NCBI RefSeq assembly: GCF_027627575.1 | Contig: NZ_CP114065.1 | Location: 6,014,001 to 6,078,000 of the forward strand | Reading direction: 5' to 3' | DNA: 64,000 nucleotides | Source of the DNA: Kribbella sp. CA-293567 | GTDB taxonomy: Bacteria; Actinomycetota; Actinomycetes; Propionibacteriales; Kribbellaceae | In this document: positions 1 to 64,000 of the stretch, one piece after another | Position numbering within the stretch: the first letter of the stretch is position 1 | Layout: each line of letters starts with the position of its first letter | The notes under the pieces: generated by a model | Told to the model about the DNA's origin: nothing | Seen by the model: the letters and a program-made list of their open reading frames with translations, nothing else | Database searches by the model: none | Position numbers and translations under genes: made by a program

Positions 1-61
1 CGAAGTTCACGCCCCAGACGGTCACGACGGCAAGCGCGAGCAGGACGTGGCGAGGGTTCAT
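1..61 (-). CDS. EamA/DMT-family transporter, N-terminal fragment (runs off window)
   Basis: Reading leftward from an ATG at 61-59, the first 20 residues begin MNPRHVLLALAVVTVWGVNF. This is the typical first membrane segment of EamA/RhaT-type drug/metabolite exporters, with a conserved W-G-x-N-F. Only the N-terminus lies in the window. The gene is divergent from the LysR regulator that starts at 135. A DMT exporter controlled by its divergent LysR neighbour is a common arrangement, so the regulator probably controls it (inference). The substrate cannot be told. Confidence 0.72.
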   Translation of the reverse strand, partial: MNPRHVLLALAVVTVWGVNF

Positions 62-134
62 GGGCTTCAGTCTGGGCGCGGATACAGTTAAGAACCAGCA
101 CGGATCACTACCGCTGACACTGTAGGAGTGCTAC

Positions 135-1043
135 ATGATCGATCTTGGCCGCCTGCGCGCCCTGCACGCCGTCGCGACGTACGGATCGGTCGGTGGCGCG
201 GCGGAAGCCCTCGGCTACACCCCGTCGGCCGTCTCGCAGCAGCTCGCCAAGCTGGAGCGCGAGACGCGGACGGTACTGATCGAGAAGCGCGGCCGGGGCA
301 TCGTGCTCACCGATGCCGCCCAGCAGCTCGCGGCCACTGCGTCCCAGGTCCTGGAACTCGTCGAGAACGCCGAGGTGACCCTGGAACACCAACGTGGCCA
401 GGCGATCGGCTCACTGGCCATCGCCGCGTTCCCGACCGCGGCGCGTGGCCTCATCCCCGCGATGCTTCCCCAACTCCTGGCCGACCACCCCGCACTCGAC
501 GTGAGCGTGACCGAAGCGGACCCGTTCGACGCCGTCGTCGCCGTCGCCCGCGGCGAGATCCAGATCGCCATCGTGCACGACTGGCACAACACCCCACTGG
601 CGATCCCTGAGGAGCTGTCCCGGGTGAAGCTCGGCACCGATCCCGCCGACGTACTGGTGCCCGCCTCGCACCGCCTGGCCGGCAAGGAGGTCGTGCGCGC
701 CGAAGACCTGGTCGGCGAGCGCTGGATCTGCCAGCCGGCCGGGTCGCTGTGCTACGAGTGGCTGATCCGCACGATGCGCAAGGCCGAGGTCGAACCAGAG
801 GTCGCCTACTCGATCGCGGAGTACCAGACCCATCTCGCACTACTTGCCCAAGGCATCGGAATCGGCCTGCTGCCCCGCCTCGGCCGCGGCCCGCTGCCCG
901 ACGGCGTGATCGCGATCCCGCTCCACCCCGCCCCCAGCCGCCGCCTGTACGCCGTCTGGCGCACCGCCAGCTCCCGTCGCCCTGCCATCGCGGTCACTCT
1001 CAGCGCCATCAAAGCCGCTTGGCCCTCCCGCGACACGGCTTGA
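135..1043 (+). CDS. LysR-family transcriptional regulator
   Basis: A 302-residue protein, the usual LTTR length. Residues 1-60 form the winged helix-turn-helix (LRALHAVATYGSVGGAAEAL followed by SAVSQQLAKLE), and residues about 90-295 form the periplasmic-binding-like effector domain. An AGGAG ribosome site lies 8 bp before the ATG. It is divergent from the EamA transporter that starts at 61, and the 73-bp gap between them probably holds the shared operator. LysR proteins activate or repress in response to a small ligand; the ligand is not evident here. Confidence 0.93.
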   Translation: MIDLGRLRALHAVATYGSVGGAAEALGYTPSAVSQQLAKLERETRTVLIEKRGRGIVLTDAAQQLAATASQVLELVENAEVTLEHQRGQAIGSLAIAAFPTAARGLIPAMLPQLLADHPALDVSVTEADPFDAVVAVARGEIQIAIVHDWHNTPLAIPEELSRVKLGTDPADVLVPASHRLAGKEVVRAEDLVGERWICQPAGSLCYEWLIRTMRKAEVEPEVAYSIAEYQTHLALLAQGIGIGLLPRLGRGPLPDGVIAIPLHPAPSRRLYAVWRTASSRRPAIAVTLSAIKAAWPSRDTA

Positions 1044-1097
1044 GACTGCAACGCGTTCCACCCCACGGGACTTATCCCGGTCACCCTTGGCGACCGA

Positions 1098-1126
1098 TTG
1101 ACAGCGTCCTGCATCGAGGCTAAATT
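1098..1126 (+). promoter_or_regulatory. sigma70-type promoter for the GH5 cellulase gene
   Basis: TTGACA at 1098-1103, a 17-bp spacer and TAAATT at 1121-1126 make a near-consensus housekeeping promoter. The predicted start point, near 1133, lies just before the palindromic operator at 1137-1159. Confidence 0.75.
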
Positions 1127-1136
1127 CCCCGGAACT

Positions 1137-1159
1137 CTATTAGGAAACTTTCCTAATAG
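1137..1159. promoter_or_regulatory. perfect palindromic operator (ROK-type TTAGGAAA box) upstream of the cellulase
   Basis: The arms CTATTAGGAAA and TTTCCTAATAG are perfect inverted repeats around a single C. The site begins a few bases after the predicted transcription start, a position suited to repression. The sequence resembles operators of ROK-family (NagC-like) sugar regulators; that assignment is from memory and unproven. It probably couples the secreted enzymes to sugar availability. Confidence 0.7.
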
Positions 1160-1201
1160 GACCCCTTCTCGTCCCGCCCCTGACGCAGTAGGAGGCTTCG
1201 C

Positions 1202-2635
1202 ATGATCCGCCCCCGTTGGTTCGCCCTGGTTCCGGGCGTCGCGCTCGCCGCGACCGCCCTGGTCACCACCAGCGCCAGTACCAGTACCGCCGCCCCGGTT
1301 CGCTACGAGTCCGAATCGGCCGCCATCTCCCAAGGACTCGTCGAGTCGAACCACGCCGGCTTCACCGGCTCCGGGTTCGTCAACTTCGACAACGTCGCCG
1401 GCAGTTCGGTGGAGTACACCGTGACCGCCCCGGCCGCCGGTCAGTACGCACTGACCTTCCGCTACGCCAACGGAACGACGGTCAACCGCCCGGTCGACGT
1501 CACCGTGAACAACGCTCTCGCCGCCGACGACCTGGGCTTCCAGGGCACCGGCGCGTGGACGGCGTACCAGACCGTCACCACCACCGCGACCCTCGTGGCC
1601 GGCACCAACAAGATCAAGACCACCGCGGTCACCGCGAACGGCGGCCCGAACGCCGACTCGCTGACCGTGGACGCCGTCCAGGGCCCCGGCCCCGGCGCCA
1701 CCCCGGTCTCGATCAACGGCCAACTGAAGGTCTGCGGCGTCAAGCTGTGCAACCAGTACAACAAGCCGATCCAGCTGCGCGGGATGAGCACGCACGGCAT
1801 CCAGTGGTACGCCAACTGCGTCAAGACCGCTTCGCTGGACGCGCTCGCCACCGACTGGAACGCCGACATCCTGCGGATCGCGATGTACATCCAGGAGGGT
1901 GGCTACGAGACCAACCCGCGCAAGTTCACCGACCTGGTGCACGGCTACATCGAGGAGGCCACCAAGCGCGGGATGTACGCGCTGGTCGACTGGCACCAGC
2001 TCACTCCCGGTGACCCGAACGCGAACCTGGCCAACGCGAAGACGTTCTTCACCGAGATCGCCGAGCGGCACAAGGACAAGAAGAACATCATCTACGACAT
2101 CGCCAACGAGCCGAACAACGTCTCCTGGGCCGCGATCAAGTCGTACGCCGAGCAGATGATCCCGGTGATCCGGGCCAAGGACTCCGACGCCGTCGTCTTC
2201 GTCGGCACCCACGGCTGGGGCTCGCTCGGCATCTCCGACGGCCGGACCGAGGCCGACGTGATCAACAACCCGATCAACGCCACCAACTTCATGTACACGT
2301 TCCACTTCTACGCCGCGTCGCACAAGACGGAGTACTTCAACGCCCTGTCCCGCGCCGCCGACAAGATTCCGCTGTTCATCACCGAGTTCGGCACCCAGAC
2401 CGCCAGCGGTGACGGCACCAACGACTTCACCAACTCGCAGAAGTACCTGGACTTCCTGGCCGCCAAGAAGATCGGCTGGACCAACTGGAACTTCTCCGAC
2501 GACTTCCGCTCCGGCGCGGTCTTCAAGGAAGGCACCTGCGCCGGGAACAACTTCACCGGTACGTCGGTCCTGAAGCCGGCCGGAGTCTGGATCCGCGACC
2601 GGATCCGCACCCCGGACGACTTCCCGACCAGCTAG
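1202..2635 (+). CDS. secreted CBM35-GH5 endoglucanase (cellulase)
   Basis: A 477-residue extracellular glycoside hydrolase that cleaves internal beta-glycosidic links, most likely in cellulose or mannan. A signal peptide covers about residues 1-31, followed by a CBM35/6-like carbohydrate-binding domain (about 33-155), a GPGPG linker and a GH5 TIM barrel (about 170-460). The catalytic acid/base is E303 in YDIANEPN and the nucleophile is E395 in FITEFGT. An AGGAGG-type ribosome site precedes the ATG. A strong promoter and a perfect palindromic operator lie upstream, and a GC-rich hairpin follows the stop. The next gene shares the same CBM, so the two may act on one polymer. Confidence 0.93.
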   Translation: MIRPRWFALVPGVALAATALVTTSASTSTAAPVRYESESAAISQGLVESNHAGFTGSGFVNFDNVAGSSVEYTVTAPAAGQYALTFRYANGTTVNRPVDVTVNNALAADDLGFQGTGAWTAYQTVTTTATLVAGTNKIKTTAVTANGGPNADSLTVDAVQGPGPGATPVSINGQLKVCGVKLCNQYNKPIQLRGMSTHGIQWYANCVKTASLDALATDWNADILRIAMYIQEGGYETNPRKFTDLVHGYIEEATKRGMYALVDWHQLTPGDPNANLANAKTFFTEIAERHKDKKNIIYDIANEPNNVSWAAIKSYAEQMIPVIRAKDSDAVVFVGTHGWGSLGISDGRTEADVINNPINATNFMYTFHFYAASHKTEYFNALSRAADKIPLFITEFGTQTASGDGTNDFTNSQKYLDFLAAKKIGWTNWNFSDDFRSGAVFKEGTCAGNNFTGTSVLKPAGVWIRDRIRTPDDFPTS

Positions 2636-2644
2636 CGGTTCCCC

Positions 2645-2674
2645 GGGCCGGCGCTACCGCCCCAGCGCCGGCCC
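2645..2674 (+). terminator. GC-rich hairpin after the cellulase gene
   Basis: GGGCCGGCGCT (2645-2655) and AGCGCCGGCCC (2664-2674) form a perfect 11-bp stem around an 8-nt loop. There is no U tract, as is common in high-GC actinobacteria. Confidence 0.6.
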
Positions 2675-2753
2675 GGCCTGCTCTATGCTGGACCTGTTTC
2701 CCCTGTGTACGACGCACCGCCCCCTCCGTCGTCCACCCGAAAGGCCCCAGCTC

Positions 2754-4205
2754 ATGGGACTCACGAAGTTCTTCCTGCCCGCCGTCCTGATCGCGGGTCT
2801 GCTTCCCGCGACCACGGCCTCCCCCGCCGCGGCGGCCCCGGTCCGCTACCAGGCAGAGTCGGCCACCATCTCCCAAGGCCTGGTCGAGTCCAACCACGCG
2901 GGCTTCACCGGCACCGGCTTCGTCAACGCCGACAACGTGGTCGGCAGCTACGTCCAGTGGAGCGTCCCCGCCTCGGCAGCCGGTCAGGCCACCCTCACGT
3001 TCCGGTTCGCGAACGGTACGACGGCCAACCGGTCCGGTGACATCACCGTCAACGGCGCCCTGGTCTCCGACGAACTCGCCTTCAACGGCACCGGTGCCTG
3101 GACCACCTGGCAGGACCGTGTCATCACGGTGAACCTCGCCGCCGGCACCAACACGATCCGGGCCACCTCCACCACCGCCGCCGGCCTGCCCAACCTGGAC
3201 GCCCTGGACGTGGACACCGCGCCCGCCCCGGTCCGCGGTACGCCGCAGACCCCGACGGACGTCACCACCGGCCTCGCGTTGCCCTGGGCAACTTCTTTCC
3301 TGCCCGACGGACAGTCCGCCCTGCTGACCGAGCGGAACAGCTTCCGGGTCTCCCGGGTCACCCTGAACGGCACCCGGACCACGGTCGGTACGGTCCCGAA
3401 CAGCGTCACCACCAACGGTGAGGGCGGCCTGATGGGCGTCGCGGTGTCACCGACCTGGAACGGCACCAGCGACCAGGCCGTCTACTTCTTCCATACCTCC
3501 AACGACGGCGGCCAGACCCAGAACCGGATCGTCCGGATGAACTTCAACGGCACCGCGCTGTCGAACCGGACCGTCATCGTCTCGGGCATCCGCAGCAACA
3601 CCTTCCACAACGGCGGCCAGCTCAAGTTCGGCCCCGACGGCTACCTGTACGCCGGAACCGGTGACGCCCAGGACACCTCCACCTCGCAGAACAACAACTC
3701 GCTCAACGGCAAGATCCTCCGCTTCACCACCAGCGGCGCGGCCGCTCCGGGCAACCCGTTCGGCACGCTGGTCTTCTCCAAGGGCCACCGCAACCCGCAG
3801 GGTCTCGCGTGGGACTCGGCCGGGCGGATGTGGTCGGCCGAGCTCGGTGACACCCAGGTGGACGAGCTGAACCTGATCATCAGCGGCCACAACTACGGCT
3901 GGCCGACCTGCCAGGGCAACTGCAGCACGCCTGGCATGGACAACCCGAAGCGCACCTGGACGACGGCCGAAGCCTCGCCGAGCAGCCTGGCCATCGTCAA
4001 CGACACCGCGTACGTCGCGGCCCTGCGTGGCCAGCGGCTGTGGCGCGTGGAGCTCAACGGCACCAGCGCCGGCGCGACCCAGGCCTACTTCACCAACACC
4101 TACGGAAGGCTCCGCTCGATCGTCAAGGTCCCCGGCGCCAACACCATCTGGATCAGCACCTCCAACACCACCAACGACCGGCTGCTGCGGTCCGAGATCC
4201 GCTGA
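2754..4205 (+). CDS. secreted CBM35-glucose/sorbosone dehydrogenase (PQQ-type beta-propeller)
   Basis: A 483-residue secreted protein. The start at 2754 is chosen because it opens a signal peptide (about residues 1-28); an earlier in-frame start would add a non-signal-like 23 residues. Residues 29-150 form a CBM35 closely resembling that of the preceding GH5 (both read ISQGLVESNHAGFTG). Residues about 165-483 match the GSDH fold (FLPDGQSALLTER, GHRNPQGLAWD, NYGWPTCQGNC). Family members oxidise sugars or polysaccharide ends using PQQ or a copper partner; the exact substrate is unknown. It probably works with the cellulase upstream. Confidence 0.85.
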   Translation: MGLTKFFLPAVLIAGLLPATTASPAAAAPVRYQAESATISQGLVESNHAGFTGTGFVNADNVVGSYVQWSVPASAAGQATLTFRFANGTTANRSGDITVNGALVSDELAFNGTGAWTTWQDRVITVNLAAGTNTIRATSTTAAGLPNLDALDVDTAPAPVRGTPQTPTDVTTGLALPWATSFLPDGQSALLTERNSFRVSRVTLNGTRTTVGTVPNSVTTNGEGGLMGVAVSPTWNGTSDQAVYFFHTSNDGGQTQNRIVRMNFNGTALSNRTVIVSGIRSNTFHNGGQLKFGPDGYLYAGTGDAQDTSTSQNNNSLNGKILRFTTSGAAAPGNPFGTLVFSKGHRNPQGLAWDSAGRMWSAELGDTQVDELNLIISGHNYGWPTCQGNCSTPGMDNPKRTWTTAEASPSSLAIVNDTAYVAALRGQRLWRVELNGTSAGATQAYFTNTYGRLRSIVKVPGANTIWISTSNTTNDRLLRSEIR

Positions 4206-4227
4206 CCCGCCTCTTTGCCAAGGGCAA

Positions 4228-5022
4228 CTATTTGGAGCCGGCCGCCCAGTGCGGAGGACGCGTGACCGACGAAGGGAGCTTGGTCTTGGCGTCACCTCGG
4301 GCCGCGTTGACCTGCGACTGGGTCAGGAAGAGCGCGCCGGTGAGGTCGGCCCCTTCCAGCCGGGCGTCACGAAGGTCGGCACCGATCAGATCCGCTCGCC
4401 GCAGGTCGGAGCCGCGGAGGTCTGCGGCGATCAGGTAAGCGCCCCGAAGATTCGCGGCACTGAGGTCCGCGCCGCGGAGTTTGGCCCCGAAAAGGTCAGC
4501 TCCGCGGCGTTCCTTGTTCCTGCTCTGCTTGCCGCGGACCAATGCGCTGGTTCGCAGCAGCAGCTCGTTCACCTTGGCTCGCTCGCCGGGCAGGTCGACG
4601 GAGGTGATGTCCGGCTGGCCGGTCAGCTTCTCGATCCGGTCGCTCGCCGCCCGCAACTGCGGATGGATGGCGCTGGTCTGCTCGAGCTCCAACGCTTCGG
4701 CGAGGTACCAGAGCAGCTCGTGCAGCTGCCGCATGATCGGCAGCGCCTCGAACATCTGCCGGCCGGGCTGCTCCCGCCAACTCTTGCCCGCCGCTCGGGA
4801 GATCTTCTGGCCGGCACCGAAACAGTCGTAGACCGTGCAGCCCTGGAAGCCGCTGGTCCGGAGCTTCTGGTGGATGCCGCAGCGGAAGCCTTCGTCCAGG
4901 TTCGGGCAGGGCTCGCCCGCGGCCTTGTCGATCGCGAAGTCGGCCGACTTCGCGAAGGTCAGGGCGACGCAGCACAGGCCGAAGCAGCTGCCGCAGTCCG
5001 CTCTGAGATCGGCTCTCAGCAC
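4228..5022 (-). CDS. pentapeptide-repeat protein with Cys-rich N-terminus
   Basis: A 264-residue protein. The GTG start at 5022 lies 5 bp after the prfB stop, so the two are co-transcribed. The N-terminal 70 residues hold a conserved cysteine cluster ([29 protein letters not shown]), and residues about 175-245 are A(D/N)LxG pentapeptide repeats that build a right-handed beta-helix. This architecture is widespread in actinobacteria; some pentapeptide proteins protect gyrase, but nothing here shows that. The cysteines may bind metal (inference). Confidence 0.85.
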
Positions 5023-5026
5023 ACCG

Positions 5027-6154
5027 TCAGTTCTGCTCGGCGGCGGTCTGGCCGGTCCGGCGCCAGCGGATGCCGGCCTCGATGAACTCGTCGATCTCGC
5101 CGTCGAAGACACCACTGGTGTTCCCGGACTCGTACAGGGTCCGGAGGTCCTTGACCATCTGGTACGGGTGCAGGACGTAGGAGCGCATCTGGTCGCCCCA
5201 CGAGCCCTGCACGTCGCCACGCAGCGAGTCGATCTCGGCCCGCTCCTCGGCCTTCTTCAGTGCCAGCAGCTTGGCCTTCAGGATCACCATCGCGGAGGCC
5301 TTGTTCTGCAGCTGCGACTTCTCGTTCTGGCAGGAGACCACGGTGCCGGTCGGAATGTGGGTCAGCCGGACCGCCGAGTCGGTGGTGTTGACGCTCTGAC
5401 CACCCGGACCGGACGACCGGTAGACGTCGATCCGCAGTTCCTCGTCCGGGATCTCGATCTCGTCGGTCTGCTCCAGCACCGGGACCACCTCGACGGCGGC
5501 GAACGAGGTCTGCCGGCGGCCCTGGTTGTCGAACGGCGAGATCCGGACCAGCCGGTGGGTACCGGTCTCGATGCTCAGCGTGCCGTACGCGTACGGCGCC
5601 TTGATGCCGAACGTGGTCGACTTGAGCCCGGCCTCTTCGGCGTACGACGTGTCGTAGACCTCCGTGCCGTAGCCGTGCCGCTCGGCCCAGCGCAGGTACA
5701 TCCGCTGCAGCATCTCGGCGAAGTCGGCGGCGTCGACGCCCCCCGCGCCGGAGCGGATCGTGACGAGCGCCTCGCGTACGTCGTACTCGCCGGACAGCAG
5801 GGTGCGGACCTCGAGGGACTGGACCGCCTTGGCCAGCGAGCCGATCTCCTTCTCCGCCTCTGCCAGGGTGTCCGCGTCGTTCTCCTCGCGGCCCATCTCG
5901 ACCATGATGTCCAGGTCGTCGATCCGGCCGCGCAGGGTGGTGACCCGGTCGAGGTCGGCCTCCAGCCGCGACAGCTTCGAGGTCACCTTCTGGGCGTTCG
6001 CCTGGTCGTTCCACAGGTCGGGTGCCGCGACCTGCTCTCCGAGGTCGGCAATCTCTCGGCGCATGCCCTCCAGATCGAGAACTTTCTCGATCGAGGTCAG
6101 GGTCGCGTCGAGTTGCTTCAGGTCAGCGTCGAAATCAGGTCCAGCCACAACCAA
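5027..6154 (-). CDS. prfB: peptide chain release factor 2
   Basis: A 375-residue class I release factor that recognises UGA and UAA and triggers hydrolysis of peptidyl-tRNA on the ribosome. The GGQ catalytic motif is seen in [11 protein letters not shown] (about residue 250), and the RF2-type SPF tripeptide in [10 protein letters not shown] gives UGA specificity. The gene is one uninterrupted frame and so lacks the programmed +1 frameshift of many RF2 genes. It is followed by the pentapeptide-repeat gene. Confidence 0.97.
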
Positions 6155-6328
6155 GGAGCGTACCTGCTCACCGTGGCACCCCGGGAATCCAACTCTCCAG
6201 CCGCGTCCTCGCGGCCCTGCTCACCGCCTGGTGTCCGGAGGCCCGGACCGCGCTTCAGTACGCGGAAGACCACTTGTAGTCACTCCGCTACTGGAGCCGA
6301 TCCACGCGCCGCGACGGAGCCTGGAGGG

Positions 6329-7123
6329 CTACGGGAGAATCGAGTCGATGTAGCCCCCGTCGACGCGAATGGCGCCACCGGTGGTGGCCGAGGCCAGGCC
6401 GGAGCTCAGGTAGACGACCATGTTGCCGATCTCCGGCGGCTCGATCAGGCGCTGGATCAGCGAGTACGGCCGGTGCTCCTTCATGAACTGACGCTGTGCC
6501 TCGTCCCAGGGCAGATCGTCCCCGACCAGTTCGCCGACGAACTCCTCCACGCCGGGAGTGTGCGTCGGGCCCGCCATCACCGAGTTCACCGTCACACCGG
6601 TGCCGGCCGCCGCTTTCGCGAATCCCCGCGTCACCGCGAGCAGCGCGGTCTTCGTCACGCCGTAGTGGACCATCTCGAGCGGCGTCACCACCGCCGAGTC
6701 ACTCGCGATGTTCATCACCCGCCCGAACCCACGCTCCATCATCCCCGGCAGATAGTGCCGGATCAGCCGAACCGCCGACAGCACGTTCACCTCGAAGTAC
6801 CGTCGCCACTCGTCGTCATCGATCTCCAGCACCGGCTTCGCGCCGAAGATGCCGAGGTTGTTAACCAGGATGTCGAGGTCGCCCACCTCGGCGAACAGCT
6901 CCTCAGCGCCGTCACCCGAGGCCAGATCGGCCGCCACGGCGGTCACGTCCGCGCCCGGAACCTCCCGCCGTACCTCGCCCGCGGCTTGCTCGGTCTTCTC
7001 CCGGCCACGCCCGTTCACCACCACCGAAGCGCCCGACCGCGCCAACTCGACTGCGATCGCCAGCCCGATCCCTTGGCTGGAACCCGATACCAATGCCCGT
7101 CGCCCGGTCAGATCGATGTCCAT
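6329..7123 (-). CDS. SDR-family oxidoreductase
   Basis: A 264-residue short-chain dehydrogenase/reductase. The Rossmann NAD(P) motif is GSSQGIG near residue 12, NNLG lies near residue 84, and the catalytic YGVTK lies near residue 150 after a Ser in NIASDS. The start at 7123 (MDIDLTGRRALVSG) fits the family; an upstream in-frame ATG would add an unconserved tail. The C-terminal GGAIRVDGGYIDSI is typical of classical SDRs. The substrate is unknown. It is an isolated gene between prfB and the Tad locus. Confidence 0.92.
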   Translation of the reverse strand: MDIDLTGRRALVSGSSQGIGLAIAVELARSGASVVVNGRGREKTEQAAGEVRREVPGADVTAVAADLASGDGAEELFAEVGDLDILVNNLGIFGAKPVLEIDDDEWRRYFEVNVLSAVRLIRHYLPGMMERGFGRVMNIASDSAVVTPLEMVHYGVTKTALLAVTRGFAKAAAGTGVTVNSVMAGPTHTPGVEEFVGELVGDDLPWDEAQRQFMKEHRPYSLIQRLIEPPEIGNMVVYLSSGLASATTGGAIRVDGGYIDSILP

Positions 7124-7261
7124 GGCACCCACTGTGCCCGATGCCCTCGGGCTCAAGCAGCAATCCACGCCTTCCGAACCGCGACCGCAACACCCTGTGC
7201 CACCTGAACGACGACGCCGCGTGCCGTGCTCGGTTGGACGCCCGACGGCGGCAGCCCGCGC

Positions 7262-7723
7262 TCAGCGAACCGGGACGATCGCCGACGCGTCGGCCTCGAC
7301 GTCGACCGCTCCCTGCCACCCGGGCGGCTCGAACGGAAGCTCGACCGTGGAGCTCAAGGTCACCGTCACCGTCGTACCCGCAACGTCGGCCGACCAGTCG
7401 AGCCCGCCGAAACGGTTGCTTGCGTCAACGGAGTCCAGATACTCCGCCGTCAGCCGGCGCGCCTCGTCAGGATCGAGTTGCGCGTTCTCCTTGGTGTTGG
7501 GCTGGGTGTAGATCGCCGCCAGCCCGTTGGCCGCGGCCAGCACCGCACCATCGGCAGTCGCATCGAGATCCCGCCGGACCAGGAACACCTTCGAGATGTC
7601 GGTCACCACCACGATCATCATCAACACCACCGCGGTGAAGCCGATGATGAGCACCGTCATCTGCCCTTCTTCACCCCGCCCCCGAGCTCTCCTCGGCCGA
7701 GCCTTCCTCCGGCGAGCCCTCAT
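7262..7723 (-). CDS. Tad-locus TadG-like pilus assembly protein
   Basis: A 153-residue protein with an N-terminal GQMTVLIIGFTAVVLMMIVVVTD-type membrane helix after a basic stretch, typical of the Flp pilus TadE/TadG-like family. The rest is predicted to face outward. Its ATG overlaps the preceding gene's stop by 4 bp (7720-7723), so they are translationally coupled. It is the last gene of the leftward Tad operon whose ATPase gene the prophage interrupts. Confidence 0.78.
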   Translation of the reverse strand: MRARRRKARPRRARGRGEEGQMTVLIIGFTAVVLMMIVVVTDISKVFLVRRDLDATADGAVLAAANGLAAIYTQPNTKENAQLDPDEARRLTAEYLDSVDASNRFGGLDWSADVAGTTVTVTLSSTVELPFEPPGWQGAVDVEADASAIVPVR

Positions 7724-8226
7724 CCGTCGCCTTTGGCTTCCCGATAGTCGCCGTACGGCTCGGTGTGCGACGCACTGATGTGAATGGCCGGACGCTCACC
7801 ACCGAGCGCATCGGGGATGAGCGGCAACGGCACGTCGGCGTCCAGCTCGACGGTCACCGTCGACCCCGGCTCCAGGCACGCGGGACTGCAACTGATCTTC
7901 AACTGATCCGACGACAACTCCATCCCCTGGTCCTTCATCGCCAGCCGCGCCGCCTCGAACGCCCGCGACCGCGCATCGTCCTCCGTCAACCCAGCCGGCA
8001 CGATGATGAACGCCCGCCCCGCCGCCCGGGTAGCCGCGGTCGCCCCGTACGACGCCCGCTGCACGTCGAACACCCCGAGCATCACGTAGATCAGCGGCAC
8101 CAACAGCAACAACGCCAACCACGAAAACTCCACCACCGCACTACCCCGCTCCCCCCGCCGCTGCACTTTCCCCCGCAACCGCGCGGCCCCCACACTAAGC
8201 GCTCCGTACGTCCGCCGGCTGATCAT
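7720..8226 (-). CDS. TadE-like pilus pseudopilin protein
   Basis: A 168-residue protein. The start at 8226 forms an ATGA overlap with the stop of the upstream tadE-like gene. After a basic N-terminus comes ERGSAVVEFSWLALLLLVPLIYVML, the TadE signature with the conserved E-F at the head of a hydrophobic helix. TadE and TadF are minor pseudopilins of Flp pili that are processed by TadV prepilin peptidase. Confidence 0.85.
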   Translation of the reverse strand: MISRRTYGALSVGAARLRGKVQRRGERGSAVVEFSWLALLLLVPLIYVMLGVFDVQRASYGATAATRAAGRAFIIVPAGLTEDDARSRAFEAARLAMKDQGMELSSDQLKISCSPACLEPGSTVTVELDADVPLPLIPDALGGERPAIHISASHTEPYGDYREAKGDG

Positions 8227-8675
8227 TCGCCCGTCTCCTTGACCGCGTGACCCTCTACGGTGAAGTCGATTCCCGGACCCCACAGACCCAGCGGCGGCAT
8301 ATGCGCCTTCACCACGACCAGTACTCCGGGTTGCCCCTCCACATCGGTTTCCTGCGCCTCAACCGAGTCGATCAACTCGTTGCGCACCACCCCGGTCACC
8401 AACTCCCGCGTACGCGCCTCACCATCCCCGGGCCCACGGTTCAGCAGCGCCGCGTAGTGGGCGCCCTCCGAGGCCGCCGCCGTGATCGTGTTTCGCACGT
8501 AGAGAAACAACCCCACCTGCAGCACTCCGAGAAACACCGGCACGACCAGCATCGACACCATCACGAAGTCCACCACCGCGGACCCACGCTCATCCCCACG
8601 CCACCGAAGCAGGCGCCGAGGACGACGACAGTGCCGCTCACCCGCACACCTCGAACGACGCAGCCGTTGCTGCAA
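8223..8675 (-). CDS. TadE-like pilus protein (start uncertain)
   Basis: The C-terminal 110 residues carry the TadE hallmark DERGSAVVDFVMVSMLVVPVFLG and an outward-facing remainder. The start is uncertain: no ATG or GTG sits at a good distance, and I place it at a TTG (8675). The open frame continues much further upstream but there has repetitive, unlikely composition. The stop overlaps the next tadE-like gene by 4 bp. Confidence 0.7.
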   Translation of the reverse strand: MQQRLRRSRCAGERHCRRPRRLLRWRGDERGSAVVDFVMVSMLVVPVFLGVLQVGLFLYVRNTITAAASEGAHYAALLNRGPGDGEARTRELVTGVVRNELIDSVEAQETDVEGQPGVLVVVKAHMPPLGLWGPGIDFTVEGHAVKETGE

Positions 8676-8899
8676 TCCACTCTCGCCAAGTTGCCGCTCG
8701 CCGCCCCCACCAAGTTGCCGCGATCCGCCCTCGCCGGAGTGCCGCGATGCGCTCCCATCGAGCTTCAGCGATCCGCTCCCACCGGCCGCACAACCTGAGC
8801 CGGCGCGCAGTACCGGCTCACCGCCGATCCGGCGCGACAGGGCAGGTCGCAGCGCCACCCGGGGATCTCGCCAGGTGGGCGAACGCGGGGTGGACGGGA
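8676..8899. repeat. low-complexity stretch with short imperfect direct repeats
   Basis: Between the pilin-like gene and the tadE-like gene lie several imperfect repeats built on AAGTTGCCGC, GAGTGCCGCGAT and CAGCGATCCGCTCCC. They give a pseudo-coding Gly/Ser/Arg-rich translation. I see no gene or clear regulatory element. Confidence 0.4.
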
Positions 8900-9100
8900 T
8901 CACTTCTTGTTGGCGACCGAGTCCAAGGCCTTCTTGAGCATCGCTTCGAGTTGTTCGGCGGCCAGGGCCCAGATGGCTACCACCAGGCCGGCGGTCATCA
9001 CGGTGATCAGCACCCAGCCGGGGACGTCGCCGCGTTCCTTGGTGGCTGGTCTGGGCCTGGTCACCAGGGCTACGAACAGTCTGGTCATCAGCAGGGACAT
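8900..9100 (-). CDS. small Flp-pilin-like membrane protein
   Basis: A 66-residue protein with a basic leader, then ERGDVPGWVLITVMTAGLVVAIW: a single hydrophobic helix preceded by Gly and acidic residues, as in type IVb pilins or DUF4244 proteins of actinobacterial Tad loci. It lies between tadC and the tadE-like genes, the usual place for the pilin. An AGGAG-type site lies upstream. Confidence 0.7.
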   Translation of the reverse strand: MSLLMTRLFVALVTRPRPATKERGDVPGWVLITVMTAGLVVAIWALAAEQLEAMLKKALDSVANKK

Positions 9101-9114
9101 GGCATCTCCTCAAT

Positions 9115-10053
9115 TCATCCGGCGATCAGCCGGATCCCGACGGCGCCTGGGTAGAAGGCGAAGGCAATGGTCACCGGGAGCACGAGAAACACCACCGGAA
9201 TCATCATGGCGACCTCACGGCGGGCGCCCGACTCGATCAGCTCGCGACGGCTCGCTTCCCGGATGTCACCCGCCTGAGCTCGCAGTACGTCGGCCAGCGG
9301 CGTCCCGCGCTCGAGCGCGACGGCGAGACCATCGGCGAATCGCGACAGAGCGACCAGGCCGCTGCGGTCGGCCAGTGCATCAAGCGCGCGCACCAACGGG
9401 TCACCTGCGCGGGTCTCGGCCAGCACCCGTTGCAGCTCGTCGGCCAGTTCACCGCGGCAGGACCGTGCGACTCGATCGAGCGCGGCGGCGGGGCCTTCGC
9501 CTGCGGCTACTGACAGGGCGAGCAACTCGGCGACCGTCGGCAACTCGGCCAGCAGGCGGCGCTCGCGGCGGCTCACTTGGCTGCTCAGATAGGTGTCGCG
9601 GGACAGTACGCCGAGGACGGCGAGGAAGCAGCAGAGGACGAGCAACCCGATCGGATTGCCCAAGCCCAGGGAGAGAGCGATCAGCGCGGTCAGCAGGCCG
9701 GCGCCGAAACCGGCCGCGCCCCACAGCACCTGCTCGATGCGGAACTCTTCGACGGTACGGTCGATTCCGGCGCGGGCGAGTCGGCGCCGGATGGAAATCG
9801 ATCCGCCGAGGATGCGCTCCAGCCGGGTTGCGCCGGAGCGGAGCAGAGGACCGAACAGCCGGACGATCGCGTAGAACGGCGAGCCCGAGTCGACCACGCC
9901 GAGGAAGACGTCGGAGCCGGCGATGTCGCGGAGGTAGGGACCGATGCGGTCGTCGACCGACGGCTTGCGCAGGAACGGCAGGCGACGCAGTACCAGCAGC
10001 AGGCCGCCGCCGAGCAGCGCGCCGAGGAAGGCACCCAGCACCGTCGGGCTCAT
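9115..10053 (-). CDS. tadC: Tad/type II secretion inner-membrane platform protein TadC
   Basis: A 312-residue T2SS-F-domain protein with N-terminal helices at about 1-22, paired helices near 105-150 and a C-terminal helix (VVFLVLPVTIAFAFYPG). The cytoplasmic T2SSF four-helix region lies at about 160-270 (ELPTVAELLALSVAAGEGPAAAL). With TadB it forms the platform driven by the CpaF/TadA ATPase. Its ATG overlaps the tadB stop by 4 bp. Confidence 0.88.
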   Translation of the reverse strand: MSPTVLGAFLGALLGGGLLLVLRRLPFLRKPSVDDRIGPYLRDIAGSDVFLGVVDSGSPFYAIVRLFGPLLRSGATRLERILGGSISIRRRLARAGIDRTVEEFRIEQVLWGAAGFGAGLLTALIALSLGLGNPIGLLVLCCFLAVLGVLSRDTYLSSQVSRRERRLLAELPTVAELLALSVAAGEGPAAALDRVARSCRGELADELQRVLAETRAGDPLVRALDALADRSGLVALSRFADGLAVALERGTPLADVLRAQAGDIREASRRELIESGARREVAMMIPVVFLVLPVTIAFAFYPGAVGIRLIAG

Positions 10054-10910
10054 CGCAGGACCCGTTCCGGTTCGGGGAGACGGCCGATGCGGAGCATGAG
10101 GCGGTAGGCGATGACGCAGACGACGGCGCCGATGCCGATGATCAGCGCGCCGACCGGGGAGTTGTAGCGCTGGATCACGTCGCCCTGGAACGAAAGCATC
10201 GCGAGCACCAGCCAGGGGGCGGCTACGGCAACGCGGGCGCCGTTGACCGACCAGGATTGGCGGGCCTCCAGTTCGGATCTGGTGCGAGCGTCGTCGCGGA
10301 GGAAGCTCGAGAGGGAGCGCAGCAGCCGGCCGAGGTCGCCGCCGCCGACTTCGCGGGCGATTCGCAGCGCCTCGATCACCCGGTCGCCAACCGGGTCGGC
10401 CAGTCTGGCTTTGAGCCGGTCAAGTGAGTCCGCGAAGCGGCCGGTCGAGGCATAGTCGGCTCCGAACCGGCGGAACGGCTCGCGCAGCGGCAACGGACCC
10501 CGCTCTCCGACCTGGGCCAGCGCCTCCGACAACGACAACCCGGCCCGTACTGCGGACGCGATGTTGTCGACCACGTCAGGCCACAGCTCGCGGAACTCGG
10601 CCAGCCGCTTGCGCGCGCGGCTCTTCAGCACCGCGACCGGCAGGCTGCCCGCCATTACCCCGAAGACCAGCCCGATCGGCAACGCGGCCGACACCAGGAA
10701 CATCACGACGAACCCGATGAAACCCGTGATCGCACAAGCGCCGATGAAGGCGGCCGGAGTCACCCCGTCGACGCCGGCCGCGGCGAGCAGGTCGCGGCTT
10801 CGCGTGGTCAGGCGCCCATCGGTACCGGTCCTGGTCTCGCGCGGCGAGACGAAGGTCCAGATGATCAGCAGCAGGCCGATTCCGAAGAAGAGGCCGAGCA
10901 GCAGCCCCAT
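10050..10910 (-). CDS. tadB: Tad/type II secretion inner-membrane platform protein TadB
   Basis: A 286-residue T2SS-F-domain protein. The start at 10910 (MGLLLGLFFGIGLL) overlaps the cpaF stop by one base. N-terminal and C-terminal membrane helices flank the T2SSF region LWPDVVDNIASAVRAGLSLSEAL. Longer upstream frames are out-of-frame readings of cpaF. It is translationally coupled to cpaF and tadC, so interruption of cpaF by the prophage probably also affects its expression. Confidence 0.88.
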   Translation of the reverse strand: MGLLLGLFFGIGLLLIIWTFVSPRETRTGTDGRLTTRSRDLLAAAGVDGVTPAAFIGACAITGFIGFVVMFLVSAALPIGLVFGVMAGSLPVAVLKSRARKRLAEFRELWPDVVDNIASAVRAGLSLSEALAQVGERGPLPLREPFRRFGADYASTGRFADSLDRLKARLADPVGDRVIEALRIAREVGGGDLGRLLRSLSSFLRDDARTRSELEARQSWSVNGARVAVAAPWLVLAMLSFQGDVIQRYNSPVGALIIGIGAVVCVIAYRLMLRIGRLPEPERVLR

Positions 10911-11269
10911 CAGCCCACTCCTCGCGGCAGCTCGGTCAACAGCCCAGCCGGTGAGTATCCCCGGAGGCTGAATCGCTCGGGGTGCGGCAACTGCCCTTCG
11001 GCTCGGCGCAACTGGCCGTCGACGGTGCTGAACAGATGCTCGGTCTCGATCGCCTCGCCCTCGATCCGGCCGCTGACCGCGAGGATCTCCCGCACCCGGC
11101 GCTGACCGTCGTGGCCGATCCCGAGGTGGACGACCAGGTCGACCGAGCCCGCGACGGTCGGCAGCACGAACCGCGAGCCGATGTTCTCCCCCGCCAGCAG
11201 CGGCAGCGTGCACATCTTGGTCAGCGCCTCGCGGGCCGAGTTCGCATGGATGGTGCACATCCCGGGCAG
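10910..11269 (-). pseudogene. cpaF: cpaF/tadA pilus ATPase, 3' fragment cut off by prophage insertion
   Basis: Encodes the last about 118 residues of a CpaF-type secretion ATPase (MCTIHANSAREAL, then the C-terminal HLFSTVDGQL region). Upstream the frame enters the phage half of attL, reads SSGLPGM and meets an in-frame TAG. The N-terminal 308 host residues, with Walker A and B, lie 44.6 kb away at 55822-56757. Joining the two host halves gives an intact reading frame through LALNSGLPGMCTIHANS, so excision would restore a protein of about 426 residues. Confidence 0.92.
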
Positions 11270-11310
11270 GCCAGAACTGACCTAGTCACGTAGCGCCACT
11301 AGGTCAGTTC
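11249..11310. other. attL: host cpaF half, GGCAG core, phage arm
   Basis: The left part (to 11269) continues cpaF. From 11270 the sequence is phage-derived. Combining this arm with that of attR rebuilds an attP with 16-bp near-palindromic arms (GTGACTAGGTCAGTTC and, on the other side, GTGACTAGCTCAACTC) centred on the dinucleotide CT of the minus-strand core CTGCC. The central dinucleotide is therefore probably CT (AG on the plus strand, 11268-11269). Confidence 0.85.
11274..11310. repeat. perfect 12-bp inverted repeat built from the attP arm
   Basis: GAACTGACCTAG (11274-11285) and CTAGGTCAGTTC (11299-11310) are exact inverted copies separated by 13 bp. The first is the phage attP arm itself; the second is an extra inverted copy inside the phage. 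It could be an additional integrase-binding site, a way to control the int promoter, or a transcription-blocking hairpin between cpaF and int. Confidence 0.7.
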
Positions 11311-11344
11311 CGGGAAGCCGGAATCGGACTAGTTGCCCTTGAAG

Positions 11345-11375
11345 TGAGCAGACGGCCATCCGCCGACCCACCTCT
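11345..11375 (+). promoter_or_regulatory. 31-bp repeat copy 1, promoter-like, upstream of integrase
   Basis: TGAGCAGA, a variable middle, then CGCCGACCCACCTCT. TGAGCA and CACCTC are spaced 17 bp, like -35 and -10 elements. The integrase GTG is 26 bp downstream. This is one of nine copies of the family. Confidence 0.6.
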
Positions 11376-11401
11376 AGGGCAACCGATCGAAAGGCACGCC
11401 C

Positions 11402-12865
11402 GTGACCGTGGCCGACCTCTACCTCCGCCTGTCCGAGTCGGACGACGCTTCTACCTCCATCGCCCGGCAAGAGGCCGACCTCCGTCTCCTCTGCGAGCGC
11501 GAGGGCTGGACCGTGGGCGAGGTCCTGATTGACGACGGCCTCTCGGGTGGCTACACCCGCGCCAAGGCCGTAGAGGCCCTGGAGCGCCTCCGCACCGGGC
11601 AAAGCCACGTCCTCGCCGTGTGGAAGTTTGACCGCTGGTCCCGGCAGGGCCTGACCGCCCTCGCCGCGCTGATCGAAGCCTTGGACGAGAGCAAGACTGG
11701 CCTCTTCGTGGCCGAGCGCGACGGCCTTCGATCCTCCCAACCCGCTTGGCGGATCATCGCGTCCGTCCTCGCCGAGGTCGCCCGTATGGAGCGCGAGAAC
11801 ATTCAGACCCGCGTTCGGTCGAGCATCGCCGCCCTGAAGAAGGGCGGCCGGTTCTCCGGCGGCACCCTCGCCTACGGCTACGAATCCGCGAAGGACCCCA
11901 ACTCCGCGGGCCGCGTCCTCGTGCTCAGTCCCTCGGAGTCCGCCATCGTCCGTGAGGCCGCGTCCCGCGTACTCCGCGGAGAGTCGGTCTACCGCATCAC
12001 CACGGACTTCAACACCCGCGGCGTCCCCACGCGCCGGGCGAAGCACTGGACCGTTACGGCCCTCCGGCAGATCCTCGTCTCAGACGCCATCGTCGGCCGG
12101 GTCACCCACGATGGGGAGTTGCTCCGCGGCCCTGACGGCCTCCCTGTGGAGGTTTGGCCGCCTGTCCTGGACTTGGAGACCTGGCACCGCCTGAGGGCGC
12201 GCCTGGACGCCGACAAGCCCGGCTCAGAGCGCACCCAACGCCGCCGCCGTGCGCGCCTTCTCTCCGGCATCGTCAAGTGCGGTGGATGCGGCCGGCCGCT
12301 GTACGTGAAGTACAACGGGCAAGGCCAGACGTCCTACGGATGCTCGGCCCGAAACAACGGTCAGCCCTGCCCCGGCGTGGCCATCGTGGCCGACCAACTG
12401 GAGGAGTACGTCACCGGCCGGTTCCTGTCCGCCGTCGGTCACCTGGAGGTCTTCGAGCGCGTGGAGGAGCTGCCGGATATCGCCGCCCTCGCGGACGTGG
12501 AGCAGGCCATCTCGGCGACCGCCGCCAAGATGGCCGACGATGACGCCGACGTCGTCACCCTCGCGGCTCAGCTCGCCAACCTGAAGGTTCGCCGGACCGA
12601 GCTGAAGTCCCGCCCGGCCGAGCGAGTGGTGAAGCTCGTGGGTAAAGGCTTCACGTTCGCCGAGTACTGGGAGGCCGCCAACGACGTCGGCCTACGCAAC
12701 GCGCTTCTCGCGGCCAACATCGCCACGCTGTCCGTTGCCAAGGGAAGGAAGGTCGGCAAAGGACCCATCGACTTCGGCGCCCGCGTCGCGTTGCTCTTTC
12801 AGCCCGCGCACTACGGCGACGCATGGCGCACCCCCGAGGGCCGCGTCTACGCCGAGGCCGTGTGA
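11402..12865 (+). CDS. int: large serine recombinase (phage integrase)
   Basis: A 487-residue site-specific recombinase that inserts the phage into cpaF. The N-terminal resolvase domain (about 1-150) has the nucleophile Ser11 in LYLRLSESDD and the conserved arginines of SIARQ and KFDRWSRQG. The recombinase domain follows (about 160-270), then a zinc-ribbon (CGGCGRPLY and CSARNNGQPC, about 295-325) and a coiled-coil C-terminus. It starts with GTG. The length is near the lower end for this class. A separate directionality factor would be needed for excision; none is recognisable, and candidates are among the small genes near attR. Confidence 0.96.
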   Translation: MTVADLYLRLSESDDASTSIARQEADLRLLCEREGWTVGEVLIDDGLSGGYTRAKAVEALERLRTGQSHVLAVWKFDRWSRQGLTALAALIEALDESKTGLFVAERDGLRSSQPAWRIIASVLAEVARMERENIQTRVRSSIAALKKGGRFSGGTLAYGYESAKDPNSAGRVLVLSPSESAIVREAASRVLRGESVYRITTDFNTRGVPTRRAKHWTVTALRQILVSDAIVGRVTHDGELLRGPDGLPVEVWPPVLDLETWHRLRARLDADKPGSERTQRRRRARLLSGIVKCGGCGRPLYVKYNGQGQTSYGCSARNNGQPCPGVAIVADQLEEYVTGRFLSAVGHLEVFERVEELPDIAALADVEQAISATAAKMADDDADVVTLAAQLANLKVRRTELKSRPAERVVKLVGKGFTFAEYWEAANDVGLRNALLAANIATLSVAKGRKVGKGPIDFGARVALLFQPAHYGDAWRTPEGRVYAEAV

Positions 12866-12895
12866 CCCGGACCACACCGTTTACACAGGCGATTC

Positions 12896-12926
12896 TGAGC
12901 AGATCGGCCCTCGCTGACCTACCTCT
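12896..12926 (+). promoter_or_regulatory. 31-bp repeat copy 2, promoter-like, upstream of the tRNA cluster
   Basis: TGAGCAGA at 12896, then CGCTGACCTACCTCT ending at 12926. It lies 62 bp before the first tRNA. A GTTTACAC octamer is at 12879-12886, immediately upstream. Confidence 0.6.
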
Positions 12927-12987
12927 ATATTGAGGCCGCTTCGCGCGCGCGTGTGCCCCTAGGGATGCGTCGGAAGAGACCTCATGA

Positions 12988-13058
12988 CGGCTTATAGCTC
13001 AACGGCAGAGCGCCATCCGTGGAGGGTGGAGGTGTGGGTTCGAATCCCACGAAGCCGA
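12988..13058 (+). tRNA. tRNA-like gene, anticodon position reads TGG (Pro), atypical G33
   Basis: All four arms fold. The acceptor CGGCTTA pairs with GAAGCCG (one A-G mismatch at its base); the D stem is GCTC/GAGC, the anticodon stem CCATC/GGTGG and the T arm GTGGG-TTCGAAT-CCCAC. The 7-nt anticodon loop is CGTGGAG, placing TGG at 34-36 but G rather than the near-universal T at position 33. No CCA is encoded. Isotype uncertain. Confidence 0.65.
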
Positions 13059-13108
13059 CGAGCGCGCCCACCGGTGTAGCCCTTAGCGGCCGGTGGCGCG
13101 CGCCTCCA

Positions 13109-13182
13109 CGCGGGGTAGCTCAGTTGGTTAGAGCCTCCTACTCATCATGGGGAACGCGCCGGTTCGAGTCCGGCCCCCGCGC
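13109..13182 (+). tRNA. tRNA-Met (CAT)
   Basis: The acceptor CGCGGGG pairs with CCCCGCG, the D arm is GCTC-AGTTGGTTA-GAGC, the anticodon stem is TCCTA/TGGGG with loop CTCATCA (anticodon CAT), and the T arm is GCCGG-TTCGAGT-CCGGC. No CCA is encoded. CAT could also be an Ile2 (lysidine) tRNA, which sequence alone does not settle. Confidence 0.88.
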
Positions 13183-13197
13183 CTCGCAACACTCTCT

Positions 13198-13272
13198 CCC
13201 TCGCTAGCTCAGATGGCCTAGAGCACCCGACTCTTAATCGGGGGGTCCGCGGTTCGAGTCCGTGGCGGGGGA
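13198..13272 (+). tRNA. tRNA-Lys (CTT)
   Basis: The acceptor CCCTCGC pairs with GCGGGGG (one G-T pair), the D arm is GCTC-AGATGGCCTA-GAGC, the anticodon stem is CCCGA/TCGGG with loop CTCTTAA (anticodon CTT), and the T arm is CGCGG-TTCGAGT-CCGTG. It lies 15 bp after the tRNA-Met. Confidence 0.9.
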
Positions 13273-13591
13273 CAAAGGCGGTACGGCCGGGCCTTCGCGC
13301 CCGGTGGACCTACCGCCCTCCTATTTCCCCCGCTGTGTCCTCCTCGCGATGCCTACTCCCATTGGCTAGCTACACGGACACGGCGGGGATGACTTCCCGG
13401 CGTCGCCCTTGCAGGGCGGTCGTCCGGGTAGCCAACCGCATAGGGCGTCTTCCCTCGGTCTGAGGTCGGCAGGTAGCGAGGTGGTCCGCCGCCTTGCCCT
13501 CCCTCCCGAGGTTGAGGGCGCCCTATGCGCTTCACAGAGCGGTTCACGACAGGGCCTATCCGGATGGGTAGCCATCGTGCGGCGCTCGCCA
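13273..13591 (+). other. non-coding stretch packed with hairpins between tRNA-Lys and tRNA-Asn
   Basis: I see no gene in this stretch of just over 300 bp. It holds at least four stable stems: GGCGGTA/TACCGCC (13277-13283 with 13311-13317); a 13-bp stem CCCCGCTGTGTCC (13328-13340) with 13376-13388; CGCCCT-TGC-AGGGCG (13404-13418); and CGCATAGGGCG (13437-13447) with CGCCCTATGCG (13519-13529), the last enclosing a further CCTCGG/CCGAGG stem. It may be structured RNA processed with the tRNAs, or part of the packaging (cos) region that usually lies near HNH and terminase genes. Confidence 0.5.
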
Positions 13592-13664
13592 TGCCCGATA
13601 GCTCAACTGGCAGAGCCGTGGATTGTTGCTCCACTGGTTGCAGGTTCGACCCCTGCTCGGGTAG
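13592..13664 (+). tRNA. tRNA-Asn (GTT)
   Basis: The acceptor TGCCCGA pairs with TCGGGTA, the D arm is GCTC-AACTGGCA-GAGC, the anticodon stem is GTGGA/TCCAC with loop TTGTTGC (anticodon GTT), and the T arm is GCAGG-TTCGACC-CCTGC. No CCA is encoded. It lies 85 bp upstream of the HNH gene. Confidence 0.9.
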
Positions 13665-13749
13665 CTCACGAACACCCCGCCCTGCCTGTCTGGCAAGGGC
13701 CGCCCCCTCGCATCGAACACTCCCCCGCCCACCACGAGGAGCAAGGCTC

Positions 13750-14070
13750 ATGAGTGGTTGGCACACCAGCGACAGGCGCTCTCGTCTGCCTAGTAACTGG
13801 CAGACCCTGCGCCTCCGCGTACTGCGCCGCGATCGGTACCTGTGTCAGGCCCGCGACTCCGCCGGCCTGAAGTGCAACGCGCCCGCGAGGGACGTTGACC
13901 ACGTCATCCCGAACGACGACCACGCGATGACCAACCTTCAGTCCCTCTGCGTCCCTTGCCACAAGGCGAAGACGACGAACGAAGCACGCGAAGCGCGCGC
14001 CGAGAAGGCCCGACGAGGCCGCTACACCGAGCCTCATCCCGGAATGATCGAGCCGCGTTCGTCTTCGTGA
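13750..14070 (+). CDS. HNH endonuclease
   Basis: A 106-residue phage HNH nuclease: C-x-A near residue 35, ARDVDHVIPNDDHAMTNLQSLCVPCHKAKT with the D-H, N and H residues of the HNH motif, and flanking zinc cysteines. The start at 13750 follows a GAGGAG site; longer upstream frames run through the tRNA-Asn. HNH proteins beside the terminase are required for DNA packaging and cos cleavage in many siphophages, so cos is likely nearby (inference). Confidence 0.9.
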   Translation: MSGWHTSDRRSRLPSNWQTLRLRVLRRDRYLCQARDSAGLKCNAPARDVDHVIPNDDHAMTNLQSLCVPCHKAKTTNEAREARAEKARRGRYTEPHPGMIEPRSSS

Positions 14071-14409
14071 CTCTCCGCGGCCCGAGGGTGGCGGGGGACT
14101 CCCCCCTCCCCCGTCGCCCCGTCACCGTATGTCATAGCGCCTCGCGCTACGTACAGGCAGCCAGGTCGCCCGCTGCAAACTTCCTTCACTCTCAGTAGCG
14201 GCCCAACTGGGCGTGTAAACGCCCCCGTATTGAGCGCGCCGGGCGCCGTCTGGTCTCCAAAACCGGGCAGCAGGGTTCGACTCCCTGGCTCTTTGCCACG
14301 CGCACATTCCGGTAAATGGCCGATTCCGCTGCCACCGGAAACCCGCATTAACCCGAATCCTCTCGGCCGTCCAGGTGGCGGCCACCCGAGCGACCTCAGG
14401 AGGCCGCAG
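14071..14409 (+). other. non-coding gap between HNH and small terminase
   Basis: This stretch of about 340 bp contains a reverse-oriented GTTTACAC octamer (14213-14220) and a tRNA-Trp-like 3' half (14250-14298) ending in CCA. No convincing gene is seen. By position it is a candidate for the cos/packaging site. Confidence 0.5.
14229..14298 (+). tRNA. D-armless or truncated tRNA-Trp-like sequence (anticodon CCA, 3' CCA encoded)
   Basis: The 3' half is canonical: anticodon stem CTGGT/ACCGG with loop CTCCAAA (anticodon CCA, T33 present), T arm CAGGG-TTCGACT-CCCTG, then GCTCTTT, discriminator G and encoded CCA. The 5' half is abnormal: only GAGC of the acceptor pairs, and the D arm is reduced to a GCGC-CGG-GCGC mini-hairpin. 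It could be a decayed tRNA gene, or a functional non-canonical RNA. Confidence 0.45.
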
Positions 14410-14847
14410 ATGGCCCGAGGCACGCTCCACCAGAAGAAGCCCAACAGCGTTAACCGCAATGCGTCCGGCCTCAGCGCCGCGACCCACAAGCTCACCGACG
14501 ACGGCCAGACCCGCGGCCCCGACCTCGCAGAGGCCACCGGCCGCGCGTGGGACGCCGACGTCCTCGGGTGGTACGACGTGTGGCGCAAGTCCCCGCAGGC
14601 GCAGCTCTTCGCCGCGACTGACTGGCAGCGCCTCGTCATGCTCGCCCCGCTGGTCGAGTCTCACTTTGCGTCCCCGAAGGCCGCGACCATGTCCGAGATC
14701 CGGCTCAACGAAGAGCGCCTCGGCGCCACGATCACAGACCGGATGCGCGCCCGCATGACGATCCTCTCCGAGGACGGCGAAGGCGCCACCGTACTCACGC
14801 TCCACGACGGCGAGGAGTCCGACGAGGACCTCCTCGAAGGGCTTTGA
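14410..14847 (+). CDS. terS: terminase small subunit-like protein
   Basis: A 145-residue protein directly upstream of the large terminase, with TGA/TTG overlap. The body (ATGRAWDADVLGWYDVWRKSPQAQLFAATDWQRLVMLAPLVE) matches the helical small-terminase type of actinophages, which bind the packaging site and stimulate the ATPase. An AGGAGG site precedes the ATG at 14410. The basic N-terminus (ARGTLHQKKPNSVNRN) probably contacts DNA. The function rests on position and composition. Confidence 0.8.
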   Translation: MARGTLHQKKPNSVNRNASGLSAATHKLTDDGQTRGPDLAEATGRAWDADVLGWYDVWRKSPQAQLFAATDWQRLVMLAPLVESHFASPKAATMSEIRLNEERLGATITDRMRARMTILSEDGEGATVLTLHDGEESDEDLLEGL

Positions 14848-16544
14848 GCCTCGCTGATGACGCCGTCACAAGCCGCGAAGTAGCCGCGCCGAGCATCACC
14901 GCGCAAACGACCATGACGCCCTTCCCGAAGGACGGCTCGGTCAAGACTCTCGGCTTCGGCGTCATCCGCTGGATTCACTCCCACCTCCTCCAGCCCGACG
15001 GCGACGACGCCGGCGAGCCGTTCCGCCTCACGGCCGAGCAACGGAACTTCGTCCTGTGGTTCTACGCCGTGGACGCCACCGGCCGGTTCACCTACCGCCG
15101 CGCCGTCCTCCGCCGCTCCAAGGGTTGGGGTAAGTCGCCCTTCCTCGGCGCCCTCTGTCTCGCCGAGCTGGTCGGCCCCGTCCGCTTCTCCCACTTCACC
15201 GACGACGGCAAGCCCATCGGCAAGCGCCACGCGATGCCGTGGGTAGTCGTCGCGGGCGTCTCCGAGACTCAGACGGAGAACACCCTCGGCGCCATCCGCG
15301 CAATGTGCGAGGACTCCGACCTCGTGGAGACCGAGGGCCTCGACGTCGGCATGACGCGAATCCTGTTGCCCGGCGGCGGAAAGCTCGTCCCGATCACCGC
15401 GTCCTCCTCATCGCAGGAAGGCGCCCGCCCGAGCTTCGCCGTGATGGACGAAACCCACCACTGGACGAAGAGCAACGGCGGCCACAAGCTCGCCCGCGTG
15501 ATCCGGCGGAACCTCGCCAAGTCCCGCGACGGCGCCGCCCGCGCAATCGAGACGACCAACGCGCACGAGCCCGATCAGGAATCGGTCGCCGAGTTCTCCT
15601 ACCGCGCCCACATCGCTGTCACAGAAGGCCGTTCGAAGTCGAAGGGCATCCTGTACGACAGCCGCGAGGCGCCTTCGCTGTCTGCGAAGCAGATGGCCGA
15701 CGAAGGCCACCTCCTCGCCGCGCTCCGCGCCACCTACGGTGACGCTACATGGGTCGATTTCGACCGCCTGATTGAGGAGATCTACGACCCCGACACGTCC
15801 CCCGAGGACGCGCGGCGGTTCTACCTGAATCAGATTGTCGCCGCGGCCAACTCTTGGATCGCTCCGTCCCTCTGGGATGCGAACGCCCGCCTAGACCTAG
15901 TGCCGCTCGGCCCGGACCAACCGGTCTGCCTCGGCTTCGACGGTGGCCTCACCGATGACGCCTCCGCCCTCGTGGCGGTCCGCGTCTCCGACGGCGCCCC
16001 GTTCCTACTCGGCTTGTGGGAGAAGCCCGACGGCCCGGCCGCGGTCGGCTGGACAATCGACAAGTCGGTTGTCCGCGACAAGGTGGATCACGCCTTCGCT
16101 CACCTGGACGTCGTCGCGTTCTTCTCCGACGTCGCCTACTGGGAGACGGACGTTGACGCATGGCGCGATGAGTACGGCGAAAACCTGCTACTCAAGGCCA
16201 CAACCCGTCACGCCGTCGCGTGGGACATGCGCGGCCACCAGGCCGAGACCGTCCGCGCGACCGAGGCCCTTCACCGCGCCATCACTGACGAAGAGATCCC
16301 GTTCGGCCCTCACGAGCTGGACGGCGAACGCGACGGATCGGCCGCCCTGCGCCGCCACGTCCTCAACGCCCGCCGGCGCGAGAACCGCTTCGGCGTTTCG
16401 TTCGGCAAGGAATCCCGCGAGTCCCCCCAAAAGGTGGACGCGCTCGCCGCCCTCCTCCTCGCCCGCATGGCGCGTACCCGCGTCCTCGGCGAAGGCGTCC
16501 TCGGTAAGCGACGCAAGCGAACCGGCACCCTCTACGGCTTCTAG
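14844..16544 (+). CDS. terL: terminase large subunit
   Basis: A 566-residue DNA-packaging motor. ATPase domain: Walker A RRSKGWGKSPF near residues 93-100 and Walker B FAVMDETHHW near 200. The C-terminal RNase H-like nuclease has acidic residues in CLGFDGGLTDDASALVAVR and KVDALAALLLARM. The frame opens at a TTG (14844) overlapping the terS stop; an ATG at 14913 is an alternative start. It pumps DNA into the prohead through the portal encoded next. Confidence 0.95.
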   Translation: MSLADDAVTSREVAAPSITAQTTMTPFPKDGSVKTLGFGVIRWIHSHLLQPDGDDAGEPFRLTAEQRNFVLWFYAVDATGRFTYRRAVLRRSKGWGKSPFLGALCLAELVGPVRFSHFTDDGKPIGKRHAMPWVVVAGVSETQTENTLGAIRAMCEDSDLVETEGLDVGMTRILLPGGGKLVPITASSSSQEGARPSFAVMDETHHWTKSNGGHKLARVIRRNLAKSRDGAARAIETTNAHEPDQESVAEFSYRAHIAVTEGRSKSKGILYDSREAPSLSAKQMADEGHLLAALRATYGDATWVDFDRLIEEIYDPDTSPEDARRFYLNQIVAAANSWIAPSLWDANARLDLVPLGPDQPVCLGFDGGLTDDASALVAVRVSDGAPFLLGLWEKPDGPAAVGWTIDKSVVRDKVDHAFAHLDVVAFFSDVAYWETDVDAWRDEYGENLLLKATTRHAVAWDMRGHQAETVRATEALHRAITDEEIPFGPHELDGERDGSAALRRHVLNARRRENRFGVSFGKESRESPQKVDALAALLLARMARTRVLGEGVLGKRRKRTGTLYGF

Positions 16545-16558
16545 AAAGGAACGACAAC

Positions 16559-17932
16559 GTGGCAACTCTCGACCGCCCGGCAAAGGTTGCCGAGAGCATG
16601 ATTTCGGACCTTCGGAACGCCAACGAGCCCGGCCGGGGACACCTCGGCAAGACGCGGCGGTACTTGAAAGGTCACCACGACCTCCCGTACATGCCGCGCG
16701 GTGCGAAGGCCGAGTACCGCGAGATGGCCAAGCGGAGTATCACCAACTGGCTACCGCTGATCTCGGACACCTTCGCCAAGGTCCTCTTCGTGGAGGGCTA
16801 CCGCGCCGCGAAGCAGAAGGACAACGACTCGGCGTGGAAGCACTGGCAGGCCAACAAGCTCGACGCCCGGCAGAGCATCGCCCACCGCGGCGCCCTGGAG
16901 TACGGCGTCAGCTACGTGCTGGTTCTGCCGAGTGACAGCGCCTCCCCGCTGATCAAGCCCTTGCACCCGACCCGCGTATGGGCCGAGTACGAGGACGACG
17001 ACGACGAGTACCCGCAGCGCGCCCTTATCCGCAAGGGAAAGGACGTTGACGGCTCCGTCATCTTCGAGCTGTACGACGAGACCTACGTTTACACGATCCT
17101 TCACCCGCAGTCGTCCTCGCCGGTCATCGTTGACCAAGAGGCTCACGGCATGCCCGCGGTTCCGCTAGTCCGCTTCCGCGACCGGCTGGACGGCGAGAAC
17201 GTCGGCATCATCGCCCCGCTACTGCCGATTCAGGACCGCATCAACGAGGCCGTCTTCGCCCTCATGATCGCCCTGCAATACGCGAGCTTCCGTCAGCGTT
17301 GGGCTACCGGCCTCGTCATCCCCACCGGGGAAGACGGCAAGCCCGTAGAGCCCTTCCAAGCCGCGATTGACAGGCTGTGGGTGACCGACAACCCCGAGGC
17401 CAAGTTCGGAGACTTCGCTCAGACCGAGGTCTCTGGCCACATCAACACCTACGAGATGACCGTCCGCACTCTCGCGGCCATCGCGCAGACCTCGCCTCAC
17501 GTGCTGGTCGGCGACCTGATCAACCTCTCCGCCGATGCAATGGCCGCCGCCGAGGCGACCACACAACGCAAGGCGGAGGAGTACGAAGTCCTCTTCGGCG
17601 AGAGCTGGGAGCAAGTCCTCGCCCTCGCCGCGATCGCCGCCGGGGAAGAGGTTCCGTCCGTTGACGCCCGCGTCCGCTGGCGTGACTCCGAGGCCCGCTC
17701 CATGGCTCAGACCGTGGACGCTCTCGGCAAGATGGTGACCTTGCTGGGCGTGCCGGCTGAAGGCGCGTGGTCGCGCGTTCCCGGTGTCACTGACACCGAG
17801 CTTGCCGAGTGGCACCGCATGAAGGCCGCCGCGCAGGACGGAACGGCCGCTCTAGCCGCCGCAATCGACCGGCAGACGCAATCCACCATCACGCCGCCCG
17901 ACTCGCCTCCTGAGCCTGCTCAGGCCGCGTGA
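16559..17932 (+). CDS. portal protein (SPP1 gp6-like)
   Basis: A 457-residue protein starting at GTG after an AAAGGA site. It has the typical portal layout: basic N-terminus, LMIALQYASFRQRWATGLVIP core and helical wing with ADAMAAAEATTQRKAEEYEVLFGESWEQVL. It forms the dodecameric DNA channel at one capsid vertex. A GTTTACAC octamer lies inside the gene at 17097-17104. It is followed by the head-morphogenesis gene with a 1-bp overlap. Confidence 0.92.
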   Translation: MATLDRPAKVAESMISDLRNANEPGRGHLGKTRRYLKGHHDLPYMPRGAKAEYREMAKRSITNWLPLISDTFAKVLFVEGYRAAKQKDNDSAWKHWQANKLDARQSIAHRGALEYGVSYVLVLPSDSASPLIKPLHPTRVWAEYEDDDDEYPQRALIRKGKDVDGSVIFELYDETYVYTILHPQSSSPVIVDQEAHGMPAVPLVRFRDRLDGENVGIIAPLLPIQDRINEAVFALMIALQYASFRQRWATGLVIPTGEDGKPVEPFQAAIDRLWVTDNPEAKFGDFAQTEVSGHINTYEMTVRTLAAIAQTSPHVLVGDLINLSADAMAAAEATTQRKAEEYEVLFGESWEQVLALAAIAAGEEVPSVDARVRWRDSEARSMAQTVDALGKMVTLLGVPAEGAWSRVPGVTDTELAEWHRMKAAAQDGTAALAAAIDRQTQSTITPPDSPPEPAQAA

Positions 17933-18720
17933 TGGCAACTCTAGCCGAGGCCGCCGCCCTGACCGACGCCTACCGGATCGGTCAGGGCACGATCGCCGCC
18001 CGCGCAGCCGCGCTCGCAGTGATCGCCTTTCGGGCGTTGCTCAACCCGTCGGACCTGGACAACAGCTTCCCGGCCCTCGTCGCCGCCATGCACCCGATCC
18101 TTGGCGGCGCCCGCTCTGACGCCTCCGTCCTGGCAGGCGCGTACTACGAAGCTCACCGGCTCGCGTCGGGCGTGGAGGGTCAGGAACCCACCATTGTCGC
18201 CCCCGATCCGCTGACCCTCGCTCAGACCGCATCGTCCCTGTTGTTCTCCGGCCCGGTGTCGATCAGGCAGCAGCTTGCCAAGGGCAACGATATGAAGTTT
18301 GCCCTCACCTTCGCCGAGGGAATCACCTCGCGCTCCGTCTTCCGCCACGCCGCCAACGCCGGACGCGGAACCATCTTCAACACCGCTCAGAGCGACAGGC
18401 TCGCTCTCGGATACGCGCGTGTGACCGACGGTTCCCCCTGTTCGTTCTGCGCGATGCTCGCGTCCCGCGGCGCCGACTACAAGACCGCCTCGGCGGCCGG
18501 CGCCAAGCAGGCCAAGAGCCGAAAGAAGGACGGTCGCCCGGTCGGCGCCAAGTTCCACGATGGGTGCGGATGCTCCATCGTCGCCATCTACTCCGAGGAC
18601 GACACCGTCCCCGGCCCCGGCGAGGAGTACGCGGCCCTCTGGGCCGACTCCACGAAGGGCGTGCCTACCGCGGACAAGGCGAACGCCTTCCGCCGCGCGC
18701 TCGACGCGCAACGCCGCTAA
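17932..18720 (+). CDS. phage head morphogenesis (MuF/VG15-like) protein
   Basis: A 262-residue minor head protein. The N-terminal half is helical; the C-terminal half carries a compact Cys/His core (SPCSFCAMLASRGADY and FHDGCGCSIVAIY), typical of the VG15/MuF type found between portal and scaffold genes. Members bind the portal and enter the capsid; some carry protease or toxin activity, not evident here. A GTG 3 bp upstream is an alternative start. Confidence 0.8.
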   Translation: MATLAEAAALTDAYRIGQGTIAARAAALAVIAFRALLNPSDLDNSFPALVAAMHPILGGARSDASVLAGAYYEAHRLASGVEGQEPTIVAPDPLTLAQTASSLLFSGPVSIRQQLAKGNDMKFALTFAEGITSRSVFRHAANAGRGTIFNTAQSDRLALGYARVTDGSPCSFCAMLASRGADYKTASAAGAKQAKSRKKDGRPVGAKFHDGCGCSIVAIYSEDDTVPGPGEEYAALWADSTKGVPTADKANAFRRALDAQRR

Positions 18721-18739
18721 CCACGGCAACACCTCATCC

Positions 18740-18760
18740 GCGCTCGGCAGGTCCGAGCGC
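18740..18760 (+). terminator. hairpin before the scaffold gene (attenuator-like)
   Basis: GCGCTCGG-CAGGT-CCGAGCGC is a perfect 8-bp stem in the 69-bp gap between the head-morphogenesis and scaffold genes. With no U tract it may stabilise or attenuate the transcript for the highly expressed scaffold and capsid genes. Confidence 0.5.
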
Positions 18761-18789
18761 CCCTTGACGTTTCCCAGGAGGAGACACCC

Positions 18790-19329
18790 ATGGCCGAGGC
18801 CACCAGCTCCACAGGCCCTGAAGGAACCCCCGGCACCGAGGGCGAGAAGCCCGCGGAAGTTGCCGAGGGCACCAAGCCCGCCGAGACCGAGTTCGAAGGC
18901 GAGTACGACGCGGCCCGCGCCAAGCGCAAGATTGACGCGCAGAAGGCCGACTTGGACAAGGCCCGCGAGAAGCTCGCCGCCTTCGAGAAGGCCGAGAACG
19001 ACCGGCAGACGGCCGAAATGTCCGACCTGCAGAAGGCCGTAGCTCGCGCCGAGAAGGCCGAAGCCGACCTTGCCGAGCACACCAAGACCAAGCTCCGCGA
19101 CACCATCGCCGCCGAGCACGAAGTACCGGCCGCCCTGCTGACCGGCGATGACGAAGAGACCCTCATCGCTCAGGCCAAGGCCCTCGCCGACTTCGCCGGC
19201 AAGAAGCCCGCGGAGAAGCCCGCCGCACCCGGCACCAAGCCGAAGGCCGTTCTCACGCCCGGTTCCGGCGGCGAATCCCCCAACTCACCCGACATTGACG
19301 GCATCGCTGCCCGCATCCGTCGGCGCTGA
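18790..19329 (+). CDS. scaffolding protein
   Basis: A 179-residue, highly charged helical protein with Glu/Lys/Ala-rich coiled coil (residues about 40-100, KRKIDAQKADLDKAREKLAAFEKAE), a Pro/Ala-rich segment and a basic C-terminal tail (IAARIRRR) that would contact the capsid protein. It lies immediately upstream of the major capsid gene behind an AGGAGGAG ribosome site. It fits the DUF4355-type scaffold family. Confidence 0.85.
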   Translation: MAEATSSTGPEGTPGTEGEKPAEVAEGTKPAETEFEGEYDAARAKRKIDAQKADLDKAREKLAAFEKAENDRQTAEMSDLQKAVARAEKAEADLAEHTKTKLRDTIAAEHEVPAALLTGDDEETLIAQAKALADFAGKKPAEKPAAPGTKPKAVLTPGSGGESPNSPDIDGIAARIRRR

Positions 19330-19360
19330 CACCCCACCACCCTCCTAGGAGACACACACC

Positions 19361-20308
19361 ATGGCTAACAGCCTCTACACCGCCGCCGAGGTAGTGAAGC
19401 TGGGCAGCGCCCTGCTGACCGCTGACCTCGTGCTGGCCGCGTCCATCAACCGCGACTACGAGGACAACTACGGCGGCGGCCACGGTACGACCGTGAACGT
19501 GCGCGTTCCGGCCGTCCTGAAGGCGAAGAAGCGCGACCTCACCAACTCGGCCACGACCGGTCAGCTCTCCGCGTTCGTCGTGAGCGCGCTGAACGAGACG
19601 ACCTTCGCAATCGAGCTGGACAGCAACCCCTACCAGAAGGTTGCCCTCAACCAGCGCGAGCGGACCTTCGACCTGGAGAACTTCGGCGAGCAGGTCCTCG
19701 CCCCGCAGGTCGCTTCGATGGTCGAAGAGATCGAAGACAGCGTTGCAACGGAGTTCCTCGCGCTGCCGGAGACCAACAGCCTCACCCTCGGCGCGTACAG
19801 CCCGACCAACCCCACCCTCACGTTCTCCGCAATCCGCAAGGCCCTGCGGGACAACGGTATGCCGATGACCGGCCTTCGCGCCGCCGTCGGAACGAAGGTG
19901 TGGAAGGACATGGTGGACGCGAAGGTCTTCTCGGACCTCGGCGCCAACGCGACCAACCCGGCCGTCCCGACCTCGAAGAACGTCGGCGGCTTCGACGCCT
20001 TCGAGACGAACCGTATCGGCGAAGAGGACATTGTCTTCTACCACCGCGATGCGTTCACCCTCGCCGTCCGTTCGCCCGAGGCCCCGGCCGACGGCATCGT
20101 CTTCGCGGCTTCGCTGTCTGCGAACGGATTCTCGCTCCAGCACATTCAGGACTACGACTCCAGCATCGGTCAGCACACCTCCCTCGTGCAGACCTTCACC
20201 GGCGTCTCGTACCTGCCCGCTCGCAAGATCGACCGCTCCGGCGCGGAGGCGACGATCGTGGAGGTTCCCTCCGCGTACCGCATCGACACCGGCACCGCCG
20301 CGGCCTGA
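19361..20308 (+). CDS. major capsid protein
   Basis: A 315-residue protein of P22-coat-like type. The N-terminal MANSLYTAAEVVKLGSALLTADLVLAASINRDYED and the C-terminal beta-rich domain ending with VPSAYRIDTGTAAA are typical. It sits in the capsid position after the scaffold, behind an AGGAG site. It forms the icosahedral shell. Confidence 0.88.
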   Translation: MANSLYTAAEVVKLGSALLTADLVLAASINRDYEDNYGGGHGTTVNVRVPAVLKAKKRDLTNSATTGQLSAFVVSALNETTFAIELDSNPYQKVALNQRERTFDLENFGEQVLAPQVASMVEEIEDSVATEFLALPETNSLTLGAYSPTNPTLTFSAIRKALRDNGMPMTGLRAAVGTKVWKDMVDAKVFSDLGANATNPAVPTSKNVGGFDAFETNRIGEEDIVFYHRDAFTLAVRSPEAPADGIVFAASLSANGFSLQHIQDYDSSIGQHTSLVQTFTGVSYLPARKIDRSGAEATIVEVPSAYRIDTGTAAA

Positions 20309-20340
20309 TCCCCTTCTCCACAAGCCCTAGGAGGGCAACC

Positions 20341-20808
20341 GTGGCACTCCCCGCACTCGCAACGGTCGCTTCCATGGAGGTCCGCCTAGGACTGGAGGTC
20401 GGCACTCTCACCGGTGCCGACCTCGCAAGGGCGGAGGCTTCCCTCGCGGACGCCTCCGCCTTCGTCCGGTCAATCGGCCGGACGCTCTGGCTCGACACCT
20501 CCGGCGCAGTCACCGCCCCCGAGGACGTCGCCATGGTCACCACTCGCGCGGCCATCCGCGACTACCGCAACCCCGACGGCGTCAACAACGAAGCCCTCGG
20601 ACAGGGCGCGTACGCCTACGCCTACGCCCCCGGTCAGGCTTCAATCTGGCTCACCGAAGACGAGGTCAAGCTCGTTCGTCAGGCCGTCGCCGACAGCGGA
20701 CCCCCCGACGCGTGGACCGGCACAGGCAGTGTTTACACGCCTTCCGCGTACACGCCCCAAGAGGGCGATACCGGCCTGATCTATCCGCCGTGGGGTGGGT
20801 ATCAGTGA
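20341..20808 (+). CDS. head-tail connector (adaptor) protein
   Basis: A 155-residue protein with GTG start after TAGGAGGG. The helical core LARAEASLADASAFVRSIGRTLW and RAAIRDYRNPDGVNNEALGQ fits gp15/gp6-type adaptors that bind under the portal. A GTTTACAC octamer lies inside at 20731. Its stop overlaps the next GTG start. Confidence 0.78.
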   Translation: MALPALATVASMEVRLGLEVGTLTGADLARAEASLADASAFVRSIGRTLWLDTSGAVTAPEDVAMVTTRAAIRDYRNPDGVNNEALGQGAYAYAYAPGQASIWLTEDEVKLVRQAVADSGPPDAWTGTGSVYTPSAYTPQEGDTGLIYPPWGGYQ

Positions 20809-21077
20809 ACTTCCCCCACTCCATCGTCGTGCTCCGCTCGACCGCGGTAGATGCCTACGGCAACTACGGCACCAACTTCACCGACCCGACCGAGCTACCC
20901 ACCAAGGGCTTCGAAGTCGTGCCCGGCGCTCTCCTCCTCCTACCGAAGACCGCGGACGTCCTCCAGGGCGACCGGTTCCGGATCGGAGACGAGACCTACG
21001 GCGGCGAAGTACAAGCCATCTCCAGCCCATCGGCCCTGAAGCTCTACCAAGTTCGGCTAGCACGAGTGGAGGACTGA
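20805..21077 (+). CDS. head-closure/stopper-like protein
   Basis: A 90-residue, beta-rich protein (GTG start overlapping the previous stop). RSTAVDAYGNYG, VVPGALLLLPKTADVLQGDRF and RIGDETYGGEVQAI match the size and character of gp16-like stoppers that close the head after packaging. Assigned mainly by position between the adaptor and tail-completion genes. Confidence 0.65.
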   Translation: MNFPHSIVVLRSTAVDAYGNYGTNFTDPTELPTKGFEVVPGALLLLPKTADVLQGDRFRIGDETYGGEVQAISSPSALKLYQVRLARVED

Positions 21078-21079
21078 CC

Positions 21080-21355
21080 GTGGCCAAGTCGAAGATCACC
21101 CTTGACCACAAGGGAATCGCGGCGATGCTCAAGAGCCAAGAGGTCGCCGCTCTCGTCCACGCCGAGGCCGAGCGCATCGCCTCCGCTGTCCGATCTAACC
21201 CCGACGTAGTCAGTCACGAGATGGCCGACGACGTGGAGGTTGAGGACTACGTGACCGACCGGGCCGCCTCGGCCGTCCGGCTCGCGCACGCCGGCGCCCT
21301 CGGCATGGAAGCCAAGTACGGCGTCATTTCCCGGTCAACGGGCGGCACCGTATGA
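21080..21355 (+). CDS. tail-completion (HK97 gp10-like) protein
   Basis: A 91-residue protein (GTG start). KITLDHKGIAAMLKSQEVAALVHAEAERIASAV is the helical start typical of gp10-like neck proteins, followed by a short basic tail (RLAHAGALGMEAKYGVI). Its stop overlaps the next ATG by 4 bp, so it is coupled to the tail terminator gene. Confidence 0.68.
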   Translation: MAKSKITLDHKGIAAMLKSQEVAALVHAEAERIASAVRSNPDVVSHEMADDVEVEDYVTDRAASAVRLAHAGALGMEAKYGVISRSTGGTV

Positions 21356-21759
21356 CGCGCCTCTCCGTCCGCTTCCCTAACCCCCGCATCGTTGCCGCGG
21401 GCATCCTTCGCGAGGCGCTCCCGGACACCGTCCAGGTCGGCACGATCGACCCGGACGACCGCCCGGCCGACAAGCAGGGCCTGCCCTACGTCCGGCTCTC
21501 CATCGACAACCGGACCGGCTTCTACCCCGTCACCGCGACCGCAGCTCTCCGAGTCCAGGTCTGGGCGGACACCGAGATCGCCACCGAGGACCTCGCCGAG
21601 GTCTGCAAGGCGGTCCTTCTGTCCTACCTCGGCGACGCGAACACCCGCGGATTCCGCGAAGGCGTCGGCCCTCTGCCGACGACCGACCCGGACAGCGGGA
21701 CGCCGCTCGCCTACTTCACCGCGGCGATGCACCTTCGCCCGATCCCCCTTACCTCCTAG
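21352..21759 (+). CDS. tail terminator protein
   Basis: A 135-residue protein upstream of the major tail gene. The fold pattern (PDTVQVGTIDPDDRPA, LPYVRLSIDNRTGF, ALRVQVWADTEIATEDLAEVCKAVLLSYLGD) is that of lambda gpU-like/gp17-like terminators that cap the tail tube and set its end. Confidence 0.72.
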   Translation: MTRLSVRFPNPRIVAAGILREALPDTVQVGTIDPDDRPADKQGLPYVRLSIDNRTGFYPVTATAALRVQVWADTEIATEDLAEVCKAVLLSYLGDANTRGFREGVGPLPTTDPDSGTPLAYFTAAMHLRPIPLTS

Positions 21760-21771
21760 GAGAAACCCACC

Positions 21772-22347
21772 ATGAGTGGAGATGCAACCAACGCCGCGCT
21801 CTGGACGAACGCTGACGTTTACATTCACGACCTGTCCGGCGGTACGCCGGTGTGGCCGACCAACGTCGCGACCCCCTGGGATGCCGGCTGGAAGGCCGTC
21901 GGCCTGCTCAACGGTGACGAGGGTATGACCGAGTCCCGCGACGAAGAGACCACGGAGCACTTCGCGTGGGGCGGCCTTCTGGTCAAGTCCACCAAGAGCA
22001 AGCACAAGCGGACGATCCGTTTCGTAGCCCTGGAGGACAACGCCGTCACCTTCGGCCTCGTCAACCCCGGCTCGACTCGCGCCGTGGCCGACGCGAACGG
22101 CGTCGTCAAGTCCACCATCGTCGTTCCGACGTCGAAGGAATGGGCGATCGGCTTCGAGACCCGCGAGGGCTTCAAGGTCCGGCGCCGGGTGGTCAAGCGG
22201 AGCGACATTGGCGAGGTCGCCGATATCACCGACTCCGAGGCCGAGCTGACCGTCTACGACCTCACGGTGAACATCTACCCGGAGTCCAACGGAGAGCTCT
22301 ACACCGAGCTTTCCGGTAACCCCGCGGACGACGTCACCGCCCCCTGA
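21772..22347 (+). CDS. major tail tube protein
   Basis: A 191-residue beta-rich protein in the major tail position, followed by a strong terminator as expected for a highly expressed product. AGWKAVGLLNGDEGMTESRD and KTKRTIRFVALEDN-like segments are typical of actinophage tail-tube proteins. It starts at ATG after an AGGAG site. Confidence 0.83.
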   Translation: MSGDATNAALWTNADVYIHDLSGGTPVWPTNVATPWDAGWKAVGLLNGDEGMTESRDEETTEHFAWGGLLVKSTKSKHKRTIRFVALEDNAVTFGLVNPGSTRAVADANGVVKSTIVVPTSKEWAIGFETREGFKVRRRVVKRSDIGEVADITDSEAELTVYDLTVNIYPESNGELYTELSGNPADDVTAP

Positions 22348-22356
22348 TCCAACCGA

Positions 22357-22391
22357 CGAGGACCCCGTACCGCGCGGGTCCGGGGTCCTCG
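22357..22391 (+). terminator. terminator after the major tail gene
   Basis: CGAGGACCCCG (22357-22367) and CGGGGTCCTCG (22381-22391) form a perfect 11-bp stem. It separates the abundant head/tail-tube transcript from the chaperone and tape-measure genes. Confidence 0.75.
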
Positions 22392-22466
22392 TCCGTTGCC
22401 CTCGGCAACGCCTTCTCTGACCCGCGCGCCGTGCCACACACCCCAATCACAGGAGACCCGCGCCTC

Positions 22467-22739
22467 ATGACCGCACGCAAGACGACTCCCCGCCGGACCG
22501 CCGCGAAGGCGGGCACCGTGACCTTTGAGCACAACGGCACGGAGTACACGATCGACCCGGCCGACAAGTGGTCGCTCGACGCCCTGGAGGCGTTCGAAGA
22601 CGGCAAGGTCGTCACCGCTTGCCGCGAGATCCTCGCGCCGAAGCAGTGGGCCGACTTCAAGGCCACGAAGCCGGGCGGCCCCGGCCTCGGCGAGATGCTC
22701 GCCGCCATCGCGGCGGCCGTTGGCATCTCGGGAAACTGA
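22467..22739 (+). CDS. tail assembly chaperone, upstream frame (lambda gpG-like)
   Basis: A 90-residue protein (ATG at 22467; basic start MTARKTTPRRTAAKAG). It precedes the tape measure, as lambda G does. At its last codons the sequence is G GGA AAC TGA, i.e. the slippery heptamer GGGAAAC at 22730-22736 right before the stop. A -1 shift there continues into the overlapping frame ending at 23086, giving a GT-type fusion. These chaperones coat the tape measure during tail assembly. Confidence 0.85.
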   Translation: MTARKTTPRRTAAKAGTVTFEHNGTEYTIDPADKWSLDALEAFEDGKVVTACREILAPKQWADFKATKPGGPGLGEMLAAIAAAVGISGN

Positions 22740-23086
22740 CCGGCCTCTTCGCCCTCATCCGCGAGCACGGCGACGCCCTGGAGGCCGACCTTCTCCGCTA
22801 CTACCAAGTCGATCTACTCGACTTGTGGCGAGGGAAGCTCGACCTCCGGCGCCTCTCCGTGCTCGTTCGGCATCTCCCCCGCGAATCCGCGGTGTCCCTG
22901 ATCGAAGCCGGACCTTACGCGGGCTGGACGAACGAGGCCGTACTCATCGCTGACCTCTACGCCGTGTGGGCGGGTCAGCCGCACCCCGCACTCCCGAAGA
23001 AGAACGCGGCTACTCCGGCCGTAGTGCGCGCCCACCGCGAGCGCCTTCTCGAACAGAAGCGACGCCTAGGAGGGCAGCAGAAGTGA
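22736..23086 (+). CDS. tail assembly chaperone, frameshift extension (lambda gpT-like)
   Basis: Reading in the -1 frame from the slippery site, the extension begins LTGLFALIREHGDALEADLLRYY and ends KRRLGGQQK, about 116 residues. No good start of its own exists, which supports expression only as a frameshift fusion with the upstream frame. DLLDLWRGKLDLRRLSVLVRHLP is typical of the GT C-terminal region in actinophages. Confidence 0.85.
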   Translation: MTGLFALIREHGDALEADLLRYYQVDLLDLWRGKLDLRRLSVLVRHLPRESAVSLIEAGPYAGWTNEAVLIADLYAVWAGQPHPALPKKNAATPAVVRAHRERLLEQKRRLGGQQK

Positions 23087-25614
23087 GCAACGTCGGTTAC
23101 GCAACCCTCGGCATCATCCCCACCGCGAAGGACTTCACGAAGAACCTCGCAAAGGAAACCTCCCCCGGCCTCAAGGCCCAGGGCGAGGCTGGCGGGCAGG
23201 AGTACGGGGAGACCTTCTCCAAGGGCGCGCTCGCCAAGCTCGGCGCGTTTGCTAAGGGCGGCGCAGCCGTCGCGGGCGCCGCGATCGTCGGCGGCCTGCT
23301 GTCTGCAATGGGCAGCGCCGACGTCGGCGCCGGCCTACAGGCGTCACTCGGCCTCTCGGCTGCCGACTCCGGCAAGTTCGGAGAGGCGGCGGGGCTTGCC
23401 TACAAGCAGAACTACGGCGAGTCCGTCGCGCAGATCGGCGACACGATCAAGGCGGCCTTCCAAAGTGGCTTGGTCGCAACGAAGGACTCCAAGGAAGCGA
23501 TCGCCGGAGTCGTCGCGCAGGTTGAGACCTACGCGAAGGTCTCTGGTGAGGACGCCGTCAGCGCGACCAGGGCCGTAGCCCAGATGATCAAGACCGGCAT
23601 CGCGAAGGACGCCACCGAGGCGTTCGACCTTCTGACCCGCGGTCAGCAGCTCGGCATCAACAAGTCAGAAGACCTGCTCGACACCTTCAACGAGTACTCC
23701 ACTCAGTTTCGCAAGCTCGGTCTGGACGGGCCGCGCGCCCTCGGCCTCATGAATCAGGCGATCCAGGGCGGCGCCCGCGACAGCGACATTGCCGCGGACG
23801 CCTTCAAGGAATTCTCTATTCGCGCCGTGGACGGCTCGAAGCTGTCGGCTGACTCGTTCAAGGCGATCGGCCTGGACGGCAAGGCCATGACTGCCACGTT
23901 TGCGCAAGGTGGCCCGAAGGCTGCCGAGGCCCTCTCCCTCGTCTTCGACAAGCTGAAGGCCGTCAAGGACCCGGCCGCGCAGTCGGCTGCCGCCGTCGGT
24001 CTCTTCGGCACTCAGGCCGAGGACCTCGGCGACGCGCTCTTCGCAATGGATCCGAGGACGGCGGCCAAGGGCCTCGGCGAAGTCGCCGGCGCCACCGAGC
24101 GCGCCAACAAGGCCCTCGGCTCGACGCCCACCGCGCAGATCACCGCGTTTACACGCAACCTGAAGCAGGGCTTTGTAGAGGTTCTCGGCGGTCAGGTCCT
24201 CCCGGCCCTCACCAAGGCCGCGGGCGAGTTCAAGACCGAGTTTGGTCCCGCGCTCTCCGACCTCTCAGCCAAGCTGAAGGACGCCGCTCCGGCCGCGCTC
24301 GCGATTGCTACGGTAATCATCGGCAACCTCGTCCCCGCGATCGCTACGGCGGTCGGCGTGGTCGCCTCGGTCGTCAAGTTCCTCGGCGAGCACGAGACCA
24401 CTGCCAAGGCGCTGGCCATCACCATGGGCGTCCTCGCGACGGCCTACGTGGCGTTCAAGACCGTCACGACCGCCCTCGCGCTCGCTGACATGGTGAAGAA
24501 CCTCGTCACCCTGGCCAAGGCAACGAGGGCCTACGCCATCGCGCAGGCCGCCCTAAACCTCGTGATGATGCTCAACCCGATTGGCCTGATCGTCCTCGGG
24601 ATTGCCGCGCTCGTCGCGGGCGTCGTGCTCATCGCGACCAAGACCACTTGGTTTCAGGACCTTTGGTCCGCCGCGTGGGGTGCGATCCAGAAGACAGCCT
24701 CGGCCGTCTTCAACTGGGTGAAGGCAAACTGGCCGTTGCTTCTGGCAATCATCACCGGACCGATCGGCCTCGCCGTCCTCGCGGTCGTGAAGAACTTCGA
24801 CACGATCAAGGCCGCCGCTGGCAAGGTCCTCGCGGCCATCGTCAACGCCTACAAGGCCGTGACGAAGTTCTTCGCGGACCTGCCCGGCAAGATCTTCGCC
24901 GCGCTGTCCACGGCGGCGACATTCCTTGTCAGCAAGGGACGCGACTTCGTCTCGGGCCTCTTGAACGGCATCGTGGCCTACGCCGTCAACCTGTACTCGT
25001 TTTGGACGAAGCTCCCCGGCGTCATCGCGGGCAAGCTCGGCGCTCTCGGTTCCTACCTCGGGAACAAGGGCCGCGACTTGGTCTCTGGCCTCACCGCCGG
25101 AGCATCCGAGAAGGCCGCCGCTCTGCTGTCCTACTTCCGCGATCTCCCCGGCAACGTCGCCGCCAAGCTGGGCAACCTCGGGTCATCGCTGAAGAGCGCG
25201 GGCCTGAACTTCGCGCAGGGATTCATCAACGGTATCGGGGACATGGTCGGCAAGGCCGCCGACAAGGCGCGCGAGCTGGCCTCGGCCGCAAAGAACGCCA
25301 TCATCGGAATCCTCGATATCAACTCACCCTCGCGAGTGGCCGACGACCTCGGCCGGTACTTCGGGCAGGGCTTCGCCAACGGCATTGCCGGTATGGAGAA
25401 GGCCGTCGGTCAGTCCTCGGCCGGCATGGCCAAGGCCGCCGTCCGCGGCGTTTCCTCCCTGCCCATCAAGTCCGCTTCCAACAGCGGCAACGTCCCCCGC
25501 CCTGTCGGCTTCGGTGCCGCGGGCAACGACGTAGACATTTTCGTCCAGGGCACGACCGACCCCGAGGCTACTGCCCGGATCGTCGGCCGCAAGCTCGCTA
25601 ACGCCGGAGTGTGA
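23083..25614 (+). CDS. tape measure protein
   Basis: An 843-residue protein, the longest tail gene, starting at GTG (23083) after TAGGAGGG and overlapping the chaperone stop. It has a TP901-type N-terminal region, Ala/Lys-rich helices, hydrophobic helices at about 402-430 and 494-515 (NPIGLIVLGIAALVAGVVLI), and a C-terminal repeat zone (LPGKIF, LPGVIAG, LPGNVAAK). It sets the tail length (very roughly 125 nm at 1.5 angstrom per residue) and aids DNA entry. A GTTTACAC octamer lies at 24147. Confidence 0.93.
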   Translation: MSNVGYATLGIIPTAKDFTKNLAKETSPGLKAQGEAGGQEYGETFSKGALAKLGAFAKGGAAVAGAAIVGGLLSAMGSADVGAGLQASLGLSAADSGKFGEAAGLAYKQNYGESVAQIGDTIKAAFQSGLVATKDSKEAIAGVVAQVETYAKVSGEDAVSATRAVAQMIKTGIAKDATEAFDLLTRGQQLGINKSEDLLDTFNEYSTQFRKLGLDGPRALGLMNQAIQGGARDSDIAADAFKEFSIRAVDGSKLSADSFKAIGLDGKAMTATFAQGGPKAAEALSLVFDKLKAVKDPAAQSAAAVGLFGTQAEDLGDALFAMDPRTAAKGLGEVAGATERANKALGSTPTAQITAFTRNLKQGFVEVLGGQVLPALTKAAGEFKTEFGPALSDLSAKLKDAAPAALAIATVIIGNLVPAIATAVGVVASVVKFLGEHETTAKALAITMGVLATAYVAFKTVTTALALADMVKNLVTLAKATRAYAIAQAALNLVMMLNPIGLIVLGIAALVAGVVLIATKTTWFQDLWSAAWGAIQKTASAVFNWVKANWPLLLAIITGPIGLAVLAVVKNFDTIKAAAGKVLAAIVNAYKAVTKFFADLPGKIFAALSTAATFLVSKGRDFVSGLLNGIVAYAVNLYSFWTKLPGVIAGKLGALGSYLGNKGRDLVSGLTAGASEKAAALLSYFRDLPGNVAAKLGNLGSSLKSAGLNFAQGFINGIGDMVGKAADKARELASAAKNAIIGILDINSPSRVADDLGRYFGQGFANGIAGMEKAVGQSSAGMAKAAVRGVSSLPIKSASNSGNVPRPVGFGAAGNDVDIFVQGTTDPEATARIVGRKLANAGV

Positions 25615-25617
25615 TTC

Positions 25618-26454
25618 GTGCTCAGCACCTACCGAGCTTCGCTCGGCGGGGTCAACTTCGGACAGGACGACGACAAGGGCTCGCTGTGGATTCTCTACGG
25701 AATCGACGGTTGGCACTCTCTCGCCTCGACGGGTGAGGTCACTCCGCGAACCGCCCGAAACGGCGGTTGGCGGAACCGGGCGCACTACGCGCCCAAGGGC
25801 CTCACCCTTCGGGGGTCCGTCATCACGACCCTCCCGAACGTCGGCGACGTTATCGACCAGCTCGCCGCCGCCATCCCGCTCGACGTCCCCGAACCTCTCA
25901 CCGTCTACGGCGTCAACGCCGACGACCGTCTGATGTTCGTCCGGCAAGAGGGAACCCCGGACGTCTCCATCGTCAGTCCCTACGAGGCGCTCTACTCCAT
26001 CGGCCTCGTCGCCCCGGACCCGCTGAAGTATGGCGCGATCGAGAAGGTTGCCTCGACCAACCTTCCCAGCTCGACCGGCGGCCTCACGGCTCCCTTCACC
26101 GTTCCCCTGTCGGTTGACTCCGTCACCATCTCGGGCACTGCAACCGGCGAGAACAACGGCAACCTCCCTTCTCCGCCTCGCGTCATCGTCTACGGCCCCG
26201 TCACCGACGCCCGCCTAACGAACGTCGCCACCGGAGAAACCCTCCTCATCAATCTGACGATCGAAGAGGGCGAATACGTGGACCTGGATTTCGCCACCCA
26301 CACCGCCTATCTCAACGGCACCGCTTCTCGACGCGGCTACATCTCCGGCGCTTGGTTCACCCTCCAGCCCGGCGTAACCGAGATCGCCTTCAACTCACCC
26401 ACCTACTCCGCCACCGCGTCCGCCCAGATCGTCTGGCGGGATGCGTGGAAGTGA
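25618..26454 (+). CDS. distal tail protein-like (Dit-like)
   Basis: A 278-residue protein directly after the tape measure (GTG start). The N-terminal GVNFGQDDDKGSLWILYGIDGW and the C-terminal jelly-roll-like TLQPGVTEIAFNSPTYSATASAQIVWRDAW are the usual Dit layout. It forms the hexameric hub joining tail tube to baseplate. Confidence 0.82.
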   Translation: MLSTYRASLGGVNFGQDDDKGSLWILYGIDGWHSLASTGEVTPRTARNGGWRNRAHYAPKGLTLRGSVITTLPNVGDVIDQLAAAIPLDVPEPLTVYGVNADDRLMFVRQEGTPDVSIVSPYEALYSIGLVAPDPLKYGAIEKVASTNLPSSTGGLTAPFTVPLSVDSVTISGTATGENNGNLPSPPRVIVYGPVTDARLTNVATGETLLINLTIEEGEYVDLDFATHTAYLNGTASRRGYISGAWFTLQPGVTEIAFNSPTYSATASAQIVWRDAWK

Positions 26455-26464
26455 GGACCTCACT

Positions 26465-27724
26465 ATGACCGTCGGAACCCCCGCGTGGCTCGCCTCGTCC
26501 GGCGGACTCCCCGCCTACGACGCAACTGAGCTTCGCGTCATCGACTCCATGTACGCGACCTTTGACGGCGCCGTCCTCGGCGCCCGCGAAGGTGTCCGGC
26601 CGGGTGGCAACCCGCTCGCCGTCACGATCGCAGGAAGCAACTGGAACGTCGCTACCGGCATCGCCTCGGTCTCCGGCATCCTCGCCGGCGCCCTCGGCCA
26701 CTACATCGTTCCGGTGACCGCCGCCGAGTCCGGGCCGCTCAACGCCGCGGACGGAACCTTTGGCCGCAAGGACATTGTGGTCCTCCGCGTGTACGACGCT
26801 GAGAACGGCGACGCGACCCGCGAGGCGAAGGTTGAGTACCTGATCGGTACTCCGTCCGCCACCCCGTCCACCCCGGCCGTACCGAGCAAGTCTCTCCTCC
26901 TCGGCACTATCACGGTGCCGAAGGCAACGACCGGCTCGCCGTCGGTCGTCCTCAACACGAAGTACACCGTGGCCTCCGGCGGCATCCTGCCGACCGGCAC
27001 ACGGCCGACCTCGCCGCACCTCGGCCAGACGATCTACAACACCTCAACCGGCGTCATGGAGTACCACGACGGTTCCGGGTGGCTCGCGCTGTCCGGCGGA
27101 ACCCCGGTGACCTTCACTCAGACCACCGCGGGCGCCGGCACCTGGACGAAGCCCGCCAACGCCAAGGACGTCACCGTTGAAATCTGGGGCGGCGGCGGAG
27201 CTGGCGGCGGCGCCGGCGGCACTACGGGTCAGGGCGAGGGCGGCGGAGGGGGCGGCGGCGGATACAGCCGCAAGACCTACGCCGCAACCGATCTCAACGC
27301 CAACGAGGCGTTCACCGTCGGCGCGGGCACGACCGGCGGCGGCGCAACCGGCCCGACCGGTGGCACCACCACCTTCAAGGGCATGAGTGCCACCGGAGGC
27401 ACCGGCGGCCTTGCCATGGCATCGACTGCGGGCGACAGCGCGACGACCGGAGGTAGCGGCGGCGTCGGCTCGGGCGGCGACTACAACGTCCAGGGCGACG
27501 ACGGCGGTAAGGGCCGCGTCCTGGCGGGCAAGGCCATCCTCGCGAGCTACGGCGGCGCGGCCCCGTTCGGCGGCGGCCGGTCCCAGACTCCCGGCAGCGC
27601 CGCGGCTGGAGCGCCCGGCAAGGTCCCCGGCGCGGGTGGTTCCGGCGCCTTCGGCGCGACCACCGGAGTCCTCAACGGAGGCAACGGCGCCGTCGGAAAG
27701 ATCCTCATTACTACGCGCTTCTGA
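26465..27724 (+). CDS. tail fibre/receptor-binding-like protein with glycine-rich domain
   Basis: A 419-residue protein; the ATG at 26465 is preceded by GAGG. The N-terminal 170 residues resemble baseplate attachment domains of actinophage minor tail proteins. From about residue 225 there is a WTKPANAKDVTVEIWGGGGAGGG domain followed by Gly-rich collagen-like sequence to the end, the same 'glycine-rich domain' seen in fibre tips. Likely a host-surface contact protein; the receptor is unknown. Confidence 0.8.
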   Translation: MTVGTPAWLASSGGLPAYDATELRVIDSMYATFDGAVLGAREGVRPGGNPLAVTIAGSNWNVATGIASVSGILAGALGHYIVPVTAAESGPLNAADGTFGRKDIVVLRVYDAENGDATREAKVEYLIGTPSATPSTPAVPSKSLLLGTITVPKATTGSPSVVLNTKYTVASGGILPTGTRPTSPHLGQTIYNTSTGVMEYHDGSGWLALSGGTPVTFTQTTAGAGTWTKPANAKDVTVEIWGGGGAGGGAGGTTGQGEGGGGGGGGYSRKTYAATDLNANEAFTVGAGTTGGGATGPTGGTTTFKGMSATGGTGGLAMASTAGDSATTGGSGGVGSGGDYNVQGDDGGKGRVLAGKAILASYGGAAPFGGGRSQTPGSAAAGAPGKVPGAGGSGAFGATTGVLNGGNGAVGKILITTRF

Positions 27725-27736
27725 TCGGAGCTACTC

Positions 27737-28888
27737 GTGTCCTCCCTCGCCCGTAGCTCTTTCTCCGCGCGGCCGGTGCCCACTGCGCCGGCCGCGTCGG
27801 CCCCCGCGGCCTACACGTGGTACGGCGCGGATCTCGTCTCCGGCGTCATCGTGGAGGAGCTGCCCTTCGTTGCCTCCGGCCCCCTTCAAAGCATCCTCGG
27901 CACCTACACCTCCGTTTCCGGATCGATCGCCCTTCCCGACTGCCCGCCTAACTGGTCCTCCGCGACCGACCCCGGCCGGACGATGCTTGTTTGCGTCCGC
28001 GACCACGACGAGGCCGTCATGTGGGCCGGCATGGTGCTCACCCGCTCCGGCGGGTCCTCCGCGACCGTAGAGCTCTCCCTCGCAACGCTGGAGGCGTACT
28101 TCGACCGCCGCTACGTCAGCGACCGCATCGAGCTACAGCGCGACGGCGCACAGATCGCTCTAGACCTCGCGTACGACGCGGATCACGTCCAGGGCATCGG
28201 CCTCCAGTACGCCGGTACCACGACGCCCTTCAAGTTCGATCGTACGTACTCCAGCCTCTCCGACCAGACCGCGTACTCCCAGCTCACCGAGCTAATGCGC
28301 GTCCAGGACGGCCCGGAGTGGACCATCCGAGTGGACTGGAAGGACGCCGCCAAGACGTCCTTCAAGAAGACCTTCACCACCGCGGCGCGAATCGGCGTCG
28401 CAAGCTCCATCCCCTCGGCCGTCTTCGACATGCCGGGGTCGGTGATCAGTTACACCTTCACCGAGGACTTCACCTCGCGCCGAGGCGCGAACCACATCAG
28501 TATGTTCGGCGACGGCGAGGGCGAGACCCGGCCGACCGGAACGCCGGCAATCGCCTACGACCTGCTGGACAACGGCTGGCCGCGCTTCGAACAGCGCTCG
28601 ACTCGTTCCGGCGTCGTCAAGCCTTCGACGCTCTACTCACATGCGCTCGAAGAGCTGTCCTGGAAGGCCACCGGCGCCCAAATCTTCACCGTCACCGCAA
28701 ACGCCTCCACCGGCCCGATCCTCGGGAAGGACTGGGCACTCGGCCACGACGTCGCACTAGACGTCGCCACGTCACCCCGGCATCCGAACGGCGTAAACAT
28801 CATCGCCCGCGCGATCGGCTGGGAGCTGGACGTCGTCGGCCTCGCCACCGTTACGCCCCTCCTAGAAGAGCAGGACGCCGACTCGTGA
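27737..28888 (+). CDS. minor tail/tail-hub protein
   Basis: A 383-residue protein (GTG start) in the baseplate operon. The hub-like beta-rich core (LQSILGTYTSVSGSIALPD, VMWAGMVLTRSGGSS, TVELSLATLEAYFDRRYVSD) is that of actinophage siphovirus hub proteins that follow the fibre gene. The stop overlaps the next GTG. Confidence 0.78.
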   Translation: MSSLARSSFSARPVPTAPAASAPAAYTWYGADLVSGVIVEELPFVASGPLQSILGTYTSVSGSIALPDCPPNWSSATDPGRTMLVCVRDHDEAVMWAGMVLTRSGGSSATVELSLATLEAYFDRRYVSDRIELQRDGAQIALDLAYDADHVQGIGLQYAGTTTPFKFDRTYSSLSDQTAYSQLTELMRVQDGPEWTIRVDWKDAAKTSFKKTFTTAARIGVASSIPSAVFDMPGSVISYTFTEDFTSRRGANHISMFGDGEGETRPTGTPAIAYDLLDNGWPRFEQRSTRSGVVKPSTLYSHALEELSWKATGAQIFTVTANASTGPILGKDWALGHDVALDVATSPRHPNGVNIIARAIGWELDVVGLATVTPLLEEQDADS

Positions 28889-29658
28889 CCAAGTTCTCAG
28901 ACCGCCTCCCGCCCAACATGGAAACCATCATGCGCGAGCTGGAGGCCCTCCGCGGCGAGGTCCGCGAGATGCGGGCTGCCCGCCGCCTGGAGGCCGCGAC
29001 CATCGGCGGCGGAGGCATCACCATTCAGGGCGGCGCAATCGTCCTGAAGGATGCCGACGGCAACGAAATCGGCAGGCTCGGCATCCGCGAGGATCTCAAC
29101 CCCGGCCCCGGCGGAAAGCCTCAGTCGGGATTCATCCTCCGGCGCTCGGACGGGTCGGTCGCCTTCACCGTGGACGATCCCGACGGCGGCACAACCGGAC
29201 TGAAGCAGTTCGTTGCGATGAGTGACCCGCAGGGCCACATCATCATGTCCAACGACGCCAACAGCGGCTTCGGACTCGCGGCCCCCAACGTCACCGGCGG
29301 CGTCTTCTACAGCACGAACCCCGAGACGATGCCCGGCCACAACGGCACCGGCCTGTTTCAGGTCATGACAGCGGAAGTTCCCGTCTTCCACCCGCGCTAC
29401 CGCGTCAGCGTCGCCGTGAGTTGCCCGGCCTCCGGTTCCGGCGCAGTGGACCTGCGTGTAAACGGCACCTCTCAGGGCGTGAAGTCCGTTCCCACCAACA
29501 GCTTCAACCACTACGACTGGGTGCTTGACGGTAAGGCCCTGTCCGGCGGCTCCCTCGGGACCGTCCTCGGCCTGGAGATTCTCGTCTCCCGCACGGCCGG
29601 AACGACCTCCGACTATATCCGCGTCTCGCCCAACTCCATCATCGCGACCGGTTCCTGA
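28885..29658 (+). CDS. minor tail protein (baseplate-associated)
   Basis: A 257-residue protein. A short N-terminal coiled coil (PNMETIMRELEALRGEVREMRAA) leads into a beta-rich body with DADGNEIGRLGIRED and FILRRSDGSVAFTVDDPDG, typical of phage tail collar/spike elements. A reverse GTTTACAC octamer lies inside at 29456. The precise role is unknown. Confidence 0.7.
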   Translation: MTKFSDRLPPNMETIMRELEALRGEVREMRAARRLEAATIGGGGITIQGGAIVLKDADGNEIGRLGIREDLNPGPGGKPQSGFILRRSDGSVAFTVDDPDGGTTGLKQFVAMSDPQGHIIMSNDANSGFGLAAPNVTGGVFYSTNPETMPGHNGTGLFQVMTAEVPVFHPRYRVSVAVSCPASGSGAVDLRVNGTSQGVKSVPTNSFNHYDWVLDGKALSGGSLGTVLGLEILVSRTAGTTSDYIRVSPNSIIATGS

Positions 29659-29689
29659 CTTCCCCTTCTCTACAAGGAGAAACCTCCTC

Positions 29690-30496
29690 ATGACCAACGC
29701 CTACGACCGCGTCTCCCTCGGTAAGGACTCGTCCGGCCGGGCCGTCACCGTCAATCGCCGGACCAAGCTCATGCTTGAGCTGACCGCCAAGGCGTCCGGC
29801 GTCACCCCGACCATCGTCCAGGGGTCCTACCGCGGCGCGAACGGCGCTTCGGCCTCCGCCGGCACTCACGACGGCGGCGGCGTCCTGGACCTTCGGACGT
29901 GGAACCTCACCGCCGCGCAGCGCAACCGGTGGACCGCCGCAGCTCGCGCGGTCGGATTCATCGTGTGGTACCGGACGGTCCTACAGGGCTTCACCCCTCA
30001 CCTCCACATCATCGCCAAGGGTGACCGCGACATGTCCCCGTCGGCCGAGCGTCAGGTCTACGCCGCGAACAACGGCCGAAACGGCCTGAAGTCGAACAAG
30101 GTTGACACGAGCAACCAAGGCGTCCCCACCTTCAACTACGAGGCCGCGACCGCGCCGCCGCTGCCCGTCGGTGCCTACCGCGTCTCCCTCGCCGCGGTCG
30201 CCTACGCCGCGAACGGCGCCGCTCACTTCCGCAGCGGTCAGGTTGTCGCCCTCAACTCGGCGCAGAACTTCCACGCTTGGCTTCTGCGAACCGGCGTCAT
30301 CTCGCAGCGCAACGCCGACGTCTGGGCGCGGGCGATCCGTCAAGCCAACTGGGTTGGCGCCCGCAGCGAGTACCGCGCGGCCATCGTCCGATTCCAGATC
30401 CGCCACGGCCTCACCCCGGACGGCGTCGTCGGCCCGCGTACTCAGGCCAAGATCGCCGCCCTGATGCCGCGCAGTACCTACCGCGTCGTTGCCTGA
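29690..30496 (+). CDS. endolysin: M15-type peptidase with peptidoglycan-binding domain
   Basis: A 268-residue lysin starting after an AAGGAG site. The M15 zinc-peptidase core has H60 and D67 in AGTHDGGGVLDL and H106 in PHLHII. The C-terminal part (about 200-268) is a PG_binding_1 domain (FQIRHGLTPDGVVGPRTQAKI). It cuts peptide cross-links in the cell wall for lysis. The holin gene follows. Confidence 0.9.
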   Translation: MTNAYDRVSLGKDSSGRAVTVNRRTKLMLELTAKASGVTPTIVQGSYRGANGASASAGTHDGGGVLDLRTWNLTAAQRNRWTAAARAVGFIVWYRTVLQGFTPHLHIIAKGDRDMSPSAERQVYAANNGRNGLKSNKVDTSNQGVPTFNYEAATAPPLPVGAYRVSLAAVAYAANGAAHFRSGQVVALNSAQNFHAWLLRTGVISQRNADVWARAIRQANWVGARSEYRAAIVRFQIRHGLTPDGVVGPRTQAKIAALMPRSTYRVVA

Positions 30497-30529
30497 CGCA
30501 ACCGTCTCTTCTCTCCGAAAGGCTCCACC

Positions 30530-30745
30530 GTGAACAGCGTTCTGAAGTTCCTCGCCCCGTACCGCAAGGCGATCCTGTCCGGCGTCCTGATGGCGGCCCC
30601 GGTCGCCTGGCAGGTAATGGGTGACGGCCACCTGAGCCACGCGGAGGCCGGCCTCGTCATCGGCGCCTTCCTCACCGGCGCGGGCGTGGTCTACAAGGTC
30701 CCCAACGCCAAGCTCCCCGACGCCAAGCACATGGCGGGTAGCTGA
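30530..30745 (+). CDS. putative holin
   Basis: A 71-residue membrane protein (GTG start) right after the endolysin. It has two hydrophobic segments (about 15-31, ILSGVLMAAPVAWQVMG, and 40-57, AGLVIGAFLTGAGVVYK) and a short polar tail, the class II holin layout. It would form the membrane lesion that releases the endolysin. Confidence 0.78.
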   Translation: MNSVLKFLAPYRKAILSGVLMAAPVAWQVMGDGHLSHAEAGLVIGAFLTGAGVVYKVPNAKLPDAKHMAGS

Positions 30746-30749
30746 CCCC

Positions 30750-31103
30750 ATGGACACAACCACCGCCGTTACTAACGTCGCGGTGGCGATGCTCTCCGGC
30801 GGCGTCCTCGTCTACATCAGGGACGCCGTCAAGGCTCGGCGCGCACGCCGACTCGCAGAGTCCCCCGAGGCTCGCGAGTCGGCGAACGTCCGCGTCGTGG
30901 CCGAAGCCCGCGACGAGCTGGCCGAGGACAACCGCCGCCTCCGCGTCATCATCACCGAGGACCGCGTCCGTCACGCCGAGGACCGCGCCGAGTGGGCGCG
31001 CGAGAAGGCGGAGATGCGCGGCGAGATCTCGACGCTAGAGGCCAAGGTCCGCGCCGTCCTCCACGAGGTCGAAGCCTTCCACCGCCGCTATCCCGAAGCC
31101 TGA
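30750..31103 (+). CDS. single-span membrane protein with coiled coil (lysis module)
   Basis: A 117-residue protein. One N-terminal membrane helix (VAVAMLSGGVLVYIRDAV) is followed by a long charged coiled coil (ARDELAEDNRRLRVIITEDRVRHAEDRAEW). Position next to the holin suggests a lysis accessory (second holin or spanin-like). Its TGA stop is also the first three bases of the 31-bp repeat at 31101. Confidence 0.62.
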   Translation: MDTTTAVTNVAVAMLSGGVLVYIRDAVKARRARRLAESPEARESANVRVVAEARDELAEDNRRLRVIITEDRVRHAEDRAEWAREKAEMRGEISTLEAKVRAVLHEVEAFHRRYPEA

Positions 31104-31131
31104 GCAAACGGCCACTCGCTGACCTACCTCC
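31101..31131 (+). promoter_or_regulatory. 31-bp repeat copy 3, promoter-like, upstream of dNMP kinase
   Basis: TGAGCAAA, then CGCTGACCTACCTCC ending at 31131. The first TGA is the stop codon of the preceding gene. The next start codon is at 31163. Confidence 0.6.
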
Positions 31132-31162
31132 AAGGGAGACCACCACCCTAGGAGCACGCCAC

Positions 31163-31789
31163 ATGGCAACCCATCTCATCGGAATCACCGGCCGCAAGCG
31201 GTCCGGCAAAGACACCTTCGCCGAGCGCCTCGTGACTGAGCACGGCTTCAAGCGGTTTGCCTTCGCGGACAACCTCCGCAAGGCCGCCCTCGCGATTGAC
31301 CCGATCGTCGGCGTGGAGTGTGGGCGCTACTCCGAGGACGTGGACTTGTTCGTCCGCCTCTCCGAGGTCATCGCTGCCCACGGCTGGGAGGGCGTAAAGG
31401 ATTCCCCCTACGACGCCGAGGTCCGCCGCACCCTCCAGCGCGTCGGCGTCACGGCCCGCGAGCTGGACCCAGGGATTTGGGTCAGGCCCGTAATGCACGC
31501 CATCGGCAACCACGACGGCCCGGCCGTCATCACGGACGTCCGCTTCCCCAACGAGCTGGAGGCCGTCCACGACGCCGACGGCTGGTCAGTCCGCGTCACC
31601 CGCTCCGGCCTGCCTGACGACGGCGACCTCCACATCTCGGAGACCGCCCTTGACGACGCCGCGGTCAACCTCGGCTACTCCAATAACTCGAGCATCTCGG
31701 CCCTCCACGCGAAGGCCGATGAGTGCGTCCGCGTCCTCCGCAACAACGGCGACGCCGAGCTGATCGGCCGCTCCGACACCTGGCAGTAG
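31163..31789 (+). CDS. deoxynucleoside monophosphate kinase-like protein
   Basis: A 208-residue P-loop kinase. The Walker A motif is GRKRSGKDTF at residues 8-17, with the typical phage dNMP-kinase pattern FAFADNLRKAAL, VITDVRFPNELEAV and RVTRSG. It would phosphorylate dNMPs for phage DNA synthesis. It starts after TAGGAG and heads the block downstream of the third 31-bp repeat. Confidence 0.88.
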   Translation: MATHLIGITGRKRSGKDTFAERLVTEHGFKRFAFADNLRKAALAIDPIVGVECGRYSEDVDLFVRLSEVIAAHGWEGVKDSPYDAEVRRTLQRVGVTARELDPGIWVRPVMHAIGNHDGPAVITDVRFPNELEAVHDADGWSVRVTRSGLPDDGDLHISETALDDAAVNLGYSNNSSISALHAKADECVRVLRNNGDAELIGRSDTWQ

Positions 31790-31794
31790 CCCTC

Positions 31795-31829
31795 ACGGCC
31801 CGTCCCCATACCAGGGGGCGGGCCGTTTT
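31795..31829 (+). terminator. intrinsic terminator after the dNMP kinase
   Basis: A 13-bp stem (31795-31807 with 31814-31826, one G-T pair) is followed by TTTT. It ends the preceding transcript just before the operator at 31838. Confidence 0.85.
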
Positions 31830-31837
31830 GCGTTCTG

Positions 31838-31858
31838 CCACTCCGAGGTTGCTAGTGG
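31838..31858 (+). promoter_or_regulatory. operator-family site A (degenerate) upstream of 31930 gene
   Basis: CCACT...AGTGG with the family's internal GAGGTT, in the same place relative to a TCTGCCA -35-like box as the other sites, but with no good -10. A further left half-site CCACTCGGAGG starts at 31913 and overlaps the ribosome site of the next gene. Confidence 0.5.
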
Positions 31859-31929
31859 CCCCTCAGCCGGGCACACTGGAGCTTCGGCCCGAACCGGCCG
31901 GTAACTCACCGACCACTCGGAGGCTCACC

Positions 31930-32496
31930 GTGGGCAAGAAATCCCTGGAGCGCGTCAAGGCCGACGCCGCTACCGCGCTGGAGAAGTACTTCACCGAGGG
32001 TGAGAACAACATCGACCTCCTCCGCTCGGCGGGCGCCGCCGTGGTCGAGCTGCGCTCCCGCTTCCAACAAAAGGACGGCTCGACCGACTGGGCCGGCCGT
32101 TCGCAGGACTACCGCGACGCGATCCGCGACGTTTACACGCGCGCCCACCTCTCCCAGGACCAGGTCTCGAAGCTCCCCGGCAAGCTCGGCTACCACGTCC
32201 GGCAGGCTCTCGGCGCCCGCATCTCCGCCGACGAACTGGAGGCGGCGGGATTCAAGGCGGAGGACCCGAAGATCCGACAGAACGCGCGCCGTACGACAGC
32301 GGCGGCTCTTGCGGCGACAGTCGCACCGTCGGTGACGCCGGCCGTCCTCATCGTTCACGCCAACTCTCTCCTCAAGCGGGCCGACTCCGGCGACGGGCTG
32401 GCCGAGATGACGGAGCAGGAGCGCGAGGTCTGCCGTATCGCACTCGCCGCCATCGAAAAGCACGCGGCATCCCTGAGCAAGGCGCTCGCGGGCTGA
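31930..32496 (+). CDS. phage protein of unknown function
   Basis: A 188-residue, mostly helical protein (GTG start behind CGGAGG). The N-terminus VGKKSLERVKADAATALEKYFTE and the motif SQDYRDAIRDVYTRAHLSQDQVSKLPGKLGYHVRQAL suggest DNA- or protein-binding helices. It lies alone between a terminator and the first palindromic element, behind a degenerate operator. A GTTTACAC octamer is inside at 32131. Not recognised. Confidence 0.7.
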   Translation: MGKKSLERVKADAATALEKYFTEGENNIDLLRSAGAAVVELRSRFQQKDGSTDWAGRSQDYRDAIRDVYTRAHLSQDQVSKLPGKLGYHVRQALGARISADELEAAGFKAEDPKIRQNARRTTAAALAATVAPSVTPAVLIVHANSLLKRADSGDGLAEMTEQEREVCRIALAAIEKHAASLSKALAG

Positions 32497-32500
32497 CGCG

Positions 32501-32607
32501 GGGAAGCAGGGAGCAGGCGGGGTGACCCCTTTTCCTACCTCTTACTCTGCGCTCTCGCATTGGAGAGAGGTACGAAATAGGTACACCCCGCCTGCTTCCT
32601 GCTTCCC
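32501..32607. repeat. 107-bp palindromic element, copy 1
   Basis: Two 42-nt arms (32501-32542 and 32566-32607) match at 36 of 42 positions around a 23-nt loop beginning TACTCTGCGC. The left arm is identical to that of copy 2 at 55657; the right arm has diverged. It lies in the gap after the 31930 gene. It is not coding: similar frames read from both copies are a by-product of the repeat. Confidence 0.9.
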
Positions 32608-32655
32608 CGCCCCGCCGGACCCCCCGCGTCCGCCCCGCCACTGACTCCACTCGTT

Positions 32656-32689
32656 GCCCCCGGCCTCCACCTCGGAGACCGGGGGCTTT
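32656..32689 (+). terminator. intrinsic terminator
   Basis: GCCCCCGG (32656-32663) and CCGGGGGC (32679-32686) enclose a further CTCC/GGAG stem and are followed by TTT. It lies between the palindromic element and the fourth 31-bp repeat. Confidence 0.75.
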
Positions 32690-32704
32690 CGCATGCCCGC
32701 GTCA

Positions 32705-32735
32705 TGAGCAGATCGGCCCCGGCTGACCCACCTCC
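32705..32735 (+). promoter_or_regulatory. 31-bp repeat copy 4, promoter-like, upstream of exonuclease
   Basis: TGAGCAGA, then CGGCTGACCCACCTCC ending at 32735. It lies just after a terminator and 41 bp before the exonuclease ATG, which fits a promoter. Confidence 0.65.
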
Positions 32736-32776
32736 CCCTTGACCACACTCAAGGATCAAGGGAGCACGACCACCTC

Positions 32777-33856
32777 ATGACCGACCCCTTTTCGATCATC
32801 AAGACTGAGCTTCCCCGCGACCGTTGGGGACGCCCGTTGATCACCCCGCCGGACGGCGGCGAGACCGTCGCCTACCAGCGCGTGACGACCTTCGTCGGCG
32901 CCCTGGAGGACACCTACCACCTGAGCCTCTGGTCTCAGCGCATGGTCGCGCTCGGCATGGCCAACCGGCCAGACCTCCAGCTCGCCGCGTCTGCCATCAC
33001 CGACCCCACGGACCAGTACGCGAAGCGGACCCTCAACGACATTGCCAAGTCGGCCCGCGAGGCCGCCGGTGCCGGTGCCGCTGCAACGACCGGAACGGCC
33101 CTCCACACGCTCTCCGAGAAGATCGACCGGGGCGAGGACGTCGGCACCGTTCCCGCGGCCTACCTGCCCGACCTGGAGGCATACAGGCGGGTGACGAAGT
33201 ACTTCGCCACCCTGGCAATCGAAGGCTTCTGTGTCCGCGATGACTTGCGCGTCGGCGGCTCTTACGACCGCATCGTCCAGTTCACCGCCGAGGGCCTGGA
33301 CCAGTACGAGCGCGAGCACGGCGAGCGTCTGTGCTACCCCGGACCCGATGCCGACGGCAACATTCGCGCGGGACTCGGCGACGAGGTCCAGCCCGGAGAC
33401 ACGATGATCGGCGACCTGAAGACCGGCAACGTGGACTTCGGCATCGGCAAAATCGCCATGCAACTCGGCACCTACGCCAACTCGGTCGATTACGACCACA
33501 CCCTAGGCGCGCGTACGCCGCTGGTCGGCAACCCGTCGAAGAAGTGGGGCGTCATCGTCCACCTCCCGGCGGGCACCGGCGCCGCCCGGCTGATCTTCGT
33601 TGACGTCGCCGCGGGTTTCGACACCGCGTACGTCCTCGCGGTCGGCGTCCACGCATGGCGCAAGCGGAAGGACTTGTCCTTCCCCTTCGCCTCCGTCCAG
33701 GTTCACGCCGACCTCGGCCCGTCGCTGGTCGAGCAGATCAACGCGGCGCCGTCGTACAAGGCCCTGGAGTCGATCTACCAGGCCAACGCCGAGAAGTGGA
33801 CGCCCGGCCTGACCACGCTCGCCAAGGCCCGCACGGCCGAGCTGGCGGCTTCCTAG
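32777..33856 (+). CDS. PD-(D/E)XK exonuclease (RecB/Cas4-like)
   Basis: A 359-residue phage nuclease. The RecB-type catalytic core is in TMIGDLKTGNVDFG (Asp and Lys of the D-x-K signature), followed by MQLGTYANSVDYD and the Gln/Tyr helix. It probably acts as a 5'-3' exonuclease with the small protein encoded next in phage recombination and replication. Transcription probably starts at the 31-bp repeat 4. Confidence 0.85.
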   Translation: MTDPFSIIKTELPRDRWGRPLITPPDGGETVAYQRVTTFVGALEDTYHLSLWSQRMVALGMANRPDLQLAASAITDPTDQYAKRTLNDIAKSAREAAGAGAAATTGTALHTLSEKIDRGEDVGTVPAAYLPDLEAYRRVTKYFATLAIEGFCVRDDLRVGGSYDRIVQFTAEGLDQYEREHGERLCYPGPDADGNIRAGLGDEVQPGDTMIGDLKTGNVDFGIGKIAMQLGTYANSVDYDHTLGARTPLVGNPSKKWGVIVHLPAGTGAARLIFVDVAAGFDTAYVLAVGVHAWRKRKDLSFPFASVQVHADLGPSLVEQINAAPSYKALESIYQANAEKWTPGLTTLAKARTAELAAS

Positions 33857-33865
33857 CCCTTACCC

Positions 33866-33914
33866 CGCGTCTGCTCAGTCCCCCGGATTCGTCCGGCGGG
33901 ACTGAGCAGACGCG
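33866..33914 (+). terminator. perfect 17-bp hairpin whose right arm is part of the next 31-bp repeat
   Basis: CGCGTCTGCTCAGTCCC (33866-33882) is the exact reverse complement of 33898-33914, and the loop is itself a CCGGA-TTCG-TCCGG hairpin. It follows the exonuclease stop. The right arm contains TGAGCAGACGCG, the left block of repeat copy 5, so a strong RNA hairpin and a promoter-like element share sequence. Confidence 0.8.
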
Positions 33915-33933
33915 CCCTCGCTGACCCACCTCC
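33903..33933 (+). promoter_or_regulatory. 31-bp repeat copy 5, promoter-like, upstream of 33992 gene
   Basis: TGAGCAGA, then CGCTGACCCACCTCC ending at 33933. The start codon of the next gene is 58 bp downstream. It overlaps the right arm of a perfect hairpin. Confidence 0.6.
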
Positions 33934-33991
33934 CTTACGTAACCGGCCGCCCGGCCGCCAACAAGCCAATGCAACAGGAGATCACCACCAC

Positions 33992-34381
33992 ATGAGCGAC
34001 AACTTTGGTAAGCCGTCCTCGTCCGCCGGCATCGAGTGGAAGAACCTTCTCGGCAGCCTCGTCATCGTCAAGGTCCACGAGGTCATCGCGGCCATGAAGA
34101 CCGTTCACGGCGAGGGCTCGGCCGTCCGCGCGGACGTCATCGTCCTGGACGACAAGGGCGCCGACGCCAAGGCTGGAACGGAGTACATCGACACGCTGAT
34201 CTTCCCGAAGGTCCTTCAGTCGCAGGTCAAGAGCCAGGTCGGCGGGATGGTGCTCGGCCGCGTCGGCCAGGGCGTCGCGAAGCCGTCCCAGTCGGCGCCG
34301 TGGACCTTCAACGAGGCCACCGAGGCGGACGCGGTCGTCGCGCGCGCCTACCTCCAGGAGAAGAGCCCGACTCCGTTCTGA
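33992..34381 (+). CDS. small phage protein beside the exonuclease (possible ssDNA-binding role)
   Basis: A 129-residue protein with beta-rich sequence (GIEWKNLLGSLVIVKVHEV, SAVRADVIVLDDKG, EYIDTLIFPKVLQSQVKSQVGGMVLGRVGQG). The size, position after a RecB-like nuclease and OB-like strand pattern fit a single-strand-binding or annealing partner, but there is no diagnostic motif. Terminated by a strong hairpin at 34414. Confidence 0.6.
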   Translation: MSDNFGKPSSSAGIEWKNLLGSLVIVKVHEVIAAMKTVHGEGSAVRADVIVLDDKGADAKAGTEYIDTLIFPKVLQSQVKSQVGGMVLGRVGQGVAKPSQSAPWTFNEATEADAVVARAYLQEKSPTPF

Positions 34382-34390
34382 CCGATCGCA

Positions 34391-34411
34391 CCACTCGCAA
34401 CCTCCGAGCCA
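34391..34411 (+). promoter_or_regulatory. operator-family site G (degenerate)
   Basis: CCACTCGCAACCTCCGAG matches the left arm and centre of the operator family (compare the sites at 50750 and 51463), but the right arm ends CCA rather than TGR. No -10 is seen. It lies between the 33992 gene and its terminator. Confidence 0.4.
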
Positions 34412-34413
34412 CA

Positions 34414-34449
34414 CGCCCCGCTCGCCCTCACCGGCGAGCGGGGCGTTTC
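34414..34449 (+). terminator. intrinsic terminator
   Basis: CGCCCCGCTCGCC (34414-34426) and GGCGAGCGGGGCG (34433-34445) form a perfect 13-bp stem followed by TTTC. Confidence 0.85.
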
Positions 34450-34475
34450 GCCTTCTCTGCAAGGGAGACCACCCG

Positions 34476-34817
34476 ATGACTGAGACAACCATTCGCGTAG
34501 AACACCAAGACCGCTATGTGATCGCGCCCACCGCCTTCAAGCAGGTACGCGCCGACGTGATCGAGAGCGACGCCACCGAGATCACCACGTATCTCAAGCC
34601 CGCCGACGCTCGGAAGCTCGCCAAGGCCCTCACGGCAGCCGCGAAGGTTGCCGAGGGCAAGACCGACCCCGGCCCGCTGATCGACGGCGAGGGCGACCGC
34701 TGGACCTTCTGTGGCCGCAACGACGCCGGCAAGGCCCTCTACCGCTTCTCTCCTCGCGGCGCCCAGCTCACCCGCGCTCAGATCCGCGACGGCTACACCT
34801 CTGCGAGGCGCGCGTGA
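34476..34817 (+). CDS. phage protein of unknown function
   Basis: A 113-residue protein, ATG start behind AAGGGAGA. RVEHQDRYVIAPTAFKQVRAD, then ITTYLKPADARKLAKALTAAAKVAEG and WTFCGRNDAGKALYRF. It shares with the following gene a layout of a helix preceding a beta hairpin that ends in an 'xxYRF/YTFDG' strand, so the pair may be distant paralogues (inference). Stop overlaps the next GTG by 4 bp. Confidence 0.62.
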   Translation: MTETTIRVEHQDRYVIAPTAFKQVRADVIESDATEITTYLKPADARKLAKALTAAAKVAEGKTDPGPLIDGEGDRWTFCGRNDAGKALYRFSPRGAQLTRAQIRDGYTSARRA

Positions 34818-35176
34818 ACACCTTCGAAACCGTCAGAGTCACGGACTACTGGAACGACTGGGGAAGCGTCGGCGTAGACAAGGCCACGTCCGGTAGCAAG
34901 CCTCCGGCCGACGTCGTCCAGGTCTTCGCGATCGACGCGCCGTACGACGGCGGCCCGCTCGACTTCACGCCGGAGCAGGCCCGCACCTTCGCCGCCGCGA
35001 TTGTTGCCGCCGCCAACCACATCGACCCCGAGGGCGCCCGTCCGCAGGCCGTCCGCGACGCCGACGGCGACGTGTGGCTCCGCACCGGCACCGACGAATA
35101 CACCTTCGACGGCCTTCGGGAATCCCTCGCCGACGTCCGCGCCGCCTACGGCCCGATTCAGGAGCAGACGCCGTGA
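34814..35176 (+). CDS. phage protein of unknown function
   Basis: A 120-residue acidic protein (GTG start). FTPEQARTFAAAIVAAANHIDP is followed by DADGDVWLRTGTDEYTFDGLRESLADVRAAYGP. The helix plus W-R/F-strand pattern resembles its upstream neighbour. Coupled by a 4-bp overlap to the next small gene. Function unknown. Confidence 0.62.
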   Translation: MNTFETVRVTDYWNDWGSVGVDKATSGSKPPADVVQVFAIDAPYDGGPLDFTPEQARTFAAAIVAAANHIDPEGARPQAVRDADGDVWLRTGTDEYTFDGLRESLADVRAAYGPIQEQTP

Positions 35177-35307
35177 TCAACCCCGACACCTTCGCCCTGA
35201 TCGACCCGGACACCGACCTCGCCCCCAACGAAACCGTCTGCCCGGTCCACAACCTCACCTATCACGCGCCGCTCGGCGCCTGCCCCGAATGCGAGAACCC
35301 GCTGTGA
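35173..35307 (+). CDS. tiny Cys/His protein (possible zinc ribbon)
   Basis: 44 residues, GTG start overlapping the preceding stop. CPVHNLTYHAPLGACPEC has two Cys/His knuckles (C-x2-H and C-x2-C) spaced like a zinc ribbon. Coupled on both sides by 4-bp overlaps. Role unknown. Confidence 0.6.
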   Translation: MINPDTFALIDPDTDLAPNETVCPVHNLTYHAPLGACPECENPL

Positions 35308-35660
35308 ACGCCTCCACCATCACCAAGGCCGCCGTGTCCGCGGTGGTTGCCGCGGGCATCCTCTTCGGCGGCGCGGTCTCATGCCGGAACTACTACGCCG
35401 AGGAAACGCAGACCTGCACCGTCACCGGTAAGGACCGCACCCGGCACGCCAAGGGAAGCGGTTCGGACATGCGCGTTTACACGTCCGACTGCGGAACCTT
35501 CGAGATCTCCGACTCTGTGGTCAAGGGCCGGTGGCGCTCGGCGGATCTCTTCGGCGCCATGCACGAAGGACACCGGTACGTCGTCGTCTCGTTCGGCTAC
35601 CGGAACGGCTTCCTGTCGAGCTTCCCAACGATCATCTCCGCCACGGAGGCCCCGGCGTGA
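35304..35660 (+). CDS. secreted/lipoprotein-like phage protein
   Basis: 118 residues, GTG start. An N-terminal hydrophobic segment (ITKAAVSAVVAAGILFGGAVSC) ends in a lipobox-like AVSC, followed by an outward domain with paired cysteines (CTVTGKDRTRH, TSDCGTFEISDS). Membrane-anchored small prophage proteins often block superinfection, but no such activity can be read here. A GTTTACAC octamer lies inside at 35475. Confidence 0.6.
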   Translation: MNASTITKAAVSAVVAAGILFGGAVSCRNYYAEETQTCTVTGKDRTRHAKGSGSDMRVYTSDCGTFEISDSVVKGRWRSADLFGAMHEGHRYVVVSFGYRNGFLSSFPTIISATEAPA

Positions 35661-36028
35661 GCATCCCTCCGGCCGCCCCGATGACGCGCGAGGAGGCGGC
35701 ATGGCTGTCCGGCCTGCTGGACGGCGAGGGTTGCTTCGACAGCCCGCGCGGCAACCCGCGTATCCGCGTCAAGATGAGCGACCTTGACGTGATCCTCCGC
35801 GCCGCCGACCTGATGGGCGCCTCCACCCACATGGAGGCCGCGCGCTTCGAGCATCACAAGCCGCTGATGGTTGCTCAGATCACCGGCGACCGCGCCGCCT
35901 CCATCATGCGGGCGTTGCTTCCGTGGCTCGGCTCGCGCAGGTCCGGGAAGTGTACGGAGATCATCCTCGCCCACACCGCCCGTCAGTCCGCGCTCGCCGG
36001 CCGACACCTGAAGGCGGTAGCCGCGTGA
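35657..36028 (+). CDS. LAGLIDADG-type homing endonuclease-like protein
   Basis: A 123-residue protein with one LAGLIDADG-like motif, WLSGLLDGEGCF (about residues 16-27), followed by the typical RIRVKMSDLDVILRAADLMG pattern. Single-motif enzymes work as dimers. It is free-standing in a run of 4-bp-overlapping genes, so it is not inside an intron; it may be a small mobile gene or a recruited regulator/nuclease. Confidence 0.75.
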   Translation: MSIPPAAPMTREEAAWLSGLLDGEGCFDSPRGNPRIRVKMSDLDVILRAADLMGASTHMEAARFEHHKPLMVAQITGDRAASIMRALLPWLGSRRSGKCTEIILAHTARQSALAGRHLKAVAA

Positions 36029-36192
36029 GTCCCTACGTCGAGCTGAAGACCGTAGCTGTCTCGGGTACGCCGTTCACCGGTGGCGAGACCGAGGCCGTCG
36101 TCTCGGTCAACTACGCCGCCGGGCAGCATGCCGAGGCCCTGAAGGCTCTCAACGCCGCGTACGCCGAAGCCCGCGAACGGATCGAGCACTGA
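36025..36192 (+). CDS. small phage protein of unknown function
   Basis: 55 residues, GTG start overlapping the homing-nuclease stop. A beta stretch (VELKTVAVSGTPFTGGETEAVVSVNY) leads into a C-terminal helix (ALKALNAAYAEARERIE). No recognised family. Confidence 0.5.
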   Translation: MSPYVELKTVAVSGTPFTGGETEAVVSVNYAAGQHAEALKALNAAYAEARERIEH

Positions 36193-36359
36193 TGCCCGCC
36201 TGCGAACGTTGCTGGGCGGACGCAACGTGGCTCGCCGCCGTGAAGGGCGGCACGCCTGACGAGTACTACCCCGCCGTGCTGGAGCGGAACGGCCCGGAGC
36301 ATGAGCCTCCGGCCGTAGAACTGCCCGAGCCTCCGCCGCCTCGGGAGGTCATCGCGTGA
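36192..36359 (+). CDS. small phage protein with N-terminal CxxC
   Basis: 55 residues; the ATG shares its A with the preceding TGA. MPACERCWADATWLAAVKGG then PDEYYPAVLERNG and a Pro/Glu-rich tail. C-E-R-C-W could be a half zinc knuckle. This short frame is supported by 1-bp and 4-bp overlaps with its neighbours. Confidence 0.5.
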   Translation: MPACERCWADATWLAAVKGGTPDEYYPAVLERNGPEHEPPAVELPEPPPPREVIA

Positions 36360-36727
36360 CCTCCGCCAACGCGGCCAAGGGGAAGCGCTGGGAGCTTGCC
36401 TTCCGCAAGTTTCTCGCGCTGACCTTCGGCCGCCTCGTCCGCCACCCGCACCAAGAGGGCTTTATCGACGTCGGCGATCTCCACCTCTCCCCGTTCGCCT
36501 TGCAGCTAAAGGACGAAGCCCGCCACAACTTCGCGAGCTACGTCCGCGACGCCGAGAAGCAGGCCGCCGCCGCCGAGGAGTTGTTCGGCGCCGCCGTCGT
36601 GAAGCAACGCGGCAAGAGCGCCGAGGACGCCTACGTCGTCATGTCCGGCCGTACCTTCCGCGACCTCGTCAAGTACCTGCACGACCTCGCCGAGGACGCC
36701 AACCGCTACCGCTCGCTCAACCGCTGA
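36356..36727 (+). CDS. PDDEXK endonuclease/Holliday-junction-resolvase-like protein
   Basis: A 123-residue protein (GTG start). GKRWELAFRKFLALTFGR (conserved E), then IDVGDLHLSPFALQLKDEAR with Asp and Q-x-K of a PD-(D/E)xK core, then a helix DAEKQAAAAEELFG and VVKQRGKSAEDAYVVMSGRTFRDLV. This is the pattern of small phage resolvase-like nucleases near primase genes. It probably resolves replication/recombination junctions. Confidence 0.72.
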   Translation: MTSANAAKGKRWELAFRKFLALTFGRLVRHPHQEGFIDVGDLHLSPFALQLKDEARHNFASYVRDAEKQAAAAEELFGAAVVKQRGKSAEDAYVVMSGRTFRDLVKYLHDLAEDANRYRSLNR

Positions 36728-36749
36728 CCACCTAGGGAGACCACCCACC

Positions 36750-37007
36750 GTGAACCCCAACGCCTCTGCCAACTTCGCTCACCAGTCCCTCCGCGTCCCG
36801 CGTATCGAGCTGCCCGGCGTGGACCGCGCCGCCGTGGTCGAGCTGGACGAGATAATGACCGCCGGCCGTCGCCTGCGCCTTCAGTACTCCCTTGCCATGG
36901 TCCGCCTCGGCAAGCACATTCACACCCGCACCATCTCCGCGAAGGACAAGGCCGCCCGGCGCAAGACCGGCAAGGCGCAGCGCACGGCCCGCAAGGCTCA
37001 CCGCTGA
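36750..37007 (+). CDS. small basic phage protein
   Basis: 85 residues, GTG start behind GGGAGA. The C-terminal third is very basic (KDKAARRKTGKAQRTARKAHR), suggesting nucleic acid binding. Otherwise unknown. Confidence 0.55.
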   Translation: MNPNASANFAHQSLRVPRIELPGVDRAAVVELDEIMTAGRRLRLQYSLAMVRLGKHIHTRTISAKDKAARRKTGKAQRTARKAHR

Positions 37008-37423
37008 TGGGCTCGCGAGGACGCAACTACATTCACGGCGACACGGAGTACCGAGGCCGCGTCGTTGAGACCGGCATGCGGATGACGTCCGAGACGGTCT
37101 ACGACGAGACCGAAGAGGAGTACGCGGCCCGCAAGGAAGCATGGCGCAAGGCCAACCCCGGCCGCCCGGCGTACGAGATGAAGCCTTGGTACCGCACCCA
37201 ACACCAGGAGGACCGCGGTCTCCAGCCGTACGCCGACGAGCGGACCTACGGGCCGTACGCAACCATCGGCCCGGCTCGCGCCGCCGCCGGTACCGGCCGA
37301 GGCCAGTCCCGCAAGGTGGAAGAGGGCACCCGACACGACGGCGGGGTGTTCCGCCGCATCCACACGGTCCAGGTCGGTCACGTCACCTGGACGGACCTGG
37401 ACGAAGTGTCCCCGCTCCGGTGA
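37007..37423 (+). CDS. phage protein of unknown function
   Basis: 138 residues, charged and Tyr-rich (YDETEEEYAARKEAWRKANPGRPAYEMKPWYRTQH). No domain recognised. The ATG overlaps the preceding stop by one base and the stop overlaps the next GTG. Confidence 0.55.
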   Translation: MGSRGRNYIHGDTEYRGRVVETGMRMTSETVYDETEEEYAARKEAWRKANPGRPAYEMKPWYRTQHQEDRGLQPYADERTYGPYATIGPARAAAGTGRGQSRKVEEGTRHDGGVFRRIHTVQVGHVTWTDLDEVSPLR

Positions 37424-37563
37424 GGCAACCTCGCCCGGCCGCCCCCGGTCGTTGCTCTCGGCCCCTTTGCCGAGGCGACCTCCACACCGTCACCCGCTCC
37501 GACCCCGACGGCAACGTTGAGCGTCAGGAGTACTGCGCCGCGTGTGGAACGCCGACCGGGTGA
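37420..37563 (+). CDS. tiny Cys-rich protein (possible zinc ribbon)
   Basis: 47 residues, GTG start. Two cysteine pairs (GRCSRPLCRGD and QEYCAACG) frame a short beta hairpin. Its TGA stop forms the first bases of 31-bp repeat copy 6. Confidence 0.55.
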   Translation: MRQPRPAAPGRCSRPLCRGDLHTVTRSDPDGNVERQEYCAACGTPTG

Positions 37564-37591
37564 GCAGACGGCCACCCGCTGACCCACCTAC
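37561..37591 (+). promoter_or_regulatory. 31-bp repeat copy 6, promoter-like, upstream of primase
   Basis: TGAGCAGA, then CGCTGACCCACCTAC ending at 37591. The primase ATG is at 37673, and a GTTTACAC octamer (37643-37650) lies between repeat and gene, where a bound repressor could stop transcription. Confidence 0.62.
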
Positions 37592-37672
37592 CTAACGAAC
37601 GCGCCCTCTCCCCCATTCCGACCGGGGAGAGGGCGTTGCCCTGTTTACACGCCACCTTGGAGGACCCCACCT

Positions 37673-40225
37673 ATGGACGACTTCGCCCCGCCGGGCGCTC
37701 CGGCCGCCCCCGCCGCTCGCCTGACTCTCGAATCGTTCCTCGGCCGGTTCTCCGAGGTTGACGACGAGGCCAACGGTTACGCCGTCATCTGCCCGTCTCA
37801 CCCCGACACGACTCCCTCGCTTCGCGTTGCCTACAACGCCGACCGCAAGACCCTCGTTCTGAAATGCCGCGTGGGTTGCCGTACCGGCGCCGTCGTGAAG
37901 GACCTCGGCCTCACCATGGCCGACCTCTTCAACGTCGAGCCGGGCGACCTGACCAACGTCAAGAGCGCGGGCGCCGTCCCCGAGCCGGTGGGCATCGCCC
38001 ACAAGGCCGCGCTCCGCATGTACCTGGACAAGGCCGCCTCACAGCTCCCGGACAGCGCCGAGTCGCTCGCCTACGCCGAGCGTCGCTTCGGTATCGGCCG
38101 CGAACTGGCCGCCTCCCTCGGCCTCGGCCACGACGACGGCTCGACCCCGTCCGGCATCGTCTCGCTGTCCCTCGCGCTCTACCGCGACACCTCGCGCCTC
38201 GTCGTCCCCTTCCACGACTTCGACGGCGTAGCCCACTACCTCCAGGCCCGCGCGCTCGACCCGCAGTACGCCGGCCGCGCGAAGTGGTCCGGCCCGGCCA
38301 ACCCCGACGGCGCCGCGTGGGGGCGGTTCGGATGGTTCCCCGGTGACCTCGGCTGGTCCGAAATCTTCGTGACCGAAGGCCCCGGCGACGGCCTGACCAC
38401 CGTCGGCGCAGGGTACGACACCCTCCTCATCCGCGGCGCCGCCATGGGCCTCACGGACGAGATCCTCGCCGAGCTGGTCGCCCGCTTCTCCGACCGCACC
38501 TTCGTAATCGCCGGAGACAACGACACCGGCGGCAAGACCTTCAACGAGATCGTCGGCGAGCGCCTGACCAGCGTCGGCCTGTCCGCCGTCGTCCTGGACG
38601 TCCCCGCCGCCGTCGGCGACCTCTCCGCATGGCGCGAGGCCGACCCGGCCACGTTCTACCCGGCGCTCACCGAGGCCGTCAGTTCGGCCAATGCGTGGAC
38701 TCCGCCGCCACCGGAAACGCCCGATATCCCGAACCCCGCGCCGACCCCGGCGGCCGAGGAGGACCACCTCCCCGCGACCGAGCTTGCCAACGCGATCCGG
38801 CTTGCCCGGCGGATGAAAGGGCTACTGCGCTACACGCCCGCCCTCGGCTTCCTCGTGTGGAACGGCGCAGCGTGGACCGTGGACAAGCGGTCCTCCGTCC
38901 GGGCCGCCGCGCAGCAATCGGCTCTCGACCTCATGAGCGAGGCGCTCGCGCTCCCGCGTGCCGAGGAGGGCTCGCCCGAGGACAAGCGCCGCAAGGCCGC
39001 TATCCGCTGGGCTCACGACTCGCAGAGGTCACGCGGCATCGAAGCCGTCATGTCCGAGGTCAAGGCCCTGCCAGGAATCGCGGTAGACGCCGGAGACCTG
39101 GACGCCCACCCGGACCTACTTGCCTGTAGCAACGGAACTGTCAACCTGAAGACCGGGCAGCTCAAGCCCGCCGACCCGGCGGACCTGCTGACCAAGGCTC
39201 TGGACGTGGACTTCGTCCCCGGCGCCGAGGCGCCGCGGTGGCTGTCGTTCCTGGACCAGTGCTTCCCCGATGACGCGGACATGCCGGGCTATCTCCGGCG
39301 CCTCGTCGGCTACGGCGCCACCGGCTACGCGACCGAACAGTGTTACGTCATGCTGCACGGCCAAGGCGGCAACGGTAAGAGCGTCTTCACCTCGGCCCTG
39401 TACGACGTCTTCGCACCCATCACGGCCAACGTCGGTATCGAGACCTTCCTCACCAACGGCAACGCCGGAGACGGCGGCGCCTCGTCCCCCGACGTCGCCG
39501 CCCTGCGCGGGTCGCGCCTCGTCCTCACCTCCGAGGCCGAGTCCGGCGCCCGCATGGCGGAGGCCAAGATCAAGCGGCTTACCGGCGGCGACCCGGTGAC
39601 TGCCCGCCACCTCTACAAAGAGCCGTTCACGTTCTTTCCGTCGTTCCTGCTGATGCTCTCCACGAACGCAATCCCGGAGGTCCGCGACAACTCGGACGGC
39701 ATCTGGCGGCGGGTCAAGATCGTGGAGTGGAAGCAGCAGTTCAAGGGCGCCCGTAAGGACCCCGCCCTCGGCCAGAAGCTCCACGCCGAGCGGGAGGGCA
39801 TCCTCGCGTGGGCCGTCCGCGGCGCCGCCGAGTGGTACCGCGCCGGCCTGGGAGAGCCGTCGGCCGTCACCGACACCGTCAACAGCCACCAGGCCGAGGC
39901 GGACAAGCTCTTGGAGTTCTTCCCCGGCGTCATCGTCCGCGACCCGGAGGCGTGGATCTCTCGCAAGGATCTCTACGCCGCGTACAAGGAATGGTCCGAT
40001 GCCGAGGGCAACGAGCGCCCTTGGCGCAACGTCACCGTCTACCAGGAGATCGGCAACCGCGGCGTTGAGCAGACCATGCGCAAGGGCGTTCGCGGCTTCA
40101 AAGCCCTCCGTCTCCGGCGCCCCACAGATTCGCTCGACTCCGAGCGAGCAAACGGGGAGGCGCTGACCCACCTCCCTGATGAGACCGACACGTCCGCGCC
40201 GTCGCTCGACTCTTTCAACCCGTAG
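37673..40225 (+). CDS. primase-helicase (CHC2/Toprim primase fused to D5/SF3 helicase)
   Basis: An 850-residue replication protein. A zinc-binding primase start (CPSHPDTT near residue 40, CRVGC near 66) is followed by a Toprim domain (VTEGPGDGLTT near 235, IAGDNDTGGKT near 283), a D5_N region (about 355-520) and an SF3/P4-type helicase with Walker A HGQGGNGKSVF near 563. It would prime and unwind phage DNA for the polymerase encoded downstream. Its C-terminal coding sequence contains 31-bp repeat copy 7. Confidence 0.92.
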   Translation: MDDFAPPGAPAAPAARLTLESFLGRFSEVDDEANGYAVICPSHPDTTPSLRVAYNADRKTLVLKCRVGCRTGAVVKDLGLTMADLFNVEPGDLTNVKSAGAVPEPVGIAHKAALRMYLDKAASQLPDSAESLAYAERRFGIGRELAASLGLGHDDGSTPSGIVSLSLALYRDTSRLVVPFHDFDGVAHYLQARALDPQYAGRAKWSGPANPDGAAWGRFGWFPGDLGWSEIFVTEGPGDGLTTVGAGYDTLLIRGAAMGLTDEILAELVARFSDRTFVIAGDNDTGGKTFNEIVGERLTSVGLSAVVLDVPAAVGDLSAWREADPATFYPALTEAVSSANAWTPPPPETPDIPNPAPTPAAEEDHLPATELANAIRLARRMKGLLRYTPALGFLVWNGAAWTVDKRSSVRAAAQQSALDLMSEALALPRAEEGSPEDKRRKAAIRWAHDSQRSRGIEAVMSEVKALPGIAVDAGDLDAHPDLLACSNGTVNLKTGQLKPADPADLLTKALDVDFVPGAEAPRWLSFLDQCFPDDADMPGYLRRLVGYGATGYATEQCYVMLHGQGGNGKSVFTSALYDVFAPITANVGIETFLTNGNAGDGGASSPDVAALRGSRLVLTSEAESGARMAEAKIKRLTGGDPVTARHLYKEPFTFFPSFLLMLSTNAIPEVRDNSDGIWRRVKIVEWKQQFKGARKDPALGQKLHAEREGILAWAVRGAAEWYRAGLGEPSAVTDTVNSHQAEADKLLEFFPGVIVRDPEAWISRKDLYAAYKEWSDAEGNERPWRNVTVYQEIGNRGVEQTMRKGVRGFKALRLRRPTDSLDSERANGEALTHLPDETDTSAPSLDSFNP
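40145..40175 (+). promoter_or_regulatory. 31-bp repeat copy 7, inside the primase 3' end
   Basis: CGAGCAAA, then CGCTGACCCACCTCC ending at 40175. The length is kept at 31 bp and the right block is perfect, although the site is within coding sequence. The next gene starts at 40239, the usual distance. Confidence 0.55.
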
Positions 40226-40238
40226 GAGACCACCGCAC

Positions 40239-40502
40239 ATGGCACTGACCACCCGCAAGACCAAGCCCGCGCCGACGATGGAGCAGCGGGCCGCCTCGGC
40301 CGCCGCCACCACCGAGGCCGCTCTCGTCGTCTTCGCCAACGCGGCCGACGACCTGGACGCCGCCGCCGCAGAGCTGGAGGCCATCGCGGACGACGCCTTC
40401 GCGGAGGCCGACCGCCTGAAGACGGTCTCGGACGAGGCGCAGCTCGCATCTCACGTCAACCGCGACCGCGCGGCGAAGATCCGGAACACCTTCACCTTCT
40501 AG
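40239..40502 (+). CDS. small helical phage protein
   Basis: 87 residues, Ala/Glu/Asp-rich helix (TMEQRAASAAATTEAALVVFANAADDLDAAAAELEAIADDAFAEADRL), probably a coiled coil. ATG behind TAGGAGA. Followed by a strong terminator. No family recognised. Confidence 0.6.
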   Translation: MALTTRKTKPAPTMEQRAASAAATTEAALVVFANAADDLDAAAAELEAIADDAFAEADRLKTVSDEAQLASHVNRDRAAKIRNTFTF

Positions 40503-40526
40503 GCCCCGCCCCGCTCCACCCCACCG

Positions 40527-40564
40527 GCCCCCGGCCCGTCATCGCGACGGCGCCGGGGGCTTTT
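40527..40564 (+). terminator. intrinsic terminator
   Basis: GCCCCCGGC (40527-40535) pairs with GCCGGGGGC (40552-40560), followed by TTTT. Confidence 0.82.
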
Positions 40565-40587
40565 CGCATGCCCAGAAGGGACCTCAC

Positions 40588-41757
40588 GTGGACGCCACCG
40601 AATACGCCGAGTACGAAGACCTAGACCTCTTCGCCGGGCCTGGCGGCTGGGACGTCGCCGCGCGGTCCCTGAAGCGCAAGACCATCGGAATTGAGATCGA
40701 CCACGACGCATGCGACACGCGCCGCGCCGCCGAGCTGCCCACCATTGAGGGCGACGTCCGGGAGTACGGCCCGGCCGACTTCCCCAACGCCCGCGGTCTC
40801 ATCGCCTCGCCGCCGTGCCAGACGTTCTCCATGGCGGGCAAGGGCTCAGGCCGCGCCGCGCTGGACGCCGTCCTCATGCTGGTTGTTCGGATGGCCGCTG
40901 GTCTTCCGATCGATACGTCCGCGATCGAAGACGAGCGAACCACCCTCGTCCTAGAGCCGCTCCGGTGGGTGCTGGAGGCGCACCGCCTCGGCCGCCCGTT
41001 CGAGTGGCTCGCCTTCGAGCAAGTGCCGACCGTGCTTCCCGTATGGGAGGCCGTGGCCGAGGTCCTCGCCTCACTCGGCTACTCGGTTGCCACCGGCAAC
41101 CTCCACTCGGAGCAGTACGGCGTACCGCAGACACGCAAGCGCGCGATCCTTGTAGCCCGTTTACACGGCGAGGCGCACCTCCCCGAGCCGACTCACTCAC
41201 GCTTCCACAACCGGGCGCCCGAGCGCCTGGACGAGGGCGTCGAGAAGTGGCTGTCCATGTCGGACGCCCTCTCCTGGGGAATGACTCATCGGCCTTATCC
41301 CACGGTCGCCGCAGGTACCGCCTCGGGCGGCGCTGACCCGCAGATGATCGGCGGGTCCGGCGCACGTGCCGCGATCGCCGCCGAGCGGGACGAGGGCCGC
41401 TGGATCGAGTGGCTACCGACCGACCTCGTGGGCTTCCCCCGCCGCGCCGACACCGAAGACGTCCTCACCCTGGACGGAGTTGACTACCGCGCTCGCGACC
41501 TCCGGCAGGCCGACGAGCCGTCATTCGTGGTCACCGAGAAGGCGCGGAGCTGGACACGCTTCCCCGACGCCATGGGCGAAGGCCCGGCCGACAACGCCAA
41601 GGCGTCCGGCATGCGCGTGACCGTGCAAGAGGCCGCCGTCCTTCAGTCCTTCCCCGACGCCTATCCGTGGCAGGGCTCGCGAACCAAGCAATACCAGCAA
41701 GTCGGCAACGCCATCCCGCCGCGCCTCGCTCTCGCCATCCTCTCCGCCGTCCTCTGA
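40588..41757 (+). CDS. DNA (cytosine-5) methyltransferase
   Basis: A 389-residue C5 methylase (GTG start). Motif I DLFAGPGGWDVAA, motif IV SPPCQTFSMAGKGSG with the catalytic Cys near residue 76, motif VIII GVPQTRKRAILVA, and motif X YQQVGNAIPPRLALAIL. Recognition sequence unknown. No cognate restriction enzyme is encoded nearby, so it is an orphan phage methylase, probably protecting against host restriction or marking DNA. A GTTTACAC octamer lies at 41159. Confidence 0.93.
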   Translation: MDATEYAEYEDLDLFAGPGGWDVAARSLKRKTIGIEIDHDACDTRRAAELPTIEGDVREYGPADFPNARGLIASPPCQTFSMAGKGSGRAALDAVLMLVVRMAAGLPIDTSAIEDERTTLVLEPLRWVLEAHRLGRPFEWLAFEQVPTVLPVWEAVAEVLASLGYSVATGNLHSEQYGVPQTRKRAILVARLHGEAHLPEPTHSRFHNRAPERLDEGVEKWLSMSDALSWGMTHRPYPTVAAGTASGGADPQMIGGSGARAAIAAERDEGRWIEWLPTDLVGFPRRADTEDVLTLDGVDYRARDLRQADEPSFVVTEKARSWTRFPDAMGEGPADNAKASGMRVTVQEAAVLQSFPDAYPWQGSRTKQYQQVGNAIPPRLALAILSAVL

Positions 41758-41770
41758 AAGGGGGCTTTCT

Positions 41771-43693
41771 GTGAAGACCTTCACCCGCCGCGTCTCCGGC
41801 GATGAGACCACCATCTACTTCCCGGAGACAGAGAAGGACCTCCGCGGCTTTGAGGACTTCCTACTCCGCAACGTCGGCCGCGTCCTCGGCCTAGACACCG
41901 AGACCACCGGCCTTCACATCTTCGGCCGCCTGTTCGGTTGCCGCCTCGTCCAGTTCGGCAGCGCGACCGAGGCATGGGTGATCAACCGCGAGCGGTTCGC
42001 CGGCATCATCCGCCGAGTCCTCGCCCGGCCCGACCGCCGATGGGTCGCGCACAACGCGCCCTTCGACCTGCTGGTCTTGGACCGTTGCGGCCTCGCCGAC
42101 CTGAAGGACCTCGGCCCGCGCGTCTTCGACACGAAGATCCTCGCTCACCTCTGCGACCCGCGGATGGAGCACGAGGGCGGCACCGGCCTTTCCCTGAAGC
42201 CGCTCTCGGCCATCTACGTAGACCCCGACGCCGAGGACACACAGAAGGGCCTTTACGCCGTCTTCCGCTCGGAGTACAAGGCCACCAAAGAAACTGGCTG
42301 GGCACTGATCGACATTGACCACCCGCTCTACGTCACGTACGCCGGACTCGACGTCATCTACGCCGTCCGTCTCCTGGCCGAGCTGGGAACCCTCGTCAAG
42401 GGCAACGGCCTCTCCAAGCTCGCGCACTTCGAGCACCGCGTACAACTCATCACCACGGCGCAGGTCAAGCGCGGTCTCCGCGTTGACACCGTTTACACAG
42501 AGAACCTCGTCGCCGACCTCGCCGCCGAAGCCCTTACCTACAAGGACATTGCGGCCCGCTACGGCGTCGAAAACGTCAACTCCACCGCGCAGGTCATCGC
42601 CGCGCTCGAAGGGATGGGCGAGACCTGGGAGGACAAGACCGCCACCGGCAACGCCTCGGTCGGCAAGGACGTCCTCCTCCCGATGGCTGATCTTGACCGC
42701 GACTGGGCACGTATCGACGCCCGCGACCCGAACCCCGTCGCCGACGCGGTCATCCGATCGAAGCGCGCCGGTAAGTGGGGGAAGACCTACGCGCAGGCGT
42801 TCCTAGAACTCCGCGACGAGGACGACCGCATCCACCCGAACGTTTCCTCTCTGGCCGCGAGGACGGCCCGAATGTCCGTCAGCAACCCGCCGCTCCAGCA
42901 GCTCCCCTCGGGCGACTGGAAGATCCGCCGGGCGATCATCGCCGACCCCGGCAAGCTGATCGTTGCGTGCGACTACTCGCAAGTTGAAATGCGCGTGCTC
43001 GCCGCGCTCTCCGGCGACCCCGCACTCATCGCCGCTATCGCGTCCGGCGAGGACCTCCACCTCTTCACGGCCCGTCTCGTGATGGGCGCCAAGTGGTCGA
43101 CCATGACGGACGCTCAGAAGAAGCGCGCCCGAAAGCTCTTCAAGGCCGTTGGCTTCGGCAAGGTCTACGGGGGCGGCGCCGCCACCCTCGCGAAGCAAAC
43201 AGGCATCACGTACGCCGAGGCGAAGGCCGCCGCCGACGCCTACGACGCCACCTTCCCCGGCATCAAGGCATACGGGCGGCGCCTCCAGCGGTCGGCCGAG
43301 TACGGCGGCCACGAGGTCGTTACGCCGTTCGGCCGCCACCTCCCGCTAGACCGCGACCGGGCGTACGCGGCAACCAACTACGTCGTCCAGTCCACGGCCC
43401 GCGACCTCCTCGCAAAGGCCCTCGTGGACATTGACGACGCCGGCCTGTCCGATCACATCTTGCTCCCGGTCCACGACGAGCTAGTTGCGCAGGCCGACGC
43501 CGCCGACGCCGAGGAGCTGGTCCGCGAGATCGGCCGACTCATGGACTCCACCTTCCACGGAGTCGAGATCACCTCGGACCCCGACGTCTACGGCGAGAGC
43601 TGGGGCAACGGCTACGGCTGCAAGACAGAGGGTGGCCATTGCGTCACCCCCGGCGACCACCCGCACATGTGGAACGTCCCGCACGCCGCCTGA
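41771..43693 (+). CDS. DNA polymerase I family (phage PolA with 3'-5' exonuclease)
   Basis: A 640-residue replicative phage polymerase (GTG start). The exonuclease domain begins LGLDTETTGLHIF near residue 42. Polymerase motif A is CDYSQVEMRVLAALSGD near 400, motif B RKLFKAVGFGKVYGGG and motif C LLPVHDELVAQ. It lacks the 5'-3' exonuclease of host Pol I. It works with the primase-helicase. A GTTTACAC octamer lies at 42491. Confidence 0.95.
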   Translation: MKTFTRRVSGDETTIYFPETEKDLRGFEDFLLRNVGRVLGLDTETTGLHIFGRLFGCRLVQFGSATEAWVINRERFAGIIRRVLARPDRRWVAHNAPFDLLVLDRCGLADLKDLGPRVFDTKILAHLCDPRMEHEGGTGLSLKPLSAIYVDPDAEDTQKGLYAVFRSEYKATKETGWALIDIDHPLYVTYAGLDVIYAVRLLAELGTLVKGNGLSKLAHFEHRVQLITTAQVKRGLRVDTVYTENLVADLAAEALTYKDIAARYGVENVNSTAQVIAALEGMGETWEDKTATGNASVGKDVLLPMADLDRDWARIDARDPNPVADAVIRSKRAGKWGKTYAQAFLELRDEDDRIHPNVSSLAARTARMSVSNPPLQQLPSGDWKIRRAIIADPGKLIVACDYSQVEMRVLAALSGDPALIAAIASGEDLHLFTARLVMGAKWSTMTDAQKKRARKLFKAVGFGKVYGGGAATLAKQTGITYAEAKAAADAYDATFPGIKAYGRRLQRSAEYGGHEVVTPFGRHLPLDRDRAYAATNYVVQSTARDLLAKALVDIDDAGLSDHILLPVHDELVAQADAADAEELVREIGRLMDSTFHGVEITSDPDVYGESWGNGYGCKTEGGHCVTPGDHPHMWNVPHAA

Positions 43694-43810
43694 CTTTTGC
43701 AGCAACTTGCAGGCGGTCAGCCCTTGACGATCGGGCCGACCGCCGCCCGCTACATGGATGCACGCTCAACCAAAAGCGTTACGTGATCTATCCCACTTTC
43801 GAACGTTCCA

Positions 43811-43838
43811 TTGACTCCGCTCCGTGATCAAAAACTGT
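43811..43838 (+). promoter_or_regulatory. possible promoter downstream of the polymerase
   Basis: TTGACT (43811), a 16-bp spacer and AACTGT (43833-43838) in a relatively AT-rich 177-bp gap. The -10 resembles the ACTGT ends of the operator promoters. Modest support. Confidence 0.4.
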
Positions 43839-43870
43839 CCCCCGCACCATCTAAGCTCCCTGGAGAACGC

Positions 43871-44182
43871 ATGCCCAGCACGCTCCGTAACTCATATTCC
43901 GAACTCATCAGTAGCCTCCGTGACCTCGAAAAGGTCCTCGGACCGGCGACGGCAGCCCAGTACTCGCCGCCGCCGGGTGGGACAGGTGAACTCGCACCTA
44001 ACGGCATCCCAAACCCGACTCTGGACACAGTGATTGACCCCCGCAGGATGGCCCTGTCGGACGCCGTGAAGGCGTGCGCGGCCACCCTTCGGGAGTCCTC
44101 GCGTCTGCTCAACCAAGAGACCGAAGCCCTTTCCGCCGCCCTCACGCGGTGGGAAGGCCACGAGGGGGAAACCACCAGATGA
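43871..44182 (+). CDS. phage protein of unknown function
   Basis: 103 residues; ATG at 43871 behind TGGAGA. A helix SYSELISSLRDLEKVLG, a Pro/Gly-rich linker, then DAVKACAATLRESSRLLNQETEALSAALTRWEG suggest a helical bundle. Coupled to the next gene by 4-bp overlap. Confidence 0.58.
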   Translation: MPSTLRNSYSELISSLRDLEKVLGPATAAQYSPPPGGTGELAPNGIPNPTLDTVIDPRRMALSDAVKACAATLRESSRLLNQETEALSAALTRWEGHEGETTR

Positions 44183-44322
44183 CCGCCGACACGACCGCAC
44201 CAGCCGCCACTGACTCCGCCGGCGCACGCGATCTCTACGCCGCGATGATGCGAGATGCGGACGCCTACACGGCGGCCCTCGTGGCGGGCGGTCCGCCGCC
44301 GGTTCTACCCTCTCGCAACTGA
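44179..44322 (+). CDS. small phage protein of unknown function
   Basis: 47 residues (MTADTTAPAATDSAGARDLYAAMMRDADAYTAALVAGG). One helix is predicted. The ATG overlaps the preceding stop and a strong terminator follows. Confidence 0.5.
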   Translation: MTADTTAPAATDSAGARDLYAAMMRDADAYTAALVAGGPPPVLPSRN

Positions 44323-44334
44323 CCCCGTTTTCAC

Positions 44335-44369
44335 GCCGCCGTCTCCCACTCGGGAGGCGGCGGCTTTTT
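44335..44369 (+). terminator. strong intrinsic terminator upstream of the sigma-like gene
   Basis: A 13-bp stem (44335-44347 with 44352-44364, one G-T pair), 4-nt loop ACTC and TTTTT. It isolates the sigma-like gene from upstream transcription. Confidence 0.9.
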
Positions 44370-44370
44370 G

Positions 44371-44402
44371 CGTCACCACTCGGGACCTCTGAGTGATATT
44401 TG
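44371..44402 (+). promoter_or_regulatory. operator-promoter site B for the sigma-like gene
   Basis: TCACCA, an 18-bp spacer filled by the operator, and TATTTG (44397-44402). The operator arms CCACTCGGG and TCTGAGTGA (44376-44396) follow the family pattern. Transcription from here would make a 5' leader of about 115 nt. Confidence 0.62.
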
Positions 44403-44433
44403 CTTTAAGCACCCGACTGACTTAGGTTCCTGA

Positions 44434-44454
44434 CCACTCGGAGGTTTCGAGTGA
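44434..44454 (+). promoter_or_regulatory. operator-family site C upstream of the sigma-like gene
   Basis: CCACTCGGA-GGT-TTCGAGTGA, one mismatch from a perfect inverted repeat. The -10 position (GAGCGG) is poor, so it may be an extra operator within the leader rather than a promoter. Confidence 0.6.
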
Positions 44455-44526
44455 GAGCGGGTCACTCGCGACCCCCTCCCGGCCCTCGCGGCCACCAATC
44501 CCCAACTCCCCCGGAGGCACTTCGCC

Positions 44527-45381
44527 ATGTCCGCTTTCTCCGCTGTCGCCACTCTAAACCTCTCAGTGGCCGACCAGTTCCGCCTCATCACCGACGCGCA
44601 GAACGTCCCCACCGAGACCGTCACCGACGAGGACGGAACCACCCGCACCGTCTACGGCCAGACCGTCGCCTCCGAGGCCGCCCTGACCCAGCTCTACACC
44701 GCGTTTCTCCCGGCCATCCGCAACGCCGCCCGGCAGACCTCGCAGGCCAACGGCACCGACGACGCCCTCATGGTCGCCACGGAGGCGTTCTTCCTCGCCA
44801 TCCGCGCCTTCGACCTGACGACTGAGTCCGCGCTCCACCACTCCATCTCCGCAATCCTCGTCCGCGCCGTGAAGCGCGCCGACCAGATCTCGGACGTAGT
44901 CGCCATCCCGGCAACGCCCGTCAAGCGCTATTGGCGCCTCGTGAACGACCACGACGGCGACGTCAAGGCCGCCTACGAAGCCGCAGGCGCCGACCGCGAC
45001 GACACGACCCGCCTCTCCAAGGCTGGCTTCCTCGCCGTCCACCGCGTCATGTCCGGCGTAAAGGACGTTGACGGCCTGGACGTCACAGACGTTGCCGACG
45101 GCAACCAGCCCGACGCCGCCTACCTGCTGTCCCTCGTCACGCCCCGGCAGGAGACCGCCCTCCGTCTCCGCTTCGGCTTTGACGACAACGACACCGAGGC
45201 CCTCCGCGAGCGCCACGAACACAAGCTCGGCTCGCAGATCCCGGACGTGGACCTCGTCCCGATCCTCAACGCGACCTTCCCCGCCCTCCCGCAGGTCTCC
45301 CGGCAGAAGGTCCAGCGCGAGCGGACCGCCGCCCTCGCCACCATGCGCGACGCCTGGACCGAAGAAATCAACGGCTACTGA
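44527..45381 (+). CDS. divergent sigma70-like RNA polymerase sigma factor
   Basis: A 284-residue protein. Residues 55-110 (YTAFLPAIRNAARQTS, ALMVATEAFFLAIRAFD) resemble sigma region 2; residues 145-155 (DVKAAYEAAG) a region-3-like element; residues 203-280 resemble region 4, with TPRQETALRLRFGF and the recognition-helix-like VSRQKVQRERTAALATMRD (compare VSRERVRQIE in RpoD types). An insertion at 217-250 separates 4.1 from 4.2. It is preceded by a terminator and two operator sites. It may direct RNA polymerase to the phage's repeated promoter-like elements. It could instead be a sigma-derived regulator. Confidence 0.68.
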   Translation: MSAFSAVATLNLSVADQFRLITDAQNVPTETVTDEDGTTRTVYGQTVASEAALTQLYTAFLPAIRNAARQTSQANGTDDALMVATEAFFLAIRAFDLTTESALHHSISAILVRAVKRADQISDVVAIPATPVKRYWRLVNDHDGDVKAAYEAAGADRDDTTRLSKAGFLAVHRVMSGVKDVDGLDVTDVADGNQPDAAYLLSLVTPRQETALRLRFGFDDNDTEALRERHEHKLGSQIPDVDLVPILNATFPALPQVSRQKVQRERTAALATMRDAWTEEINGY

Positions 45382-45409
45382 GCAAAGCGGCCACCGCTGA
45401 CCCACCTCC
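45379..45409 (+). promoter_or_regulatory. 31-bp repeat copy 8, promoter-like, downstream of the sigma-like gene
   Basis: TGAGCAAA, then CCGCTGACCCACCTCC ending at 45409. The TGA is the sigma-like gene's stop codon. The next start is at 45471. Confidence 0.62.
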
Positions 45410-45470
45410 TATGCACGCAAGACGAACACCCCAACTGCACATGCGAAAGCGCAAGCAAAGGAACGCCACC

Positions 45471-45584
45471 GTGAACTTCTCTCCCACCTACGACGAGCTG
45501 GACTTCGAGTCCCGCGACGTGATCGACGCGCAGGACACCGCCGCCGCCCTGACCATCCTCAACGACACCGAAGAGGGCTTCTGA
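45471..45584 (+). CDS. tiny acidic phage protein
   Basis: 37 residues from a GTG behind AAAGGAAC (VNFSPTYDELDFESRDVIDA...). Very acidic. The TGA overlaps the next ATG (TGATG). First gene after repeat copy 8. Unknown function. Confidence 0.5.
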   Translation: MNFSPTYDELDFESRDVIDAQDTAAALTILNDTEEGF

Positions 45585-45865
45585 TGAGCGATCGTCTCGG
45601 ACGCGGCCACTCGGCCTACGACATGCTCACCGCCGCCGGAGCGCCGGAGCTGCCCGCCCACCACTTCTACCGGATCAAGCAGGACCCGCACTCGGACCAC
45701 GTCGTCCGAGTGGAGGTCCGCGAGATCTCCACCCGCACCGGCTCGGAGCGGTTGTCCTGGGCAACCTTCTCCCTCCGCGAGGGCCTCGGCCCCGTCCTGG
45801 AGGCCACCGTCCGCGCCGCCACCGAAGCCTTTGACGACGCCTTCCCGAACGGAGTCCCCGCGTGA
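45584..45865 (+). CDS. phage protein of unknown function
   Basis: 93 residues. LPAHHFYRIKQDPHSDHVVRVEVREISTRTGSERLSWATFSLREG is beta-rich, and the C-terminal helix is LEATVRAATEAFDDAF. Coupled by overlaps on both sides. No family recognised. Confidence 0.55.
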   Translation: MSDRLGRGHSAYDMLTAAGAPELPAHHFYRIKQDPHSDHVVRVEVREISTRTGSERLSWATFSLREGLGPVLEATVRAATEAFDDAFPNGVPA

Positions 45866-46419
45866 CTACCATCCCCACCGGCCCGGAGCACATCAACCGC
45901 GAGGCCCGCGTCCTGGAGGACGTCCGCGCCCGCAACGACGGCCACACGCAGTACGAAGCGGGCGAGATCGTCCGCGTGATGGACGTCCGCCCGGCGCCGA
46001 GCTTCGGCGGCACCCCCAACCAGAGCGTCGGTTTCCGGCGCGTCACCATCGCAGGCGAGCCCGGCCGCCGGGCGGCGGCGACCAGCGCGAACAACCTGGA
46101 GCTAGTGCCGACCGAGGCCGAGCGCGCCTCCGCCCTTGCGGCCCTCGGTATCCCCGCTTCCCGGCCGGGCGTCACCGTCGCCTACGGGAACGGCGGAGGC
46201 GGCGGGGGTGGCGGCTTCTCCTCGTGGCGCCACGTCGGCACGGCGACCGAGGGCGCGCTCTTCGCCTGGGGCGGAGCGGGCGGAACCTCGGCCACCAGCC
46301 GCACGCCCGAGCGCCGGAACGCGAAGGAGATGGACCACGCCCACACCCGCGTCGCCGCCGCCTACCGCGAGCTGACCAACGCCCTGGACGCTCTCAAGAG
46401 CTTGGAGGCCCGGCCGTGA
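45862..46419 (+). CDS. phage protein with glycine-rich insert
   Basis: 185 residues (GTG start). The N-terminal half resembles a small beta barrel (RVLEDVRARNDGHTQYEAGEIVRVMDV, SVGFRRVTIAGEPG); a GNGGGGGGGGFSSW stretch splits it from a helical C-terminus (HAHTRVAAAYRELTNALDALKSLEA). Unknown function. Confidence 0.55.
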   Translation: MTTIPTGPEHINREARVLEDVRARNDGHTQYEAGEIVRVMDVRPAPSFGGTPNQSVGFRRVTIAGEPGRRAAATSANNLELVPTEAERASALAALGIPASRPGVTVAYGNGGGGGGGGFSSWRHVGTATEGALFAWGGAGGTSATSRTPERRNAKEMDHAHTRVAAAYRELTNALDALKSLEARP

Positions 46420-46679
46420 CGCTCGACCACCGAACCGGCTGGGACGAGGCTCTAGAGGCCGCCGCCGCGCACGTCCGCGCGGCGTGCCGTCACCGGACGT
46501 GGGCGGACTCGTCCTTCTGCAACGCCTGCGATGACGTCGCCGACACGATCGAAGAGACGCCCTACAAGGCGCCCGTCCTCGTCCTGGAGCTTCCGGTCAG
46601 TCGTTGGGTCGCCGGCGTCCTCCCCGGCGCCGCCGCACAACCTCGCCCGGTGGTTGCCCTGGGCAAGAGGTCATCGTGA
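46416..46679 (+). CDS. small phage protein with Cys/His cluster
   Basis: 87 residues (GTG start). CRHRTWADSSFCNACDDVADTIEET has a possible zinc site (C, H, C-x2-C). The C-terminus is Pro/Ala-rich. Overlaps its neighbours by 4 bp. Unknown function. Confidence 0.52.
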   Translation: MTLDHRTGWDEALEAAAAHVRAACRHRTWADSSFCNACDDVADTIEETPYKAPVLVLELPVSRWVAGVLPGAAAQPRPVVALGKRSS

Positions 46680-47005
46680 GCGCCCGTCGCATCCGCGGGG
46701 AGTCCTCTCCCGGCCTCGGCGACCGCGTTCGGATCGTCTCGTCCACCTCCGGCCGCGAGTGGTTCGGCGTCGTCCTCGTCTGGTCCGCCACCGGCGATCC
46801 CTTCGTCAGCGACGACGAGACCGCCGCCGTCCGGTGGTACCCGAAGTCATGGGTGGCCGAGGTCTTCCAACAGCCCGGCCGCCCGCTCCCTTGCTCTTGC
46901 TTCGTGCCCGGCCCTGACCAGCCCGACGCCGAGCCGAAGCCCGATCCCGACTGCGACCACCACGCCGACACCTCGGCCATCTTGAAGAGAGCGAGGGCGC
47001 GCTAG
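46676..47005 (+). CDS. small phage protein with beta-barrel N-terminus
   Basis: 109 residues (GTG start). GLGDRVRIVSSTSGREWFGVVLVWSATGDPFVSDDETAAVRWYPKSWVAEV looks like an SH3-like barrel, followed by a Pro/Asp/His-rich tail with CSCF. Unknown function. Confidence 0.52.
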   Translation: MSARRIRGESSPGLGDRVRIVSSTSGREWFGVVLVWSATGDPFVSDDETAAVRWYPKSWVAEVFQQPGRPLPCSCFVPGPDQPDAEPKPDPDCDHHADTSAILKRARAR

Positions 47006-47175
47006 TGGCCGCACCGCGATTCGTTGTCGTTGGCAACGGCCTGCGCGCCTGGCGCCGGCCGCCCGAATGCCGCCACGAAAACGACGACGTCTGTTCGGTC
47101 TGCGACTTCGACGGCTACTACGAGACGACCTATCCGGCCGTCCCTTGGAAGACACCGGAGGCCCCGACTCCGTGA
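47005..47175 (+). CDS. tiny zinc-finger-like protein
   Basis: 56 residues (GTG sharing its G with the preceding TAG). RPPECRHENDDVCSVCDFDGYYE gives a C-x2-H and C-x2-C arrangement. Unknown function. Confidence 0.52.
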   Translation: MAAPRFVVVGNGLRAWRRPPECRHENDDVCSVCDFDGYYETTYPAVPWKTPEAPTP

Positions 47176-47306
47176 CGTTTACACGCCCTGTCTCCCTCCC
47201 CCGCCCCGCACAACGGACTCACTGTCCCGAGTGCGGGGCGGTTCTCGTTTGGGCGGCCGGCCTGCCGATCCGGTGGGTTTGTCGAAACCCGCATCCGCCC
47301 CGGTGA
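47172..47306 (+). CDS. tiny zinc-ribbon-like protein
   Basis: 44 residues (GTG start). HCPECGAVLVWAAGLPIRWVCRNPH is a C-x2-C...C ribbon. A GTTTACAC octamer (47177-47184) covers its second to fifth codons. Its TGA begins 31-bp repeat copy 9. Confidence 0.52.
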   Translation: MTFTRPVSLPRPAQRTHCPECGAVLVWAAGLPIRWVCRNPHPPR

Positions 47307-47334
47307 GCAAAGCGGCCTCCGCTGACCTACCTCC
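47304..47334 (+). promoter_or_regulatory. 31-bp repeat copy 9, promoter-like, upstream of 47377 gene
   Basis: TGAGCAAA, then CCGCTGACCTACCTCC ending at 47334; the next ATG is 43 bp downstream. The TGA is the stop codon of the preceding gene. Confidence 0.6.
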
Positions 47335-47376
47335 CTGCCAGACCACCGAATAGCAACGAACGGAGACCACCTCCCC

Positions 47377-48003
47377 ATGACTGCCATCAACGACCGCGTC
47401 CGCATCACTCGGGCCGTCGGCGAGAGCCGGGCGCGCACCGACGGCGGCGGCGTCGTCGGCCGCATCGAGAGCATCGATCCATCCGTCAACCGGCGCGAGA
47501 GCGTCGTCTACGGCGTCCGTTCGGAAGGCACCGGCTTTATCCACTCGGCTTATGAGGTCGTTCCGGTAGCGGAGCCGACCCCGGCACCCGAGCCCGAGGC
47601 GCCCGTCCTGATCGATCAGGCCCGCGCACAAGCTCTCTACGCCGCGTCCGTCGTGCTCGGCGGCCACGAGCACGCCCTCGCCGAGGACGTCGTCCGGCTC
47701 GCGGAGTTCATCATCGCCGGAGAGGCAGTACAGGACGCCGTCGTCGTCAACGTCAACGCGACCTCGGACCCGACCGCGACCGTCGCCGCCGCAGTGGCGA
47801 GGCCGGACACCTCGCGGCGCCTCCACATCACCGACAACCACGGCGACAGGTTGACCGTCACGCGCGGCGATTTCGGCCGCCACTCGTCCCGCGTCCTCGC
47901 GACGATCCGCACCTCCGACGGGAGTGGCGCCAACCCCGTTGACGTCTACCTCCGCACGCCCGCCGAGCGGGACGAGCTGGTCGCCTACTTGCAGGCGCTC
48001 TGA
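47377..48003 (+). CDS. phage protein of unknown function
   Basis: 208 residues. The N-terminal barrel-like segment (INDRVRITRAVGESRARTDGGGVVGRIESI) resembles those of 45862 and 46676, followed by a Pro/Glu linker and a mixed C-terminal domain (LIDQARAQALYAASVVLGGHEHALAEDVVRLAEFI). Unknown function. Confidence 0.56.
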   Translation: MTAINDRVRITRAVGESRARTDGGGVVGRIESIDPSVNRRESVVYGVRSEGTGFIHSAYEVVPVAEPTPAPEPEAPVLIDQARAQALYAASVVLGGHEHALAEDVVRLAEFIIAGEAVQDAVVVNVNATSDPTATVAAAVARPDTSRRLHITDNHGDRLTVTRGDFGRHSSRVLATIRTSDGSGANPVDVYLRTPAERDELVAYLQAL

Positions 48004-48296
48004 TGGGCAAGTTCGCCGAGATCGTCGGCGAGGGTGCCGAGGATCTCGAAGCCCTGACCGCCGGCCCCATCCACGACGTCCACCCCGACGACCTCATGTA
48101 CCACACCGACGGCGACGGCGACGAGCTGAAGGTTGCCTACTACGTCCGCGACAACTGCGACGGCTCGCCCATCACCGCAGGCTTCCACTTCGCCACCACT
48201 CCGGACGGCGTCGTCCTGGACCTGGAGGCCGCCGAGCGTCAAGCCGAGTGGCTACAAATGTTCATCGAACAGGCTCGGGAGGCCAAGCTCTCATGA
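48003..48296 (+). CDS. acidic phage protein of unknown function
   Basis: 97 residues (MGKFAEIVGEGAEDLEALTAGPIHDVHPDDL...). The C-terminal helix is DLEAAERQAEWLQMFIEQAREA. Stop overlaps the next ATG (ATGA). Confidence 0.54.
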   Translation: MGKFAEIVGEGAEDLEALTAGPIHDVHPDDLMYHTDGDGDELKVAYYVRDNCDGSPITAGFHFATTPDGVVLDLEAAERQAEWLQMFIEQAREAKLS

Positions 48297-48604
48297 CTCC
48301 GCAGGAGTACCGCGAGGAGGCCACGCGCCTCCTCGCCGAGGCCCAGACCTACGGAGTCGGCCACCCGCTCCGCGCCGACGCCCTCGCTCAGGCGCAGATC
48401 AACGCCACCCTTGCCCTCGGCAACGACCAACCCGAATGGCGCCACGAGATCCGCGTACAAGCCGACCTCACCGACGCCCTACGGACCGTCCCCATTCCCC
48501 CGCCCGCGCCACCGACTCCGCCCACCCCCGCAGCAAAGAAGACCACCGCACCTCGCAAGCGAACGACCACCAAACCGACCACCAGCAAGGGGAATACGAA
48601 GTGA
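48293..48604 (+). CDS. phage protein with Pro/Lys/Thr-rich tail
   Basis: 103 residues. Helices PQEYREEATRLLAEAQTYGVGHPLRADALAQAQINATLALG lead into a disordered PPPAPPTPPTP and Lys/Thr-rich tail, perhaps DNA-binding. Unknown function. Confidence 0.54.
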   Translation: MTPQEYREEATRLLAEAQTYGVGHPLRADALAQAQINATLALGNDQPEWRHEIRVQADLTDALRTVPIPPPAPPTPPTPAAKKTTAPRKRTTTKPTTSKGNTK

Positions 48605-49158
48605 CTCTCACGCAAACCAAGCTCGACCGCGACGGCGTCAACGTCCACGTCAACCCCGCGTCGCCCGACGCCTACCGGACGAACGCCATTCCGGCGGACT
48701 GTGTCGGCGTCCTCGGCGCAGGTACCGGCGGCCTGCGAGTACACGAAGCCTTCCTCGACCGCGAGGACGCCGTCCGCATCATCACAGCACTCACGGACGC
48801 CGTGGAGGCGTACGACGGCCGCGAGGACGCGCAGAGCGAGGCCGCCCGCAAGGCCCGCGAGCTGGAGGCGCAGCAACGCAACCTCCGCATGGTCGCCGCG
48901 CAGAAGCAGGCCGACGCCGCGCACGCCCTGACCTTCAAGGCGGGCGATATCGTCCTGATTGGGGACAAGCCCGGCACCCACCGCAACGGCGGCTACGTCC
49001 GGCCGTCGGCCGCCGGCCGCCCTGGCTTCGTGTCAGGCGATATGCGGCGGCCCGGCTGTGTCCCGGTCACCTACCGGTCGGCCGAGTACGGCAACCACCA
49101 GTACACCGAGCAGATTCACGTGTCCTCGCTGACCAAGGCGAAGGCGGTTCCCGCGTGA
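48601..49158 (+). CDS. phage protein with central coiled coil
   Basis: 185 residues (GTG start). N-terminal DCVGVLGAGTGGLRVHEAFLDREDAVRIITALTDAVEAYDG, a coiled coil (QSEAARKARELEAQQRNLRMVAAQKQA) and a barrel-like C-terminus (FKAGDIVLIGDKPGTHRNGGYVRP). It shares its layout with the 49328 gene, suggesting paralogues. Confidence 0.55.
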   Translation: MTLTQTKLDRDGVNVHVNPASPDAYRTNAIPADCVGVLGAGTGGLRVHEAFLDREDAVRIITALTDAVEAYDGREDAQSEAARKARELEAQQRNLRMVAAQKQADAAHALTFKAGDIVLIGDKPGTHRNGGYVRPSAAGRPGFVSGDMRRPGCVPVTYRSAEYGNHQYTEQIHVSSLTKAKAVPA

Positions 49159-49331
49159 ACCGCGCCGAGGCGCTCGCCCTCGCTACAAAGACCGTCAACG
49201 AGATCTCCCCGCCCGCCAACTCCCGCGGCTACGCGGACGGTGTCGCACCGCTGGCCGCCCGCGGCGAGCTGATCCTCCGCATGGCCGCCTTCCTCTGCGA
49301 GACCACCGACACAGAAGGGACCACCTCGTGA
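49155..49331 (+). CDS. small phage protein of unknown function
   Basis: 58 residues (GTG start): VNRAEALALATKTVNEISPPANSRGYADGVAPLAARGELILRMAAFLCE. Helical. Overlaps both neighbours by 4 bp. Confidence 0.5.
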   Translation: MNRAEALALATKTVNEISPPANSRGYADGVAPLAARGELILRMAAFLCETTDTEGTTS

Positions 49332-49729
49332 CCCTCACCCGCTTTACCGCCCTGGACGGCGACACCATCACCATCACGCCCGGCAGCACTATCTACAACG
49401 ACGGCGTCTCCATCGCCGAAATCGACGCGACCGCGTGCCCGCTCGACCGGGAGGGCACGGTCCGCGTGATCGAAGCCCTGACCGACCTCGTCCAGGCCGC
49501 CGACGTCGCCGAGGCCGAGAAGCTCGCCGCCGAGGCCACCCGGCTCGCCGCCCCCTTCAAGGCCGGAGAGCGCGTCTACGGGAACCGTACGCAAGACAGC
49601 TACACCGTCGTCTCTGACCAGACCGCCCACGGCACCGCGTCGTTCGTACACCTGCGAACGGGCGACCTGAAGCCCGGCTACCTCACCCGGAACTTCCACC
49701 GCATGAGTCGCACCGTCTCGCCCTTCTGA
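49328..49729 (+). CDS. phage protein paralogous to the 48601 product
   Basis: 133 residues (GTG start). ISTIYNDG-type N-terminus with IAEIDATACPLDREGTVRVIEALTDLVQAADVAEAEKLAAEATRLAAPFKAGERVYG follows the same order (D-R-E helix, coiled coil, KAG barrel) as the larger 48601 protein. Unknown function. A terminator follows. Confidence 0.55.
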   Translation: MTLTRFTALDGDTITITPGSTIYNDGVSIAEIDATACPLDREGTVRVIEALTDLVQAADVAEAEKLAAEATRLAAPFKAGERVYGNRTQDSYTVVSDQTAHGTASFVHLRTGDLKPGYLTRNFHRMSRTVSPF

Positions 49730-49735
49730 CCAACC

Positions 49736-49775
49736 GCCCCCGCCTCCCGGCCGCCCCTGGGAGTCGGGGGCTTTC
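49736..49775 (+). terminator. intrinsic terminator
   Basis: GCCCCCG (49736-49742) pairs with CGGGGGC (49765-49771), with further inner pairing CTCCC/GGGAG, followed by TTTC. It lies just upstream of operator-promoter D. Confidence 0.75.
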
Positions 49776-49781
49776 GTCGTT

Positions 49782-49817
49782 TTGCCACTCGGAGGTTCCG
49801 AGTGGTACTGTTTACAC
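49782..49817 (+). promoter_or_regulatory. operator-promoter site D
   Basis: TTGCCA (49782-49787), an 18-bp spacer and TACTGT (49806-49811). The spacer region is a perfect inverted repeat: arms CCACTCGGA and TCCGAGTGG around GGT (49785-49805). GTTTACAC (49810-49817) covers the end of the -10 and the start point. It drives the 49858-50770 genes. Confidence 0.8.
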
Positions 49818-49857
49818 ATCGGGCGGAACCACCGCCCCGAGGCCCCGGGAGGCCACC

Positions 49858-50121
49858 ATGACCCGCACCGCCAACCGCCACCGCTGCATCCACGGCGTGA
49901 CTCCCCGTTGCACTCGCGGCAACGGCAAGCCGAAGCGTCAGAAGTGCGCGGAATGCGGCGGCGCTCTCCTCGTGGAGTCCGGCGTGTTCGGCGTCTTCGA
50001 CCACCGCGGAGACGGCCGGTACCGCCTGGCCGACGCGCACGCGACCTACGCGATGGAGGCCGCCGCGACGCGCGAAGCCGCAAAGGACATGCGCCGCGTC
50101 GTGCGCTTCATCACCGCCTGA
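49858..50121 (+). CDS. small Cys-rich phage protein
   Basis: 87 residues. HRCIHGVTPRCTRGNGKPKRQKCAECGGALLVESG resembles a zinc ribbon, followed by a basic helix (YAMEAAATREAAKDMRRVVRF). It is the first gene under operator-promoter D. Its TGA begins the 57-nt hairpin element copy 1. Confidence 0.55.
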   Translation: MTRTANRHRCIHGVTPRCTRGNGKPKRQKCAECGGALLVESGVFGVFDHRGDGRYRLADAHATYAMEAAATREAAKDMRRVVRFITA

Positions 50122-50175
50122 TCGGGCGACAGTCGGCGGCGCCTCTAGCAGGCGCCGCCCATCGGCCGCCCGGCC
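50119..50175 (+). repeat. 57-nt structured 3'UTR element, copy 1
   Basis: Begins at the TGA stop of the 49858 gene. Stem GGCGGCGCC/GGCGCCGCC lies between conserved flanks (ATCGGGC...CAGTC and CATCGGCCGCCCGGCC). Copy 2 at 52048 keeps the flanks but has a different stem with compensating changes, so the RNA structure appears conserved. Confidence 0.7.
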
Positions 50176-50204
50176 GCCTTCACCAACCGAGAGGACCCAC
50201 CACC

Positions 50205-50510
50205 ATGGCCACCCGCACCCTCGCCACCCTCCGCGACGGCATCCCGCTCCCCTTCGACTGCAAGCCCTTCCGCGGCCCGAAGCTCACGAATGCCGGCAAG
50301 CCCTTCGAGCCGAAGCCGCGCGCCGCCGGTGACCGCCTGGAGATCACCGGCATTGACGGCGCCGAGGTTCTCGCCGAGGTGTGGGGTCCGGCCCTTGGCG
50401 CCGGTTGCGTCTGGGCCGTCGCCGACAACGTGGCCTACCTCGTGTCGAAGTCCGGCGCCGTCCTGGAGAACCGCGACTACCGCCGCCCGGCCGCCGAGGT
50501 GGCCGCGTGA
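50205..50510 (+). CDS. phage protein of unknown function
   Basis: 101 residues. Beta-rich (AAGDRLEITGIDGAEVLAEVWGPALGAGCVWAVADNVAYLVSKSGAVLENRDYRR). ATG behind GAGAGGA. Stop overlaps the next GTG. Confidence 0.55.
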   Translation: MATRTLATLRDGIPLPFDCKPFRGPKLTNAGKPFEPKPRAAGDRLEITGIDGAEVLAEVWGPALGAGCVWAVADNVAYLVSKSGAVLENRDYRRPAAEVAA

Positions 50511-50770
50511 GCCGCTCGAACCCCCGCTCGCCTGAGTGGGCCGTGTACTTCCGCAACCACCCCGAGGTCATCGCCTCGTGGGGCGAGTCGAACGGCCGAG
50601 CGCCTAACTGTCGGTGCGAGCCGTGCGAGTCCGATCTCTGCGCGGACTGCCTCCTCGCCCTGGACGCACACTGCGAGGAGTGCGGCGAGTGCTACTGCGA
50701 GGACGCCGCTTGCCTAGACGAGGACGAGGACGACTGGCTTTCTCGTTTGCCACTCGAAACCTCCGAGTGA
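50507..50770 (+). CDS. Cys-rich (zinc-binding) small phage protein
   Basis: 87 residues (GTG start). Eleven cysteines in 40 residues (CRCEPCESDLCADC, HCEECGECYCEDAAC) suggest two zinc sites. The 3' end of the gene contains operator-promoter E. Unknown function. Confidence 0.57.
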   Translation: MSRSNPRSPEWAVYFRNHPEVIASWGESNGRAPNCRCEPCESDLCADCLLALDAHCEECGECYCEDAACLDEDEDDWLSRLPLETSE

Positions 50771-50782
50771 TATTGTTTACAC
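50747..50782 (+). promoter_or_regulatory. operator-promoter site E for the SprT-like gene
   Basis: TTGCCA (50747-50752), 18-bp spacer, TATTGT (50771-50776). The operator is CCACTCGAA...TCCGAGTGA (50750-50770); GTTTACAC at 50775-50782. It overlaps the end of the upstream gene. Confidence 0.75.
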
Positions 50783-50825
50783 GTTGGGCCGGAACGACCG
50801 GCCCTCGGACCGCCCGGAGGGCCTC

Positions 50826-51419
50826 ATGACCGCCAAGCACAACACCCGCGAAGAGTGGCTCACCGCCGCAATCGCCGCCGTCGCCCCGCTCTTCGTTGCC
50901 AACGGCCACCAGCTCCCCGCGGTCCGCGTCTCGGTCGGCTTCCCCGGCGGCCGGGGTAACAAGACCTCCGTCATCGGGCAGTGCTGGCAGCCCGCCGCCT
51001 CGGCGGACGGCATCGGACAAATCTTCGTCTCCCCCATCCTCGGCGACGCGCCGACCGTCCTCTCCACGTTGGTTCACGAGTTGGTTCACGCCGTCAACCA
51101 CGCGAACGGCGACAGCGGCCACGGCAAAGAGTTCTCCGCGATCGCCAAGCCGCTCGGCCTCGTCGGCAAGATGACCGCCACCACGGCAGGCGAGACCCTC
51201 GCCGCCAACCTCGCCGCCACCTCCACCCTCCTCGGCGACTACCCGCACGCCGCCCTCACCCCCGCCCTCTCCGGCGTGAAAAAGCAGGGGACGCGGATGC
51301 TCAAGGTGACTTGCCCGGAGGACGGCTACCAGCTCCGCACAACCGCCAAGTGGTTGGCCGTCGGCGTCCCGACCTGCCCCTGTGGAACCGAGATGGAGGC
51401 CGAGGTCCCCTCCGAATGA
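50826..51419 (+). CDS. SprT-like zinc metalloprotease
   Basis: A 197-residue protein. The zincin motif is HELVHAVNH (H84, E85, H88) with a likely third ligand in GHGKEF near H99, and the C-terminus has a small Cys ribbon (VTCPEDGYQ and TCPCGTEM). SprT/Spartan proteins can cleave proteins cross-linked to DNA or host factors. A role in replication or take-over is plausible but unproven. It has its own operator-promoter. Confidence 0.85.
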   Translation: MTAKHNTREEWLTAAIAAVAPLFVANGHQLPAVRVSVGFPGGRGNKTSVIGQCWQPAASADGIGQIFVSPILGDAPTVLSTLVHELVHAVNHANGDSGHGKEFSAIAKPLGLVGKMTATTAGETLAANLAATSTLLGDYPHAALTPALSGVKKQGTRMLKVTCPEDGYQLRTTAKWLAVGVPTCPCGTEMEAEVPSE

Positions 51420-51459
51420 CCGGCAGTCGGCCGGGCCGTCACGGGGCGGCTCGGCCGAT

Positions 51460-51495
51460 TTGCCACTCTGAACCTCCGAGTGGTACTGTTTACAC
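51460..51495 (+). promoter_or_regulatory. operator-promoter site F, leaderless start
   Basis: TTGCCA (51460-51465), 18-bp spacer, TACTGT (51484-51489). The operator is CCACTCTGA...TCCGAGTGG (51463-51483); GTTTACAC at 51488-51495. The ATG begins at 51496, seven bases after the -10, so the mRNA probably starts at the initiation codon. Confidence 0.82.
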
Positions 51496-52050
51496 ATGAC
51501 GACGACGCGCAAGGCCACCACGACAGTCACCCACCCCGACGGCACCGTCTCGAAGCGGAACAGCGTTTCGAAGGTTTACACCCACGCGATCGAAGTTGCC
51601 GACGACAACCACATGGAGGCCGCCGAGCTGGCCCGCCTCGCGGAGCGCCGCGAAGCCGAGGCCGAGCAGTACAGCCGGGCGCTGGCCGAGGGTCACGTTG
51701 TGATCCGCGCCGAGCGGTGGGCCTTCGGTGGCCGTCGCCTGAAGTTCGCCCTGATCGACACCGCAACCGACGCCGAGCTGTACGCCGGAGCGCACATCGT
51801 CACCGACGAGGGCGTCCTCGCCACGAACTCCAAGGAAGCGGACGTCCCTTCCTCCGCCGCCCACACCATCGAGAGCCTGACCGCCGACGCCGCCCGCCTC
51901 CGCAAGCAGGCCGCCAAGCTGGCCGCCGGACCGCAGACCTCCTACGGCGTCGTTCGCTGGAGTCAGACCGAGCGCTCCGCCGTCGCCGCCCTCGCCTCGT
52001 TCAACCGCGCGGGCCGCGTCGCCCGCGTCGTCCCCGTAGACGCCGCCTGA
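51496..52050 (+). CDS. phage protein translated from a leaderless mRNA
   Basis: 184 residues. A Thr-rich start (MTTTRKATTTVTHPDGTVSKRNSVSKVYTHAIEVA) precedes helices with AERREAEAEQYSRALAEG and a C-terminal half. No ribosome site exists because the ATG coincides with the predicted transcription start. A second GTTTACAC octamer is inside (51574). Its TGA begins hairpin element copy 2. Function unknown. Confidence 0.68.
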   Translation: MTTTRKATTTVTHPDGTVSKRNSVSKVYTHAIEVADDNHMEAAELARLAERREAEAEQYSRALAEGHVVIRAERWAFGGRRLKFALIDTATDAELYAGAHIVTDEGVLATNSKEADVPSSAAHTIESLTADAARLRKQAAKLAAGPQTSYGVVRWSQTERSAVAALASFNRAGRVARVVPVDAA

Positions 52051-52104
52051 TCGGGCCGCAGTCGGCCGGGCCTCTCGAAGGTCCGGCCCATCGGCCGCCC
52101 GGCC
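52048..52104 (+). repeat. 57-nt structured 3'UTR element, copy 2
   Basis: The same layout as 50119-50175, beginning at the stop codon of the 51496 gene. The stem GGCCGGGCC/GGTCCGGCC differs from copy 1 but still pairs. The sequence after the 50826 gene (from 51417) shows a partial third copy (CAGTCGGCCGGGCC). Confidence 0.7.
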
Positions 52105-52139
52105 AACCTCTCACTCCACAAGCCTGCAAGGGGATAGCT

Positions 52140-52433
52140 ATGCACATCGACACCGCACACAAGACCAAGACCTCCACCGGCGAATGGTGCGGAGCGCGCG
52201 GCGAACAGCTCATTGCCTACAAGACGAAGAGCCTCACCGGCGAGCGCGTCGTTGCTATCCGCTGGCCCGAGGGCTCGGACCGCTTCGGCTTCGCCGCGGG
52301 CGACGTCGAGCTGAAGCACATCACTGGCGACGCATGGCACAAGCCCGAGGCGTTCGTTGAGCACCACCGCATGGTTCTCCCGAACGGCACCAACGCGGAG
52401 GTTGCAGCGTACGTCGCCGAGCGCCTCGGCTAG
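52140..52433 (+). CDS. phage protein of unknown function
   Basis: 97 residues; ATG behind AAGGGGA. MHIDTAHKTKTSTGEWCGARGEQLIAYKTKSLTGERVVAIRW shows an internal repeat of the K-T-K-S/T-x-T-G-E motif. Last gene of the rightward accessory block; a terminator follows. Confidence 0.57.
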   Translation: MHIDTAHKTKTSTGEWCGARGEQLIAYKTKSLTGERVVAIRWPEGSDRFGFAAGDVELKHITGDAWHKPEAFVEHHRMVLPNGTNAEVAAYVAERLG

Positions 52434-52440
52434 CCCCTGC

Positions 52441-52501
52441 GTTTACACACCCTCGCCCCGGCCCTCCTCTTGGAGGTGTCCGGGGCGTTGTGCGTTTACA
52501 C
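52441..52501. terminator. terminator flanked on both sides by GTTTACAC octamers
   Basis: CGCCCCGG (52454-52461) pairs with CCGGGGCG (52480-52487), with inner CCTCC-TCTT-GGAGG. One GTTTACAC sits at 52441-52448 and another at 52494-52501, so the hairpin lies between two presumed protein sites where rightward transcription meets a leftward gene. Confidence 0.72.
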
Positions 52502-52786
52502 GCCTCCCGCGGATTCGTACCGGGCGGCGGCCTGCGTTGCCTGCGACGGCGCCGGCGGATCGAGCGGGCGGAGCAACCCCGACGCGAACCAATCCTCAAC
52601 CGTCCGCGTCCGCTTCGGGTCCGGCACGTAGACCACACGCGCCATCCAGTCATCGGAGTTGGTCCGGCGCCACTCCAAGATCAGGCCCGGCCACGGCCCG
52701 CGCTCGGTCGCCGTGGCGAGGACCCAACAGTGACGCCGCGTCGCGTCCGGCGCCGGAGGCCGCGGGTATCTCTTGTTTCCACCCAT
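52496..52786 (-). CDS. leftward phage protein of unknown function
   Basis: 96 residues, ATG at 52786 behind GGAGGC. MGGNKRYPRPPAPDATRRHCWVLATATERGPWPGLILEWRR then SDDWMARVVYVPDPKRTRTVEDWFASGLLRPL. This compact beta-rich Trp-containing fold could be a small binding domain. It is on the opposite strand to almost all phage genes and divergent from 52840, as expected of a lysogenically expressed accessory gene. Confidence 0.6.
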   Translation of the reverse strand: MGGNKRYPRPPAPDATRRHCWVLATATERGPWPGLILEWRRTNSDDWMARVVYVPDPKRTRTVEDWFASGLLRPLDPPAPSQATQAAARYESAGGV

Positions 52787-52827
52787 GCCTCCACGATAGA
52801 ACACCTGTTCGAGTAACGCGATCCGCA

Positions 52828-52833
52828 TAGGGT
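52828..52833 (+). promoter_or_regulatory. possible -10 of a leaderless promoter
   Basis: TAGGGT ends 6 bp before the ATG at 52840, with no ribosome site in between. The -35 region (CTGTTC) is weak. The spacing is the same as in leaderless site F. Confidence 0.42.
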
Positions 52834-52839
52834 GACGGG

Positions 52840-53013
52840 ATGACTTCCACGCGCAAGCCCCGACGTCAGGCCGCACCCGTCGAGATCCGCGCCCCTCACC
52901 CCGCCGCATGGCAGGCCGCCCGCGAGCACGCCGCCCGCTACCCGTCCGGCGTCGTCCGCCTGGAGCAGCTCCCCGACGGCTCGGTCCGCGTCGCCAACGT
53001 GGCCGGCGGGTAG
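52840..53013 (+). CDS. small basic phage protein
   Basis: 57 residues (MTSTRKPRRQAAPVEIRAPHPAAWQAAREHAARYPSGVV...QLPDGSVRVANVAGG). A basic start and a short beta hairpin. Divergent from the leftward 52496 gene. No ribosome site, probably leaderless. Unknown. Confidence 0.52.
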   Translation: MTSTRKPRRQAAPVEIRAPHPAAWQAAREHAARYPSGVVRLEQLPDGSVRVANVAGG

Positions 53014-53079
53014 CCGTAACGCCGAGCACCCAACGGCCGATAGCCTCGCCGAGCACACAACACGAGGGGGAACCGAACC

Positions 53080-53337
53080 ATGGGATGGATGAAAGACGCC
53101 AAGGCGACCGCGCTAGGACAGGCCGCCGCCAAGGCCCGCGACGAGGGCCGACCGATCTTCGCCGCGATGCTCAACAGCCCGGCGACACACGGCGGCATAT
53201 CGAGCGAGGTTGAGGACTGGTCGCAGATGATCGCCGCCGTGGAGGCCGAGGGATGGTTCCTCGCCAACTGGACGGCGGCGTCGGACAACAAGGGCAAGCC
53301 TCAGGCGTACCCGGTCTTCCGCCGCACGGCGCCGTAG
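53080..53337 (+). CDS. small phage protein of unknown function
   Basis: 85 residues; ATG behind GAGGGGG. MGWMKDAKATALGQAAAKARDEGRPIFAAMLN then EVEDWSQMIAAVEAEGWFLANWTAASDNKGKPQAYPVFRR. Resembles short actinobacterial and plasmid-borne helper proteins with an amphipathic N-terminal helix. Followed by a strong bidirectional terminator. Confidence 0.58.
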   Translation: MGWMKDAKATALGQAAAKARDEGRPIFAAMLNSPATHGGISSEVEDWSQMIAAVEAEGWFLANWTAASDNKGKPQAYPVFRRTAP

Positions 53338-53347
53338 CCGACCGCGA

Positions 53348-53383
53348 AGAGGCCCGGTCCCCCATCTCGGGGACCGGGCCTCT
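53348..53383. terminator. strong bidirectional terminator
   Basis: AGAGGCCCGGTCCCC (53348-53362) is perfectly complementary to 53369-53383 around a 6-nt loop. It separates the rightward 53080 gene from the leftward cassette at 53441-54044. Confidence 0.88.
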
Positions 53384-53440
53384 CTGTGTTGGAAGGCGGG
53401 ACGCGCGCGGTCTCGGGGCCTCACACACGCATCCCGCCGC

Positions 53441-53677
53441 TCAGTGTTCGGCCTCGCGCCGGAGTCGCAGTGCGAGCGCCTTCACGTCGGCCTTGGCGAG
53501 GTACGGCCCGTCGGCCTGGCGGAGAGCCGCTTCAAGGTTGTCGGCGGCCATGCCCATCGCCTCATCCCAGCCGCGTTCGTAGCCGTGCAACCACAGACGC
53601 CGGACAGCGAGCCCGGCCCGGCGGAAGGCACGCCGCACGCCGGGCGCCCGATGCCTCGGCATCGCGACCGTGGTCAC
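53441..53677 (-). CDS. leftward cassette gene 3, unknown function
   Basis: 78 residues from a GTG (53677) that overlaps the preceding stop by 4 bp; an internal ATG is an alternative. PRHRAPGVRRAFRRAGLAVRRLWLHGYERGWDEAMGMAADNLEAALRQADG, a basic then amphipathic helical protein. Probably expressed from the lysogen. Confidence 0.57.
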   Translation of the reverse strand: MTTVAMPRHRAPGVRRAFRRAGLAVRRLWLHGYERGWDEAMGMAADNLEAALRQADGPYLAKADVKALALRLRREAEH

Positions 53678-53892
53678 TCGTCGTCCACCCATTGGGCGCC
53701 AACCTCGTCCTCGTGATAGCCGTGGTGGTACTGCCGAATGCACGCTCTCTGTGTCATCGGATTGACCCCGTCGCAGGGGTCGCCCGCGCGCGCCCGAGCG
53801 AGGTCCTCTAGCTCGGGCGCAATGCGACTAGCGAGTTCGTCTAGCGAGGGCGCCCGACTGACGTCAACATCGCCCCCGCGCGCGTCGCTCAC
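53674..53892 (-). CDS. leftward cassette gene 2, unknown function
   Basis: 72 residues, GTG start overlapping the upstream stop. VSDARGGDVDVSRAPSLDELASRIAPELEDLARARAGDPCDGVNPMTQRACIRQYHHGYHEDE. A Cys/His-rich C-terminus could bind metal. Translationally coupled to genes 1 and 3 of the cassette. Confidence 0.57.
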   Translation of the reverse strand: MSDARGGDVDVSRAPSLDELASRIAPELEDLARARAGDPCDGVNPMTQRACIRQYHHGYHEDEVGAQWVDDE

Positions 53893-54044
53893 CGGTCGGC
53901 CCTTATGTCGTCGTGGCGCTCCCACGCGCTACCGGCCGACGCCTGTCCCGTCTCCCGCGCGACGTCCTGCGCTGACCGGAGGATCGGCCACCCGCGCGCG
54001 TCGGTTTTTACCTCCGCGCCGGTTCCCCGCTCTTCGACTGCCAT
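53889..54044 (-). CDS. leftward cassette gene 1, tiny protein
   Basis: 51 residues from ATG at 54044: MAVEERGTGAEVKTDARGWP... ending RHDDIRADR. Its TGA overlaps the GTG of the next gene in the same GTGA pattern seen throughout the phage, which supports it as real. It heads a three-gene leftward unit divergent from the XRE regulator. Confidence 0.5.
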   Translation of the reverse strand: MAVEERGTGAEVKTDARGWPILRSAQDVARETGQASAGSAWERHDDIRADR

Positions 54045-54090
54045 AGCGAGTAGCGTGGTACCTACGGAACGTGGGAAACAACGTCGCCAC

Positions 54091-54109
54091 GTCTACACGG
54101 CGTCTACAA
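54091..54109 (+). promoter_or_regulatory. tandem GTTTACAC-variant sites upstream of the XRE regulator
   Basis: GTCTACAC (54091-54098) and GTCTACAA (54102-54109), spaced by 11 bp (one helical turn), lie 40-58 bp before the regulator's start. Each differs from the phage octamer by one or two bases. They could be the regulator's own operator (autoregulation). Confidence 0.5.
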
Positions 54110-54148
54110 AATCGCCCCGCCGGAACCAGCGGGGTAACCGGGGAGCGC

Positions 54149-55321
54149 ATGCGAATGGACGCGAGTTTCGGCGCCGCACTGAGATCGGTCAGGGTGGCCC
54201 ACGGCCTCAGCCTGGCTAAGCTGGCAAGGCGCATCCCGTACTCAGCGAGCTTCGTCGGTCACGTCGAAACCGGGCTACGACAGCCGACACCGGAGTTCGC
54301 GCGTTGCGTAGACGAGGCCCTCCAAGCCTCCGGCCTATTCGTGGAACTCGCCCGGATTGGAGCTGCCGACACCGTGTACCGCCGCACACTCATTCGAGCA
54401 CTCGGAACCCTGTCCGGCGTGGGCGTCGTCGCCCCTGCCGCTGTCGCGGAGAGCGTCCGCCGCTCGCTCGATACCGCCGCCGGCCTTCAGCCAGATTGCG
54501 ACTGGGACGGCATCGTCGCGGACTACGGCCGAGGTTTCATGACCGAGCCGCTCCGGCGGCTGGCTCAGCGCGCCGTCGGGGACCTCATGGTCGTCTCTAC
54601 CGCCCCGGAGGCCCATGGTCGCCACGGCGTCCGTATCGCCATGGTCTACGGATCGTCGGTGGCGAGCCTCGGCGACTCGGCAGCCGCGCGCCGTTGGTAT
54701 GGGACCGCGGTGGCGCTCGCGGACCACACCGGGGACGCCGACCTCCGAGCGTGGAGCCGCGCCCGCCTCGCCTACCGGATCTTCTACGAGGGCGGGACGG
54801 ATGACGAGGTCCTGAAGGCCACCGAGCTAGCCATAGCCCGCGCCAAGCCGTCTCCGGCGCTCGTTGAGGCACACGCCGCAAGGGCGCATGTCCACGCCCA
54901 CCGAGCGGACAAGAAGGCGACCAAGCAGGCGCTAGGCCGCGCGTACGCCGCCCTGGACGCGGCCGGCGGGCAGGATGACGTGTCGATCTTCTCTATGCCC
55001 TCGTGGCGACTCGCCATCGCGGCGAGCTGGGCGCACACCGCCCTAGGCGAGATCGAACAGGCCGAGGCCGCTCAGGCCGAAGCCCGGCACCTCCCGGAGG
55101 CCGCGAAGCGCTGGCACGCGCAGGTCAAGATGCATCGCGCATGGGGCAAGGTCCAGCGCGACAGCATCGACACCGGCGCCGAAGAGGCCCTCCACCTCCT
55201 CACCGCCGAACCGAGCACCGTGATTCGCGGCCTAGCCCAGAGGGTCCACGCCGCGGTTCCGGAGCGGGAGCGCGCCCGCCCCGCTGTCCGCGAGCTTGCG
55301 CACGCCATCACCCGCCGATGA
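54149..55321 (+). CDS. XRE-family HTH regulator with TPR-like C-terminal domain (candidate immunity regulator)
   Basis: 390 residues from the ATG at 54149 (GGGGAG site); an in-frame GTG at 54071 is less likely. An N-terminal XRE HTH (FGAALRSVRVAHGLSLAKLARRIPYSASFVGHVETGLRQPT) is followed by a long all-helical repeat region (about 140-385) like the TPR-type sensors of actinobacterial XRE regulators. It lies next to attR and divergent from the leftward cassette, as a repressor would. It is the best candidate for binding one of the phage's repeated operators, though the family is also common in hosts. Confidence 0.8.
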   Translation: MRMDASFGAALRSVRVAHGLSLAKLARRIPYSASFVGHVETGLRQPTPEFARCVDEALQASGLFVELARIGAADTVYRRTLIRALGTLSGVGVVAPAAVAESVRRSLDTAAGLQPDCDWDGIVADYGRGFMTEPLRRLAQRAVGDLMVVSTAPEAHGRHGVRIAMVYGSSVASLGDSAAARRWYGTAVALADHTGDADLRAWSRARLAYRIFYEGGTDDEVLKATELAIARAKPSPALVEAHAARAHVHAHRADKKATKQALGRAYAALDAAGGQDDVSIFSMPSWRLAIAASWAHTALGEIEQAEAAQAEARHLPEAAKRWHAQVKMHRAWGKVQRDSIDTGAEEALHLLTAEPSTVIRGLAQRVHAAVPERERARPAVRELAHAITRR

Positions 55322-55590
55322 ATGCACTTCAGCAAGGTTGGGTGTTCTGCGCGGACGGCTACGGCTGGCTCCAACGCCTCACCGCCAACGGCGTCCTCGG
55401 CACCGACGGCCTGTGCGTGGATCTCTCGCAGTTGTCAGGCCCGCCGACCTCGGCTGGGCCATGGGCCGACCACCTCGGCGCGGATGGTTGGTACCGCGAC
55501 GTTCCGGCGGCCATGGTCAACGAGCTGGCGGCCCTCCACGGCGGCATCGTGGACGCGCTGTCCTCTCACGCCGAGCTAGGCCCACTATGA
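55318..55590 (+). CDS. small protein coupled to the XRE regulator
   Basis: 90 residues; ATG overlaps the regulator stop (ATGA). MNALQQGWVFCADGYGWLQRLTANGVLGTDGLCVDLSQLSGP...GWYRDVPAAMVNELAALHGG. No family recognised. Last phage gene before attR, so in the circular phage it would lie near the integrase; a role in excision control is possible but unsupported. Confidence 0.6.
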   Translation: MNALQQGWVFCADGYGWLQRLTANGVLGTDGLCVDLSQLSGPPTSAGPWADHLGADGWYRDVPAAMVNELAALHGGIVDALSSHAELGPL

Positions 55591-55656
55591 CGCAATAACG
55601 CGGGGAGTGGCCGCGGCGTCGCGGGCGGTCAGAATCGGCGCCGAACCGGCTCCGAA

Positions 55657-55763
55657 GGGAAGCAGGGAGCAGGCGGGGTGACCCCTTTTCCTACCTCTTA
55701 CTCTGCGCCCTCGCATTGGAGAGAGGTAGGAAAAGGGGTCACCCCCCCTGCTCCCTGCTTCCC
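55657..55763. repeat. 107-bp palindromic element, copy 2
   Basis: Two 42-nt arms (55657-55698 and 55722-55763) match at 41 of 42 positions around a 23-nt loop that differs from copy 1 at one base. It lies 70 bp inside attR. As RNA it would form a 42-bp duplex from either strand; as DNA it could extrude a cruciform. It may be a bidirectional terminator guarding the phage end, an RNase III substrate or a small non-autonomous mobile palindrome. Confidence 0.92.
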
Positions 55764-55805
55764 CGCCCCGCCGCGACCCCCGCGTCACGCCGCCGCGAGC
55801 GCCCC

Positions 55806-55850
55806 GAACCGTGTAGCGTGACTAGCTCAACTCCGGCAGCCCGCTGTTCA
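55806..55850. other. attR: phage arm, GGCAG core, host cpaF half
   Basis: The phage arm GTGACTAGCTCAACTC (from 55819) runs into the core GGCAG (55835-55839) and then host cpaF sequence encoding LALNSGLP. In the cpaF frame the phage arm adds three residues (ELS) and a TAG. Confidence 0.85.
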
Positions 55851-56757
55851 GAGCCAGCAGCAGGTCGAGGCACTCCTCGCCCCGGACCTCGCCGACGATG
55901 ATCCGGCTGGGCCGCATCCGCAGCGACTCCTTGACCAGGTCGCGCAGACGGACCTCACCGGTCCCTTCGAGACCGGCCTGCCGGGTCTGCATCGAGACCC
56001 AGTCGGGGATCGGCAGCTTGATCTCGAAGACCTCCTCGCAGCTGATCACCCGCTCGCTGCCGGGAATCGAGCCGGACAAGGCGTTCAGCATCGTCGTCTT
56101 GCCTGCCTGGGTGCCGCCGGAGACGAGGATGTTGAGCCCGCAGGCGACGGACGCGTCCAGGACCGCCGCGGCGTGCTGGGTGAGCGAGCCGAGACCGACC
56201 AGGTCGGCCAGCCGGGTGGCACGGACGGTGAACTTGCGGATGTTGATCGCGGCGTAGCGCTGAGTGATCCCGCCGAGCACGATGTGCACCCGGCTGCCGT
56301 CGGGCAGCCGCGCGTCGGTGAAGGGCTGGGAGACGTCGATCCGCCGGCCGGTCGTCTTCAGCATCCGCTCGACCAGGTCGCTGACCTCCTCCTCGGTCAG
56401 CACCGTGGTGGTCAGCTCGTGGCGCCCGTCGCGGGCGATGAAGACCCGGCTCGGCTCGTTGATCCAGATCTCCTCCACCGCGGGGTCGTCCAGGTAGCGC
56501 TGCAGGGGGCCGAAGCCCGCCACCCGGTCGTGCACCTCGCGTCTGACCGCCTCCACGTCGCCGATCGGCGGCACGATCCCGGTCAGGCTGCGCTCGTCGT
56601 ACTCCTTGACGACCGTGGCGACGATCGCGTTCACCGCGCCGGGATTGCGCAGCGGGTCGATGCCCTCGCGCCGGACCAGGTCGCGGACCTGGGCGTCGAT
56701 CAACTCGACCGCGTCGCTCCAGCCGGACCGGCGCGGGGCAAGTCTGTCGGCTGTCAT
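55822..56757 (-). pseudogene. cpaF: cpaF/tadA pilus ATPase, 5' part (truncated by prophage)
   Basis: Encodes 311 residues; about 308 are host-derived. It has the N-terminal domain of CpaF (EEIWINEPSRVFIARDGRHE), Walker A SGGTQAGKTTML, the Asp/His box region and Walker B RIIVGEVRG, then stops three residues into phage sequence. The missing C-terminal 118 residues are at 10910-11269. The fragment keeps both Walker motifs but lacks the end of the ATPase fold, so it is probably inactive while the prophage is resident. Confidence 0.93.
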
Positions 56758-57045
56758 CGTCTCCCCGTGAGCTCTCGGCCGGCGACCCTGGCGGTCACCC
56801 TGAGCAACATCCTTTCAACTCGGAGCCCACCGGCGCCAACCCGATCCCGGCTGCCTGTGGATAACCCTGACACGCCAGAGGTTCACCGACCGTATCCAGC
56901 TGCTCACGACCAGGTCCAGCCAGTTGCACCTTGTTGCAACCGTCCGGGACCCCGCCGAACGACCTTCTCCGCGGCCAGACTCAGGTGTAACGCCGGTGGC
57001 GAGGTGGGGCGTCGTACAGGGTGAGACCACGACGGAGGGGCCGCG
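56758..57045. other. intergenic region between divergent cpaF and sigE-like genes
   Basis: About 290 bp without a gene. It should hold divergent promoters for the Tad operon and the ECF sigma operon; I see no confident promoter motif. Confidence 0.4.
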
Positions 57046-57546
57046 ATGAAAGCTACGACGGACGACTTCGAGGAGTTCGCCCGAGCGCGGACACCGCAGT
57101 TGTACCGGACGGCATGGTTGCTGACCGGGGACAAGCACCACGCCGAGGACCTGGTCCAGGAGACGCTGGCGAAGATGTTCCGCGCGTGGCGGGGCCTGCA
57201 GCGGATCGACAACCCGCCGGCCTACGCGCAGACCGTGCTGGCCAGGACGTTCATCTCCCAACGGCGCAGGCGCAGCTGGAGCGAGCAGCCGGTCGCGTCG
57301 ATGCCGGAGCGGGCCGACCGGGCGGGTGATCCGGCCTTGCGGGTCTCCCTGCAGAACGCGCTCGCCGAGCTGACACCCCTCGACCGTGCGGTGCTGGTGC
57401 TGCGGTTCTTCGAAGATCGCAGCGTCGAACAGGTCGCGCTCGATCTCGGCAAGAACGCCGGTGCGATCAGGACCCGAACGTCGCGCGCCCTGGAACGGCT
57501 CCGCGCCGTCCTGGGCGCGGACGCCGACCACCTGATCGCTCTCTGA
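57046..57546 (+). CDS. SigE-family ECF RNA polymerase sigma factor
   Basis: 166 residues. Sigma region 2 (ARTPQLYRTAWLLTGDKHHAEDLVQETLAKMFRAW) and region 4 (LTPLDRAVLVLRFFEDRSVEQVALDLGKNAGAIRTRTSRALERLR). The length and signatures fit the actinobacterial SigE family (SigE70-type). The gene that follows encodes a membrane protein that may act as its anti-sigma. Confidence 0.93.
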   Translation: MKATTDDFEEFARARTPQLYRTAWLLTGDKHHAEDLVQETLAKMFRAWRGLQRIDNPPAYAQTVLARTFISQRRRRSWSEQPVASMPERADRAGDPALRVSLQNALAELTPLDRAVLVLRFFEDRSVEQVALDLGKNAGAIRTRTSRALERLRAVLGADADHLIAL

Positions 57547-57563
57547 CCGAAGAAGGAACCCCG

Positions 57564-58841
57564 ATGAAGAACCTGAACGACAGCCTGCCCGAGCTGATGC
57601 GCCGGGCCACCGAGAACCTCGAGCCCGAGTCCACCGACCTGGTCGAACGCGGGATGGCCCGCGGCGCGACCCTGCGCCGCCGCCGTACCGCCCTGGTCAG
57701 CGTGAGCGGCGCGGCCGCGGTACTGGCCACCGCCGGCATCATCGTCAGCGGCAGCCAGCTCTTCGCCAAGGACACCCAGCCCCCGGCAGCCGGTACCACG
57801 GACAAGCAGACGATCAGGAAGACCTCCGGCGTCGCGGCCAAGCCCCCCACGAGGCAGGAGACGCTGAACACGCTCATCGAGCTGGTCCCCGCCCGTTTCA
57901 AGGTGACCAAGCCGGAGACCTGGGGCGACGACTGGGGGCAAGGCGCATCCGTGCTGATCAACGACGGCAAGGGCCTGTCCAGGTTGCAGGTCTCGGTCAG
58001 CGCACCCGGTGTCGACGGCAACTGCTTCGACCCGGAGCCGGGCACATGTCTCCCCCGCCCGGACGGATCCCGCGTTCTGATCCGCAAGGAAGAGCCCACC
58101 TACCAGCCCGACAACAACCCGGGCGGGGTCCTCGCCAACGCGGTCGGCGTCATCCGCCGCGGGACCGAGTCCGTCAGCCTGTACAACTTCAACGCCGTGC
58201 AGGAGAAGCAGACCGAGAAGACCCGCGCCAAGCCGGCCCTGACCATTGCCGAGCTGACGGCGATGGCGGACAGCAAGCTGTGGCGCTTCCTGCCCAAGCC
58301 GTTGCCGGAGCCGTCCGGCCCGGTCAAGCCCGAGCCGACGAGCCCCGGCACCAGCAAGCCACCAGTACCTGTGCAGGAGACGCTTCAGACCCTCAAGCAG
58401 GTACTGCCGAAGAGCCTGCAGGTCTCGCAGCCGGGGACCTGGGGAGGTGCGCCCGACGACTTCAACGGCGCCTACTACCTGGTGAACGACGGCAAGGGCC
58501 TGTCCCGGGTCGAGGCCTTCGTGTCGTACGAGGTGCCGGTTGCCAAGAAGTGCACTGACGAGCGGGCCACGACCTTCTGCAAAGTCCGGCCCGACGGCGC
58601 CGTGGTCGGCTGGAGCAAGAACTCCCCCGAGTACGGCGACGCGCGGCAGAAGAAGGACGGCGTGCTGGCGAACACGGCGGAGATCCACTACCCGGACGGT
58701 CGCTTCATCACGCTGACGAGCTACAACGCCGTTGAGCAGAAGGGATCCAGGCACACCCGCCCGAAGCCGGCCGTCACCGCCGAGCAGCTCCTGGCGATGG
58801 CCGGGAACAAGGCCTGGAAGTTCCCCGGCGGCAAGAAGTAA
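57564..58841 (+). CDS. single-span membrane protein, probable anti-sigma partner
   Basis: 425 residues. A short cytoplasmic N-terminus (LNDSLPELMRRATENLEPESTDLVERGMARGATLRRRR), a membrane helix at about 45-66 and a long outer part made of two similar repeats (about 93-250 and 270-425, each with ETL..L..L.P..FKV/LQV, INDGKGLSR and a LxxxxxNKxWKF-like end). Coupled to the sigma gene, as anti-sigma factors are. The outer repeats may sense an envelope signal (inference). Confidence 0.78.
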   Translation: MKNLNDSLPELMRRATENLEPESTDLVERGMARGATLRRRRTALVSVSGAAAVLATAGIIVSGSQLFAKDTQPPAAGTTDKQTIRKTSGVAAKPPTRQETLNTLIELVPARFKVTKPETWGDDWGQGASVLINDGKGLSRLQVSVSAPGVDGNCFDPEPGTCLPRPDGSRVLIRKEEPTYQPDNNPGGVLANAVGVIRRGTESVSLYNFNAVQEKQTEKTRAKPALTIAELTAMADSKLWRFLPKPLPEPSGPVKPEPTSPGTSKPPVPVQETLQTLKQVLPKSLQVSQPGTWGGAPDDFNGAYYLVNDGKGLSRVEAFVSYEVPVAKKCTDERATTFCKVRPDGAVVGWSKNSPEYGDARQKKDGVLANTAEIHYPDGRFITLTSYNAVEQKGSRHTRPKPAVTAEQLLAMAGNKAWKFPGGKK

Positions 58842-58880
58842 CAGGCTCTCTCGTCCGCCGCTGTTCCTCTGAGGGGTGGA

Positions 58881-59630
58881 TCAGCGGTGGACGAGGGTGT
58901 GTTCGAAGGCGTAGCGGGACGCACGGAACAGGTGCGAGCCGAACTCCACCGCCCGCCCGTGGTCGTCGTAGGTGATCCGGGTGGTGGCCAGCAACGGATG
59001 GCCCGGCTCCTCCATCAGGAGCCGGGCTTGTTCGGTGGTGGCGGGCTGGGCCGAGATGGTCTGGTGCGCCACCTTCAGCCGAACTCCCTCCGCCCGCAGC
59101 AGCTCGTAGAGGCCACGCTCGGCCAGAGTGTTCGGGTCTGTGTCCAGCACCTCCGGCGGCAACCAGTTGCGCATCAGGGCCAGCGGCTCGCCGTCAGCAC
59201 GGCGGAGCCGCTCCAGGCGCAGTACGCGATCGCCCAGCTCGCACTGGAGAGCTGCAGCGACGTCTGGGCTCGCGGGGGCGATACCGAAGCGCAGTACTTC
59301 GGTCTGGGGCTTGCGGTGGGCCGCGGACAGGTCGTCGTACAGGCTGGTGAGCTCGAGGCTGCGGCGGACCTGCCCCGAGTTCCCGACGACCTGAGTGCCC
59401 ACGCCGCGCTTGCGGACCAGCAGGCCCTGGTCGACCAGCCGGGCGATCGCCTGGCGGACAGTGGGACGGCTGAGGCCGTAGGCCTCCGCCAGGTCCACCT
59501 CGTTGCTGAGCCGGGAACCGACCGGGAGGTCGCCGCCCTGGATCGCCGCCTCGAGCTGCTGCGCGAGTTGAACGTGGAGCGGGGTGCGGCTGGTGCGATC
59601 TACGCTGACCTGGACGGTGCTCATGGGCAC
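58881..59630 (-). CDS. GntR-family (HutC/UTRA) transcriptional regulator
   Basis: 249 residues. The N-terminal winged HTH (LAEAYGLSRPTVRQAIARLVDQGLLVRKRGVGTQV) is followed by a UTRA ligand domain (about 90-240). Such regulators usually control sugar or amino-sugar uptake. Next to a sugar isomerase/dehydrogenase operon on the same strand, so it probably regulates that locus. An ATG 6 bp downstream is an alternative start. Confidence 0.9.
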   Translation of the reverse strand: MPMSTVQVSVDRTSRTPLHVQLAQQLEAAIQGGDLPVGSRLSNEVDLAEAYGLSRPTVRQAIARLVDQGLLVRKRGVGTQVVGNSGQVRRSLELTSLYDDLSAAHRKPQTEVLRFGIAPASPDVAAALQCELGDRVLRLERLRRADGEPLALMRNWLPPEVLDTDPNTLAERGLYELLRAEGVRLKVAHQTISAQPATTEQARLLMEEPGHPLLATTRITYDDHGRAVEFGSHLFRASRYAFEHTLVHR

Positions 59631-59677
59631 ATCTTGGGGTGTCCGGGGCGCACCGTCGAGTCGGAGAGCGGATTTGA

Positions 59678-60463
59678 TCAGATCTCTTCCAATCTGGACG
59701 GACCGCCGAACACCGTGGCGAACCGGCGGAGGGCAAGCTCGCTATCGCTGTGGGCAAAGGCTTCCAGGCCTACCGTCCCGGTGTATTCGAGCTCCTGCAG
59801 CGCGGTCGCGACGGCTTGGTAGTTGATCTCACCGGTGCCCGGCTCGCAGCGCCCCGGTACGTCGGCGACCTGGATCTCGCCGAGGAAGGGAGCCGCTTTC
59901 CGGAGCAGCGCGATCAGGTTCCCCTCGCCGATCTGGGCGTGGTAGAGGTCCAGCATCAGCCGCAGGTGCGGGTGGTCGACCGCCTCGACCAGCGCGAGCG
60001 TGTCGGCGGCCCGCGCGAACGGGACGCCCGGATGATCGACCTCGGTGTTGAGGTTCTCGAGCACGAACATCACGTCGTGAGCGGCGCCCAGTTCGGCCAG
60101 CCTCGCCAGCGTCTTCGCTGCCGCCAGCCACATCTCCCCGGTCACCCCGTACTGCGGACGAACCGGCAGCCCGCCCGGTCCCAGTTCGGTGCCGTGCAGG
60201 TTGAGCCGCGGGCAGCCCAGCCTGCGCGCCACCTCGATCGACTGTTCAGCCGTCTTCAGCAACTCGTCCTGATCATGGGTGAGCGAGCCGCTGAGATAGC
60301 CGGTCATCGAGGAGAACGTCGCTCCGGTCGCGATCAACGCGTCGAGGTCCTTGCCGCTGTGATCCCAGATCTCGACGTCGAAGCCGCGCTCGTGGATCCG
60401 TTCGACCCGCTCGACGAACGGCAGGTCGGTGAAGACCATCTCCGCGCAGACGGCAAGCCTCAT
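59678..60463 (-). CDS. xylose-isomerase-like TIM-barrel protein (hydroxypyruvate isomerase type)
   Basis: 261 residues; the ATG at 60463 overlaps the Gfo/Idh stop. The AP2EC/Hyi-like barrel is marked by FVLENLNTEVDHPG, LMLDLYHAQI and IQVADVPGRCEPGTGEINY. These enzymes isomerise hydroxypyruvate or inosose-like sugars with a metal. Coupled to the dehydrogenase upstream, suggesting a shared sugar or inositol-type pathway. Confidence 0.87.
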   Translation of the reverse strand: MRLAVCAEMVFTDLPFVERVERIHERGFDVEIWDHSGKDLDALIATGATFSSMTGYLSGSLTHDQDELLKTAEQSIEVARRLGCPRLNLHGTELGPGGLPVRPQYGVTGEMWLAAAKTLARLAELGAAHDVMFVLENLNTEVDHPGVPFARAADTLALVEAVDHPHLRLMLDLYHAQIGEGNLIALLRKAAPFLGEIQVADVPGRCEPGTGEINYQAVATALQELEYTGTVGLEAFAHSDSELALRRFATVFGGPSRLEEI

Positions 60464-61497
60464 CCGAGCTCCCGCAACTGCACCGGCCGGCGTTCCTCGT
60501 GCGACTTCATCGCTGCCAGGGCCACCCGCAGCGCGTTGCGGGCGTCCGTGCCGGTGACCGGCGGGGCCGAGCCGGTCCGGATCGCGTCGGCGAACTGCGA
60601 GACCTCGGCGACGTAGGCGTCGGCGAACATCTCCTCGTCGCTCCTGAGCGTGTGCTGGCTGATCCCCTGCTCGCCGTACTGGAGCATCGGGCTGGTCGCA
60701 TGCCGGCCGGCCGTCACCATGCCCTTCGAGCCGAACACCTCGCCGCGCACGTCGTACCCGTAGAGAGCGGAGAAGTTCGCCTCGGCGGTCGCGATCGCGC
60801 CGTTGTCGAAACTCAGCATCACCGCCGCCGTGTCGATCAGCCCGTCCTGCTTGTACTGCGGGGCGACCAGCGCGTCGGCCCGCGTGTAGACCTCGACCGG
60901 CTCCGCGCCGGGGTTGAGCCACAGCAGCGTGTCGAAGTCGTGGATCAGCGTCTCGCGGAAGATCGTCCACGGCTTGATGCCGGCCGCATGCGGCATGCCG
61001 CCGGGCCGGCCGGGGTCGCGGGTGACCGAGCGCATCAGCTGCGGCGTACCGATCTCGCCGTTGACCACCGCGGCCCGGGCGGCGGCGAAGTCGGCCGAGA
61101 ACCGGCGGTTGAAGCCGACCTGGAAGACGATCCCGGCCTGCTCGGCGGCCGCGATCGCGCGATCCATCTCGGCCAGCTCGAGGGAGGCCGGCTTCTCGCA
61201 GAAGACCGCCTTGCCGGCCTCGGCGGCGCGAACCACCAGCTCGCTGTGCACCTTGGCGATCGAGGTGATCGCCACGGCGTCGATCTCGGGATCCTTCAGC
61301 ACGTCGTCGAGGTCGCCGTACGGTCTGGCGTCGTACCGGGCCGCGAGGCTCTCGGCGGCGTCGAGCCGCGGGTCCACCACGGCGGCCAGCTCGGCGGCCG
61401 GCACCCGGCGCGCGATGTTGCCCGCGTGCATGGTGCCGATCCGGCCGGCGCCGACCAGTGCGATGCGGATGACTTGCAGTCCATGATCGGTGCGCAT
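60460..61497 (-). CDS. Gfo/Idh/MocA oxidoreductase (inositol 2-dehydrogenase-like)
   Basis: 345 residues. Rossmann motif GAGRIGTMHAGN near residue 16, catalytic EKP motif in FCEKPASLELAEMD near 100, and ETLIHDFDTLLWL near 185. It oxidises a cyclitol or sugar with NAD. Forms an operon with the isomerase. Transcription starts in the gap that holds the LacI-type operator. Confidence 0.92.
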   Translation of the reverse strand: MRTDHGLQVIRIALVGAGRIGTMHAGNIARRVPAAELAAVVDPRLDAAESLAARYDARPYGDLDDVLKDPEIDAVAITSIAKVHSELVVRAAEAGKAVFCEKPASLELAEMDRAIAAAEQAGIVFQVGFNRRFSADFAAARAAVVNGEIGTPQLMRSVTRDPGRPGGMPHAAGIKPWTIFRETLIHDFDTLLWLNPGAEPVEVYTRADALVAPQYKQDGLIDTAAVMLSFDNGAIATAEANFSALYGYDVRGEVFGSKGMVTAGRHATSPMLQYGEQGISQHTLRSDEEMFADAYVAEVSQFADAIRTGSAPPVTGTDARNALRVALAAMKSHEERRPVQLRELG

Positions 61498-61564
61498 GTC
61501 GTCGATCCCCTCAGGACGTCTGATTCCCCGTTGTGACGAGCAACTACTATTCGTAGCAACAATT

Positions 61565-61580
61565 ACTAGAGCGCTCTAGT
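61565..61580. promoter_or_regulatory. perfect palindromic LacI-type operator
   Basis: ACTAGAGCGCTCTAGT is a perfect 16-bp palindrome with the central CGCT/AGCG typical of LacI-family sites. It lies between the divergent Gfo/Idh operon and lacI-like gene, so it probably controls both. Confidence 0.8.
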
Positions 61581-61662
61581 CACGAGCTAGCGAACACTGG
61601 TTCGATGGACCCGTCAAGCCTTCTGTCAGGTAATCACTTCTGTTCCACCCGGAGGTAGCTGA

Positions 61663-62667
61663 GTGTCAGGACGAGATCGGCCGGCCACGATGGAGGACGT
61701 CGCCCGGATGGCCGGGGTATCGCGTGCCCTGGTGTCGATCGTGTACCGCGACGCTCCCGGCGCGAGTGCTGCGACCCGCGCACGGGTGCTCGCTGCGGGT
61801 AGTGAACTCGGCTATCGCCCCGACCACCGGGCCCGCCTGCTCGGACGCTCCCGCACCCGGTTGCTGGGCGTGACGTTCGACGTGCAGGCTCCTTTTCACG
61901 GCGACCTGGTCGAAGCCCTGTACTCCGCTGCGGAGGCCGCCGGCTACGACCTGACGCTCAGTGCCGTTGCCCCGTCGCGGCAAGAGTGCCGTGCGGTGCA
62001 GTCGCTGCTCGACTATCGCTGCGAGGCGTTGATCCTGCTGGGCCCGCAACTGTCCGGCTCGGCACTGTCGACGCTGGCCGAGTCGCAGCCGGTCATCGTG
62101 GTCGGCCGCAAGGTCCGCGCGACCGGTGTCGACGTGGTGCGCACCGACGACGCGGCCGGCTCGCGACTGGCCGTGGAACACCTGCTGTCGTTGGGACATC
62201 GCCAGATCCTGCACGTCGACGGAGTCAGGGCCTCCGGCGCGGCGGAACGGCGTACCGGCTATCGCACGGCGATGCGTCACGCCGACCTTCCCGCACGGGT
62301 TCAGGAGGGCGGCCGGACCGAGGCGGACGGTGCCGACGCGGCCAAGACCTTCCTGAACGACGCTCCGCCTGTCACGGCGGTCACCCTGTTCAACGATCGC
62401 ATGGCCACCGGCTTCCTCGACACGATTCGCCAGTCCTCACTACGGGTCCCGCACGATCTGTCAGTGGTCGGCTACGACAACACCACCATCGCAGGTCTCT
62501 CGCACATCAGCCTGACCACAGTCGCGCAGAACACCGCGGCCCTGGCAGCCGAAACCATCTCCACCGCCCACACCCGGCTGACGAACGCTCCGACCAGGCC
62601 CACACCGCCCATTGCCCCCACCCTCGTACTCCGCTCCACCACCGCACCGCCGAGTTGCCGTACTTGA
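61663..62667 (+). CDS. LacI-family transcriptional regulator
   Basis: 334 residues (GTG start). The N-terminal HTH (TMEDVARMAGVSRALVSIVYRD) and hinge are followed by a periplasmic-binding-like sensor domain. A perfect palindromic operator lies about 85 bp upstream. It probably represses the divergent sugar operon and itself in the absence of the sugar. Confidence 0.94.
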   Translation: MSGRDRPATMEDVARMAGVSRALVSIVYRDAPGASAATRARVLAAGSELGYRPDHRARLLGRSRTRLLGVTFDVQAPFHGDLVEALYSAAEAAGYDLTLSAVAPSRQECRAVQSLLDYRCEALILLGPQLSGSALSTLAESQPVIVVGRKVRATGVDVVRTDDAAGSRLAVEHLLSLGHRQILHVDGVRASGAAERRTGYRTAMRHADLPARVQEGGRTEADGADAAKTFLNDAPPVTAVTLFNDRMATGFLDTIRQSSLRVPHDLSVVGYDNTTIAGLSHISLTTVAQNTAALAAETISTAHTRLTNAPTRPTPPIAPTLVLRSTTAPPSCRT

Positions 62668-62680
62668 GAGGAGCACCTCA

Positions 62681-63820
62681 ATGACCTGGCTCAAGCCCCA
62701 AGACGTCCGCCTGGACGACCTGCTCGCAGTACTGCGAACCGAGACCGATCCCGCCGACTACCCGTTCGCGGAGACGATCGAGCAGCAGGTCCCGCTGTAC
62801 GACGCTCCGCGGATTCGCAAGGAGAATCCGCGGGAGGTTCAGGCCGAGTTCGCCAAGGCGCTCGGCGACGGTCCCGGCATCGTCGTCCTGAAAGGGGCCT
62901 TCAGCAAGGAAGCTGTGGACGCCGCGACCGCCGAGTTCCGGGCGATGATCGACGACCAGCACCGGGCCGGCACCGCGGCCGGTGACCACTTCGCCAAGCC
63001 GGGGGCGAACGACCGGGTCTGGAACGCGCTGGAGAAGCTGGCGATCAGAGCGCCCGAGGTGTTCGCCGCCTACTACTCCAACGATCTGCTCGCCCTGGTC
63101 GCGAAGGCGTGGCTCGGTCCGGCGTACCAGGTGACCTCCCAGGTGAACGTGGTGAATCCAGGAGGTGAAGGTCAGACGGTACATCGCGACTACCACCTCG
63201 GATTCCAGTCCGACGAGGTCGCGGCTGCCTACCCTGCTCATGTGCACCAGTTGTCCAGCGTGCTGACGCTGCAGGGGGCGGTCGCGCACTGTGACATGCC
63301 GGTGCAGAGCGGTCCGACGCTCTACCTGCCGCACTCGCACAAGTACGGGCTCGGCTACCTCGCCTGGCGGCGACCCGAGTTCGGTGAGCACTTCGTCGCT
63401 CATCACGTGCAGCTACCGCTGAGCAAGGGCGACGCGGTGTTCTTCAACCCGGCGCTCTTCCACGCGGCCGGCAGCAACCACTCCCCCGACATCCTCCGGA
63501 TGGCGAACCTGTTGCAGATCTCCTCCGCGTTCGGCCGGGCGATGGAAAGCGTCGACCGGGTCCGGATGGCGGTCACCCTCTATCCCGTACTGCGTACTCT
63601 GCGGCACGATGACGCCTTCGATCTGGACAACGTCATCGCCGCGAGCGCCGAAGGATACGCTTTCCCGACCAACCTGGACCGGGACCAGCCGATCGGCGGG
63701 CTCGCTCCCCAGACCCAGGCCGACCTGGTCCGCCAAGCCCTCGCCGAGGACTGGCCCGACGATCTGCTGCGGCAGGCCCTCGACGAGCACGCCGTACGCC
63801 GCCGTACGGATGACATCTGA
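62681..63820 (+). CDS. phytanoyl-CoA dioxygenase-family protein
   Basis: 379 residues; ATG behind GAGAGGAG, 14 bp after the lacI-like stop. Fe(II)/2-oxoglutarate oxygenase fold with the iron-binding HRDYHLGF (H-x-D) and the distal His in FHAAGSNHSPDILRMAN. The substrate is unknown; with Gfo/Idh genes it may oxidise a sugar or cyclitol derivative. Confidence 0.83.
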   Translation: MTWLKPQDVRLDDLLAVLRTETDPADYPFAETIEQQVPLYDAPRIRKENPREVQAEFAKALGDGPGIVVLKGAFSKEAVDAATAEFRAMIDDQHRAGTAAGDHFAKPGANDRVWNALEKLAIRAPEVFAAYYSNDLLALVAKAWLGPAYQVTSQVNVVNPGGEGQTVHRDYHLGFQSDEVAAAYPAHVHQLSSVLTLQGAVAHCDMPVQSGPTLYLPHSHKYGLGYLAWRRPEFGEHFVAHHVQLPLSKGDAVFFNPALFHAAGSNHSPDILRMANLLQISSAFGRAMESVDRVRMAVTLYPVLRTLRHDDAFDLDNVIAASAEGYAFPTNLDRDQPIGGLAPQTQADLVRQALAEDWPDDLLRQALDEHAVRRRTDDI

Positions 63821-63834
63821 ACAAGGGAGTGCGT

Positions 63835-64000
63835 ATGGAACCGCTTCGCATCGGAATCCTCGGTGCCGCCCGGATCGCGGGCAGGGCGATCGCCGAACCG
63901 GCCCGTCTGACCGGTGCCCGGCTGGTCGCCGTCGCGGCCCGGGACGCGGGTCGCGCGGAGGCGTTCGCGGCCGAACACGGTGTGGAGCGGGTGCTCGCGA
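63835..64000 (+). CDS. Gfo/Idh/MocA oxidoreductase, N-terminal part (runs off window)
   Basis: 55 residues are visible: MEPLRIGILGAARIAGRAIAEPARLTGARLVAVAARDAGRAEAFA, a Rossmann fold GxxxxA motif typical of the family. Follows the dioxygenase by 14 bp, so they are co-transcribed. Confidence 0.85.
   Translation, partial: MEPLRIGILGAARIAGRAIAEPARLTGARLVAVAARDAGRAEAFAAEHGVERVLA

Follow-up and report, generated by a model that had tools for sequence, protein, structure and literature searches.

The repressor gene c of phiC31 adjoins a dNMP kinase gene, and many intergenic copies of one palindrome, the conserved inverted repeats (CIRs, CCTACTCACGTGAGTAGG), serve as operators in this phage. A second phiC31 repeat, GGGTTGCCGACTYCCTTAC, was seen before early genes (for example at 22666, 25053, 27583 and 36222), separate from the CACGTG palindromes. 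In MerR-type promoters the dyad lies between the -35 and -10 boxes. In L5-type systems many repressor sites, the asymmetric stoperators, are distributed over the prophage genome (PMC9283540). For phage Samy (OR263580), the published report (PMC11302927) describes strong expression of the putative immunity repressor gene in the lysogen under every condition tested, and no description of the Samy repeats was found in the parts consulted. The AZ phage Powerpuff forms lysogens that are stable and homoimmune "despite lacking identifiable repressors" (PMC8758107), and a repressor was likewise not identified in the Eraser/Kaylissa/Phives and KeAlii papers.

We analyzed a 64,000 nucleotide stretch of the Kribbella sp. 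CA-293567 chromosome (NZ_CP114065.1, positions 6,014,001 to 6,078,000; hereafter the window), which contains a prophage with approximate limits of 11.4 and 55.6 kb. The prophage encodes a serine integrase (11402..12865, plus strand; phrog_95, E 8e-83), terminase, capsid and tail proteins, a dNMP kinase (31163..31789, plus strand; phrog_139, E 1e-39), an exonuclease, primase, polymerase, sigma factor and SprT-like protease. Its terminase is 64-69% identical to the terminases of Arthrobacter AZ, Microbacterium EH and Curtobacterium phages, and the known relatives of the element are the Arthrobacter cluster AZ and Microbacterium cluster EH phages. An exact scan of viral contigs gave 0 matches to the complete prophage module, and among same-genus genomes the module was present solely in the genome of this window. 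The sigma-like gene S (44527..45381, plus strand) is by its family profile a true sigma relative (E 3e-15 against bacterial sigma factors in the PDB) and follows the polymerase gene as in phiC31. This placement of a phage sigma gene after the DNA polymerase gene is kept in AZ, EH, Samy, phiC31 (gp12) and Nesbitt.

Promoters D, E and F of the prophage each read TTGCCA-18-TAYTGT, and a 21-bp inverted repeat covers the final three bases of the -35 and the entire spacer. Promoter D (49782..49811, plus strand; -35 TTGCCA at 49782-49787, -10 TACTGT at 49806-49811) carries candidate operator D at 49785-49805 (plus strand, 9/9 arm pairs) and lies upstream of a gene at 49858..50121 (plus strand; phrog_4958). 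Promoter E (50747..50776, plus strand; -35 TTGCCA at 50747, -10 TATTGT at 50771) carries operator E at 50750-50770 (plus strand, 7/9 arm pairs) and is the putative control of the SprT-like protease gene (50826..51419, plus strand), whose product matches annotated SprT-like proteases and phrog_6361. Promoter F (51460..51489, plus strand; -35 TTGCCA at 51460, -10 TACTGT at 51484) carries operator F at 51463-51483 (plus strand, 8/9 arm pairs) and precedes a probably leaderless gene at 51496..52050 (plus strand). TTACAC stands directly 3' of the -10 at all three promoters, and at F the ATG at 51496 immediately follows TACTGT-TTACAC, so that an mRNA started there would have no leader. Because this ATG sits at leaderless-start spacing, the promoter reading at F is supported from sequence alone.

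Further copies of the repeat, all on the plus strand, were located at two other loci and at one weak site. Upstream of the sigma gene, operator B (44376..44396) is flanked by the weak boxes TCACCA and TATTTG and operator C (44434..44454) has 2 mismatches, while operator H (44549..44569, CCACTCTAAACCTCTCAGTGG) lies within the start of the gene. A possible promoter between B and C (TTGCTT-17-TAGGTT, 44400 to 44428) was dropped as too weak. The degenerate operator A (31838..31858; 3 mismatches, 6/9 arm pairs) lies upstream of a gene that we call R, and a second degenerate copy, A' (31913..31933), extends over both the Shine-Dalgarno sequence and the GTG start codon of R. Operator G (34391..34411) is weak, with 4 mismatches and 5/9 arm pairs. 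The initial annotation had described D, E and F in the form given above and A and C as operator only; both descriptions are borne out, the first by coordinates and arm pairs and the second by the lack of boxes in the D/E/F register at A and C. Its promoter layout with weak boxes at B also stands, but the repeat there begins at 44376 and not at 44371, and its copy at G is present but weak. Sites A' and H, the candidate binder R with its homology and the octamer described below are additions to that annotation. An automatic palindrome search was drowned in GC-rich codons and was restricted to intergenic gaps. In total the prophage holds about nine copies, mostly intergenic and of a single palindrome type, like the phiC31 CIRs in number and placement and unrelated to them in sequence. 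At 3 or fewer mismatches the window contains 7 copies versus 0.09 expected, a number reached in 0/100 shuffles. Across the 7.61 Mb chromosome every copy with at most 1 mismatch, and all except one with at most 2, fell within the prophage.

We consider it likely that these repeats are the operators of the prophage immunity repressor, for which R (31930..32496, plus strand; 188 aa, GTG start) is the leading candidate by synteny and homology, in a phiC31-like system that would occlude RNA polymerase. R directly follows the dNMP kinase gene, as in AZ/EH phages and in the arrangement of phiC31 c. R and S are the sole regulator-like early genes common to the prophage and five fully read relatives, and the remaining shared early genes are few and encode enzymes. 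Homologues of R are labelled "hypothetical" in about 100 phage records, the annotated exception being SAMYPH_32 of Samy ("putative immunity repressor"). This 258 aa protein is encoded near the dNMP kinase gene, its core is homologous to R (33% over 67 residues) and it is matched by the R family HMM with an E of 1e-22. When the R family was compared with the phiC31 c family, hhalign returned a score of 35.6 over 95 columns (probability 55%), versus a maximum of 23.4 in 150 block shuffles; a reversed profile and the sigma family also scored below. Family profiles were needed for this result, as phiC31 c used as a single sequence (hhalign, HMM) gave no match to R in the right region.

Structural comparison pointed in the same direction. 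When an AZ-type R was modelled with AlphaFold (pLDDT 88.9) and searched with Foldseek, a direct relative came first and two c-type repressors took ranks 2-3, those of Nesbitt (prob 1.00, E 0.010) and of Shawty (prob 0.93); the Nesbitt and Shawty proteins are c homologues by sequence. Together these profile and model comparisons give good but remote evidence suggesting that R belongs to the phiC31 c repressor family, although c is 683 aa and R 188 aa. The AF2 model of the prophage R is all-alpha with a pLDDT of 83. Pfam, NCBIfam and PHROGs contained no informative family for the prophage R, four relatives matched DUF2264 weakly, and scanning genome contigs with only the prophage R as query found no relatives. 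Separately, another genome of the order (4.3 Mb) carries a pair of R genes with identical protein and upstream DNA (contig 1, 2241530 and 2603367). The two genes face opposite ways, about 362 kb from each other, and probably reflect either one prophage present twice or a duplication of this DNA.

That the repeats are repressor operators read by another phage protein or by a host regulator, with R otherwise involved in lysogeny, we regard as unlikely. In favor of this reading, family searches left several early genes of the prophage without a match, but R and S remain the only regulator-like early genes that the prophage shares with the relatives that keep the layout. Also against it, the host chromosome is nearly free of repeat copies. 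Searched against PDB folds, R gave middling helical matches and no recognized DNA-binding fold, which favors another binder; its homology to repressors argues the other way.

The placement of operators within promoters recurs in the related phages. In AZ and EH phages (Powerpuff, Amyev and Percival) the gene order, nested register and targets are as in the prophage, whereas the operator is CGYRAG-N4-CTYRCG, a repeat also seen in Curtobacterium phages, and the R gene (gp25 in Powerpuff) is annotated as a hypothetical protein. This repeat starts within a TTGCGY -35, taking in its last three positions, with TAnnnT 17-18 bp past that -35. Among 139 distinct sites in relatives, TAnnnT at +20/+21 was found at 33 in the forward and 1 in the reversed orientation, TTG at -3 at 23 forward and 12 reversed (the latter because the repeat arms mirror each other), and both boxes together at 21. 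A same-genus prophage uses a third repeat, CGCTAGGCCTAGCG, which fills TTGACG-17-TAACTT and TTGACG-17-TAAATT. Because the position of the repeat is conserved while its sequence changes, coincidence is disfavored and an operator favored, and as read from these sites the promoter-nested operator layout is retained across hosts despite the changed operator sequence. The targets recur as well, with operators upstream of the sigma gene in 13/17 relatives and upstream of the SprT gene in 7/15, versus 2-11% of random stretches, which supports the initial annotation in its choice of targets (the sigma-like gene, the SprT-like protease and small genes).

Variation among the relatives was also evident. 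Their R genes often have a degenerate repeat (1-3 mismatches) about 33 bp before the start, inside a promoter whose -10 lies 6-7 bp from the ATG. In VroomVroom, Sue2 and KeAlii the right arms of the operators are poor. Samy resembles the prophage in carrying palindromes, of a CGTRAR type, upstream of its sigma and SprT genes, but there they lie upstream of another promoter element and of the visible promoters, not within them. The nested -35/-10 register was not found at the subset of phiC31 repeats inspected. With about 30% identity to AZ R, Percival R nevertheless goes with a repeat of the AZ type, so repeat type does not simply follow overall R identity. Covariation of a recognition helix with the operator (residues 83-87 are changed in the prophage R) was set aside, as the same-genus R with the third operator keeps the usual motif. 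VroomVroom, which has no annotated integrase, carries six copies of TGTTTCACGTGAAACA or near-matches (4446, 4967, 17371, 19114, 25324 and 42665), which we take to be the bacterial parS consensus; this phage may persist outside the chromosome as a prophage whose segregation depends on host ParB.

The promoters share a further element, the octamer GTTTACAC, found at 49810..49817 (plus strand) at promoter D, at 50775 at E and at 51488 at F, where it shares two bases with the end of the -10 TAYTGT. Exact copies numbered 16 on the plus and 2 on the minus strand of the prophage (window 12879-52494) versus 0.12 expected per strand. The exact octamer (YGTTTACACR) was about 139-fold above expectation, and one-mismatch forms were almost missing. 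No other octamer is as over-represented in the prophage, and in the fully read AZ/EH phages it ranks among the leading ones. In 35 promoters that have TTG and TAnnnT upstream of it, the octamer comes after the -10 or overlaps it. It was absent from the prophage flanks, Halsey, phiC31 and Nesbitt, and occurred once in 37 kb of Samy. Part of the copies are intragenic, in the form CGTTTACACG, of which 9/10 copies in the 7.6-Mb genome fall in the prophage, and a promoter class TAnACT-GTTTACAC was also found. In its distribution this asymmetric octamer is closer to L5-type stoperators than the palindromic 21-bp sites are. Tentatively, spacer-nested operator, -10 and exact asymmetric GTTTACAC over the start site could form a composite module in which the octamer is a second, stoperator-like or Chi-like signal with its own reader protein, an idea we hold to be possible but doubtful.

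The octamer also bears on the role of S. The whole layout could be the recognition element of this sigma factor, in which case the dyad would belong to S-dependent promoters instead of serving as an operator, and it is consistent with this that S is a true sigma relative present in every annotated phage showing the layout and that GTTTACAC is common to the promoters as an extended element. However, repeats without boxes occur at A, C and H, the last of these inside the sigma gene itself, sigma factors recognize the -35 and -10 and not spacer dyads, and between phages the spacer sequence is wholly different while the boxes persist, making this reading very improbable. Least probable of all is a MerR-type or other activator on the spacer that realigns the boxes, since the dyad between the boxes, although directly visible in D, E and F, sits in 18-bp spacers in the prophage and in spacers of 17-18 bp in the relatives, where a MerR-type promoter needs 19-20 bp, degenerate repeats occur at R, itself likely a lysogeny gene, and no MerR-type match was found among the proteins scanned, which took in part of the small genes. 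The initial annotation preferred a repressor that blocks to an activator of MerR type, and this choice is supported: relatives whose repeats are unrelated in sequence show the nested register again, with 17- or 18-bp spacers.

Taking R as the immunity repressor and the repeats as its operators, we infer a mechanism from what was read directly: the sites, their register and the return of this register in related phages, the common targets and the homology of R to the Samy putative immunity repressor. R, probably as a dimer, would occupy the palindrome between the -35 and -10 of D, E and F and would thereby exclude RNA polymerase. Because 17-18 bp is a normal spacer, no DNA untwisting would be needed. 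Sites B, C and H would have the same role at S, a likely lytic master gene. The operators at R itself, A and A', are degenerate, which would allow weak autoregulation with R staying on in the lysogen, and induction would lead to derepression.

In the literature searched, mostly open papers and with the phiC31 operator papers outside its scope, no prior description of these operators was found. R together with the repeats is a concrete candidate for the missing AZ-type repressor. A single nested layout with shifting operator sequence is what would be expected if immunity specificity evolves, and a candidate repressor and operators can now be named for the AZ, EH and Curtobacterium-relative clusters, whose lysogens are immune and for which no repressor had been found before.

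Follow-up and report, generated by a model that had tools for sequence, protein, structure and literature searches.

Organization of the Locus

The window (the whole 64,000-nucleotide stretch of Kribbella sp. CA-293567 DNA that was analysed) contains a prophage gene block in which two copies of a 57-nt element and a partial third copy lie behind open reading frames on the forward strand. The features of this block are listed by position in the window.

49736..49781, + strand: terminator-like hairpin with a T-rich tail, reported by the terminator scan and listed for contrast; it lies just before the first of the three promoter-like sites
49783..49819, 50748-50784, and 51461-51497, + strand: near-identical operator-promoter-like repeats
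49858..50121, + strand: ORF upstream of copy 1, PHROG 4958 (unknown function)
50119..50175, + strand: element copy 1, which opens with the TGA that ends ORF 49858-50121; the outer helix pairs 50123-50127 with 50168-50172 and the inner helix 50135-50144 with 50150-50159, and the cores are GACAGTC (5′, 50128-50134) and CATCGGCC (3′, 50160-50167)
50205..50510, + strand: next ORF after copy 1; its start codon lies 75 nt past CAGTC
50826..51419, + strand: SprT-like gene, followed by the partial third copy
51417..51460, + strand: partial third copy, after the SprT-like gene, with GCAGTCGGCCGGGCC in common with copy 2
51496..52050, + strand: ORF preceding copy 2; the family searches gave no match
52048..52104, + strand: element copy 2, which opens with the TGA that ends ORF 51496-52050; the outer helix pairs 52052-52056 with 52097-52101 and the inner helix 52064-52073 with 52079-52088, and the cores are CGCAGTC (5′, 52057-52063) and CATCGGCC (3′, 52089-52096)
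52140..52433, + strand: next ORF after copy 2; its start codon lies 81 nt past CAGTC

Copies 1 and 2 were identical at 48 of 57 positions. By part, the 5′ flanks shared 14 of 16 positions, the 3′ flanks all 16, and the hairpins 18 of 25. Within the 9-bp stem, two pairs differed on both sides and one G-C pair was replaced by G·U; stem pairing was therefore retained in both copies, with one pair now a wobble. These results confirmed the original prediction of two 57-nt copies, each starting at a stop codon (TGA at both), with nearly identical flanks and a stem that was altered while its pairing was kept. A pattern built from both copies had no other match in the window (none was expected by chance, from 100 shuffles), and the same pattern found only copies 1 and 2 in the 7.6-Mb host genome. 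Both 57-mers folded more stably than their dinucleotide shuffles, with z values of −3.6 and −2.8.

The partial third copy, which had been predicted behind the SprT-like gene from position 51417, was also found there and shared 15 nt with copy 2. Its outer helix and 3′ core were lost, and it scored only 21 bits (E 0.027) against the covariance model R1. The remaining sequence folded into a single 16-bp hairpin that leads into TTTG and lies immediately upstream of a promoter-like site; it looks like a terminator.

One putative operator-promoter site was located upstream of the gene preceding each of the three elements. Five near-identical palindromic operator-like sites were present in the window, at 44376-44456 and 49783-51497, and promoter-like TACTGTTTACACAT or TATTGTTTACACGT was found behind three of the five. 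The protein encoded at 51496-52050 had no relative in viral contigs, and the SprT-like protein had none in 37 other genomes of the host genus. Two further repeats were observed in the window. A 31-nt repeat (94% identical) occurred at 45379-45409 and 47304-47334; its first copy started at the stop codon of ORF 44527-45381, and it contained a small AGCGG/CCGCT hairpin. A 42-nt inverted repeat whose arms are 98% complementary across a 23-nt spacer was located at 55657-55763, outside the studied gene block.

Relatives in Other Phages

Viral contigs were scanned six times with DNA patterns and twice with proteins. Members were accepted on the pairing of the inner and outer helices and on covariance model R1, which was built from copy 1, copy 2, and the first relative. 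Seven good members were obtained in five phages or prophages, namely the two window copies and five elements in four phage contigs.

Contig L011: 4742-4803 and 2876-2932
Contig L299: 5583-5644, minus strand
Contig L304: 2093-2145
Contig L345 (IMGVR_UViG_3300046694_000291): 2718-2780, minus strand

The pattern matches in viral contigs were mostly due to chance. In three scans, 1 of 39, 3 of 17, and 4 of 30 matched stretches were real; the last scan gave 2 of 39, both already known. One further viral pattern scan gave one real element among the 120 matches listed. All four carrier contigs were found with patterns that presumed the core. When the DUF932 protein was used to seek more carriers in viral contigs, only the known L299 and L304 contigs were recovered. 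Two divergent candidates, L345d (25.8 bits) and L011a (19.3 bits), were left out of the seven, as was the divergent third copy of the window.

A structural descriptor was also run over 465 loci (3.5 Mb, duplicates and pattern-selected stretches included) and gave no new member. Five known members scored 41–47, the next best match scored 35.6, and the reversed control reached up to 34.4. The L304 element scored 27.2, within the noise of that descriptor, and the L345 element was not reported because its inner helix is interrupted. These two were accepted as members on pattern, model score, and context.

No member was accepted in the bacterial genomes beyond the host's own. The pattern of copies 1 and 2 had no match in 37 other genomes of the host genus. 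Model R1 matched 11 of 394 class genomes; the match in the own genome was strong, and those in the 10 others (E 0.0045–0.09; stretches L284-L293) were judged to be chance after their sequences were read. The core pattern matched 11 of 396 phylum genomes, and all matches outside the own genome failed stem pairing. It also matched 31 of 392 genomes of the genus of G149, where the matches that had a locus (all but one) were rejected on stem pairing. These samples of 394, 396, and 392 genomes overlap. Model R2 had no match in the same 392 genomes; only 14 candidates were scored per genome, so this empty result carries no weight. A pattern scan of genome contigs gave no member among the 120 matches listed.

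Named phages gave no credible match by blastn with single elements. Ten named phages of Microbacterium, Arthrobacter, and Streptomyces were searched whole with R2, and none of the matches was accepted (best 22.1 bits); the gaps of one named phage were also read, and no member was accepted there. Plasmids gave no match to the region.

Structure and Covariation of the Element

The elements were predicted to fold on one plan, in which a conserved internal loop joins an outer helix of 5–6 bp to a variable inner hairpin of roughly 7–12 bp. The internal loop reads NNCAGUC on the 5′ side and NNUCGGCC on the 3′ side. CAGUC and UCGGCC were invariant in all seven members, although the patterns used to find them partly presumed these letters. 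The internal loop, which the original prediction had not named, is the most conserved feature of the element. No element of the window or the carrier contigs had a match in Rfam 15 at the gathering cut-off.

In alignment A4, which comprised six members (the L304 element with its bulged inner helix was left out, and the L345 row was imperfectly aligned), 93.8% of the cells paired, and 11 of 19 pairs were changed on both sides. The covariation score was 0.547, compared with 0.214 for shuffled alignments (0 of 500 reached the observed score) and at most 0.112 with slid partners. The arms of all seven members were also compared by permutation. In the inner arms, 50 of 56 positions paired, and the only one of 5040 arm permutations that did as well was the true assignment. 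In the outer arms, 35 of 35 positions paired, matched only by the 120 permutations that swap five identical stems. Three different outer stems occurred (CGGGC/GCCCG, CATGC/GCATG, and CGAGC/GCTCG), so the outer helix covaries as well. The interrupted inner helices of L304 and L345 paired at 6 of 8 and 4 of 8 positions, respectively, in a simple register.

The antisense strand gave the more stable fold in five of eight elements; folding energy therefore cannot tell the strand. In the inner helices, G·U exceeded A·C by only 3 to 1.

The covariation check with more homologues that had been proposed thus gave a positive result, and an RNA module with compensatory stem changes is well supported. The original prediction had further suggested a shared module for termination or stability. 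The shared module was upheld by the covariation, while termination was not upheld for copies 1 and 2.

Position of the Element between Genes

All seven elements lay in a gap behind a stop codon and ahead of the following start codon, in sense with both neighbouring genes. The distance from the stop codon to CAGTC was exactly 11 nt in four elements, 12 nt in one, and 18 nt in two. The next start lay 67–81 nt past CAGTC in six of the seven, as judged from automatic start picks; the picks for L011c, L011a, L345d, and copy 3 were implausible and were left out. The 12 nt behind each of the seven elements contained 0–4 T, which does not constitute a U-tract. The setting is intercistronic and is not the end of an operon.

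The proteins encoded downstream of the elements were unrelated in an all-versus-all comparison, except for the DUF932 pair of L299 and L304. Linkage of the element to a particular gene was rejected, since the flanking proteins were unrelated apart from this pair and the overlap of two ORFs of the window. The ORFs of the carriers were then compared, covering the window, L011, L345 (first 80 kb of its 84 kb), L299, and L304; two of these carriers are fragments (27.6 and 10 kb). No ORF product of at least 60 aa was common to all carriers at E 1e-6, and a phage-encoded partner was rejected on this basis.

Hammerhead Ribozymes near the Elements

Two type II hammerheads (RF02276) were detected on the minus strand of the L345 contig, at 4593-4655 and 4985-5046 of locus L419, with 51.2 and 43.9 bits. 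The L345 contig shows local similarity to Streptomyces phages. Elements lay at 3910-3972 and 1458-1525 of the same locus, on the same strand and in the same gene block, 0.6–3.6 kb from the hammerheads. The first hammerhead was located after a TGA and before a ribosome site and ATG, the same stop-to-start slot as that of the elements. The leader behind this hammerhead and the leader behind element L345d both carried CCGACCACGGAAG. The second hammerhead had no obvious stop codon directly before it.

Type II hammerheads are known self-cleavers, with a core of CUGANGA/GAAA. Their description, and that of hammerheads in phage intergenic regions, can be found in the literature (PMC3088659). Hammerhead-like strings (GGACGAAAC ... 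CTGACGAGTCC and variants) were also seen on the minus strand of Streptomyces phage Rooney (L369, MZ648033.1), just before ribosome sites, in gaps near 930-1020, 1295-1400, and 2335-3180; they scored below the Rfam cut-off.

Function of the Element

For the function of the element, stability or processing is preferred over termination. The element is tentatively read as a cis-acting intercistronic mRNA processing site in a polycistronic phage message that works like the RNase III sites of T7, a proposal given somewhat less than an even chance. The RNA right behind the upstream stop codon would fold into a rod of outer helix, internal loop, and inner hairpin. A factor of the host would bind this rod and cut in or beside the internal loop; the double-strand-specific RNase III is the likeliest candidate. 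The cut would free an upstream message that retains a protective 3′ hairpin, and the downstream message would begin at a new 5′ end close ahead of its ribosome-binding site. We infer transcription of the genes as one message, its cleavage, the enzyme, and an effect on expression.

Intercistronic processing is considered the best reading on account of the T7-like plan of the element and of the hammerheads that share a gene block with it in one carrier. A host factor is suggested by the lack of an ORF product of at least 60 aa common to all carriers. The sequence requirements of RNase III are normally slight, so the strong conservation of the internal loop may point to a protein other than RNase III. 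The host genome encodes an RNase III gene, and Streptomyces RNase III is described as cutting mRNA (PMC2936110).

The internal loop could instead be catalytic itself, in which case the invariant CAGUC/UCGGCC would form a new small ribozyme. Self-cleavage of this kind would explain both the shared gene block with type II hammerheads and the lack of a protein common to the carriers, but it is regarded as very improbable.

An attenuator or partial terminator is an unlikely but more serious alternative, in which the hairpin would cause some of the RNA polymerase to stop once past the first gene downstream of each promoter, thereby lowering the second gene. The GC-rich hairpins are very stable and lie at or just past the stop codon, the third copy is a plain 16-bp hairpin followed by TTTG and then by a promoter-like site, and actinobacterial terminators often do without a long U-tract. 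Yet no U-tract follows any of the seven elements, and the terminator scan omitted copies 1 and 2 while listing the hairpin with a T-rich tail that precedes the first promoter of the three. Termination was rejected on these two grounds as the main reading of copies 1 and 2, which are unlikely to be terminators. An attenuator would also leave the invariant loop between two changing helices unexplained. Equally, neither this loop nor the nearly fixed distances to the preceding stop and the following start would be needed by a rod that merely blocks 3′ exonucleases after processing elsewhere and has no cut of its own. Such a passive 3′-end protector would suit the position past stop codons and the high stability, and it is considered improbable.

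Protein sites on RNA typically contain a conserved internal loop flanked by two helices, and the element lies close upstream of ribosome-binding sites. It could therefore be bound rather than cut, by a regulatory protein or the ribosome, as a translational operator or an antiterminator RNA of the put or EAR type. This seems rather improbable: in the predicted fold, the ribosome-binding site behind copy 1 is outside the rod, and no protein (ORFs of at least 60 aa) was found in common among the carriers, two of which are fragments, so the binder would be a host protein. Function at the DNA level, as a protein-binding palindrome or an attC-like cassette-recombination site, is held to be most improbable. 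The elements are imperfect palindromes directly past stop codons, and the antisense strand folds equally well; however, the stem letters vary freely while pairing is kept, which is unexpected for a double-stranded DNA site, and the elements are always in sense between co-directional genes. The core boxes of integron attC sites are GTTRRRY. None was seen by eye in the element sequences, and the host genome holds only two copies.

The element matters as a well-supported structured RNA whose internal loop is conserved, which has no counterpart in Rfam, and which occurs in otherwise unrelated actinobacterial phages. If it is an mRNA processing site, actinophages would split their polycistronic messages with interchangeable modules, either self-cleaving ribozymes or protein-dependent rods. 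This would open the question of how the levels of adjacent genes are set by phages whose hosts are GC-rich. The element is also a compact candidate substrate for actinobacterial RNase III.

Comparison with Known Systems

The titles and abstract openings of open-licence literature on actinophage RNA structure, RNase III, hammerheads, repeats, and Kribbella prophages contained no description of the element. Intrinsic terminators likewise have a GC-rich hairpin past the stop codon, but the elements differ from them in having no U-tract, a conserved internal loop, and the next gene directly behind. The ESAS repeats of cluster K mycobacteriophages are described as imperfect inverted repeats with a variable spacer, located upstream of several gene starts and of unknown function (PMC3203893). 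The ESAS arms follow a conserved 17-bp inverted-repeat consensus tied to a start-associated sequence, whereas the arms of the element vary and its internal loop is conserved.

The type II hammerheads share with the element the gene block and strand of L345, the slot between stop and start in one case, and a leader sequence. They differ in structure, the hammerhead having a three-way core that self-cleaves and the element a single internal loop. No element matched the Rfam hammerhead model.

The early gene gaps of T7, which we take to hold RNase III sites, were folded for comparison. An inner hairpin of 9–13 bp was obtained in five of six gaps and an outer stem across an internal loop in three of six; two of the five hairpin-bearing gaps thus folded without an outer stem, which counts against the T7-like plan. 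On reading, the T7 gaps contained no CAGTC/TCGGCC core and had a different internal loop, and no sequence relation to the element was seen. T7 is an AT-richer coliphage, whereas the elements occur in GC-rich actinophages and their cleavage is a prediction. The T7 early RNase III sites resemble the elements in their helices, split in some gaps by an internal loop, their position between stop and start codons, and their occurrence in several copies per early region.
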